38,199 bases of DNA, taken from contig DATLZR010000073.1 in NCBI GenBank assembly GCA_035573895.1, forward strand, positions 66,028-104,226, in the 5' to 3' direction. The stretch comes from Blastocatellia bacterium (GTDB lineage Bacteria > Acidobacteriota > Blastocatellia > HR10). Numbering within the stretch: the first letter of the stretch is position 1; every line of letters starts with the position of its first letter. The translations under genes were made by a program, and so were the position numbers. Shown in pieces: positions 1 through 38,199 of the stretch. The notes under the pieces are model-generated. The model saw only the letters and a program-made list of their open reading frames with translations. It was not told the origin of the DNA and ran no database searches.

Positions 1-1
1 A

Positions 2-397
2 AAAGAAGTCTTCCCTGCACCGCTCACCGTGAGCGCCCAGTGTAATCGCGTGGCGACGCTCGACGGCCATCTGGAATGCGTTTCCATCAAGCTGGAGACG
101 AAACCTTCAATGGAGGAGGTTATCTCGACCCTGGCGACATTCCGGGGACTCCCTCAGGAACTGAAATTGCCGACAGCTCCCTCGCACCCAATTATCGTGA
201 GGTCAGAACCGGACCGTCCTCAGCCCCGGCTTGATCGTGAGAGCGAACGGGGGATGGCTTCGGTCGTAGGGCGAATTCGACCGTGTTCATTGCTAGATTT
301 CAAGATGGTCATCCTCGGACATAATACGCTCCGCGGCGCAGCCGGAAGCGCCCTGCTCAATGCGGAACTGCTCGTCGCGCAAGGGATGGTGGGATAG
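2..397 (+). CDS. asd: aspartate-semialdehyde dehydrogenase, C-terminal part (5' end outside window)
   Basis: The frame is open from the window edge to a TAG stop, giving the last 131 residues. The protein reduces beta-aspartyl phosphate to aspartate semialdehyde in the cytoplasm, a shared step for lysine, threonine, methionine and diaminopimelate. The visible segment has the substrate-binding and catalytic histidine region (CNRVATLDGH), the DRPQPRLDR stretch, and the C-terminal GHNTLRGAAGSALLNAELLV helix. These are typical of the longer archaeal/fungal-type ASADH rather than the enterobacterial type. The first in-window start-like codon (GTG at 29) is internal: in-frame residues KEVFPAPLT precede it and match the family. 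The start and the NADP-binding half lie upstream of the window. A hairpin follows the stop. Confidence 0.88.
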   Translation, partial: KEVFPAPLTVSAQCNRVATLDGHLECVSIKLETKPSMEEVISTLATFRGLPQELKLPTAPSHPIIVRSEPDRPQPRLDRESERGMASVVGRIRPCSLLDFKMVILGHNTLRGAAGSALLNAELLVAQGMVG

Positions 398-454
398 GTG
401 CCCGGGCAGACGGATCCGATGTAGCAAAGATTGTATCCAATCCGGGAGGACTAG

Positions 455-500
455 CGGCTTCCATTTTTCTGGAAGCCGTTTCCGAAATTCTGGAAATTTT
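455..500 (+). terminator. possible rho-independent terminator after asd
   Basis: A perfect 8-bp stem (CGGCTTCC at 455-462, GGAAGCCG at 471-478) closes an 8-nt A/T-rich loop. A second small stem follows (TTTCC at 479-483 with GGAAA at 492-496), then TTTTA. The T-run is weak directly after the first stem, so termination is inferred from position 58 nt downstream of the asd stop. Confidence 0.45.
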
Positions 501-666
501 ACGACCCCGCCGAAATCCTGAGAAATTCCCCCATCTCCGAGAGCGGCAAGCTCTTACCCCTGAATTTCCGGATTGAGGGATACACATGGCACAAGATTTG
601 CATAGAGGAATGGTGGTATGGCAGCGGGAATATCGCCAGACAATGCGTTGAATTCCGATCCATCAT

Positions 667-694
667 GTTGCTCTGTCACAAGATGCAGGGCAAC
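667..694 (+). promoter_or_regulatory. leader hairpin upstream of the TonB-dependent receptor
   Basis: The 378-bp gap between asd and the receptor gene holds the terminator described above and this hairpin. The arms are 667-675 (GTTGCTCTG) and 686-694 (CAGGGCAAC). They pair over nine positions with one U-G wobble around a 10-nt loop. A pyrimidine- and T-rich run follows at about 706-719. Such a hairpin plus T-rich run could act as an attenuator or 5' stability element. No recognisable riboswitch consensus or convincing promoter was seen in the gap. Confidence 0.35.
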
Positions 695-775
695 GAATTC
701 CCCCTCATTTTTCTTTTCTCCGTGGAGCGTCTTTCGATGTCGCCCCGGAGCGAAACTCATTGAGGAGGCTTAAAG

Positions 776-3700
776 ATGATTACCGGAACCATTTATAGGA
801 ACCGGCACTTGTTGCGTCTTTTGGTCTTTATGGGAGTCGCGTTTGCTCTCTGCCTGATGACAAGCGCGACCACTCTATGGGCGCAGACTGAGACGGGACA
901 GATCGTTGGTACGGTGACCGACCCCAACGGGGCCGTCATTGCCGATGCCACGGTGACGGTGAAGTCTTTGACGACATCGGCGGAACGACGCACCAAGACA
1001 CTGGCCGATGGGACTTACATCGTGGCCAATTTGCTTCCCTCGGTTTACGAAGTCACCGTGGAGGCTCCCGGATTCGCTAAAGCGACCAAGAGAATCCAGG
1101 TGATTGTCGGATCGAAAGTCACACTCGATTTCCAGCTCACCGTCGGCGCTCCCGTGGAAGTGGTCGAGGTGCTCGGCGAAGCCGGAGTTCTGGTTAACAC
1201 CGAGACCCAGACGATCAGTCAGGTCATAGATTCCCGGAAAGTTGTCGAGCTACCGACGCTGACGAGGAATCCTTATGACCTGGTCACCCTTTCAGGTAAC
1301 GTTTCGCAAGCGGACCCGACGGGAAGGGGCGCCGGGTTTGCGATCAATGGCCTGAGGGCGGCTGGAACTAACATTCTTCTGGACGGCGCTGCCAACAACG
1401 ATGAATTCGTTGCCGCCGTTGGTCAGGCAGTCCCCCTCGATTCCGTCCAGGAATTCAGCGTTTTGACCAATAACTTCACGGCCGAATACGGCCGAGCTTC
1501 CGCGGGAATCGTGAACGTTGTGACCAAATCGGGAACCAACGAATTTCACGGGACCGTGTATGAGTTCAACCGCGTGTCGGCGACCACATCCAACAGCTTC
1601 CTTAACAACGCCAACGGGGTTCCTAAACCGGTCTTCACCCGCAATCAGTTTGGATACTCCATCGGTGGTCCCATTCTGAGGGACAAAATATTCTTCTTCC
1701 AGAGCACGGAGTGGATTCGCGTGCGAAGCACGGCGACGCGGTTTGTGGTTGTGCCGACGCCCCAGTTAATCGCGGCTGCGGCCCCCGCAACGCAAAATTT
1801 CTTCCGCACGTACGGGACGCTCAAACCCGGAGTTATCTCGCTGCGGACGATCACCCGGCAGGACTTGATCAATGCCGGGTCGGATCCTTGTGCGCCGGGA
1901 TCGCTCTGTGATCGGACGCTCGGAGCCAATTTCCCGCTGTTCACCCGAATCGCCTACAATCGGCCGGCAAACTCCGGTGGTGGGAACCCGCAGAACACGA
2001 TGGACCTGGTCGGTCGGGTGGATTGGACGATCAGCGACAAGACACAGCTTTACTTCCGCTACGCTCTGGAAGACGGCGAGCTGCAACCGGGGACCATCAG
2101 CGACAGTCCCTACCGGGGATTCGATACCGGACAGACCACCTTCAACAACAACCTGCTGCTGTCACTCACTCACACCTGGAACACCAATCTCGTGACCCAG
2201 CATAAAGTGGTTTACAACCGGTTGAATACCTTGCAGCCACATGCGGAACAACCGTCGAGCCCAACGCTCTTTTTCCGTGCTACGACGACGCGGTTCCTGG
2301 GAGACCTTGCCGCTCTGCCTGGATATTTGCCCTTTAGTCCGGGATCGGGAATCCCCTTTGGAGGACCGCAAAACTTCGGGCAGACCTATCACGACATCAA
2401 TTACATCAGAGGCTCGCACCAGTTCCGGTTCGGCGGATCCTATGTCTACATCCAGGACAACCGGACCTTTGGCGCGTATCAGGATCCCTCGGCGACGCTG
2501 GGCCGAACGATCCAGCAGGCGATGGATAATTTCCTCCGAGGAGAGCTGTTCCAGTTCCAGTCGGCGATTGATCCTCAGGGGAAGTTCCCCTGCCGGAATC
2601 CGGCCGCGCCTGATCCGACCTGTATCGTAACCCTACCGGTCGGGCAGCCAAACTTCAGCCGCAGCAACCGGTACCATGAATTCGCCTTCTACGCGCAGGA
2701 TTCCTGGCGTATGACGCCTCGGTTCACCCTGAACCTTGGTTTGCGGTGGGAGTATTTTGGCGTCCAGCACCATAAGGATCCGCGCCTGGATTCCAACTAC
2801 TATGATGGTGGTGGCGGAAACATCTTCCAGCAGATTCGCAATGGCGATGTGGCCATCGTCCCCAACAGCCCCATCAAGGGCCTCTGGAAGAAAGATTGGA
2901 ACAACTTCGCCCCCCGTATCGGGTTCGCCTGGGACCTCTTCGGCACTGGGAAGACGAGCCTGCGCGGAGGCTACGGCATCGGCTATGAGCGGAATTTCGG
3001 GAACGTGACGTTTAACGTCATTCAGAACCCGCCGAATTATGCAGTGATCTCCATCATAGCTGGTGTGGATGTTCCCACGATCCCGATCACGACCGATGTG
3101 GCAGGTCCGCTGTCAGGGCGAACCGGTCAGAAAGCCCTTCCGGTGGTGAGCCTCCGGAACGTGGATGCCAATATCGTTACGGCGTACGCGCACCTGTGGA
3201 GCCTTAGCCTGGAACATCAGGTCTCGCGCACCCTAGTCGTGGGGCTGGATTATAACGGCTCAAAGGGCGTCAACCTCTATTCGCTGGAGGATCCCAATCG
3301 GCCAGGAGCAGGAGCCGTCTACCTGGGCGATCCGTGTACGCCGGGCAACTGCAGCGTGCGGTTGCGGACAACCCAGTATACGAATATCAATCGGCGAGGT
3401 AATCGCGCTTTCTCCAACCACAACGCGTTCAACCTCCGAGTCACCGCCAATAATCTCGCCAATACGGGACTCACCTTCTCGGCCAACTACACGTGGGCGC
3501 ACACGATTGACAACCTGAGTTCAACCTTCAGTGAATCAGCCAATAACTTCAACCTCGGACTGCTCGACCCCTTTAATCCTCGGCTCGATCGCGGGAATTC
3601 GGACTTCGACATCCGCCACCGGTTCGTCTTGGGAGCGATCTGGGATGTTCCCTTTGCCCGCAATACAAGCGGTGTTGTGCGGCGCGTACTTCATGGCTGG

Positions 3701-4189
3701 ACGGTGGCTCCGATCTTCTCTGCCAGCACAGGTGCACCGTTTACGGTCTTCGACTGCACCAATGCCCAGTTCGCCGTTTGCCCGAGGATGTTCGTCACCG
3801 GTCCCGTTGAGCGAAAGGGAGCGGATAATCCTCCAGCCGATCCGACGACACCCGGGACATTCACCTATCTCAATCTCAGGGGGAAATTCGACTCCTCCTG
3901 GGTGAATCCCATCACCGGGAACTCGGAGCTTCCGCCCTTCCCACGGAATATGACTGGCCGTAATCTCTTCCGTGGACCGGGTTCTTGGATCCTCGATCTT
4001 GGCCTCTACAAGACGACCAATATTACCGAGCGCTTCAGCTTGCAGTTCCGCGCCGAACTCTACAATGCCTTCAATCACGCCAATGCGTTCGTCCTCGGCA
4101 GCGAGGCGGACGTTTCATTCCAGGACGTTATCCGCACGCAAAAGGACGGACGACGCAATGTGCAGTTCGCGCTGAAACTCATCTTTTAA
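776..4189 (+). CDS. Oar-like TonB-dependent receptor with N-terminal carboxypeptidase-regulatory domain
   Basis: This is an outer-membrane protein of 1137 residues. A signal peptide (hydrophobic core about residues 12-30, likely cleavage after Ala36 in TTLWAQ) is followed by a CarboxypepD_reg beta-sandwich (about 41-122, GTVTDPNGAVIADATVTV). Next come a plug domain (about 135-255, including the AINGLRAAGTNILLDGAANN and SGTNEFHGTVYEF stretches) and a long beta-barrel ending in Phe, as usual for BamA-assembled barrels. Length and layout match the large Oar/OmpA-related receptors that are expanded in Acidobacteriota, thought to import oligosaccharides or other large substrates with TonB-ExbBD. 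No substrate can be named. The ATG start is preceded by a strong GAGGAGG site. The gene is flanked by a leader hairpin and a terminal inverted repeat, suggesting it is transcribed alone. Confidence 0.92.
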   Translation: MITGTIYRNRHLLRLLVFMGVAFALCLMTSATTLWAQTETGQIVGTVTDPNGAVIADATVTVKSLTTSAERRTKTLADGTYIVANLLPSVYEVTVEAPGFAKATKRIQVIVGSKVTLDFQLTVGAPVEVVEVLGEAGVLVNTETQTISQVIDSRKVVELPTLTRNPYDLVTLSGNVSQADPTGRGAGFAINGLRAAGTNILLDGAANNDEFVAAVGQAVPLDSVQEFSVLTNNFTAEYGRASAGIVNVVTKSGTNEFHGTVYEFNRVSATTSNSFLNNANGVPKPVFTRNQFGYSIGGPILRDKIFFFQSTEWIRVRSTATRFVVVPTPQLIAAAAPATQNFFRTYGTLKPGVISLRTITRQDLINAGSDPCAPGSLCDRTLGANFPLFTRIAYNRPANSGGGNPQNTMDLVGRVDWTISDKTQLYFRYALEDGELQPGTISDSPYRGFDTGQTTFNNNLLLSLTHTWNTNLVTQHKVVYNRLNTLQPHAEQPSSPTLFFRATTTRFLGDLAALPGYLPFSPGSGIPFGGPQNFGQTYHDINYIRGSHQFRFGGSYVYIQDNRTFGAYQDPSATLGRTIQQAMDNFLRGELFQFQSAIDPQGKFPCRNPAAPDPTCIVTLPVGQPNFSRSNRYHEFAFYAQDSWRMTPRFTLNLGLRWEYFGVQHHKDPRLDSNYYDGGGGNIFQQIRNGDVAIVPNSPIKGLWKKDWNNFAPRIGFAWDLFGTGKTSLRGGYGIGYERNFGNVTFNVIQNPPNYAVISIIAGVDVPTIPITTDVAGPLSGRTGQKALPVVSLRNVDANIVTAYAHLWSLSLEHQVSRTLVVGLDYNGSKGVNLYSLEDPNRPGAGAVYLGDPCTPGNCSVRLRTTQYTNINRRGNRAFSNHNAFNLRVTANNLANTGLTFSANYTWAHTIDNLSSTFSESANNFNLGLLDPFNPRLDRGNSDFDIRHRFVLGAIWDVPFARNTSGVVRRVLHGWTVAPIFSASTGAPFTVFDCTNAQFAVCPRMFVTGPVERKGADNPPADPTTPGTFTYLNLRGKFDSSWVNPITGNSELPPFPRNMTGRNLFRGPGSWILDLGLYKTTNITERFSLQFRAELYNAFNHANAFVLGSEADVSFQDVIRTQKDGRRNVQFALKLIF

Positions 4190-4220
4190 GGGCCGAGGCG
4201 TCGGTCTTCTGATTTATCTT

Positions 4221-4250
4221 CCCCTGGGGAACAGAAACGTTCCCCAGGGG
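4221..4250. terminator. 12-bp perfect inverted repeat between convergent genes
   Basis: CCCCTGGGGAAC (4221-4232) and GTTCCCCAGGGG (4239-4250) form a perfect 12-bp stem around a 6-nt loop. It lies between the receptor stop and the stop of the convergent methyltransferase gene. No T-run follows on either strand, so it may be a Rho-independent terminator of unusual type, an RNA-processing or stability hairpin, or a bidirectional barrier. Confidence 0.55.
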
Positions 4251-4310
4251 ATCTCGCCAGAGCAATACAGGTCCTCTTGAGGAGCAAGAACTGCCCGTTT
4301 GTGAGGGCTG

Positions 4311-5795
4311 TCATTGATCCGGCTGGCGCCGGTACCACACGATGTGATCCCCGTCATCGGGACGATCCGAATAGATGACCGTCTTATATCCCACCGATCT
4401 CATCCTGGTACCCGGAAGTTCCAGCACAGCATTATTGGATAGGAGAAAGCCACCGGGGCGAAGCATCCGCTCAATATTGGCCAGAGCCAGGGACTGGTCC
4501 AGTACATCGTAGTAAACGAAGACATTAGTGGCGATGATGAGATCGAATCTTTCTGAGGACGGCAAAGTGTAGTGCTCGACGATGACGTTGAGATCGTAGG
4601 GTGTAATTTGGCGAACGACCTTCGGTCGTACGTGAACCGCGCGAAGCTCCAGCGGCCCGATTCCCCCCGGCACGGGCAAGGGCGAGACTGACCGCCCGAT
4701 GGTCTCACCAAATCTCTGCCAGTAAGCAATCAGCTCGGGCGTCCACTTCAGGCGAGGATCGCGAGGAAGCTGAAGCGTGTAGCCGAGGCCACGTCGAGCC
4801 CGCTCACGTGCCTTTGCCAGATGGGCTGTAACGCGGGGACTGATGTCAAAGGTGACCACTTGCAAGCGATCGAGATCGGCCAGGCCTAATCGGATCAAGC
4901 TATCTATCAGGGCAAAAGGTTGAAGGCTCTGCTGGGGATAGAAATCGTATCCCTCCTGTTTGTCGGTGAAATCCAGACCCGGACCAATGATCGCGACGCG
5001 TCGGACGCTTCCGGAGGCCAAAAACTTTTGGTCGCGGAGAGCGCGAAGTGATTCTTCAATAGCCAGGTTCGGACGCAATGATGTGTCGAGGGAGAGACCC
5101 CGCTCGCGATAGAGCCTCGACCGTGCGGCAAATTCTTCGGTTGGATTTCCCAGCGCGCGGGCAGCACGAAGGGCGTTCTCATAACTTTGCTGCTCGTCTA
5201 AAACCCGCCGGAGGTTCACGAGCAGGTAATCCCGCAACTGCCGCCGGCCCGCCGGCGTATCGGGAGTGTACCCTCGCTCTCGCACAAAGTGACGGAGAAA
5301 GATCAGCCGTTCATTCCGCCCCGGCGACGCCAGCCCCCGAATCAGATCGTCAATCCGTTCCTCAATTACCTTCCCGACGATCACCGATAAATCTCGTGCC
5401 TGAGCGACCTGCCCTGTGACGCCTGATTCCAACATTCGGGCGGTCACGCGCGGCTGCCGGGTAAAGGACGTCCCGAAAAGGAGAAAGTTGACGAGGGAAT
5501 CCTCGTCGCCCCGAATCAGCCGGGCGCGAATCTCAGCATCATGTTTTTTGATCCACTGCTGCCATCGGACGGGCAACGTCTCAACCGGCCCTTTCTTCAG
5601 GTCGTCAGGTAGCAGGTCAGCCAGTTGCGCAAGCACAGGTCGCGCTTCCTCATACGACAGGTACCGCCGTTGACCGGTCGAGCCGACGGAAATATCTCCA
5701 TCCGCGGCCAAAAGGGCTAGCATGAGGAAGCAAACAACCACCCATCCCTGACGATTCTTCATCGGGAAGCGGACGCCCGGTTCTGACGCCGACAA
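4311..5795 (-). CDS. CheR-like class I SAM methyltransferase with an N-terminal signal sequence
   Basis: The 494-residue product has a basic N-terminus and a hydrophobic segment at about residues 18-31 (VVVCFLMLALLAAD), like a signal peptide or anchor. A charged, mostly helical region of about 240 residues follows. The C-terminal half has Rossmann methyltransferase features: a glycine motif (VAIIGPGLDF, about 268-277), an acidic loop (FDISPRV), and FDLIIATNVFVYYDVLDQ followed by MLRPGGFLLSNN, as in CheR-type or small-molecule methyltransferases. The TTG start is chosen because AAGGAGAGG lies about 7 nt upstream; an ATG 11 codons later has no ribosome-binding site. An exported SAM-dependent enzyme is odd, since SAM is cytoplasmic. 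It may be membrane-anchored facing the cytoplasm, or no longer a methyltransferase. Substrate unknown. Confidence 0.8.
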   Translation of the reverse strand: MSASEPGVRFPMKNRQGWVVVCFLMLALLAADGDISVGSTGQRRYLSYEEARPVLAQLADLLPDDLKKGPVETLPVRWQQWIKKHDAEIRARLIRGDEDSLVNFLLFGTSFTRQPRVTARMLESGVTGQVAQARDLSVIVGKVIEERIDDLIRGLASPGRNERLIFLRHFVRERGYTPDTPAGRRQLRDYLLVNLRRVLDEQQSYENALRAARALGNPTEEFAARSRLYRERGLSLDTSLRPNLAIEESLRALRDQKFLASGSVRRVAIIGPGLDFTDKQEGYDFYPQQSLQPFALIDSLIRLGLADLDRLQVVTFDISPRVTAHLAKARERARRGLGYTLQLPRDPRLKWTPELIAYWQRFGETIGRSVSPLPVPGGIGPLELRAVHVRPKVVRQITPYDLNVIVEHYTLPSSERFDLIIATNVFVYYDVLDQSLALANIERMLRPGGFLLSNNAVLELPGTRMRSVGYKTVIYSDRPDDGDHIVWYRRQPDQ

Positions 5796-5826
5796 GTAAC
5801 CTCTCCTTATGCCGAATCCCCTGTCA

Positions 5827-5864
5827 GAGGAGGCAGTTTAGAAGATCGCCTCCTCGGCGGTCAA
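5827..5864 (-). promoter_or_regulatory. sigma-70-like promoter with flanking inverted repeat for the exported methyltransferase gene
   Basis: Read on the minus strand, TTGACC (5864-5859) is separated by 18 nt from TAAACT (5840-5835). An inverted repeat GAGGAGGC (5827-5834) / GCCTCCTC (5848-5855) encloses the -10 box and part of the spacer, which is where a repressor could bind. The distance to the TTG start at 5795 is about 40 nt. Confidence 0.45.
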
Positions 5865-5908
5865 GACAGAGAGAACGCCCTGTCGCTATAGGGAATCCCC
5901 CCGTAGAA

Positions 5909-5917
5909 TGGTATGAT
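5909..5917 (+). promoter_or_regulatory. extended -10 element upstream of the Nudix gene
   Basis: TGGTATGAT carries an extended -10 TG motif and a five-of-six match to TATAAT, with no clear -35. It lies 58 nt before the preferred ATG of the Nudix hydrolase and faces away from the minus-strand promoter at 5827-5864, making this a divergent promoter region. Confidence 0.35.
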
Positions 5918-5974
5918 TAGTGCCCTTCACGATCGCCGGTAAAGCCGGACGTGATAGCAACCAGCGAGTGCAGC

Positions 5975-6559
5975 ATGACGAGCGATTGCGACTGGGTTGA
6001 AAGAATGAAGCTCAAGATCGAGCCGGTGGGGCCATCTCCCCTGGAGGCTCACGGGACGCAGGCTGCTGTGGTCGTCATAGTGCGTCTGAATCAGGGCGTG
6101 CCCGAAGTCCTGCTCATCAAGCGGGCAGAAGCTCCCGACGATCCCTGGTCAGGCCATCTTGCCTTGCCCGGAGGCCGCGTCGAGCGCGATGATGCCACCC
6201 TGGTGGATACGGCCATCCGGGAAACCGTCGAAGAGGTGGGAATTGATCTGACCCACAGCGGAACGATCCTCGGACAACTCGAACCCGTCTCTCCCCTCTC
6301 CCCTTTCGTGCCGAAAATTTCTGTCACTCCGCTTGTCGCCATCGTGCGGTCCGACGTGACTCTTCACATCGGACAGGAAGTTGAACAAGCGTTCTGGATG
6401 CCCCTTGACGAGTTGAAACGTAACGGGAGATCCGAAACGGTCGTGAAGGTCATCGGGGAGCACTCGTTGAGCTGGCCCGCCTACCCATCGCCCTACGGTC
6501 CGATCTGGGGAATGACCGAGAGAATCCTCACTCAGCTTCTCTCGTTACTGGAGGAGTAG
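5975..6559 (+). CDS. Nudix hydrolase, CoA pyrophosphatase-like
   Basis: This 194-residue protein cleaves a nucleoside-diphosphate-linked compound. It has LLIKRAEAPDDPWSGHLALP followed by GGR and a Nudix helix ending RETVEEVGI (about residues 50-95). The LLxKRA...W.GH.ALPGG signature resembles CoA/NADH pyrophosphatase-type Nudix enzymes (NudL, NUDT7/8) rather than MutT. The Glu normally found nine positions before the RE pair is replaced in this spacing, as in some of those relatives, so substrate assignment is uncertain. The start is ambiguous: GTG at 5951, ATG at 5975 and ATG at 6005 are all in frame and none has a strong ribosome-binding site. The ATG at 5975 is a compromise. The gene is followed by a 249-bp structured gap before trkA. 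Confidence 0.82.
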   Translation: MTSDCDWVERMKLKIEPVGPSPLEAHGTQAAVVVIVRLNQGVPEVLLIKRAEAPDDPWSGHLALPGGRVERDDATLVDTAIRETVEEVGIDLTHSGTILGQLEPVSPLSPFVPKISVTPLVAIVRSDVTLHIGQEVEQAFWMPLDELKRNGRSETVVKVIGEHSLSWPAYPSPYGPIWGMTERILTQLLSLLEE

Positions 6560-6652
6560 CCGATCAATGAAGGGAAAAGGGCGAAGGACCTCCGGCTCAC
6601 AAGTGGAGATAAGCTTGAAAGCAGGTGTTACGCATAGCGCACACTTTGCAGC

Positions 6653-6782
6653 CCTGGGAAGGGGTAGCCCAGACTTTCCAGTCCGCGATCCCGACGCAGG
6701 CTGGAACGGATGGGTCCCAGGAATGGCACCCCACCACAGATGGATAGCCGGGACGATCCGTTTTGGTTGGTGTCCATCTGTG
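6653..6782 (+). promoter_or_regulatory. structured leader RNA upstream of trkA (candidate riboswitch)
   Basis: The gap 6560-6808 is non-coding but rich in pairing. A 7-bp closing stem (CCTGGGA 6653-6659 / TCCCAGG 6715-6721) encloses a small hairpin (GGG 6661-6663 / CCC 6668-6670). It also encloses a long hairpin (TTCCAGTCCGCG 6676-6687 / CGCAGGCTGGAA 6695-6706, one C-A mismatch and one wobble) with loop ATCCCGA, giving a three-way junction. A further 10-bp stem (CACAGATGGA 6735-6744 / TCCATCTGTG 6773-6782) ends just before the trkA ribosome-binding site, where it could control translation. Potassium transport genes often carry c-di-AMP (ydaO) riboswitches. I do not see that consensus clearly, so the ligand is unknown. 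Confidence 0.4.
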
Positions 6783-6808
6783 ATTACTTTTGGGAGGAGA
6801 AATTGAGC

Positions 6809-7948
6809 ATGAAAATCGTCGTTGTTGGTTATGGTCGCGTCGGCCGACGGGTTGTCGCCGATCTCGTCGAGCGTGGTCATGAGGTGACGCTTATTGATCA
6901 ACAGGCGATCCGACTGGAAAAGGCCATTGAGATGCCGGATGTCAAACTGGTTCAGGGCAACGGAATTGACGCAGATGTACAGAGGCAGGCGGGCGTTGAG
7001 CAAGCCGATGTGTTTCTGGCCGTCACGCGTGAGGATAATGTAAACCTCATGGCCGCTCAGGTGGCCCGGACGCTGTTCCATGTTCCTCATGCCATCGCCC
7101 GCGTTTACGAACCGAGTCATCGCCAGGCCACCGATGATCCCCATCTGTTGACCGTGTGTCCGACCGACTATGCTGTGGAAGCGATTCTCAAGCAGGTCGA
7201 GAGTCTTCCCGGTGCACCCCCCCGGAAGGAGACCTCACCATCCCCGCGCGTTGCCGTTCGGCCCCGACCCACGCGCGTGACCGATGAATCGCGCTACATT
7301 CTCGTCATCGGTGGAGGGAAGGTTGGCGTCAATCTCGTGCGTTCCCTTACCCAGAGCGGTCACGAAGTGGCGCTCATCGAGGTTGACCCCGCCCACGCCG
7401 CTTACCTGTCAACCAGTTTGGATTGCACGGTCATCGTCGGCGATGGCACTCTGGGACCAATTCTGGAAAATGCCGGAGCGGCTCGGGCGCGCGTCTTCGT
7501 AGCAGTGACGGGCAAGGATCAGGACAATCTCATCGCCTGTCAGCTCGCCAAGCACGTCTTTCGCGTTCCGAAAACCATCGCCCGTGTGAGCAATCCGAAG
7601 AACCAGGAGATCATGCTCCGGCTTGGGGTTGATGCAACCGTCAGCTCAACAGCAATCATTGAACAGATGATTGAGCGCGAGCTGCCCACGATCAAGATCA
7701 AAACCCTCTTGAACCTTCGAGGAGCACAGGCTCAAATCAACGAATACCTTCTGGAAGAAACGTGTCCGGTCGCCGGTCAGGCCCTTAAAGACATCTCCTT
7801 CCCACCAGATTGCAACATTATCGCCATCGAGCGGAATGGTTCGGTGATCATCCCGCGTGGCGACACGCGCCTTGAGGCTGGAGACATGGTGATTGCCCTG
7901 GTGACGTCGGCCGCTGAGCCTGAACTCCGTCGTCTCCTCGGGAGCTGA
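6809..7948 (+). CDS. trkA: TrkA-type potassium uptake regulatory subunit
   Basis: This cytoplasmic RCK/KTN protein of 379 residues gates a TrkH/KtrB potassium channel through NAD(H) or nucleotide binding. The first Rossmann domain starts at residue 1 (VVVGYGRVGRRVV, then VTLID). The second starts near 165 (ILVIGGGKVGVNLV, then VALIEVD). A single TrkA_C domain occupies the last ~70 residues (EYLLEETCPVAGQAL...RLEAGDMVIALV). E. coli TrkA is about 458 residues with N-C-N-C order; this one is N-N-C, lacking the central C domain. The ATG at 6809 is chosen over upstream codons because GGGAGGAG lies about 9 nt before it and the first beta strand begins immediately. No trkH partner is visible. rsmE starts 5 nt after the stop. 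Confidence 0.92.
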   Translation: MKIVVVGYGRVGRRVVADLVERGHEVTLIDQQAIRLEKAIEMPDVKLVQGNGIDADVQRQAGVEQADVFLAVTREDNVNLMAAQVARTLFHVPHAIARVYEPSHRQATDDPHLLTVCPTDYAVEAILKQVESLPGAPPRKETSPSPRVAVRPRPTRVTDESRYILVIGGGKVGVNLVRSLTQSGHEVALIEVDPAHAAYLSTSLDCTVIVGDGTLGPILENAGAARARVFVAVTGKDQDNLIACQLAKHVFRVPKTIARVSNPKNQEIMLRLGVDATVSSTAIIEQMIERELPTIKIKTLLNLRGAQAQINEYLLEETCPVAGQALKDISFPPDCNIIAIERNGSVIIPRGDTRLEAGDMVIALVTSAAEPELRRLLGS

Positions 7949-7953
7949 GTCCT

Positions 7954-8715
7954 ATGGCTGTGCATCGTTTTTATGTCTCTCCCGAATCCATTCACGGAAC
8001 AGATCTGGTCCTCGGTCAGGAGGAATCCCACCATCTTCGTCGCGTGCTTCGGCTGAGAGAAGGCGACCGCGTGGTAGCCTTCGACGGCACGGGACGAGAA
8101 TACCTCTGCCGGGTTGAGCGCGTGGTGGATGATCGCGTCCTTCTTCGCATTCTCAAAGAAGACGCGCCACCCGTTGAATCGCCCCTCCTCATTCGTCTCG
8201 CGCAGGCTGTCATTAAAGGCGAGAAGTTCGACTTGGTCGTTCAGAAGGCGACAGAATTGGGGGCGACGGAGATCGTCCCTCTTATCACAGACCATTGTGA
8301 TCCCTGGGTCCACCGATGGGAGCGATCTGACAAACTGCTCCGATGGCGGCGAATTGCCATCGAAGCCTGCAAACAGTGCGGTCGAACTCGCATCCCTCCG
8401 GTGAGCGATCCCATTCCCGTCGCCGAGTTTTTGATCCGCCGCCCGGGCGTTACCGTTATGGCGGTGGAACGCGGCGGGAAACCATTGACCAGCCTGGAGG
8501 AAGCTTTTCGCTACGATCCTCCTCGCGAAGTCAACATTCTCATCGGGCCGGAGGGAGGATGGTCATCGCGGGAACGCGAACTGGCCGAGGAAGTCGGGGC
8601 GCGACAGGTGACACTCGGCCCACGCATTCTTCGGACGGAAACCGCCGGAATCGTTCTCACCGGCATTGTTCAGTATCTGTGGGGCGATCTTGCAAAACGG
8701 GGGGCTGCCGCGTGA
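7954..8715 (+). CDS. rsmE: 16S rRNA (uracil-1498-N3)-methyltransferase RsmE
   Basis: This 253-residue SPOUT-family enzyme methylates N3 of U1498 in helix 44 of 16S rRNA in the 30S subunit. Visible features are the N-terminal PUA-like part ([24 protein letters not shown]), the central [20 protein letters not shown] signature, [15 protein letters not shown], and the C-terminal trefoil-knot SAM site [14 protein letters not shown] followed by [12 protein letters not shown]. Length is normal for the family. It starts 5 nt after trkA, and its TGA overlaps the GTG of the next gene, so the three genes are probably cotranscribed. Confidence 0.96.
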
Positions 8716-10109
8716 TTGAGCTTCAATTTCTCGGCGCTACCCAAACGGTCACTGGTTCGAAATTCGTTCTCCGCACGGAGGATTGCTGCGTCCTTGTGGA
8801 CTGCGGACTGTTTCAGGGCTTGAAGGAGTTGCGGCAACGCAACTGGGAGCCCCTTCCGCTCTCACCTGACGACCTGGATGCCGTCATCCTCACGCATGCT
8901 CACATTGATCACACGGGATACGTTCCTCGCCTCGTTCGCCAGGGCTATGAGGGCCTCATTTTCGGCAGTCGGGCCACGGTTGATCTGTGTCGGCTGCTTC
9001 TGCCCGACTCAGCCATGCTCCAGGAGGAAGATGCCCGCCACGCAAACCGTCAGGGCTACAGCAAGCACAGTCCCGCTCTACCCCTCTACACGGTGAAGGA
9101 TGCGAAAGCTGCTCTCCGTTTAATGAAGAGTGTGCCCTACGGTACTCCGGTTCGCCTGTCATCCTCGCTGGAATTCCAGTTCATCCCCGCCGGTCACATT
9201 CTCGGTTCCAGCTTTGTGAGCGTCACCTGTCGTGTGAATCGCCGCACCGAGCATCGCATCCTGTTCACGGGGGACCTGGGGCGATACAACGAGCCGGTGT
9301 TGAACGATCCGACCCCAGCGCCCGATGCCGATTACCTCATCATCGAATCCACCTACGGCGATCGGCTCCACAGCAACGAGGATCCAAAGGCTCGCCTGGA
9401 AGAGATCATCACCGCCACCGCCGGTCGGGGCGGACAGGTGATCATTCCGGCTTTTGCCATAGGGCGAACTCAACATCTGCTCTATTTGTTGCGGGAGTTA
9501 GAGGCAGAAGGGCGGATTCCCATTCTCCCCGTCCGTGTGGATAGTCCTATGGCCGTTGATGCCACGGAAAAATATCTGGCGCATACCGAAGATCATGATC
9601 TCGATATGAAGGCCCTTCTGGCTCAAGGCAAGAATCCCTTCCGCACCCACGACTTTCAACTGTGTCGGTCGCAGCGAGCATCACAGGCACTTCTTCGGGA
9701 TCACCGTCCGATGATCATTATCTCCGCCAGCGGTATGGCCACCGGCGGACGGATTCTTCATCATCTTCGCGCGCGATTGCCCGATGAGCGGACGACCGTT
9801 ATCTTTGTCGGATTTCAAGCGGAGGGGACGCGCGGACGCCGTCTGCTGGAGGGAGAGTCGGAGATCAAGATCCATGGTGAGATGGTCCCCGTTCGCGCCC
9901 GCATCGAGCGGATTGATAGCCTCTCGGCTCACGCCGACCAGGGCGAAATTTTGCGCTGGCTGAGCACACTGCGCAGGCCGCCACGACAGACCTTCATCGT
10001 TCACGGCGAACCTCAGGCCAGCCGGTCGCTCGCCGGGAAGATTGAAGGCGAGATGGGATGGAAAGTAACCATCCCTTCTCTCGGCGAAACAGTGAGGCTT
10101 GACGGATAA
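8712..10109 (+). CDS. MBL-fold beta-CASP metallo-hydrolase (RNA-processing, Ysh1/CPSF73-like)
   Basis: This 465-residue cytoplasmic zinc hydrolase is probably a ribonuclease. The metallo-beta-lactamase core includes HAHIDH (about residues 62-67), GHILGSS and the FTGDLGRY strand. The beta-CASP insert begins around [16 protein letters not shown], with VRVDSPMA and [11 protein letters not shown]. The RNA-metabolising domain ends with SLSAHADQ and [10 protein letters not shown]. The GTG start overlaps the rsmE stop (GTGA) and gives an N-terminus ([15 protein letters not shown]) standard for the family; a longer reading into rsmE is not supported. Bacterial members of this group are widespread but their RNA targets are poorly known. 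The link to ribosome modification by rsmE is contextual. Confidence 0.93.
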
Positions 10110-10122
10110 GTGCGGATGATAG

Positions 10123-10167
10123 TTGACGCTAGGCTACAAACCGATACACCACATTTTTTGGAGGGAG
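10123..10167 (+). promoter_or_regulatory. possible promoter and ribosome-binding site of the SDR gene
   Basis: TTGACG at 10123-10128 is a five-of-six -35 match. A weak -10 (TACACC, 10145-10150) lies 16 nt downstream. GGAGGGAG at 10160-10167 precedes the ATG at 10175 and is a strong Shine-Dalgarno. The promoter part is tentative. Confidence 0.35.
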
Positions 10168-10174
10168 TCGGAAA

Positions 10175-10966
10175 ATGGATCTGGGATTGAAAGATCGGGT
10201 CGCACTCGTTACGGCAGCAAGCAGGGGATTAGGTCGAGCGGTCGCTGAAGGATTAGCCCGGGAAGGAGCAGCCATCGTTATGTGCTCCCGTTCTCAAGAG
10301 GCTATAGAGCGCGCCGCCCAGGAGATTCATCACATCACGGGAACCCCGGTTCTCGCCGTCCAGGCCGATGTCACGCGCGAGCAAGACATCTCGCGCCTGG
10401 TCACGCTCGCGCTCGATCGGTTTCAAAGGGTAGATATTCTCGTCTGCAATGCCGGTGGTCCCCCGAGCGGCCCCTTTCTGAATTTTTCCACCGATGACTG
10501 GAGGCGGGCCATCGAACTGAATCTGCTCAGCACGATCATGCTCTGTCGCGCTGTTGTGCCCCGGATGAAAGAACACCGATGGGGGCGCATTATCAACATC
10601 ACGTCGGTGGCGGCCAAGCAACCCATTGACGGACTGATTCTCTCCAATGCCGTTCGTCCCGGCGTTCACGGGTTCGCCAAGAGTTTGGCCAGAGAACTCG
10701 CTCCGTACAACATCACGGTCAATTGCGTCTGTCCCGGTTACACGCGAACCGAACGGGTTGTCGAACTGGCCCAGAAGATGGCCGCCAGTGAGGGGATTTC
10801 CGTGGAAGACATCTACCGCCGATGGGAAAGCCTTATCCCCATGAAGCGCCTGGCTGAGCCCCGGGAATTCAGCGATCTGGTTGTGTTCCTCGCTTCCGAG
10901 CGAGCCAGCTATATCACGGGCGCGTCCATTCAGGTAGATGGTGGGTTCATCGCTGGGATCTTCTGA
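10175..10966 (+). CDS. short-chain dehydrogenase/reductase with atypical active site
   Basis: This 263-residue cytoplasmic SDR has the NAD(P) glycine motif TAASRGLG (13-20), the CNAGG motif (91-95), Asn116 and the catalytic-loop Ser144 (NITSVAAKQ). It ends with the PxVxVDGG-like ITGASIQVDGG. Where classical SDRs have YxxxK, 13 and 17 residues after the serine, this protein has Ser157 and Arg161 in LILSNAVRPGVHGFAKSLA. This lineage resembles SDRs with an LSNxxRxGV motif. FabG-like annotation is usual for it but ketoreductase activity should not be assumed. The start is fixed by GGAGGGAG 7 nt upstream. It converges with ychF across 62 bp. Confidence 0.88.
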   Translation: MDLGLKDRVALVTAASRGLGRAVAEGLAREGAAIVMCSRSQEAIERAAQEIHHITGTPVLAVQADVTREQDISRLVTLALDRFQRVDILVCNAGGPPSGPFLNFSTDDWRRAIELNLLSTIMLCRAVVPRMKEHRWGRIINITSVAAKQPIDGLILSNAVRPGVHGFAKSLARELAPYNITVNCVCPGYTRTERVVELAQKMAASEGISVEDIYRRWESLIPMKRLAEPREFSDLVVFLASERASYITGASIQVDGGFIAGIF

Positions 10967-11028
10967 CGACGCTCGGCTCCGATTGGCGCAGCCGGTGGCT
11001 CTATCGGCCTGAACGAGGGGCAAAATCG

Positions 11029-12123
11029 TTAGACATGGAAGCGGAAATAGATGACGTCGCCTTCCTGAACGATGTAGTCCTTCCCCTCCAGGCGAATCAA
11101 GCCGTGTTCACGCGCCCGCGCGAGCGACCCTGCTGCAACCAGCTCCTTATAGGGGATAACTTCGGCAGCGATGAACCCGCGCTCCATGTCCGAATGGATG
11201 AGCCCGGCAGCCTGAGGCGCTCTGGTTCCGCGCCGGATGGCCCACGCATGAACTTCCTTCTCATTGCCGGTGAAAAAGGTAATCAGCCCGAGAAGCTGAA
11301 ATGTTTTTCGTACCAGCTCCATCACACCCGGTTCCGTCAAACCAAGACTCGACAGATACTGAGCAGCCTCATCCTCCGTAAGCTCAACTAAGCCGGCTTC
11401 CAACTCGGCACAGAGGACAACAACTTCTGTCCCTTCGGCTTGGGCATACCGGCGGACAGCACCGACGAGATCATTCTCCTTGGTCAGATCGGCCTCGGCC
11501 ACGTTAGCCACGTAAATCTTCGGCTTGGCTGTCAGCAGGAAGAGTTCGCGCACGACCGCACGTTCAGCCTCGGTCAGAGTCAGCCGTCGAACCGGAGTCC
11601 CCTCGTTCAATGCCGTCTGAAGCCGGTCGAGAATCTCAAGCTCAGCCAAAGCCGACTTGTCCCCTGCCTTTGCGAGTTTCGCCGTCTTTTCCCGCCGTCG
11701 GGTAACGGTAGCGAGATCGGCCAGAGCGAGTTCTGTTGCCACCGTCTCGATGTCACGAATCGGATCGAGAGTTCCCTCCACGTGGGCCACACCTTCGGCG
11801 GTAAAGCAACGAACGACTTCGACAAGGGCATCCACCTCCCGGATATGAGCGAGGAACTGGTTCCCCAAGCCTTCGCCTCGATGCGCTCCCCGGACGAGTC
11901 CGGCGATGTCAACGTACTCAATCGTCGTGGGGACCGTTACGTTCGTACGATAGATCTTGGCCAAAAGAAGAAGGCGTTCGTCAGGTACCGCGATGATTCC
12001 CACATTCCGGTCAATCGTGCAGAAGGGATAGCTGGCCACCTCAGCCTTCTGCGCATGGAGCAGAGCATTAAAGAGCGTGGACTTCCCCACATTGGGTAGT
12101 CCGATGATGCCTACTCGCAGCAA
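11029..12123 (-). CDS. ychF: redox-regulated P-loop ATPase YchF (OLA1 family)
   Basis: This 364-residue translation-associated ATPase of the Obg superfamily binds ribosomes. It has the P-loop GLPNVGKST (8-16), the DIAGLVRGAHRGEGLGN switch region, and NVAE in place of NKxD. The latter explains why this family prefers ATP to GTP. A coiled-coil insert carries many Ala/Glu/Lys residues (about 140-200), and the C-terminal TGS domain starts at TFFTGNEKEVHAW. The start is TTG, supported by AAAGGAGCC about 8 nt upstream and by the family N-terminus LRVGIIGLPN. A -10-like TAGAAT (minus strand, 12167-12162) lies upstream. Confidence 0.96.
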   Translation of the reverse strand: MLRVGIIGLPNVGKSTLFNALLHAQKAEVASYPFCTIDRNVGIIAVPDERLLLLAKIYRTNVTVPTTIEYVDIAGLVRGAHRGEGLGNQFLAHIREVDALVEVVRCFTAEGVAHVEGTLDPIRDIETVATELALADLATVTRRREKTAKLAKAGDKSALAELEILDRLQTALNEGTPVRRLTLTEAERAVVRELFLLTAKPKIYVANVAEADLTKENDLVGAVRRYAQAEGTEVVVLCAELEAGLVELTEDEAAQYLSSLGLTEPGVMELVRKTFQLLGLITFFTGNEKEVHAWAIRRGTRAPQAAGLIHSDMERGFIAAEVIPYKELVAAGSLARAREHGLIRLEGKDYIVQEGDVIYFRFHV

Positions 12124-12199
12124 AGCCCCGGCTCCTTTCCCCGGAAATCCCGGGCCCCAACATTCTACCTCGCAACCAAAGGAAAAGGAACCGACATCA

Positions 12200-12440
12200 A
12201 GAATTCCCGGTCAGGGCGAGGAATCCTGGTGAGCGGTCAGCTTCAGGGGCAGGTAGAGTGAGAGTCGAACCAGGCAAGCCCACTGTACCAATCCACCTCG
12301 GACCGCGCTTCCCGTGGGCGTGTACCGCACCCCTGTTGGTATCGTTTTATAAGCCGCCTTTGAGAGTTAATCCCCACGGATCACTCATCCGCTGGCACTT
12401 TTCATCCGGTGGCAAACCCATCTTCATTCTTCGTAGTGTG
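12200..12440. repeat. copy A of a diverged intergenic repeat
   Basis: This stretch of the 625-bp gap between ychF and the toxin-antitoxin pair matches copy B (13473-13752) in the same orientation. Shared blocks are AGAATTCC and GGCGAGGA near the left end, GAGCGGTCAG at 12231, ACCTC..CGCGCTTCC in the middle, and a 69-bp core at 12372-12440 with only five substitutions against 13672-13740. The core contains iterated ATCCGxTGGCA units. The open reading frame across it (12258-12563) has no protein-like features and is not called. The rest of the gap (12441-12748) holds a degenerate further unit (AACGGATGAATGGTTCC, 12480-12496) and two -35-like boxes (TTGACG 12560-12565, TTGACA 12655-12660) without good -10 partners. 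Confidence 0.6.
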
Positions 12441-12748
12441 CTGTTACACCTGGAGGATCCACCTGAACACCACCTCCCAACGGATGAATGGTTCCAAAGG
12501 GCCAACCCTCAGTCAGTACTTTCCGTTAAGATGAGAGTGAGGATCGACAGGGAGATCAATTGACGGCAAAAAGGGGCGGTTTAACAGTGCAACCGACGAG
12601 GGAACCCATCGAACCCGCCAGGGGAGCAGAGTATCATTTTAGCCGAAGCGAGATTTGACAGGCCTTGTCCCGGCTTAAGGAACTACAAAAGGGCACGGAA
12701 ACAGAGTAAACTATGACATGTAGGCAGAAAACCCGGAGGTGAAAAAAC

Positions 12749-12973
12749 ATGAAATTTGAACGCATTACAGTAGATCCGAATGTTTGCACGGGAAAGCCAT
12801 GCATCCGTGGGCTTCGATTCCCGGTTTCGCGCTTGCTTGGACTCTTAGCCTCCGGAGAGACGAAGGAAACGATTCTCACGGCCTATCCCTACCTGGAAGC
12901 CGAGGACATTGATGAAGCCTTGCGCTATGCCGCTTTTCTAGCCGAAGAAGAGACAGTGGAGTTCGCTCGGTGA
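12749..12973 (+). CDS. DUF433-family antitoxin
   Basis: This is a 74-residue DUF433 protein, a winged-helix-like DNA-binding domain. The hallmark is ITVDPNVCTGKPCIRGLRFPV (about residues 6-26), followed by VSRLLGLLASGETKETILTAYPYLEAEDIDEALRYAA. In this family the protein usually serves as the antitoxin and autoregulator of a downstream PIN-like toxin. A full-strength Shine-Dalgarno (GGAGGTGA, 12735-12742) precedes the ATG, and its TGA overlaps the toxin GTG (GTGA). The ribosome-binding site is stronger than that of the toxin, which fits excess antitoxin. The pair stands alone between two repeat copies, suggesting a mobile cassette. Confidence 0.9.
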   Translation: MKFERITVDPNVCTGKPCIRGLRFPVSRLLGLLASGETKETILTAYPYLEAEDIDEALRYAAFLAEEETVEFAR

Positions 12974-13344
12974 AGTTCCTCATTGATATGCCGCTATCAT
13001 CAAGGTTAGCTATCTGGCTCGCGCAACAGGGTCATGATGCTGTACATGCGCACGAGCTTAGCTTAGCTCGCGCTTCGGATGAAGTGATCTTGAAGTGCGC
13101 TCAAAGGGAGCAACGGGTGCTCGTGACGGCCGATTTGGACTATCCCCGTCTTCTGGCGTTGACACGAGCGGAAGGGCCGGGCCTGATCCTCTTCCGTGGC
13201 GGGAATTACAGTGAGCAGGAAGCCGTAGACCGTCTCAGGCGAACTCTCGAAATCATTCCGCACGAGGAGTTGCCAACCTCCATCATTGTCATCGAGAAGG
13301 AGCGGATTCGTCGGAGACGGCTTCCGCTTGAACCAAGCCCTTAA
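12970..13344 (+). CDS. DUF5615 PIN-like toxin
   Basis: This 124-residue PIN-like (Mut7-C/DUF5615) protein is probably a metal-dependent ribonuclease toxin. Acidic residues at the expected places are Asp6 (FLIDMPLS), Asp37/Glu38 (RASDEVIL) and Asp55/Asp57 (LVTADLDYPRL). The sequence continues with the LILFRGGNYSEQEAVDRL segment usual for the family. It begins with GTG overlapping the antitoxin stop, so translation is coupled. The more typical N-terminus is LADENL; LIDMPL is slightly divergent but keeps the aspartate. The C-terminus is arginine-rich (RIRRRRLP). Confidence 0.88.
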   Translation: MKFLIDMPLSSRLAIWLAQQGHDAVHAHELSLARASDEVILKCAQREQRVLVTADLDYPRLLALTRAEGPGLILFRGGNYSEQEAVDRLRRTLEIIPHEELPTSIIVIEKERIRRRRLPLEPSP

Positions 13345-13472
13345 TGTGCAAGAGAACGACTTCGCCTAACACAGGCATCCGGCCGACGTCAATAAAAACG
13401 GCGCGGCTGACGTGCAGGCCGTTAGGGACCATCATCTAAAAACCGAGAACGGAAGTAGAACAGGAGCACGCG

Positions 13473-13897
13473 AGAATTCCGGGAATTTCCGGGGAGGCGA
13501 GGAGTCGTGGGGAGCGGTCAGTTTCAGGGATGAGTACGGGGGTGATCCGAACCAGATAAGGCCAATGTGCCAACCCACCTCCGACGCGCTTCCGCCGGGC
13601 GTGTGCCGATGCCCCACTGTGATCACCTCAGAAGCCTCCCTTGAAAATCATCTCCCCAGGGATGAAAGGTTCCCACGGATCACTCATCCGTTGGCACTTT
13701 TCATCCGTTGGCAAACCCATTTTCATTCTTCGTGGCGTGCGATAGCGCATGAGCGATTCCCTTGAAAATCTCCTGGAACCGCGTGCCTCCCGCGTGCTCG
13801 GTGGAACTAATGGCCACGGCTGCTGGCTGGATGCGCCCCCAGGTTTTCATATTTGCGGCATGCGATAGCGCATGGGAGATTTCTCCGAAAATAGTCC
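13473..13897. repeat. copy B of the intergenic repeat plus a partial third unit
   Basis: The 660-bp gap after the toxin gene contains no credible gene. Copy B (13473-13752) repeats the blocks of copy A: GAGCGGTCAG at 13512, ACCTCCGACGCGCTTCC in the middle, and the 69-bp core at 13672-13740. It then continues into a hairpin-forming TGCGATAGCGCATG (13738-13751). That hairpin and its neighbour recur at 13858-13897 (CATGCGATAGCGCATG, stem CATGCG/CGCATG with loop ATAG, then GAGATTTCTCCGAAAAT). A further fragment is at about 13968-13988. A short TCCCTTGAAAATC motif also occurs twice (about 13637 and 13754). The minus-strand frame at 13701-14039 merely translates these repeats. Confidence 0.6.
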
Positions 13898-14004
13898 CCT
13901 TCTTCTTCCTGAAACCGACGCGATACCAGCTCCACAACTGCTTCATATTTTCTTCGCCGGAGATTTCTCGAACCGAAAAGTAGACGGCCACCCGCCACGA
14001 GACT

Positions 14005-15036
14005 TCAGTCCGACGAAGACCGATAGGACGAGGATCCACCTACCACGTGCGAAAATATCCGCGCATGCTCAGCGGCTGAGCGGCTCCAACTGAACGCCTG
14101 GGCGCGCCTAAACCCCTGCTCCCGCAACTGCTGCCGCAGGGAATCCTCTGTGATCAACCGTCGCATCGCTTCAGCGATCTCATCCACCGAATACGGGTCC
14201 ACCAGCAGTCCCGCTTCCCCCACGACTTCGGCGCAACCCGTGCGGTTGGACGTGACCACCGGACATCCACAGGCCATCGCTTCCACGAGCGTGAGACCGA
14301 ACGTTTCCCGCAGCGAAGGCGCGACGAGTCCCAATGCCCCTCGATACCACGCGGCAAGCTCGGTCTGGGGAAGAAGCCGTCGGATGACCTTCACTCCCCG
14401 AATTCGAAACATCGCTAGCATGCGCCAATCCCAGGGCGAGAGCACGATGAGATCGGGGCGAGAGGATTCCGGCAGCCGGGCATACGCTGCGAGAACTCGC
14501 TCGGTGTTTTTCATCGGGTTTCCCCCGAAGATATGAACCAGATACGGGCGCTCGCGCACGAGGACGTCTCCGTCCGGCCTGAACAGCGCGTGGTCAACGC
14601 CGTGCGGGACGACATGAACTCTCTCAAGTGGGACATCGAAAACTTCCGAAGCTTCCTGCGCGGCGAATCGCGAAGGTGCGATCACTGCCGTTACGATCTC
14701 TCGAAACCACCTTCGATCTCGCAGGATTCGAGCCTTCAGCCAGGGGTGATAAATGCGGGCGACCACCCATTCTGCCTTCGGGACATAAGCAGACGAGAAG
14801 ATACGCGCTCCGTGGAACGTCACAATGACGGGAACACGGCTTTCCCGTAAGATCGGGGGAATCGGGCGCATTCCCAGGCCGGGATCCCAGACCAGGTCGC
14901 AATCGGGAGGAATCCGCCCCCTCCTGCGCATCGGGATTACGTGAATTCCCGAAGCCACAAGGATCCTCGCCAGGTTTTCCCGATACACCCGATGACTGGG
15001 AGCGTCCACCGAACGCATCAGCATGCCCAGGCGCAT
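14005..15036 (-). CDS. glycosyltransferase family 4 (last gene of the glycolipid-like operon)
   Basis: This 343-residue GT-B-fold retaining glycosyltransferase transfers a sugar from an NDP-sugar in the cytoplasm. It has the N-terminal MRLGMLMRSVDAPSHRVY stretch, a VIVTFHGARIFSS acceptor-domain strand, the SRFAAQEASEVFDVP and VVPHGVDHALFRP linker, IFGGNPMKNTERVL, and the C-terminal donor motif SLRETFGLTLVEAMACGCPV with the paired glutamates. The open frame extends 115 codons upstream, but that part lies inside the sulfotransferase gene and is not protein-like. The ATG at 15036 overlaps the upstream stop as ATGA and starts the domain properly. The gene ends next to the repeat-rich gap. Confidence 0.9.
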   Translation of the reverse strand: MRLGMLMRSVDAPSHRVYRENLARILVASGIHVIPMRRRGRIPPDCDLVWDPGLGMRPIPPILRESRVPVIVTFHGARIFSSAYVPKAEWVVARIYHPWLKARILRDRRWFREIVTAVIAPSRFAAQEASEVFDVPLERVHVVPHGVDHALFRPDGDVLVRERPYLVHIFGGNPMKNTERVLAAYARLPESSRPDLIVLSPWDWRMLAMFRIRGVKVIRRLLPQTELAAWYRGALGLVAPSLRETFGLTLVEAMACGCPVVTSNRTGCAEVVGEAGLLVDPYSVDEIAEAMRRLITEDSLRQQLREQGFRRAQAFSWSRSAAEHARIFSHVVGGSSSYRSSSD

Positions 15037-15881
15037 CACTGGCCAACCTCGGCAAGGAGTTGTTCTACACTCTCCCGCGAGTAAAAATCCCAAAACGCTC
15101 CATCGCTCTTGAGCAACCGCTCTCCCAGAGCGCGCATGAGCGAGGCGTCGTAGAGCGAACTCGCGTTTCTGCTCCGCAAGGAGACGGTCAACTCGGCAGC
15201 CTCCGGAACGATCACGCTGAGCGCGCGCCCACCAGTGGCGATGATGTCTTCGTAGCGAAGGATCACCGTCTCCGGAAGCACGCGCCGATAGGTCTCGAAG
15301 AACCAGTCGAGAAGATAGAGCTGCCTCTCCCACCGATCCCCGATCCGGGAGAGTGTCCTCCGGAGAGACGGATAGAGCCATTCGCCCACGGGTACACGCC
15401 CCTTATTCAGCGACAGGGAGACGGAATTCCACGAGGCGAGCACGGCCAGGGGATTGCGAACGACGGCGTAAACGGAGAAGTGATGTATTAATTCGCTCAG
15501 GAGCACTGTGAAAGGACCCGGATGCTTCACGATGAGCCAGAAGCGCATGGAGAGGCGTTTCGCAACGTGAACCTTTCCGTATCGAGCCACATGGCGACGC
15601 AATGGCCCGACGCGCTGCTCCTCCACCGGATTCGCGGGGATCTCTCCATCAATGTGGAGGGATGGGACCGGGCGCCCTGCAGCGAGGCGCTCGCGGACCT
15701 TAATGAAGAATCGCCGAAGGCCCGAACGCGCTAATCTTCGGTCCCAGCGACCGAGCCAAAATCGCACGCCCATTGGTGGTTCAACCAACGCGACGACATC
15801 GGGGAGCTGGTTGAGTAACCAGCAGGCAAGCGTCGTCCCTGATCGAGGAATGCCCGTGAGGACGATATCACGCTCAGACAT
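15036..15881 (-). CDS. PAPS-dependent sulfotransferase (first of two)
   Basis: This 281-residue sulfotransferase-fold protein would move sulfate from PAPS to a hydroxyl or amino group of a glycan or lipid. The 5'-phosphosulfate loop is GIPRSGTT (10-17) near the N-terminus. The 3'-phosphate segment is YAVVRNPLAVLASW (138-151), where Arg and Ser contact the 3'-phosphate. The start at 15881 is preferred because GGAAGG lies 5 nt upstream and the P-loop sits at the usual distance. An ATG six codons earlier (15899) lacks a ribosome-binding site. It overlaps the upstream GT2 gene by 8 nt and the downstream GT4 by ATGA. The nearby second sulfotransferase is not a close copy. Confidence 0.87.
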   Translation of the reverse strand: MSERDIVLTGIPRSGTTLACWLLNQLPDVVALVEPPMGVRFWLGRWDRRLARSGLRRFFIKVRERLAAGRPVPSLHIDGEIPANPVEEQRVGPLRRHVARYGKVHVAKRLSMRFWLIVKHPGPFTVLLSELIHHFSVYAVVRNPLAVLASWNSVSLSLNKGRVPVGEWLYPSLRRTLSRIGDRWERQLYLLDWFFETYRRVLPETVILRYEDIIATGGRALSVIVPEAAELTVSLRSRNASSLYDASLMRALGERLLKSDGAFWDFYSRESVEQLLAEVGQ

Positions 15882-16791
15882 GGTGCCCTTCCATTCCATC
15901 GGTCAGAAAGGGCTTCAGATACGCTGTGACGGTATGACGATCAAGGAAGAACTGCAAAAAGCCCTCCAGGCTCTGTCGAGCGATGGCGGAGAGGGGGAGA
16001 TCGTGTTTCTTTGCCAGACGCATGCCGTTGGCGAATGCTGCCCGTAGCGTCTTCACGAGATTTTGCCGAAAGGACATACCACCCCCCTGCGGTCCCCCAT
16101 GTTCGACGAACGTCGAAGCATCCACGAGCAGTTGGAATCCGGCCTTCCGCGCCCGGAGACAGTAATCGTCATCTTCGTAGAGTCCGTGCGCGAAGGACTC
16201 GTCCAAATACCCGATCTCTCGAATGAGATCGCCCGAGATGGCGAGACAGAACCCGATGAGCCGGGTGACAGGAATCACGCGTCGTCCGACGCGCCGTCTC
16301 AACTCGCGGGCGAACGCCTCGATGCGCTCCAGTTCCGCGGGCGAGAAATCCTTCAGACGCGGGAAGAGGCGCGTGTTTTGATACCCGCATACCCAGTTGG
16401 TTACCGGGCCGACCAGCCCGGCCCCACTCTCGTGGCGCAAAACGTCCAGCAACCCGTCCAGCGACCCCCGCGGGAGATAGACGTCGTCGTTCAGAAGGAT
16501 CACATGGTGCCCATCGGCTCGGCGCATCCCGCGATTGTAGCTTCCTCCGAAGCCACGGTTATGATCGTTCTGCAAGAACTGGAAATCCCCAAAGACGCGT
16601 CGAAATTCCGCCTCATATTTCCCCACCAGCATGAGGGTTTCCTTCCGAAGGGGAGATGCATCATCAAGTAAGATGAGCTGCTTATCCGCCGAACCGTTCC
16701 GCACAAGACTCGGAAAAAAGAGCCGGTCTATGACCTCCAGCACGGCAGGGCCGGCATTATACATAGATGTCACAATTGTGACTGCAGACAT
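15874..16791 (-). CDS. glycosyltransferase family 2
   Basis: This 305-residue GT-A-fold inverting glycosyltransferase starts VTIVTSMYNAGPAVLEVIDR and shows the nucleotide-binding LILLDDAS, the FLQNDHNRGFGGSYNRGM motif, and the metal-binding ILLNDDVYL. GYLDESFAHGLYEDDDYCLR, with the ED acid/base region, follows. This resembles rhamnosyl- or glucosyltransferases of cell-surface glycans. No membrane segment is evident, so it acts in the cytoplasm or at the inner leaflet. It is spaced 8 nt from the upstream sulfotransferase and overlaps the downstream one, so cotranscription is likely. Confidence 0.9.
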   Translation of the reverse strand: MSAVTIVTSMYNAGPAVLEVIDRLFFPSLVRNGSADKQLILLDDASPLRKETLMLVGKYEAEFRRVFGDFQFLQNDHNRGFGGSYNRGMRRADGHHVILLNDDVYLPRGSLDGLLDVLRHESGAGLVGPVTNWVCGYQNTRLFPRLKDFSPAELERIEAFARELRRRVGRRVIPVTRLIGFCLAISGDLIREIGYLDESFAHGLYEDDDYCLRARKAGFQLLVDASTFVEHGGPQGGGMSFRQNLVKTLRAAFANGMRLAKKHDLPLSAIARQSLEGFLQFFLDRHTVTAYLKPFLTDGMEGHHV

Positions 16792-16799
16792 TTCGTTCG

Positions 16800-17633
16800 T
16801 CAGACTACGTATCCTAGCCGCCGGAGCGTTGGCTCCAGGATCTGCAGCACTTCACGTTGTAGCTCTTCGCTGAGATTTTCGCGCCAGCGCCCTACACGCT
16901 GTCGGTGATTACGGCGGAACCAAACCGACTGGTATTTCGCCTGATAGGAGCCCTCGGTTGAATTTTGAATATTGCAGCAGAACTCCGTAACGGCAGGATG
17001 AAGGGGCAGACCGAGATAGTCGAAAATCTGTCGCGCCACGTCGTGGGGCCGGGCGACCAAGTCCTCATAACGGACCTGAAGATGGGGAACACCGGCGAGA
17101 TCAGCCAGACCCGTGCGAACAATTTCATTCCAGGCGTGGGCGCAGCGGATAACTCCCTGGTATCGAGCGAAAATATCACGCCACTGTGGGGGCCGCTCAT
17201 GAGCCCACCATCGCCCACCAAGCCCTGGAACGAGCGAACAGGCAACATCTCGCCCATCCCTCACAATGTGAATGATTTTAGCCTCCGGGAAGACAGCCCG
17301 CAGGAAGGGAATCCGGAGAATGTTGCGGGGATTCTTCTCGACAATGATTCGAGCGTCCCCCTTACGCCAGCGAAACCACCACCGAATGAACGAGCGAACC
17401 ATTGGCGTCGCCTGATCCGCCGTAAACCGATCCGACCCATTCACTCCCCGACCAACAATCCGCCAGGGGACATAAGACTCAAAAATATATTTCACCTCCG
17501 GGTGAGCAGCCACCAACTCGCCCAGGATGCTCGTCCCTGATCGGGCAACTCCAACGATAAAAGCTATGTTGAGCGAATCGCGTCCACAATCGGCGACAAG
17601 CCCTGGCTGCTTTCGATTCTCTGCCACCATCAT
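16800..17633 (-). CDS. PAPS-dependent sulfotransferase (second of two)
   Basis: This 277-residue sulfotransferase has the 5'-PSB loop VGVARSGTS (27-35) and the 3'-PB segment IIHIVRDGRDVACS (120-133). YEDLVARPHDVARQIFDYLG is a conserved late motif. The C-terminal WFRRNHRQRVGRWRENLSEE matches the RxGxWxxxL pattern that closes the PAPS site. This is the better conserved of the two sulfotransferases, resembling the Sulfotransfer_3 family of glycan and lipid modifiers. The ATG abuts the stop of the upstream methyltransferase. A second ATG one codon later is equally possible. Two sulfotransferases in one operon suggest two sulfation positions or substrates. Confidence 0.9.
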   Translation of the reverse strand: MMVAENRKQPGLVADCGRDSLNIAFIVGVARSGTSILGELVAAHPEVKYIFESYVPWRIVGRGVNGSDRFTADQATPMVRSFIRWWFRWRKGDARIIVEKNPRNILRIPFLRAVFPEAKIIHIVRDGRDVACSLVPGLGGRWWAHERPPQWRDIFARYQGVIRCAHAWNEIVRTGLADLAGVPHLQVRYEDLVARPHDVARQIFDYLGLPLHPAVTEFCCNIQNSTEGSYQAKYQSVWFRRNHRQRVGRWRENLSEELQREVLQILEPTLRRLGYVV

Positions 17634-18308
17634 CTATTTATTCCTCGCTCGATCTACAATGATTGGTTCCTCGACGGGAAGAACGCCTCCCTCTCCTCGC
17701 ACATTATCAGCACGTTCCCTCCCATCGCTCTTTCGGGCAATGATCCGCAGCTCGTTGTAGACGATGACTTCCCCCAGAGCTTTCCAGGGAATGGGGTAGT
17801 ACCGGTGCTTGAGGACCGAACAATCTAACCGGCGCAACATGTCGCGGAGGGATGGATAGGTCAGATAGGTCTTATGTGTTCGATCAATAAGGTATCCCGT
17901 TGCCGTTGGGACTCTGATGTAGAGGATGCCACCACTTTTCAGAACACGCACCGCCTCACCGAGCGTCACACTGGGATCCTCCAGATGCTCCAGAATATGC
18001 GAGAGTAGGACTCCATCGAATGAAGCATTTAGGAAGGGGAGCAAAGACGCATCTCCCCTGATAACCTTGAATCCTTGCTCCCGGCAGTACCGTGCGCAGT
18101 GAGGATTGACATCAAGACCAAGCGCATGGGCATAGACGCTCAAGAAGTGTCCAATGCCGCAGCCGATGTCAAGCACCCGGCCTCGAAAAACTCGCGCCAA
18201 GGGGCGAAAGAACCACCGGCGTCCCAATCTAATGCAGAACTCCGGCAAGAACGACGCCCGCAGATACTCGAAGTATTCTTTGCTGGCTACCTCCGTGGTG
18301 CGCCGCAT
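17634..18308 (-). CDS. class I SAM-dependent methyltransferase
   Basis: This 224-residue Methyltransf_11-type enzyme is expected to methylate a small molecule, sugar or lipid head group. Motif I is VLDIGCGIGHFL (45-56); the acidic post-I residue is in ALGLDVNPHC; motif II is FDGVLLSHILEHLEDP; and the strand after it is VLKSGGILYIRVPT. Its place between a GT2 and a sulfotransferase argues for tailoring of the glycan or lipid made by this operon. The ATG start has only a distant purine stretch (AGGGGG about 13 nt upstream) and lies next to a small palindrome (GGTGA-AA-TCACC), so its start or translation control is slightly uncertain. Confidence 0.88.
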   Translation of the reverse strand: MRRTTEVASKEYFEYLRASFLPEFCIRLGRRWFFRPLARVFRGRVLDIGCGIGHFLSVYAHALGLDVNPHCARYCREQGFKVIRGDASLLPFLNASFDGVLLSHILEHLEDPSVTLGEAVRVLKSGGILYIRVPTATGYLIDRTHKTYLTYPSLRDMLRRLDCSVLKHRYYPIPWKALGEVIVYNELRIIARKSDGRERADNVRGEGGVLPVEEPIIVDRARNK

Positions 18309-18364
18309 GAGGTGATTTCACCCCCTGAACGGGAATTCCCGCATAGAAGAAGATAGCTTCTGAA

Positions 18365-19693
18365 TCATCCCTGCCTCTCGTGCTGTGCAATCTGGCCCGG
18401 CTCTGCCATACCTTGCAGAAAGACCGGACGGCCCTTCCAAATCACGTCCCGCTGCTTGTAACGCCTCCACACCGACGATAGGGCAATAGCGATGAAGACA
18501 GCGAAACCGACAAACGAAGCCAGATGGTAAATCCCCGGTTGACGATCCTCCTCAGCCAGTATTGCTCCCACGGCGACCATTGCCAGATAGCCCAGGGCAG
18601 CAGAACCAATGACCGCAGCCATATCTCTGTCGGTTGGGATCATCCCGAGGAACGTCGCAATAAGGACCCCCACGGGAAGAAGCGTCAGGATGGCAGCCGT
18701 CGCCACGCTCGCCATGAGCACGAGCGGATTTCGACCGACAGCCGGACAGATCACTCGGCTGTAGGCTTCCCATAGTTCGGAAAAGGCCACCCGCGCGGGT
18801 GTATGAATTAAATGCGTCCCCTCAACTGCGAAGACGCGAAATCCTTGCTGGTGTAATCGGATGCCTAAAATCGTTTCATCCATCACCTCTGAGCGAATAG
18901 CAGCATAGCCACCGATAGCATCGAGCGCACGGCGTCGCACGAGTGTAAAGGCCCCGATGGTGAAGGCTTGATCACCTACATAGGCGCTGAGGAAAAAGAG
19001 TGGATTGAAGGAAATTCCCTGCTTCTTGTGGTCTGCGTGCGCGGCAGGCGCGTGAGTCGCCCCCCCTTCGCAAGCCCACCGTAATCGGGCTTTGACGGAT
19101 CCAATGAGCATGCCCAGCCGAAGCAAGTTCAGGGCTTGCGGTTCAATGACGTGATCCCAGAAACTGACATAATCCATCCGGGGCAAAAGCGATAGAGCAT
19201 CGCAGCGATACTTCCTTGCCAGTGCGAGCGCTTTCCGCACCGTCTCCGGATCGAGAAGAATATCGGCGTCAATGGAGAGGATCCACTCGCCTCGGGCATG
19301 AGCTAACGCTTGCTGAAGCGCGAAGGGCTTCCCTCGCCATCCGGGGGGCGGTTCTTCCCCATCAATGACGCGCAACCGGGAGTCCGATTCGGCCACCTCT
19401 CTCAAGATTTCCAGCGTCCGGTCGGTCGAACGATCGTTGACGACGATGACCTCGATGGCCGGGTAATTCTGTGCCAGCATCGAAGCGAGAGACTGCCTCA
19501 GGATGCGATGTTCCTCGTTGCGCGCGGGAACGAGGATTGAGACAAGGGGCGCATCCTCGGGCTCTTCCATCGGATCAGCATCCGTCGGGCGGGGAGCATG
19601 GCGAAAACGACGCAAAGCCAGAACCACCATGAGGAGGAGAGTCCAGGTTACCGCTGCGCTCCAGAGAGCTAAGACCAGTACGGTTTGCATCAT
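18365..19693 (-). CDS. membrane-bound glycosyltransferase family 2 (HpnB/CrtQ-like)
   Basis: This 442-residue enzyme has an N-terminal transmembrane anchor (about 5-26), a GT-A domain starting PLVSILVPARNEE, then VIVVNDRSTD, a DGEEPPPGWRGKPFALQQAL stretch, and ILSIDADILLDP with its DxD. A later MDETILG and QQGFRV correspond to the catalytic base and QxxRW-like motifs. Two to four transmembrane helices occupy about residues 320-415. The layout and the PPGWRGKPFAL stretch resemble HpnB and carotenoid/diaponeurosporenoate glycosyltransferases, i.e. sugar transfer to a lipid. The open frame extends to 19846, but AAGGAAGAGG lies directly before the paired ATGs at 19693 and 19690 and the extension would overlap the upstream gene, so 19693 is preferred. 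Confidence 0.88.
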   Translation of the reverse strand: MMQTVLVLALWSAAVTWTLLLMVVLALRRFRHAPRPTDADPMEEPEDAPLVSILVPARNEEHRILRQSLASMLAQNYPAIEVIVVNDRSTDRTLEILREVAESDSRLRVIDGEEPPPGWRGKPFALQQALAHARGEWILSIDADILLDPETVRKALALARKYRCDALSLLPRMDYVSFWDHVIEPQALNLLRLGMLIGSVKARLRWACEGGATHAPAAHADHKKQGISFNPLFFLSAYVGDQAFTIGAFTLVRRRALDAIGGYAAIRSEVMDETILGIRLHQQGFRVFAVEGTHLIHTPARVAFSELWEAYSRVICPAVGRNPLVLMASVATAAILTLLPVGVLIATFLGMIPTDRDMAAVIGSAALGYLAMVAVGAILAEEDRQPGIYHLASFVGFAVFIAIALSSVWRRYKQRDVIWKGRPVFLQGMAEPGQIAQHERQG

Positions 19694-19748
19694 CCTCTTC
19701 CTTTCATCAACCTCGATGGCTTCATTCTCGTTAACGCCCTGAAAACCC

Positions 19749-21041
19749 TCACCCGCCGACCAGGCGGACTCCGACTCGCGCCAACTCCTCTGACCCGACT
19801 CCAAGAAATGATTCAATCGCATCGGCAGCGGACCGAACGGGATCATAGCGGGCGTGACTATCCCGCAACACCTTCATGCAACTGGTATAGTGATCCCGGT
19901 TGTCGAGAATGTGCTTCACCGATTGCATGACAAGAGTCGGCTCGGCGAGGACCTCGTGCAAGCTGAGGAGGATTCCCGCTCCGGCGGCTTCAATTTGTTG
20001 CCCGAGCAGCTCCTGCTCGAAATGCGTAGCGATGGCGATAACCGGCCTACCTGCCGAAATGGCCTGGTAGACGCTCCCGGCCCCGCCGTGGCAGATTACG
20101 ACATCGGCCCGCTGCATGACGGCTCCTCCCGGCAGAAACCGCGCGACCCGAATATTCGTGGGCAGGTCTTTTTCCTCGATGCTCACCTGCCCGCCCGTCG
20201 TCAAAATGACATTGAAAGCGCGATCCGCAAAGAGTGCGATCAATAACGGGAACAAAGCCGGATGTCCTGTACTTCCCATCGTGACGTAAACGAGAGGACG
20301 ATCCGATGCGACGTCCTCGAACCACTCCGGAAGTGGCCCGGACGGCGACCAGTAAAGTGGTCCGACGCGCACGAAGTGAGCAGGAAGCTCGTTCAACGGA
20401 GCGAGACGCTCGCTATCAAGAACGAGGTTAAGCTCCCCCTCAAGGAGGTCCCACAGATGCGTCTTGACTGGCAACCCGAGCTGCTTCATCAGCGTGCGAT
20501 AAGGAGCCATCTTATACCAGAGCACCACTTTCAGGAGCTGAGGGACCAGCCAATCCGTACCGGCGCGTCCCACCAATCGTTTGATCAGCCGGTAATGAGG
20601 ATACGTGCGAAACGCTCGGTAAGGATAAGCCGCACGCGATGGGAGCCAGCGACCTCCTAAGAGTGAAATTCGCGGAACTCCCCGAATCATCGCCGACAGA
20701 TACATGGTGAGGCGAAAGTCAATGATCACAGCATCGGGTGCTATCTGGTCAATGAGGTCGAGTTCCGCCTGAATGTGCTCCTGGAGGAGGCGATGCCCTG
20801 GGCGACGGTGAAGAGTTCGCAAGAGGGTTAGTCCTTCCGATGCCTCGAAGTCCGGCAACGGACGGTAATGGAAGGAATCAGCAGTTACCTGTGGGTCCTG
20901 CAAATAGCGCGGACTCCCGGCGAGGATGATCTCGTGGCCTCGCTGCGCTAACTCGGTGGCAAGCAGCACACACCGGCCGGCATGGGCCAGGATGTTGGAA
21001 GCCGGAGTGACGAGAATCCGTTTCTTTAACCTGACGGCCAT
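19749..21041 (-). CDS. GT1-family (MGT/CrtX-like) glycosyltransferase
   Basis: This 430-residue GT-B enzyme is of the UDP-glycosyltransferase/macrolide type. It has an N-terminal acceptor domain (RILVTPASNILAHAGRCVLL, with the His typical of the catalytic base) and a C-terminal donor domain with PLVYVTMGSTG. VVICHGGAGSVYQAISAGRP and the following HFEQELLGQQIEAAGAG match the signature of this family. Acceptors of such enzymes are often lipophilic (carotenoids, polyketides, sterols, glycolipids), which suits a gene next to a ketosynthase. The ATG at 21041 has GAGAG about 8 nt upstream; a GTG three codons earlier (21050) is possible. Confidence 0.9.
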   Translation of the reverse strand: MAVRLKKRILVTPASNILAHAGRCVLLATELAQRGHEIILAGSPRYLQDPQVTADSFHYRPLPDFEASEGLTLLRTLHRRPGHRLLQEHIQAELDLIDQIAPDAVIIDFRLTMYLSAMIRGVPRISLLGGRWLPSRAAYPYRAFRTYPHYRLIKRLVGRAGTDWLVPQLLKVVLWYKMAPYRTLMKQLGLPVKTHLWDLLEGELNLVLDSERLAPLNELPAHFVRVGPLYWSPSGPLPEWFEDVASDRPLVYVTMGSTGHPALFPLLIALFADRAFNVILTTGGQVSIEEKDLPTNIRVARFLPGGAVMQRADVVICHGGAGSVYQAISAGRPVIAIATHFEQELLGQQIEAAGAGILLSLHEVLAEPTLVMQSVKHILDNRDHYTSCMKVLRDSHARYDPVRSAADAIESFLGVGSEELARVGVRLVGG

Positions 21042-21119
21042 GCCCGTCACTCTCTCACTTTAGTTGCGAACCGCACCGTCACTCTCCCTCAACTCGGGGG
21101 AAGCGGAAAGGTTGGCCCG

Positions 21120-22103
21120 TTAGTATTCGAAGACCAGAACGCCCGCATTGAAGCCCGCGCCGAAGGTGACCATGAGAACTTTATCCCCACGCTTGACTCG
21201 TCCCTTGCGAACATTTTCGTCAAGCGAGATGGGCAACTCGGCCGAGATGGTGTTCCCGTAGCGCTCATAGTCGTGAATGATCTTTTCGCGGGGAACGCGG
21301 GAAGCTCGGGCTGCTTCTTCAAACAACGGCTTGCTGGGTTGATGGATGAAGGCCACGTCCAGATCATCCTGCGTCCAGCCCGCCTCGCGGAGAGCGCCGT
21401 CAATGCACAAACCGAGATGATTTCGCAGGACTTCAAACATGATCTCCCGCCGCCCCATGAAAAAGCTGCCCTTGTACTCAAGAGGAATGCGCGGGGGGTG
21501 GATGGAAGTGGCATGGGGCATGTTGATGACATCGTAGTATTGCCCCTGCGTCCAGAGCCCACCCGCGAGGATGTGGCCTCGGTCACAGGCTTCGACAAGT
21601 ACTCCACCGGCTCCATCACCGAAGATGGCGCGATGCATCGGATTGCGGAAGGGATTGCCTCTCGACACAATCGTTCCCGCTAGCACCAGGACTCGTCGGT
21701 CGCCCGTGGCCAGACAGCGCAGAGCGTAATCCATGCCCGCGACCCAGCCCACGCAAGACATTCCGATGTCCACAGCCGGACAATGGGCTTGTAGTTTATA
21801 CTGCACCACGCTGGCCGTAGAGGGTTCGTGGAAATCTCCCGGGGTGGCGCTGACAATGATGCGGTCAATGTCTTCAGGGGATAACCGGGCCGTCTCGAGA
21901 ATTCGGCGGGCTGCTTTTACGATAATGTCCGAACAGGCTTCCTCTTCAGCGGCTGCTCGGCGTTCCACGGCTCCCAGCAGGCGACGGATTTGTCCGTCTG
22001 ATTCCTCCAACCCCAGAATCTCGGAGTTGGTTATCACACGCTCGGGCAAATAGGACCCTGTCGCAGCAATTCTCGCGGGAATATTGGCGTACCGATAGAT
22101 CAT
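21120..22103 (-). CDS. 3-oxoacyl-ACP synthase III-like ketosynthase
   Basis: This 327-residue thiolase-fold condensing enzyme of the FabH group has a complete Cys-His-Asn triad: Cys117 (DIGMSCVGWVAG), His254 (AFIHQPSKPLFEE) and Asn284 (YGNTISAELP). The GDGAGGVLVEA and FGAGFNAGVLVFEY motifs are also standard. The usual HQAN sequence is HQPSK, as in FabH relatives that serve secondary lipids or polyketide starters rather than housekeeping synthesis. It is the first gene of the eight-gene minus-strand operon, with GAGGAG-AAGGAAGG before the ATG. Context suggests it supplies a beta-ketoacyl or alkyl lipid that is later glycosylated and sulfated. No acyl carrier protein or ketoreductase lies beside it. 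Confidence 0.9.
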   Translation of the reverse strand: MIYRYANIPARIAATGSYLPERVITNSEILGLEESDGQIRRLLGAVERRAAAEEEACSDIIVKAARRILETARLSPEDIDRIIVSATPGDFHEPSTASVVQYKLQAHCPAVDIGMSCVGWVAGMDYALRCLATGDRRVLVLAGTIVSRGNPFRNPMHRAIFGDGAGGVLVEACDRGHILAGGLWTQGQYYDVINMPHATSIHPPRIPLEYKGSFFMGRREIMFEVLRNHLGLCIDGALREAGWTQDDLDVAFIHQPSKPLFEEAARASRVPREKIIHDYERYGNTISAELPISLDENVRKGRVKRGDKVLMVTFGAGFNAGVLVFEY

Positions 22104-22124
22104 CCTTCCTTCTCCTCAACAAAG

Positions 22125-22148
22125 AGTATCGTGTCTCACCGGTGAGAC
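22125..22148 (-). promoter_or_regulatory. perfect 16-bp palindrome and -10 box before the ketosynthase operon
   Basis: GTCTCACCGGTGAGAC (22133-22148) is a perfect palindrome about 30 bp upstream of the ketosynthase ATG. On the minus strand it is followed 2 nt later by GATACT (22130-22125), a plausible -10 element, so it would sit in the promoter spacer. No good -35 is seen, which would fit activator-dependent or repressor-controlled transcription. The rest of the 310-bp divergent gap (to 22413) holds a weak TTGTCA (22358-22363) facing the hydrolase gene and nothing else recognisable. Confidence 0.45.
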
Positions 22149-22413
22149 GAGAAAAACCAGGACCGTAGTTGGCCATGAGCTGCGGATGGTCAGAGAGACT
22201 GACTCTGGGGGCGAACCTGAAGCGTCTGCCCTGAGTTGTTCCGGCACACTCCATTGCCTGCCTTTACGGTTCAATGATGCAGTGGAGTCGCAGAGCCAAG
22301 CACTCGCTCACGAAATTGCTCCTGCAAGGGCCATAGAGTATACGCAAGTCCAAAACTTGTCAAGAAAAAAGTTGCTGATTGCATCACTCGAAGATTGTGA
22401 TACACTTGGGGGC

Positions 22414-23799
22414 ATGAATCGAGGACGACGAAAGCGAGCCGGAGTCCTGCTGGGGCTTTTGATCGGCGGGACGGCGATTGCTCTCGTCCCACCCCCGGCA
22501 CCCACCGTGGCCCAGCCGGCCCCGCGAACCGTCCGCCCTTCGGACGCGGACATTGATGCGATCTGGGACCTTGCGGCAATCAAGGACGCAACAACACTGA
22601 ATACCGAAGTGGTGGCTCCTCCCTCCCATGTTACCGTCAACGGTGTCCGTCTGAAGGTCTTCCAGGTCATGTTCGATTCGTATCCTGATCCGGAAGCTCC
22701 GGTGCGCGTCCATGGCTTCGTTGCCCTTCCGGTCAACGCCGAGCCGCGTTCGCTCCCGGCGGTAGTATTTGGTCATGGCGCAGGAGGCCAGGCGGATGAA
22801 CAATTGACGCGGACACTGGCTGCGCTTCTGTCGGCCGCTGTTATTTCCTTTAGCGGTCCAGGTCAAGGGCGCTCGACGGGTCGCCCCTCGACGGCGGAGA
22901 ACTGGCTCCGCACCAATCCCATTCAGCAGAGCTGGCTCTACCAGTATGCCTACTCGGCCATGCGGGCGGTGACCTACTTAACCACGCTCACGGAGGTAGA
23001 TCCGAATCGAATAGCGATGACGGGCGTGTCGGCCGGCGGACTAATGACCTGGATCGCCAATGGTGTGGATGATCGTCTGGTCGCTGCCTGCCCGATCATG
23101 GCGACGGGAGATTGGCCACGCGCGCTCGCTTCGGGATCCTGGTTCATTCACTTCCCTCTGGGAGAAGCTCGCGTCGCACCTGATAGCCCTCAGGCGCTGG
23201 CCTTCGCCCGTTACCTCGATCCCCTGCAATATGCCCACCGCCAGAATGCTCCCGTCATGCTCATCAACGGCGCACAGGATGAATTCTTCCCCATTGATAC
23301 CACACGATCAACCTTCGAGGCTGTCGAAGCTCCTGACAAGCGGCTGGAGGTCATCTTCGATTGGGATCACGGCTACTTTGCCACGACGTCCATCTTGCTC
23401 GGTACTTATAACAACACCCATCGCGCCCTTGAACGCATGTTCGGAGATCTGGCAGCATGGTTCGCTGCCCACTGGGGAACTGGGAAACCCTTGCCGCCCC
23501 TGCCGGAAGTTCAAATGAACCAGACGCAATTCGGAACAACCTTCGTCATCCCTGCAGAGACAGCTCCCGGAGCATCCAGGGCGCTCTTGATATATTCGAC
23601 CGATCGGGCCTACACCTTCCGCCGAATCCCCATGAGCCGTCAGCGCGACGGCTCCTTTGTGGTCACCCTCGTCGGCATGCTCGACTGGAGCACAGTTGTC
23701 TACTTCGTCGAAGTCCAGTACCCAAACTCCGTCTTTCTCACGTCCGTGCCGGTTATTCCCACGGGGTTCGTTCCTCGCCTCCGCCCTTATCCTCAGTAA
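22414..23799 (+). CDS. exported alpha/beta hydrolase (acetyl-xylan esterase / S9-like)
   Basis: This 461-residue protein has a signal peptide (basic RGRRKR, hydrophobic VLLGLLIGGTAIALV, likely cleavage after the TVAQP region at about 33-36), so it acts in the periplasm or outside. The alpha/beta-hydrolase domain has FGHGAGG (119-125), the nucleophile elbow TGVSAGG with Ser206, the acid in NGAQDEFFPI (Asp289) and the catalytic His in WDHGYF (His319). The fold order is that of AXE1/dipeptidyl-peptidase-like esterases. A C-terminal beta-rich domain of about 110 residues (after 350) has no clear assignment. The ATG at 22414 is chosen over the longer frame (22186) because the signal peptide starts there, but its ribosome-binding site is poor (GGGGG). 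Substrate unknown; it stands divergent to the ketosynthase operon. Confidence 0.87.
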   Translation: MNRGRRKRAGVLLGLLIGGTAIALVPPPAPTVAQPAPRTVRPSDADIDAIWDLAAIKDATTLNTEVVAPPSHVTVNGVRLKVFQVMFDSYPDPEAPVRVHGFVALPVNAEPRSLPAVVFGHGAGGQADEQLTRTLAALLSAAVISFSGPGQGRSTGRPSTAENWLRTNPIQQSWLYQYAYSAMRAVTYLTTLTEVDPNRIAMTGVSAGGLMTWIANGVDDRLVAACPIMATGDWPRALASGSWFIHFPLGEARVAPDSPQALAFARYLDPLQYAHRQNAPVMLINGAQDEFFPIDTTRSTFEAVEAPDKRLEVIFDWDHGYFATTSILLGTYNNTHRALERMFGDLAAWFAAHWGTGKPLPPLPEVQMNQTQFGTTFVIPAETAPGASRALLIYSTDRAYTFRRIPMSRQRDGSFVVTLVGMLDWSTVVYFVEVQYPNSVFLTSVPVIPTGFVPRLRPYPQ

Positions 23800-23904
23800 G
23801 ACCGTGCTCGGACGACTCCGGTTTATCCGAGATCCTCATGGCTCGGCATGTCCCAAGCAAGCCGCCCGCGCTTCATCGGGGACTCTCAGCCCACGTAAAA
23901 TCCC

Positions 23905-24738
23905 ATGAGGCGAAAGTCCGTGATGGCTCATTCCTCCCTTGAAGCTCTGGCGCAGGAGATTATTCGGTGTGCGCGCTGCCCACGGTTAGTGTCATGGCGT
24001 AAGGAAGCAGCCCTTCGGAAGCCTCGAAGATACGGCGACTGGGAGTATTGGGCAAAGCCTGTTCCCGGCTTCGGCGATCCGCAGGCCCGTCTGCTCATCG
24101 TCGGGCTGGCACCGGCTGCCCACGGAGCCAATCGCACCGGGAGAATGTTTACCGGAGACCGTAGCGGCGACTGGCTCTATGGCGCATTGTACGAATTCGG
24201 CTTCGCCAGTCAGCCAACTTCTCGCCACCGAGATGATGGATTGCGCCTTCGTGACTGCTACATCACCGCCGTCCTGCGGTGCGCTCCACCCGGTAACAAA
24301 CCTCTCCCATCGGAACTTCTTCAATGTCGTCCATTTCTCCTCGGCGAGCTTGAGCTTCTCCACCGGCTTCGGGTTGTGATTGCTCTTGGAGGCATCGCTT
24401 ATGAGGGCGTGATCAAAGCCTTCCGCGAACGACAACAGCTCATCGTTTCGTCGCGTCCTGAAACCAAAGAGGATGTTCTCTCGATTTCTTCAACTCCCGC
24501 TCCAGGATTGAGCGGACCCTCCGTGCCGTCCACGCCCGTCCCCGGAAAAAAGACCAATCGCCCTGCCGACATGAGGCTTCCCCGTTTTGCACACGGAGTT
24601 GAAATTGCCCTCACCCCCCGCATCACGCTGCTCACCTCCTATCATCCCAGCCAGCAAAACACCTTCACGGGGAAGCTAACCCGGCCAATGTTCCATGCCG
24701 TTTTTCGCCGGGCGCGCGAACTGCTCGACAGCGAATAA
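23905..24738 (+). CDS. family 5 uracil-DNA glycosylase (UdgB-like)
   Basis: This 277-residue base-excision repair enzyme removes uracil, and in family 5 also other deaminated bases, from DNA. It has the iron-sulfur cysteines (Cys22 and Cys25 in CARCPRL, Cys126, Cys141), the family-5 motif GLAPAAHGANRTGRMFTGD (67-85), which lacks the catalytic Asp of family 1/4, and the C-terminal HPSQQNTFTGKLT motif (from residue 247). A segment at about 183-225, rich in Pro, Ser and Thr (STPAPGLSGPSVPSTPVPG), is an insertion relative to shorter relatives of about 210-220 residues. A second ATG at 23923 is an alternative start; neither has a good ribosome-binding site. Confidence 0.93.
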   Translation: MRRKSVMAHSSLEALAQEIIRCARCPRLVSWRKEAALRKPRRYGDWEYWAKPVPGFGDPQARLLIVGLAPAAHGANRTGRMFTGDRSGDWLYGALYEFGFASQPTSRHRDDGLRLRDCYITAVLRCAPPGNKPLPSELLQCRPFLLGELELLHRLRVVIALGGIAYEGVIKAFRERQQLIVSSRPETKEDVLSISSTPAPGLSGPSVPSTPVPGKKTNRPADMRLPRFAHGVEIALTPRITLLTSYHPSQQNTFTGKLTRPMFHAVFRRARELLDSE

Positions 24739-24798
24739 TCTTGTACGTGGACCACGGCGCTTCTGTCGCCGGAGGTGCGGAGGCTGACCACGCCGTTC

Positions 24799-25995
24799 TC
24801 AAACCGACAAAGACCGCAGGATCTCTTGCAGTTTTTCGGCAAACCGCGCACGGGAAAAATGGCGGCTGCGCTCATAGGCCGCGCGGCTGAGAGCAGCAGA
24901 TGTTTCATTCCGAGTGAGATGATGGGCTTGCTGGACTAACTCATCAACCGTCTCCCAAACATACCCACTCAGGCCGTGCTGCACGATCTCGCGAAGTCCC
25001 CCGCGATTCACGACGAGCGGAATCACACCATAAGCCATCGCTTCGGCCACTGCCATTCCGAAATGCTCCACCCGGTCGGGATGTTTCGATTCATCCACTC
25101 CGAAGCCGCTTGCGTGCCAGAGCATTTTCGCGGCCCGGTATAAACGAATGAGTTCAGCTCGTGGCGCGTTGATGTGAAACACGACGGGAAGATCCCGAGC
25201 ACTCTCCCTCAATTCGGCGATCATACGTGTCGTTTCCGGGTCACTCCCGGCCCCCCCGACAAGATGAAGTTCCCAATGACCCGGCGCGCGCTCACAAAAC
25301 CGTCGAAATGCATGAATCAGAACGGCGTGTCGTTTCTCGTGACCGCCGACGAAGAATCGTCCAACGCTCAGAATGAGATTGCTTTTCTCCTCCCATCGAG
25401 GGCCTGTCGCGGGAACATCAATCGGCGGGTGGAGAACAGCAGAGGGAATACCGGGGGACCAGTTTGCGTCCACGACCTGAGCCGTGAAATGCGAGTTATA
25501 GAGGATGAAATCGAACGAGCGAAGTGCCCGCCGAAAAATCACCTGACGCGCCAGTGCCCGCCGGGCTTCCCCGTACCGCCGTTCGGAAATCGCCAGCAGG
25601 AACTCACCGGGGGCCCATCGCCGATGTGGGATTTGAATGTGGAGAATGTTTCGTCGAGCCGAAAGAGCGAACGGCTGATCGGATTCGAGCATGAAGGCGA
25701 GGTCATAGCGCGACGTCACCTGCCGAATTTCCCGTCGCAGACGTTGGACACGGGCGCGATTCCTCAACCACTGGAACGGAGTTCCGGGTTCCACAACGGC
25801 ATTCCCCTGAATCTCGACGCGCCCCGCGCTCGACAAGCCAACGCCCAGGCGATCTCCCAGCAGGGAAAAATCAAAGGGGCGAGCGATGATGAGATCCACC
25901 TGATGATCCGCGCTGAGAATCTCCGCGATCGTGGCAAAGTACTTCTCCCCTCCCCCCATGACGTGCCAGCCGGGATTGTAAAGAGCGATCTTCAT
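24799..25995 (-). CDS. glycosyltransferase family 4 (ALG11/mannosyltransferase-like)
   Basis: This 398-residue GT-B enzyme starts MKIALYNPGWHVMGGGEKYF, a nucleotide-sugar retaining transferase N-terminus. LILSVGRFFVGGHEKRH opens the donor domain and EHFGMAVAEAMAYGVIPLV carries the paired-glutamate motif. The GGGEKY start and the GFGVDESKHPDRVEHFG segment resemble the ALG11-type alpha-mannosyltransferases of lipid-linked glycan assembly. It starts 48 nt after a radical SAM gene and is the last gene of the minus-strand run. It converges with the uracil-DNA glycosylase gene across 60 bp with no obvious terminator. Confidence 0.9.
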   Translation of the reverse strand: MKIALYNPGWHVMGGGEKYFATIAEILSADHQVDLIIARPFDFSLLGDRLGVGLSSAGRVEIQGNAVVEPGTPFQWLRNRARVQRLRREIRQVTSRYDLAFMLESDQPFALSARRNILHIQIPHRRWAPGEFLLAISERRYGEARRALARQVIFRRALRSFDFILYNSHFTAQVVDANWSPGIPSAVLHPPIDVPATGPRWEEKSNLILSVGRFFVGGHEKRHAVLIHAFRRFCERAPGHWELHLVGGAGSDPETTRMIAELRESARDLPVVFHINAPRAELIRLYRAAKMLWHASGFGVDESKHPDRVEHFGMAVAEAMAYGVIPLVVNRGGLREIVQHGLSGYVWETVDELVQQAHHLTRNETSAALSRAAYERSRHFSRARFAEKLQEILRSLSV

Positions 25996-26043
25996 TCCGA
26001 CGATGACGGGATAACCCGCGACGCTGTGAGCCCCTGGGACGCA

Positions 26044-27141
26044 TCACCGGCGCGTGAGATTAAAAAGCAGCGGCTTGGGACTCCGCCCGAGGCTCGGTAA
26101 CGCTTCGCACGGCGTCCAGCACTCGCACCGCCGGGCGGCGATCTGCTGACGAATCGCCTGCGCCTCGGAACTCAGCCAGATATCTTCAAATCGGCGTTCC
26201 CGTACGTTGCCCAGTTTCTTATTGAGCGTGATGCACGGATAGACGTTCCCGTAAGGATCGAGATAGAACGAGTGCGTTCCTGAATAACAGGTGAAAATCC
26301 GTCGGGGATGCGACTGGTAATCCACCATACGATGGAAATAGTAGGCGCGCACATCGGTCACCCTCTGACGGAGCGACATCCGAGCCATCATGTCGGCCGT
26401 GATCTGTTTGAGAGCGTGCTCGATCATCTGCAAATCCTCGCGCCTCCACCCCGTTGGAGAGTGTGTCATGGCATAGTAGGTCTCGCTGCTGTGCACAAAC
26501 TGGGCGCTGAATTCGATCCCCTTCTCCCGGGCGAAGCGATAAACACCGAGCAGGTCCCGCCAGTTATCGCGCGTGATGGTGAAGCTCACTCCCACCCGAA
26601 GCCCGTCCAGAGACAGTGCATCCTCGATCACGCGCATCGCTTTGTCGAAGACCCGGATGCCTCGCTGATGGTCGTGGGTCGCACCGATGCCATCGAGAGA
26701 GACTGACAGAAAGATACGTCCCTTTTCCGGACGATAGTCACGCATGATCCGCCGCAGCGTCTGAGCGTTCAATTCAGGATTGATCGAACCCGTCGGGATC
26801 GTGATCGTTGCCCGGGGAAACTGACCCAGGAAAAACCCGACGATCTCCGCGAAATCCCGACGAAGGAATACCTCTCCGCCCGTGAGCGAGACTGACCGAA
26901 GCCGACCGAACAGGGGAGAAGTGAAAACCCTTTCGATTTCCGCCAGGCTCAGTTCTGTTCGAGCTGCCGCTCCCCTGCCGCGATAAATCTCCCAGATGTC
27001 GCACATGCGGCAGCGTGAATTACAGAGGAAGGTGACGGCGAAATTGACATAATGGATGTCATAAGGGGTGGGCGCGAGAATCCTCTCCCGCAGGCGCTGA
27101 CTTACTCGCTCAAGCTGCGTCTTCCAGGTCGTCACGCTCAT
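26044..27141 (-). CDS. radical SAM protein with SPASM-type C-terminus
   Basis: This 365-residue iron-sulfur enzyme has the cluster-binding motif CNSRCRMC (Cys40, Cys44, Cys47) after VNFAVTFL, the SLTGGEVFLRRD glycine-rich SAM motif and the LSVSLDGIGATHDHQRG strand. A C-terminal SPASM-like region follows: CYSGTHSFYLDPYGNVYPC, FEDIWLS, then CECWTPCE. Such proteins modify peptides, sugars or other small substrates by radical chemistry. The neighbours are glycosyltransferases on both sides (GT39-like upstream, GT4 downstream), which favours a glycan or glycopeptide substrate. The only ribosome-binding-like purines (GGGAG) abut the ATG, so the start is slightly uncertain. Confidence 0.9.
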   Translation of the reverse strand: MSVTTWKTQLERVSQRLRERILAPTPYDIHYVNFAVTFLCNSRCRMCDIWEIYRGRGAAARTELSLAEIERVFTSPLFGRLRSVSLTGGEVFLRRDFAEIVGFFLGQFPRATITIPTGSINPELNAQTLRRIMRDYRPEKGRIFLSVSLDGIGATHDHQRGIRVFDKAMRVIEDALSLDGLRVGVSFTITRDNWRDLLGVYRFAREKGIEFSAQFVHSSETYYAMTHSPTGWRREDLQMIEHALKQITADMMARMSLRQRVTDVRAYYFHRMVDYQSHPRRIFTCYSGTHSFYLDPYGNVYPCITLNKKLGNVRERRFEDIWLSSEAQAIRQQIAARRCECWTPCEALPSLGRSPKPLLFNLTRR

Positions 27142-27186
27142 CTCCCGGCGAGGACCTTCCCCAGCACCTGAGCCGTTAGCACAGGG

Positions 27187-29148
27187 TCATTTTACCACAG
27201 GCGACGCCGAAAGCTTCTCCCAGACCTGAACCCGGTCACGGCGTAATCGAAGGTAGTTCGTGAAGGGGACCTCGATGACGACACGGGCGGGTCCGTCTGG
27301 CTTCCCGCCAAAATAGACGAAGTCCGGACGGGCCGCATAGACCCAGTAGCTCGGCTGGCCGACTCGTTCAATCGTTCGGTATCCCTGCTGATACAGCATC
27401 CAGGCATTGAACGTGTAGGTGAGATTGATCTGCTCAAGCGGTACGCCACGACGCAAAAGTTCCTCTCCCGCTCGAAACAGCGCCGCGTACCCGCTGATCA
27501 TCGTCTTAGTCGAAGCCACGGAAACAAGGGCGAGCACGAAGATTCCTCCAGCCGCCACCCACGGAGAGATTTTTTTGACCATTAGCGAGCGATAACTCGC
27601 CACCAGAGCGAATGGGAACACAATGAAGATGTAGCGATCAAATCGGCAAGAGATCAGAACGAACGTCCCCGCAAGGAGAAGCATCGTTGCGAGGCTCAGA
27701 GTGGCTTCCGGAGATGGCGTCGCTCCCTGTCGGTCACCGGTCTGGCCCAGGCGACCTCGAAGGGACCCGGCGAGGAGGCTGAGAATCACTCCCACGATGC
27801 CCATGCTGTAAAGAATCTGTTTCGCTCCCCCGGAGAATTCCCCTACGCGACTTCGCCAGTACTCGAGGCTCTGATTTGTCGGAATCTCAGACGAGTATCG
27901 CACATAGTAGGCGACCAGGGCACGATCCACAAGCTGCTCGATCGTTCGATCAAGGATGCCCGATGCCAGGATAAGGCTAACGACGACGATGCAGGCCGTC
28001 GCCGGAAATATCAGTCTGACTCGCCGCCGAAGCGTATCGCCCAGCCAGGGCCAGGATTCTCTTCCGATCAGTTCGACCAGAACTGCCGCACTCACAACGG
28101 AGCCCATCGTGAGACCGAGCGAGAGTGTCCTTCCTCCTTGAGGGAAAATTGGCGAATCGGTGAGATAGGGCATGAGCCGATGCGACGCGACATAGAGGAT
28201 GACAGCCGTCACGCCGAGGAGGACCGCAACGCCACGCCGCACAGTGAAATACCCACCAGCCGTTTCACCTTGCCTCCCCCCGGTGTTCCGGTATTTGACC
28301 CACGCGCGATACCGGTCAAGGCCCTCCCGGCTGAGCACAGCGAGCGAAAGCGGGAGGAAGAAAAGTCCACTATAGAAAACGGCCACGATGGGCACACGGT
28401 AGACATCCCGGGCGATGCGATAGGTTTTCAGCATCTCCAGTTGAGCGAAGCGAAACTGCGTGGGGATCCCGTGGTGCACCGTCAACCAGTAGTAGAAGGC
28501 GGCGAGGGTCGCTACAGGAGCCATCAGCAGAAGTGCTGCGATCCTTCCCGACCGCACCTTCCACACCCGAGCCAGGAGAAGGAGGGCAACCGCCAGCGGC
28601 AATATAATGGCGTACTGACGAACCAGTACGGCGCAGCTCGAGAACAGGCAGCCTAGCGCAAAGAAAAAGATCTCACGCGGGCGGTTGGTCTGGCTCAGCA
28701 CGAACGAGGCGAGCGCGAGGATCATCAACCCGTAAAAAGGAACGTCCGTGTAGAATGTAAAGCTCAGCGTGAAATAGATGGGGTTGAACCACAGCGTCAG
28801 CGTCACAAGAAGAGGAAGCCAGCGCGATACCCGGTCCTGGGGAGCATTCATCTCGGTGAGCTGCTCGCACAGCTTGTAGAACCCGATGAGCCCTCCGAGA
28901 CTGAGCGCGAGCGTTGAGAGGTGCAATGCGCCGAAAGAGAATCCAAAGGGAAGACAAAAGAGGTATCCCCAAACGACCTGGAAAATAATGCTGGCAGCCG
29001 ATTCGTCGGCGAGTCGAAGATGACCCGTCTCGTACAGGTGTTTGACGGAAAGCGCATAGGTCCAGTCATCGCCGACGGGATAGTTGTAGAGTGGATTCAC
29101 CAGAAGAATCGAACCAACAACGATGGCGACCAGAAGAGCAATTCTCAA
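27187..29148 (-). CDS. polytopic glycosyltransferase, GT39/ArnT-like
   Basis: This 653-residue inner-membrane protein has about ten or more hydrophobic helices, beginning with IALLVAIVVGSILLV. A first periplasmic loop carries YNYPVGDDWTYALSVKHLYE, whose acidic pair fits the catalytic acidic motif of GT-C enzymes that use polyprenyl-phosphate sugars. The C-terminal 120 residues form a soluble domain. Such enzymes transfer a sugar to lipids or proteins on the outer face of the membrane. The open frame runs to 29265, but the TTG at 29148 overlaps the upstream TGA as TTGA and starts directly at the first helix; the longer version would lie within the radical SAM gene. The start assignment is moderate. 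Confidence 0.83.
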   Translation of the reverse strand: MRIALLVAIVVGSILLVNPLYNYPVGDDWTYALSVKHLYETGHLRLADESAASIIFQVVWGYLFCLPFGFSFGALHLSTLALSLGGLIGFYKLCEQLTEMNAPQDRVSRWLPLLVTLTLWFNPIYFTLSFTFYTDVPFYGLMILALASFVLSQTNRPREIFFFALGCLFSSCAVLVRQYAIILPLAVALLLLARVWKVRSGRIAALLLMAPVATLAAFYYWLTVHHGIPTQFRFAQLEMLKTYRIARDVYRVPIVAVFYSGLFFLPLSLAVLSREGLDRYRAWVKYRNTGGRQGETAGGYFTVRRGVAVLLGVTAVILYVASHRLMPYLTDSPIFPQGGRTLSLGLTMGSVVSAAVLVELIGRESWPWLGDTLRRRVRLIFPATACIVVVSLILASGILDRTIEQLVDRALVAYYVRYSSEIPTNQSLEYWRSRVGEFSGGAKQILYSMGIVGVILSLLAGSLRGRLGQTGDRQGATPSPEATLSLATMLLLAGTFVLISCRFDRYIFIVFPFALVASYRSLMVKKISPWVAAGGIFVLALVSVASTKTMISGYAALFRAGEELLRRGVPLEQINLTYTFNAWMLYQQGYRTIERVGQPSYWVYAARPDFVYFGGKPDGPARVVIEVPFTNYLRLRRDRVQVWEKLSASPVVK

Positions 29149-30161
29149 AAGGCAGGCTTCCCTTCGGAGGTGGAATCGGGCCGACGCGATCGAAATCGCG
29201 CCACGAGGAAGTTCCACACGCGCTCCTGGTTGAGCTGGGCGTGGGTGTGCTGGCAGGCGGCGCATAATGGCAAGCGCGAGAAGTCCAGAGCGCGATGCCG
29301 CTCTCTGACAACCGCCAACGGCTCACCCCGCCAAATCTCTTCCAGCGTTTGCTCGCCAAAGCGACCGACAACCATCTGACCGTCCACATCAAAACAACAC
29401 GGAACAACCGTCCCGTCCCACAAAACGGTGAGGGCGTCCCACAGGAACGCCGTGCAGGGGACGCGAAAGTCTATACCACGTGTGGGGAATCCGCGGTCTT
29501 TGGTTTTCCCCGCCCAGGTATTGAAGCTTTTGACGTGAATGTAATCGCCCGGTTCAAGGAAGGGGTGCCACTGACGCTTGAAGGCTTCGATTTCTTCCCG
29601 CGTTTCTTGCATGGCGATGATCTGGAAGACGGCGCGCGGGCCGCGCCCGTTGGCCGTGCGCCGCGCCTCAAGGAACGCCCGCACATTGTCCATCACCTGG
29701 TGAAACCGCGCCCCCCGTCGAATTGCTTCATAGGTCTCCGGCCTCACGCCGTCGAGGCTGAAAACGACCGTGTCCAGAGCAGAGTGAGCCAATCGAACGA
29801 CCTTCTCACCCCGCAGGAGCGTGGCGTTAGTGCTGATGACGACACTCCGAATGGCCGAGAACTGTTTGATGTAAGCGATCCGATCAAACAACCACTTATC
29901 CACGAGCGGCTCCCCCCAGGCATGAAGCCACACGATGTCGGCACCATGGCTGCCGATCTCATCGGCGAGCCGGCGGAACATCTCCATGGTCATCGTGCCC
30001 TCGGCGCGGGCTTTCGATTGCGTGGGACACATGATGCAGTCGAGATTGCAGATGCTGGTCGTCTCGATGTTAATGCGCCGAGGAAACGGCAACAACTCGG
30101 CCAGTTCGCGCCGGTGCCACCAGAGGAAGAATCGCGAGAGAGCACGTCCCGGAAAATTCAC
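29145..30161 (-). CDS. radical SAM/SPASM domain protein
   Basis: This 338-residue enzyme has CNLDCIMC (Cys38, Cys42, Cys45), a HAWGEPLVDKWLFDR SAM motif, VVISTNATLL and TVVFSLDGVRPETYEAIRRG. A SPASM-like C-terminal segment follows: CTAFLWDALTVLWDGTVVPC, CFDVDGQ, then FGEQTLEEIWRGE and LPLCAACQ. This layout matches PqqE/MoaA-like and sugar-modifying radical SAM proteins. The GTG start has GAGGGGG about 6 nt upstream and overlaps the stop of the small upstream ORF as GTGA. It overlaps the GT39-like gene by TTGA. It differs from the radical SAM protein at 26044, so the two probably do different steps. Confidence 0.91.
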   Translation of the reverse strand: MNFPGRALSRFFLWWHRRELAELLPFPRRINIETTSICNLDCIMCPTQSKARAEGTMTMEMFRRLADEIGSHGADIVWLHAWGEPLVDKWLFDRIAYIKQFSAIRSVVISTNATLLRGEKVVRLAHSALDTVVFSLDGVRPETYEAIRRGARFHQVMDNVRAFLEARRTANGRGPRAVFQIIAMQETREEIEAFKRQWHPFLEPGDYIHVKSFNTWAGKTKDRGFPTRGIDFRVPCTAFLWDALTVLWDGTVVPCCFDVDGQMVVGRFGEQTLEEIWRGEPLAVVRERHRALDFSRLPLCAACQHTHAQLNQERVWNFLVARFRSRRPDSTSEGKPAF

Positions 30162-30424
30162 ACCGTTCCCCCTCGTTGTCTCAGATAGGGCCGAGGGCCT
30201 GCGATCACCGTCGTACGGCTACCGTTGCCCTGCTCGATCGGTCCTCGTATTTCAGCTCCAGCACGGTAACAAACGTCCCGCAGCCTGTCAAGCTCGCCTT
30301 CTCCCACGATGGACCGAGATTCCTCCCACCAGAAGCTCATCAACGACACCATCGCCACGAAAGGTCGCCGAGGGCCCATCGTCCGGAACGTTCCTCGATT
30401 TGGGGTGAGCGTCATCGGCGGCAT
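30158..30424 (-). CDS. small hypothetical protein, 88 residues, translationally coupled on both sides
   Basis: I do not recognise this product. It is called because its ends fit an operon exactly: the ATG overlaps the ThpR stop (ATGA at 30421-30424 region) and its TGA overlaps the GTG of the radical SAM gene. The sequence is basic, with one Trp pair (MSFWWEESRS), a single Cys and a C-terminal RPYLRQRGGTV. There is no signal peptide, membrane helix or clear domain. There is no ribosome-binding site, so translation would depend on coupling. It could be a real small protein, a peptide substrate for the radical SAM enzyme (speculative), or chance. Without it, this 260-bp stretch would be non-coding. 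Confidence 0.4.
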   Translation of the reverse strand: MPPMTLTPNRGTFRTMGPRRPFVAMVSLMSFWWEESRSIVGEGELDRLRDVCYRAGAEIRGPIEQGNGSRTTVIAGPRPYLRQRGGTV

Positions 30425-30993
30425 CAGGATGAACCAAGAGGGATAATTTGAAGAGGGGTGTAAATGGCGCCACTCGGCCGGAGGTCGCTTCGCATGAGCG
30501 TGATTCGGTCGGCCCGGAACGGCCCGGTCGAAAAATGAAGGGCGAGGAACTTTCGCGCCAGCTCGCGTGCGCCCGTCGCCGCCCGAATACGGCCAATGGT
30601 GAGATGCGCCTGGAAAGGGCGGCCCTCTCGCGCGAAGCCCAGTCCCGCCATCGCTTCCTCGATTGCTCCGGCCAGACGCGGGAGATGTCCCCCCTCCTCA
30701 GTAACCCCAATCCAGAGAACCCGGGGAGCGCGCTCGCTGGGGAAAACGCCACAACCTCGGGCGACAAGTTCAAAGGGACCGAACCGACCGGCCACATCCG
30801 TAAGGACACGGCGGACGTCGGCGAGCCGCGACTCCTCCACATCGCCAAGAAACTTAAGGGTGAGATGGATATTCTCCGCTTTTGTCCAGCTCACAGAGAC
30901 CGGCTCGTTCGTGAATTGCGCCTGAAACCGACCGATTTCCGTCTTCACTTCGTCAGGTAGCTCTATGCAGATGAAGGAGCGAATTTTTGCCAT
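30424..30993 (-). CDS. thpR: RNA 2',3'-cyclic phosphodiesterase
   Basis: This 189-residue 2H-phosphoesterase of the LigT/ThpR group hydrolyses 2',3'-cyclic phosphate ends of RNA. The two HxTx motifs are HLTLKFLG (His43) and HLTIGRIR (His130), separated by about 85 residues as usual. The N-terminus IRSFICIELPDEVK is typical. The ATG at 30993 is preferred over the longer frame (31032) because GGGGAGGGG lies 4-5 nt upstream and the first beta strand starts there. It lies about 100 nt downstream of a GT4 gene and overlaps a small ORF at its end. Its place in this glycosyltransferase/radical SAM run seems unrelated to function. Confidence 0.93.
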   Translation of the reverse strand: MAKIRSFICIELPDEVKTEIGRFQAQFTNEPVSVSWTKAENIHLTLKFLGDVEESRLADVRRVLTDVAGRFGPFELVARGCGVFPSERAPRVLWIGVTEEGGHLPRLAGAIEEAMAGLGFAREGRPFQAHLTIGRIRAATGARELARKFLALHFSTGPFRADRITLMRSDLRPSGAIYTPLQIIPLGSS

Positions 30994-31092
30994 GATCCCC
31001 TCCCCTCGAGCAGTTTGACACACACGACTCAACTTGCTCGCGCATGCCAGATCATGCTTCCCTGCGTGTCATCCCTGGAGAGTCCCCCCGGC

Positions 31093-32295
31093 TCATCCGG
31101 CGTCAGTTTCGAGAAGCGACAGGTAAAATTCCTTCATCCGCTCAATGAGCCGCTTGACGCCATAATGGCCCAGAGCGAATTGTTGGGCTTGGTGGGCGAT
31201 GCGTTGGGCTTCTTCCTCATGCGTGAGGACATGAACGATTGCATCGGCAAGATCTCGCGGATTGTTTCCCTCGACGAGCCATCCCGTTTCCCCAGGCCGT
31301 ACGACATCGCCATTGCCCCCAACGCGTGTCGCTATGACCGGTCGTGCTGACGCCATCGCTTCGATGAGTGCGACAGGTGTCCCTTCGTTCAATGAATGAT
31401 TGACGACGACATCGGCATCGGCATAAATCCGCTCCAGATCATCGCGCCAGCCGAGGAAATACGTTCGCTGCCCGAGCGATAGCGAGGCCGCCGCACGTTC
31501 CAGTTCCCGACGAAGCTCGCCATCCCCCACAACGACCAGGACCGCATCCGACATCTGCTCGACGACATACTTCATGGCCTGAAACAACAGCCGATGATTC
31601 TTGACAGCGACCAGACGACCGACCGAGCAAATCACCCGCGCGTTCGGCCCAAGCCCCAATTCGCGCCGAAGGTCCCCACGGAACCGGGAGGCCGTCACAA
31701 AGCGATCGAGTTCCAGGCCCAGGGGAATGACCACGATTCGATTCTCATCGGCGATACCATAGGCGATCAGGTCGCGCTTCACCGATTCGCTCACAGCAAC
31801 AATTCGGGTTGTCCGGCGAGCGAGCTGCGCTTCGATGAAGCGAAAGAATCGCGCCGCGAGAGGATGAAAGTAAGAGTGGAACGTATGTCCGTGAAAAGTA
31901 TGGACGACGATGGGAACGCGGGCAGCGCGAGCCGCCACACGGCCAAGTGCGCCGGCTTTGGACGCATGAGTGTGAACGATGTGGGGCTTCAGACGATCTA
32001 TCGTCCGATAGAGTTTCCAGAGTGCCACGAGATCGTTCAGCGGATGAATTTCACGTCGGAGTTCCGGGATGATCAGCGGCTGGACTCCATGAGTCACCGC
32101 ATCGGCATACATATTGCCCTCGGTGGCGCCTTCTCGCCCGACGATCAGGGTTGTCTGGAATGTATCGTCATTGAGCCCGGCCGTCAGCAGAATGACATGC
32201 CGGGACGGGCCGCCGATGTTCAGGCGAGAGAAGATGCGCACGATGCGAATCGGCGATGATGGATGAGATCTTGTCGTCCGCTCGTTTCCCTTCAC
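31093..32295 (-). CDS. glycosyltransferase family 4 downstream of ptsI
   Basis: This 400-residue retaining GT-B enzyme has RIVRIFSRLNIGGPSRHVILL, the HTHASKAGALGRVAARAARV acceptor segment, VHTFHGHTFHSYF, VVIPLGLELDRF, a VICSVGRLVAVKNHRLL donor strand and SLNEGTPVALIEAMASARPV. The N-terminal IGGPSRHV and HASKAGALGR motifs resemble exopolysaccharide or lipid-glycan transferases such as WcaL/EpsF types. The GTG start is 18 nt after the ptsI stop with only a weak GGA ribosome-binding site, so cotranscription with the PTS genes is likely though functional linkage is not shown. Confidence 0.9.
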   Translation of the reverse strand: MKGNERTTRSHPSSPIRIVRIFSRLNIGGPSRHVILLTAGLNDDTFQTTLIVGREGATEGNMYADAVTHGVQPLIIPELRREIHPLNDLVALWKLYRTIDRLKPHIVHTHASKAGALGRVAARAARVPIVVHTFHGHTFHSYFHPLAARFFRFIEAQLARRTTRIVAVSESVKRDLIAYGIADENRIVVIPLGLELDRFVTASRFRGDLRRELGLGPNARVICSVGRLVAVKNHRLLFQAMKYVVEQMSDAVLVVVGDGELRRELERAAASLSLGQRTYFLGWRDDLERIYADADVVVNHSLNEGTPVALIEAMASARPVIATRVGGNGDVVRPGETGWLVEGNNPRDLADAIVHVLTHEEEAQRIAHQAQQFALGHYGVKRLIERMKEFYLSLLETDAG

Positions 32296-32313
32296 AGTTC
32301 CGGGAAGATGCGT

Positions 32314-34128
32314 TCAGGGTTCGGACAAAGGAAAGGCATCGGGCACGACATCCGCCAATTTCTGGCGCAGGCAAGCTCGCACCTCATCGGCCGAGGCGCA
32401 CTCGCGGGCCGAACTGACAGCGTCGGTCACTTCAGCGATGCTGACCGAACGAAAGACCTCCTTGATCACCGGGATGGCTCTCGGTCTCATGCTGAAGATG
32501 CGCACGCCGAGACCGAGGAGAACGAGCGCTTGAAGCGGATCGGCGGCCATTTCCCCGCAGACCTCGACGGGAATGCCTGTGCCCTCGGCGGCGCGGATGG
32601 TATGGTGGAGAGCACGAAGGATGGCCGGATGCAACGGATCGTACAGATGGGCGACGCGATCGTTATCCCGATCCACCGCCAGCAGGTACTGTGTCAGATC
32701 GTTCGTTCCCAGACTGAAAAAGTCGCATTCCCTGGCCAGGTGGTCGGCGAGCAAGACGGCTGCCGGAACTTCGATCATCGCGCCGAGGGCAACTGTATCG
32801 GCCACCCTCTGACCCTCATTCCGCAGTTCCCGAATAATATCGGTCAGAATCCGACGCGCCTGGCGGAATTCCTCCACGCCCGTGATCAGGGGAAGGACGA
32901 TGCGAAGCGTGCCATAAGCACTAGCTCGAACGATGGCCCGCAGTTGAGTCCGAAACAGGTCCGGCACCGCAAGCGAGAAACGGATCCCCCGCAGTCCCAG
33001 GGCGGGGTTCCGCTCAAGACCGACGTCGCCGATTCGTGAGACGGGGGTAGCACTGCCCGTCCCGAGCGGCAGCCGAGTCTCGTCCCAGTCCACCGTGCGG
33101 ATGACGGCACCCGAGGGACCCGCTGCTTCCGCCACCCGCTTGTAAATCTCAAACTGAGTCTCCTCCGACGGTACGTCCGGCGCGGCTTGCAGATAGAGGA
33201 ATTCCGACCGAAAAAGACCAATCCCGCTGGCGCCATATCGCGCCACGTCGTCCAGTTCCGACGGAAGCTCAATATTCGCCCGCAACGTGACTCTGACGCC
33301 GTCGAGCGTCTCCGCCGGAAGCGCCAGCCGCTCGCCCAACCATGACCACCGTCGCTCGCGCTCTTTCTGCTCAGCTTCTGAGCGAGCAATCTCCTCCGGT
33401 GTCGGCGAAACGATGACCGATCCGGTTGTCCCGTCAACGATGACCGGCACATCATTCTCGATCCTGTGGATGGCTTCGTGTAATCCCACGACCGCGGGGA
33501 TCCCCAGACTGCGGGCGATGATCGCCGTATGTGAGGTCGAGCCGCCGATCCCGGTGATGAAACCCACGACGGAACGGAGATCGAGTTCCACCAGGGCGCT
33601 CGGTAACAACTCCTCGGTTACGAGCACGGTCGCTGGAGGGAGGTTGTGATAGCGCGACCTCTGCGTTCCCAGCAAGACGCTGATCAGGCGACGACCGACA
33701 TCCTCGATGTCGCTCACCCGCGCCCGCAAATAGTCATCGGAAATCTCCGAATAGATGTCCACCAAGCGATCCGTCACCACTTTCACGGCCCATTCGGCAT
33801 TGACCCGAGAGGCGCGGATCAGAGCTTCGATCTCACCGATAACGGCTTGATCCTCCAGCATGAGGAGATGCGCATCGAGAATGTAGGCGTGCTCTTTCCC
33901 CAATGCCCGTTCCGCTCGCCTCTTGATGGTCTGCAACTGGCGTCGCGCGACCCGCAGCGCACGGTGAAGTCGCTTGATTTCTCGGTCCACCTCGCCCTCG
34001 GTCAGATCCACGCGAAACACATGACGGCCTCGCCAGTGAAAATGGACGGCGGTGCCTCGAGCAATCCCCGGGGAAACCCCAAGTCCTTTAAGAGTCAACG
34101 AACCTCCTGACTGAGGTGTACTCGTCAT
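32314..34128 (-). CDS. ptsI: phosphoenolpyruvate-protein phosphotransferase (enzyme I)
   Basis: This 604-residue first enzyme of the PTS transfers phosphate from PEP to HPr in the cytoplasm. The active-site histidine is His200 in TGIGGSTSHTAIIARSLGIP. The HPr-binding helical insert lies at about 40-150. The PEP-binding TIM barrel contains LRANIELPSELDDV, GIGLFRSEFLYL, LGLRGIRFSL, SLGTNDLTQYLLAVDRDN and the catalytic Cys in VEVCGEMAADP. E. coli EI is 575 residues; the extra length is modest. The strong GAGGGAAGG about 8 nt upstream supports the ATG. A 59-codon ORF fills the gap between HPr and this gene. Confidence 0.97.
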   Translation of the reverse strand: MTSTPQSGGSLTLKGLGVSPGIARGTAVHFHWRGRHVFRVDLTEGEVDREIKRLHRALRVARRQLQTIKRRAERALGKEHAYILDAHLLMLEDQAVIGEIEALIRASRVNAEWAVKVVTDRLVDIYSEISDDYLRARVSDIEDVGRRLISVLLGTQRSRYHNLPPATVLVTEELLPSALVELDLRSVVGFITGIGGSTSHTAIIARSLGIPAVVGLHEAIHRIENDVPVIVDGTTGSVIVSPTPEEIARSEAEQKERERRWSWLGERLALPAETLDGVRVTLRANIELPSELDDVARYGASGIGLFRSEFLYLQAAPDVPSEETQFEIYKRVAEAAGPSGAVIRTVDWDETRLPLGTGSATPVSRIGDVGLERNPALGLRGIRFSLAVPDLFRTQLRAIVRASAYGTLRIVLPLITGVEEFRQARRILTDIIRELRNEGQRVADTVALGAMIEVPAAVLLADHLARECDFFSLGTNDLTQYLLAVDRDNDRVAHLYDPLHPAILRALHHTIRAAEGTGIPVEVCGEMAADPLQALVLLGLGVRIFSMRPRAIPVIKEVFRSVSIAEVTDAVSSARECASADEVRACLRQKLADVVPDAFPLSEP

Positions 34129-34131
34129 CGG

Positions 34132-34311
34132 TCAACCTTCCCTCGTGACTGGCTTCATGAAGAAATGCCCAACGGTGATCGCCGCACGGCGACAGCGCCA
34201 GAGTTGAGTCACTGATAAGCTCTCCCACATCATGATGACGTGACCACGCTGGTCGCTTTCACTGCCAGCGGATATGGCAGGACGACGCGCTCCGGCACGA
34301 GTGACGCTCAT
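34132..34311 (-). CDS. small unknown ORF, 59 residues, between HPr and ptsI
   Basis: I do not recognise this product. The ATG overlaps the HPr stop (ATGA) with GGAG about 4 nt before it, and the stop falls 3 nt before the ptsI ATG, so it exactly fills the 179-bp gap. The sequence is basic with two His, several Met and one Cys (RGHVIMMWESLSVTQLWRCR). No signal peptide is visible. It may be a real small PTS-associated peptide, a leader that couples ptsI translation, or a coincidental frame over a regulatory spacer. Confidence 0.35.
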   Translation of the reverse strand: MSVTRAGARRPAISAGSESDQRGHVIMMWESLSVTQLWRCRRAAITVGHFFMKPVTREG

Positions 34312-34589
34312 TCTTCTCCGAGACGCGATTGAATAAAACAACGGATGGCCTCCACAGCATCATCTTCGTCCACGCCGGAAGCAGTTACCATCAGTTCCGT
34401 TCCCTCGGTCGCTGCCAGGAGCAGGACACCGAAGATGCTCTTGGCATCAACCTGATGTCCCGTGTCCAGGCGTGCCAGGGTGATTTTGCTCTGATAGCGA
34501 CTGGCCAGACCGACGAGCCGGGCTGCAGCCCGCGCATGAAGCCCTAAACGATTAGCGACGGTGACGGTGGCCTGTCGCATGGACGTCAT
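34308..34589 (-). CDS. ptsH: phosphocarrier protein HPr
   Basis: This 93-residue cytoplasmic phosphocarrier accepts phosphate from enzyme I at His18 (NRLGLHARAAARLV). It can be phosphorylated at Ser51 (DAKSIFGVLLLAA) by HprK, whose gene lies in the same run. Both sites are intact, so the protein could be a PTS phosphocarrier and a kinase-controlled regulator. The ATG overlaps the EIIA stop as ATGA. A second in-frame ATG at 34580 lacks a better ribosome-binding site. The overlap suggests coupled translation with EIIA. Confidence 0.96.
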   Translation of the reverse strand: MTSMRQATVTVANRLGLHARAAARLVGLASRYQSKITLARLDTGHQVDAKSIFGVLLLAATEGTELMVTASGVDEDDAVEAIRCFIQSRLGEE

Positions 34590-34999
34590 TTCTTTTTGGG
34601 CGTGAGGATTTCGCTGGCGATGTAGATGTTTTTTTGTCCCTGCTCCTTCACCTTCCGGGCGACCGTCGCCAGATCATCCTCGGGAGATTGGTTCGCCAGC
34701 TTGATGATCATGGGGAGATTGACGCCGGTCACGACCTCCACGGGCTCCACCCCGAGGAACGTCGCCGCGATATTGGTCGGCGTTCCCCCGAACATGTCGG
34801 TGAGAAGGAGCACACCACGCCCCTGGTTCACCCGATCTATGGCTTGCTTGATGGTTCGCCGCGCCTGCTCCACATCATCATGCCAGCCGAGAGAGACGGC
34901 CGTGATGTGATCGAGCGAGCCGACGATCATTTCCGCTGCCTTCACCAATTCAGCGGCCACCAGTCCGTGACTGATGATGACGCCTCCGATCAGAGCCAT
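34586..34999 (-). CDS. PTS EIIA component, mannose/fructose/sorbose family
   Basis: This 137-residue EIIA of the Man family has the phosphorylated His11 in GVIISHGLVAAEL and the conserved LLLTDMFGGTPTNIA loop. It ends with a lysine-rich tail (LTPKKK). No EIIB, EIIC or EIID is in the window. Where related bacteria carry EIIANtr (ptsN) in the rpoN operon, here a mannose-type EIIA stands in its place. It may therefore be a phosphorylation-dependent regulator rather than a transport subunit. AAGGAG lies 6 nt before the ATG. The gap to rapZ is 85 bp, with a small GAGAG/CTCTC hairpin. Confidence 0.93.
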   Translation of the reverse strand: MALIGGVIISHGLVAAELVKAAEMIVGSLDHITAVSLGWHDDVEQARRTIKQAIDRVNQGRGVLLLTDMFGGTPTNIAATFLGVEPVEVVTGVNLPMIIKLANQSPEDDLATVARKVKEQGQKNIYIASEILTPKKK

Positions 35000-35084
35000 A
35001 GCGTTCTCCTTGTGTGCCCCTTATTGTCAATGAGAGCCCACACTCTCAGGGTAGGGGCTCCGGCGTTCATGGCGCAAGGGATCG

Positions 35085-35960
35085 TTAGAGTTTGTCCACA
35101 TCCCGATGGAGGACCCTCACCTTGTAGTCCTGTCGGCTGAGAGATCGGCCGATCTCTTCGACGACCATCACCGACCGATGGCGGCCCCCTGTGCACCCGA
35201 TCCCGATCGTCACATAGGCGCGTCCGTCTCGCTGGTACCGAGGAAGCAGGAAGGCCAGCAACCGCTCGATGTGAGTGATGGTCTCCTTCGTCTCATCGGA
35301 GGCGTTCAAGTATTCGACCACCGGGCCATCCCGTCCGGTGAGGGCACGAAGTTCCGGGACGAAATGAGGATTCGGAAGGAATCGAACATCGAACAAGAGG
35401 TCAATTCCAGCGGGAACGCCATGCTTGAAGCCAAAGCTGATGAGCGTCACGATCATCTCCAGGGGATGGCCGATCTCGCTGAACTGGTCGAGCAGCGTGC
35501 GCCGCAAACTATGAACGGTGTGAGAGGATGTATCCACGATGAGATCGGCGAGAGCGCGAATCTCCGCCAGCGCTTCGCGTTCGCGGGAAATCGCCCGTTC
35601 GAGCGATGCATCATTTCCGGCCAGCGGATGCGGTCGCCGCGTCTCGGAGAACCGTCGCATGAGCACGTCCGTCCCGGCCTCGAAGAAGACGATCTTCAAG
35701 CTCGTCCCTTTCTCTTTCAACTCCCGATAAATCCGGGGAAATTCCGGAAGAAATTCCCGTTCCCGAATATCAACGACGATGACCGCCCGCTGAAGTGTTT
35801 CCGCCGAGCGATGACAGAGTTCGACAAAGGTCGGGATGAGCTGAATGGGCAGATTATCCACACAAAAATAGCCCAGGTCCTCGAAGGCTTTCACGGCGGA
35901 GGTCTTTCCCGAGCCGCTCAGCCCGGTGATAATGATGATCTGGGGCGACAGTGCGGTCAT
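35085..35960 (-). CDS. rapZ: RNase adapter / nucleotide-binding protein RapZ
   Basis: This 291-residue protein has a P-loop (ITGLSGSGKT, 11-20) with the family signature KAFEDLGYFCVDNLP. The C-terminal domain carries VTIGIGCTGGRHRSVMVVEE, which is the conserved metabolite/RNA-binding motif of YvcJ/RapZ. In E. coli RapZ senses glucosamine-6-phosphate and guides RNase E to GlmZ; in Gram-positives YvcJ has other roles. Here the target is unknown. The ATG overlaps the hprK stop (ATGA). The family commonly sits beside rpoN/PTS genes, as here. Confidence 0.96.
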   Translation of the reverse strand: MTALSPQIIIITGLSGSGKTSAVKAFEDLGYFCVDNLPIQLIPTFVELCHRSAETLQRAVIVVDIREREFLPEFPRIYRELKEKGTSLKIVFFEAGTDVLMRRFSETRRPHPLAGNDASLERAISREREALAEIRALADLIVDTSSHTVHSLRRTLLDQFSEIGHPLEMIVTLISFGFKHGVPAGIDLLFDVRFLPNPHFVPELRALTGRDGPVVEYLNASDETKETITHIERLLAFLLPRYQRDGRAYVTIGIGCTGGRHRSVMVVEEIGRSLSRQDYKVRVLHRDVDKL

Positions 35961-36982
35961 CGTTGACTGGTCAATGGAGCAGCCGATTCCGCTGATGGCG
36001 CGCTCCGAGGATGCCCTTCCACGGGGCCCGGCGGGCGTGCTTGCCGAACGAGTTCGTCATGCCGTCGTATCAACTCTCGTTGGGCATCCACTCCCTGAGT
36101 TTTGAGCAAATGCATTCGCACAGCCACTTCCACCAGCGTCGTCAGGTTGCGCCCGGCCGAGACCGGTATGCGCAGCAGAGGCACCCGAACGCCCAGCCAC
36201 TCCACCGATTCATCCGTCATGCCCAGGCGGTCATATTCTTTGGTGTGATCCCACCGTTCAAACTCGATGGCCAGGTCCACCGGTGCTTCCTCGGCAATGG
36301 CCGCGATGCCGAAAATGTCCCTGAGGTTGAGAATTCCCAATCCCCGGATCTCGATATGCTGACGCACTCGTTCGGGAGCAAATCCGATGAGGCGATCGGA
36401 GGCCACGGCCCGGACTTCGATGATGTCGTCGGCCACCAGGCGATGCCCGCGCAAAACAAGGTCCAGGGCGCACTCGCTCTTTCCCAATCCCGATTCTCCC
36501 AGCAAAATGACACCGACGCCGAAGAGTTCGACCATCACGCCGTGAACCCACTGGCGAGGAGCGAGCTGCCGCTGCAGGAACTCCGTGAGCTTGAGGATGG
36601 CTTGAGAGCTGACCAGCGTCGAAACCAGAACAGGGATCCCCTCCCGCTCGGCAATGTCGAGAAACTCCGCCGGGGGGATCAACCCCTTCGTCACCAGGAC
36701 GCAACTGATGTCCTTAAGCGGAAGGTTCTCGATAGCCTGACGTCGGCGGGCCGGGTCAAGTTGTTGAAGAAATTGAATCTCGCTCTGCCCGATGATCTGC
36801 ACGCGCCCCGGATGCACGTAATGGACAAATCCCGCCAGGGCCAATCCCAGCTTCTGAATACGGGGGATCGTGATTTTCCTTTCCAGTCCCGCCTCTCCCG
36901 CGATCAACCGGAGGCCCAGTTCACGCGGCACACGGGCCATCAATTCCGAGACGGTCATTTCTGGGCTGACGGGAGAGGTCAT
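35957..36982 (-). CDS. hprK: HPr(Ser) kinase/phosphorylase
   Basis: This 341-residue bifunctional enzyme phosphorylates and dephosphorylates the regulatory Ser of HPr. The N-terminal domain is present, then HGVMVELFGVGVIL with the catalytic His and the P-loop GESGLGKSE (162-170). RLVADDIIEV, the GLGILNLRDIFG signature and the C-terminal helical tail follow. In Gram-positives it drives catabolite control; in many Gram-negatives it sits with regulatory PTS parts, as here, and controls other processes. The ATG overlaps the hpf stop by one nucleotide (TGATG). The partner Ser51 is present in the HPr of this operon. Confidence 0.96.
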   Translation of the reverse strand: MTSPVSPEMTVSELMARVPRELGLRLIAGEAGLERKITIPRIQKLGLALAGFVHYVHPGRVQIIGQSEIQFLQQLDPARRRQAIENLPLKDISCVLVTKGLIPPAEFLDIAEREGIPVLVSTLVSSQAILKLTEFLQRQLAPRQWVHGVMVELFGVGVILLGESGLGKSECALDLVLRGHRLVADDIIEVRAVASDRLIGFAPERVRQHIEIRGLGILNLRDIFGIAAIAEEAPVDLAIEFERWDHTKEYDRLGMTDESVEWLGVRVPLLRIPVSAGRNLTTLVEVAVRMHLLKTQGVDAQRELIRRHDELVRQARPPGPVEGHPRSAPSAESAAPLTSQR

Positions 36983-37497
36983 CAGGGTTCGATCAGGCCA
37001 AAGTGGCCATCCTGCCGTTTATAGATCACCGCCACGCGCCCTTTCTCGGCATCACGAAAGACGAGGAAGTCATCTGTGCTCATCATCAAGAGCTGGGCGG
37101 CTTCCTCCGGCGTCAGAGGCTTGACTTCGTAGCGCGACGTCTTGATGATCCGGGGCTCACTCGCAATCGGCTCCACGGTAATCGTCTTGGCCGTCTTTTT
37201 GTTGAGTCGCCGGCGGGTGGCGAACTTCTCCTTTTGCTTGAGCGTTTGACGTTCCAGCCGAGCCAGCGCCTGACGGACGGAACGGGTGAGATCCGTCGTT
37301 TCCGCCGTCCCCGTGAATTGATGATCACGCCAGGTCAAAATGATCTCCGTCTTGTACCGATGCTTTTCCGCCGACAGGATCACATGAGCGGATGCGGAAT
37401 CGTCAAGAACGCGCATGAGCTTGCGTAACGCCGTGGTCACTCGATTCTCGATACGAGGCGTAACGTCAATATTGCGTGCGGTGACTTCGACTGTCAT
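36982..37497 (-). CDS. hpf: long-form ribosome hibernation promoting factor
   Basis: This 171-residue protein is of the long HPF type that dimerises 70S ribosomes into 100S particles when growth stops. The N-terminal RaiA/HPF domain (VEVTARNIDVTPRIENRVT to about residue 95) binds the decoding centre. A basic linker (KEKFATRRRLNKKTAK) and the C-terminal dimerisation domain (IIKTSRYEVKPLTPEEAAQ, DDFLVFRDAEKGRVAVIYKR, DGHFGLIEP) follow. The ATG overlaps the rpoN stop as ATGA, so its synthesis follows that of sigma-54. Confidence 0.96.
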   Translation of the reverse strand: MTVEVTARNIDVTPRIENRVTTALRKLMRVLDDSASAHVILSAEKHRYKTEIILTWRDHQFTGTAETTDLTRSVRQALARLERQTLKQKEKFATRRRLNKKTAKTITVEPIASEPRIIKTSRYEVKPLTPEEAAQLLMMSTDDFLVFRDAEKGRVAVIYKRQDGHFGLIEP

Positions 37498-38199
37498 GCT
37501 CCCCTCCCTACAGCGGCGTGACGATCACGCGAACTCGGGATACCCAGTTGCTTCCGGTATTTGGTGACCGTTCGCCGGCTGAGATGAATGCCGTCCCGAG
37601 CCAGGATTTGAACGAGATCATCGTCGGTCAAAGGTGCTGCCGGATCCTCGTTCTCGATCATCTTTTGAATGCGAAGTTTGATCACGCGCGTGGAGACCTC
37701 CTCACCATTTCGGGTCATCACGCCTTCGGTGAAGAATCGGCGCAGCTCGATGATCCCCTGAGGGGTTTCGATGTATTTGTTGTTGACCACACGACTGATG
37801 GTTGAGAGCGACAGTTTCAGCTCTTCCGCGATGTCTTTGAGCAGCATGGGACGAAGGTACTCGACGCCATGATCGAGGAAATCCCGCTGACGGCGAATGA
37901 TGGCCTCGCAGACGCGATAAATGGCTCGGTGGCGATGTTCCAGGCTTTTGAGCAGCTCGACGGCGGCCCGTAGGCGTTCGCGCACAAACTCGCGGGTTTC
38001 TTTGGACACATTATCCGCTTTAAGCATGCGTCGGTAAAGCGGATTGATGCGCAGATGCGGCAGCCCGTCGTCGTCCAGCTCGATGCGATACTCGCCTCCC
38101 ACTTTGGTGATCCTGACCTCCGGCACGATATACTGCGGCCGGGGATCACCAAGGTGCCGTCCGGGTCGAGGATCAAGCTGACGAATGATTTCCACCTCG
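37494..38199 (-). CDS. rpoN: RNA polymerase sigma-54 factor, C-terminal part (5' end outside window)
   Basis: The frame is open through the window edge; 234 residues are seen. The core-binding domain is in part visible (VEIIRQLDPRPGR at the edge, VRITKVGGEYRIELDDDGLP). The DNA-binding region includes LKDIAEELKLSLSTISRVVNNKYIETPQG (HTH) and the C-terminal RpoN box HLSRRTVTKYRKQLGIPSSR, which contacts the -24 element. Standard order is ARRTVAKYR; the first Ala is Ser here and the Ala before Lys is Thr. The GTG at 38195 is not the start because in-frame residues continue upstream. It heads the hpf-hprK-rapZ-PTS run. Confidence 0.95.
   Translation of the reverse strand, partial: EVEIIRQLDPRPGRHLGDPRPQYIVPEVRITKVGGEYRIELDDDGLPHLRINPLYRRMLKADNVSKETREFVRERLRAAVELLKSLEHRHRAIYRVCEAIIRRQRDFLDHGVEYLRPMLLKDIAEELKLSLSTISRVVNNKYIETPQGIIELRRFFTEGVMTRNGEEVSTRVIKLRIQKMIENEDPAAPLTDDDLVQILARDGIHLSRRTVTKYRKQLGIPSSRDRHAAVGRGA

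Follow-up and report, generated by a model that had tools for sequence, protein, structure and literature searches.

Four genes lie one after another on the minus strand of the window, by which we mean the whole 38,199-nucleotide stretch of Blastocatellia bacterium DNA that was analysed. Read 5' to 3' from 30161 to 24799, they encode a radical SAM protein (rSAM-A), a putative membrane transferase of the GT-C class, a second radical SAM protein (rSAM-B) and a GT4 glycosyltransferase, and are referred to below as the four-gene block (Table 1). An earlier note on this DNA had described this order with a TTGA overlap and gaps of 45-48 bp, and the ORF coordinates bear it out: 45 bp separate GT-C from rSAM-B (27142-27186) and 48 bp separate rSAM-B from GT4 (25996-26043). 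GT-C starts at a TTG (29148) that runs into the TGA stop codon of rSAM-A, so that the two genes share 4 bp. An alternative start is offered by the upstream ATG at 29265, the first in the ORF (27187-29265; 692 aa), but the TTG is preferred because the junction TTTTGA is conserved in 4/4 orthologous loci, in which the surrounding sequences differ. Through this overlap, translation of rSAM-A and GT-C may be coupled.

Table 1. Features of the four-gene block and of its upstream neighbour (positions in the window)
Feature	Position	Strand	Remarks
RNA 2',3'-cyclic phosphodiesterase (ThpR/LigT), conserved upstream neighbour outside the block	30424..31032	-	
rSAM-A, BtrN-like radical SAM protein, predicted twitch form	29145..30161	-	338 aa, GTG start
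rSAM-A CX3CX2C motif, predicted catalytic cluster	30027..30050	-	C38, C42, C45
rSAM-A predicted auxiliary-cluster region	29253..29456	-	C236, C255, C300, C303
TTGA overlap, rSAM-A stop / GT-C start	29145..29148	-	kept in 4/4 loci
GT-C membrane transferase, PMT_2-like by homology	27187..29148	-	653 aa from TTG
rSAM-B, second radical SAM protein, other subfamily than rSAM-A	26044..27141	-	365 aa
GT4 glycosyltransferase, last gene of the block	24799..25995	-	398 aa

The 3.9 Mb source genome contains 26 radical SAM matches; with about 3,500 genes assumed, the chance that a random gene is flanked by a radical SAM gene on each side is about 5e-5, and in view of this estimate and of the conserved arrangement described below, the arrangement is not a product of chance. 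Judged from the sequence, the four genes form one real, operon-like unit. No polyprenyl-phosphate-sugar synthase or flippase is found among the genes of the block and its conserved LigT neighbour, and none of the four genes of the block encodes a nucleotide-sugar enzyme. Elsewhere in the window (14005-21050, minus strand) there is a second glycan cluster, with a GT4 gene, two sulfotransferase genes, two GT2 genes, a methyltransferase gene and an EryCIII-like glycosyltransferase gene; it is not next to the four-gene block in the related genomes fetched.

Conservation and probable loss of the block

Orthologues were sought in 58 genomes, the source genome included. Three relatives (G001, G002 and G003), which belong to another genus of the same family, carry a GT-C orthologue (49-52% identity), and these are exactly the three genomes with orthologues of rSAM-A (74-75%) and rSAM-B (65-66%); GT4 orthologues (52-53%) occupy the same position in all three. 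The earlier note had named rare co-occurrence of the two radical SAM genes with the transferase gene in relatives as the observation that would speak against it. This outcome did not occur, as in this search the same three relatives carried all three genes. In a fourth relative (G046) the GT-C match is weak (2.6e-4). Weaker radical SAM matches at E <= 0.001 are found in 54/58 and 58/58 genomes, the best-scoring outside the family being 31% identical for rSAM-B (G009) and 39% identical for rSAM-A (G006). The three orthologous loci (L073, L074 and L075) have the same order and strand, namely LigT, rSAM-A, GT-C, rSAM-B and GT4, and their more distant neighbours differ from those of the window. 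The unit is limited to four genomes of one family. Values of dN/dS (NG86) range from 0.07 to 0.28 over all pairs and all four genes, of which the within-genus values (0.07-0.26) are the reliable ones, since dS reaches saturation in comparisons across the two genera. Purifying selection acts on all four genes.

Two further genomes of the same genus as G001-G003, G004 and G005 (87% and 73% complete, respectively), retain LigT along with the genes upstream of it, and LigT is adjoined there by the gene that in G001 comes after GT4. DNA matches to G001 break off at position 8297 or 8315 of L073 and restart at 13636, such that about 5.3 kb, corresponding to the four genes, are absent in both. In G005, about 100 bp are left that can be aligned, with gaps, to the rSAM-A 5' end and whose translation gives a broken rSAM-A N-terminus; in G004 a remnant of about 36 bp is kept. 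The rSAM-A stub in G005 and the precision of the absence therefore suggest that the block was most likely lost from G004 and G005, in one or several steps, rather than gained in the other genomes. LigT (TIGR02258, 143 bits against a cut-off of 65.7) was considered as a member of the unit and rejected, as it remains where the block has been lost and is present in 6/6 genomes tested. The earlier suggestion that the four genes serve one pathway is well supported by their order, the overlap and the block-wise loss.

The radical SAM proteins and the transferases

Both radical SAM proteins match the Pfam models Radical_SAM and SPASM above the cut-offs (1.6e-19 and 7.4e-15 for rSAM-A; 5.9e-10 and 4.4e-11 for rSAM-B), and the earlier label 'SPASM' is correct to that extent. 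The full SPASM domain, with two auxiliary clusters, is marked by at least seven cysteines in its C-terminal part, CX2CX5CX3C among them; this set is found in neither protein, each having five. Those of rSAM-A are residues 236, 255, 256, 300 and 303, to which the three orthologues add C290, and four of them (C236, C255, C300 and C303) are invariant in an alignment of 11 rSAM-A proteins, as is the CX3CX2C motif (11/11). By its cysteines, the 'SPASM' domain of rSAM-A is a shortened (twitch) form, equipped for one auxiliary cluster. In rSAM-B, the core cysteines C40, C44 and C47 and the C-terminal C285, C303, C339, C341 and C345 are kept in the four orthologues, C345 not being kept in a distant relative (L090), and its SPASM domain is probably also of the twitch form with one auxiliary cluster. 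A predicted structure of rSAM-B (pLDDT 67.5) has SkfB, BlsE, PqqE, SuiB and MoaA as its nearest folds, with TM-scores of about 0.5, and is consistent with, although not decisive for, a twitch/SPASM protein.

Among solved proteins, an rSAM-A profile matches BtrN best (9e-27). The match falls into two segments, and the C-terminal auxiliary-cluster domain is covered by the second; the four auxiliary cysteines of rSAM-A align there with those of BtrN (residues 169, 187, 232 and 235). BlsE, Tes, DesII and MoaA follow, and SpeY (7wzv) is matched at 2e-7. The substrates of BtrN, BlsE, DesII and SpeY are sugars, cyclitols or sugar nucleosides. BtrN, the twitch dehydrogenase of butirosin biosynthesis, is described as oxidizing 2-deoxy-scyllo-inosamine, with an auxiliary cluster that is held by four cysteines and presumably accepts the second electron (PMC9012708). 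By sequence, rSAM-A is closest to a radical dehydrogenase of alcohols that has a single auxiliary cluster. The central part of rSAM-A, in which substrate binding is expected, does not align with BtrN, and the genomic setting of rSAM-A is a glycosyltransferase block. The match holds at the level of the family and not of the substrate. Of the epimerization, dehydration or methylation of sugars proposed in the earlier note, kinship with BtrN favours none directly but rather dehydrogenation, or else epimerization via a ketone, for rSAM-A; methylation of the B12 type is less likely, because the Pfam scan detects a B12-binding domain in neither rSAM-A nor rSAM-B.

Relatives of rSAM-A are often found in glycan loci. 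In a survey of near relatives (14 loci on named contigs, several of them short, covering 10 of 13 listed large membrane ORFs), they lie near PMT_2 proteins in L083, L085, L087 and L097, of which L085 and L097 represent near-identical lineages, and flippases (MurJ or Wzx-like) are nearby in L083, L087 and L089. L083 (778-20274; unclassified bacterium) contains eight radical SAM ORFs, five of them B12-type, together with MurJ, GT2-like and PMT_2 genes. A Caldilineales contig (L090, 498-11435) has seven consecutive radical SAM genes, with relatives of both rSAM-A and rSAM-B. In three genomes of the order (L079, L080 and L082), a gene for a radical SAM/SPASM protein of 580 aa is found close to a relative of rSAM-B (about 30% identity).

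In six other families we observed a separate cassette in which two rSAM-A relatives (SPa and SPb) alternate with two B12-binding radical SAM genes (B12a and B12b). All four genes are present in seven of the nine chosen loci (L193/G145, L194/G192, L196/G298, L197/G275, L198/G065, L199/G206 and L200/G213; L192 and L195 complete the nine), and their products are 52-84% identical between loci. A GT-C-like gene of the PMT_2 type comes after the fourth gene in 6/7 loci whose sequence continues beyond it (L193-L196, L198 and L199, but not L200); L197, whose sequence ends at the fourth gene, is outside this count. These counts are descriptive and not a test, as the loci were picked for their rSAM-A relatives and the profiles were partly made from the same loci. 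Genes for SAM synthetase, adenosylhomocysteinase and a rhomboid protein lie upstream in L193 and L194. The idea that the four-gene block is a shortened form of this SPa-B12a-SPb-B12b-GT-C cassette was rejected: the GT-C of the window scores only 28.5 bits against the profile of that GT-C and lies closer to GT-C proteins that lack rSAM-A and rSAM-B as neighbours, and in the tree rSAM-A is sister to neither SPa nor SPb. On these sequence comparisons the two are different systems.

The GT-C protein has ten or more predicted hydrophobic segments. It gave no match to a transferase model, PF13231 and PF02366 included, up to E 10, and the earlier designation 'GT39-like' holds only via its homologues: in an alignment of 16 homologues from the phylum, the window protein included, 15 match PMT_2 (PF13231; best 5e-12, threshold 0.1), the exception being the window protein itself, and 3/16 match PMT. 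Because 15 of the 16 aligned members match PMT_2, the window protein is best regarded as a diverged PMT_2-like protein, and its GT-C membership holds by homology. Like PMT_2/GT39-like enzymes it is polytopic, with an invariant aspartate in the N-terminal region and an invariant D-R in an FDRY-like motif (D27 and D504-R505, respectively; L80, P123, R177 and P266 are also invariant in the 16 homologues); it differs from them in its own want of a model match and in that its TTG start codon lies within the stop of a radical SAM gene. A profile search of the PDB yielded no GT-C hit. A structure predicted from a two-row alignment (pLDDT 36) was discarded before any fold search, and an eight-row alignment of membrane proteins was too poor for folding. 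The family profile finds a match in 31/396 genomes of the phylum. L222 (2333-18173; G304) is of note for eight tandem PMT_2-like GT-C genes, the last cut by the contig end. GT-C enzymes use lipid-linked donors, and from its class the window protein may be expected to use a polyprenyl-linked sugar. The GT4 gene product matches Glycos_transf_1 (1.2e-21).

Proposed function of the block

We hypothesize, with moderate confidence, that the block serves to build or attach an unusual surface sugar, as part of a glycan or glycolipid. In our working model, rSAM-A would remove a hydrogen atom from a hydroxyl-bearing carbon of a sugar, and its auxiliary iron-sulfur cluster would receive the second electron, giving a keto sugar; rSAM-B would be responsible for another radical step, on that intermediate or the one after it. 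GT4 would form a glycosidic bond in the cytosol, and the PMT_2-type GT-C would act outside the cytoplasmic membrane, transferring the completed sugar from its polyprenyl-phosphate carrier. Neither the enzyme that loads the carrier nor a flippase is in the block, and both would act from elsewhere. The sugar substrate, the keto product, the polyprenyl carrier and the order of steps are all inferred.

Three-component glycosylation systems (GtrA/GtrB/Gtr, GT136 pentofuranose transfer, DprE1/E2 with a GT-C) likewise couple a GT-C with sugar-changing enzymes, and mycobacterial DprE1/E2 are known to epimerize a lipid-linked sugar (PMC11127046). The block differs from these extracytoplasmic systems in having no synthase or flippase of its own and in that its redox chemistry would be radical; a radical version of lipid-linked sugar epimerization would be new. 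It is tempting to speculate that rSAM-A and rSAM-B jointly epimerize or deoxygenate a sugar on a polyprenyl-phosphate carrier, as a radical counterpart of DprE1/DprE2 coupled in translation to the GT-C that uses the product outside the membrane, but so specific a version we regard as rather unlikely. The earlier note held that the pairing is not a standard cassette; no report of radical SAM and GT-C genes paired as in the block was found in the open-access literature searched, but radical SAM genes in glycan loci do have a precedent. A plasmid-borne glycan block of Brachyspira hyodysenteriae, with radical SAM, glycosyltransferase, epimerase and rfbC genes, is suspected of a role in LOS or glycosylation (PMC4267127). 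Several radical SAM genes adjoin glycosyltransferases there too, although the passages describing that block name no GT-C gene, and the likeness drawn here is one of gene content.

One alternative explanation is a RiPP-type pathway, in which the radical SAM proteins, or one of them, act as maturases of a ribosomal peptide that the transferases glycosylate. SkfB, a peptide enzyme, is nearest to rSAM-B among solved proteins by sequence (1.1e-11) as well as by fold, and many characterized SPASM enzymes act on peptides. The conserved block, however, has no room for a precursor gene, since gaps are short and rSAM-A overlaps or abuts LigT in the other genus; the 263-bp gap upstream of rSAM-A is found in the window alone. 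No RiPP model reaches its cut-off, and rSAM-A prefers BtrN in the profile search. A precursor gene may be located elsewhere in the genome, and overall we consider this explanation unlikely.

It is similarly improbable that the glycan genes and the radical SAM genes, two of each, were joined once and have been inherited together with no common pathway. Restriction to four genomes of one family would fit such a history, as would the isolation of rSAM-A, which in a 71-row tree forms with its three orthologues a separate group (100/100) without close kin. The GT-C enzyme, moreover, does not generally need rSAM-A/B, because 13 loci (L212-L224) fetched around some of the stronger GT-C homologues outside the family contain no match to either; B12-type radical SAM genes lie some kilobases from the homologue in L216, L218 and L219, and a GT-C paralogue in the source genome (L076) has no radical SAM neighbour within the 10 kb examined. 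Yet between the two genera the outer neighbours differ while the block is intact, its overlap conserved, and purifying selection on all four genes and absence of the whole block from two species also argue against mere co-inheritance.

A role in membrane lipid modification of the Tes or Gms kind, in which the transferases would add a sugar head group, is distinctly unlikely: the rSAM-A profile does match Tes (7tol, 1.9e-12), but in the core domain only, whereas the better match to BtrN includes the C-terminal domain, and Gms is described as having two auxiliary clusters (PMC11186832) against the cysteines for one in rSAM-A. Maturation of a cofactor or metalloenzyme (of the NirJ, AhbC/D or tungsten-cofactor type) in an accidental glycan neighbourhood is highly improbable, as the top NCBIfam scores that suggest it (NirJ1 for rSAM-B, 68 bits; tungsten cofactor maturase for rSAM-A, 111 bits) are far under the cut-offs (650 and 380 bits, respectively) and the block has two glycosyltransferase-type genes and no oxidoreductase or haem gene.

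As a candidate system for an unusual surface sugar, the block is a compact and testable unit that joins radical SAM chemistry to a membrane sugar transferase, and the species that lack precisely this block within one genus can serve as natural negative controls. Should the sugar prove to be altered while on its lipid carrier, this would be a radical route for a step known in mycobacteria from DprE1/E2, and two orphan radical SAM families would gain a substrate. One of these families has relatives in about half of the genomes sampled from the phylum (185 of 396, E <= 1e-25).
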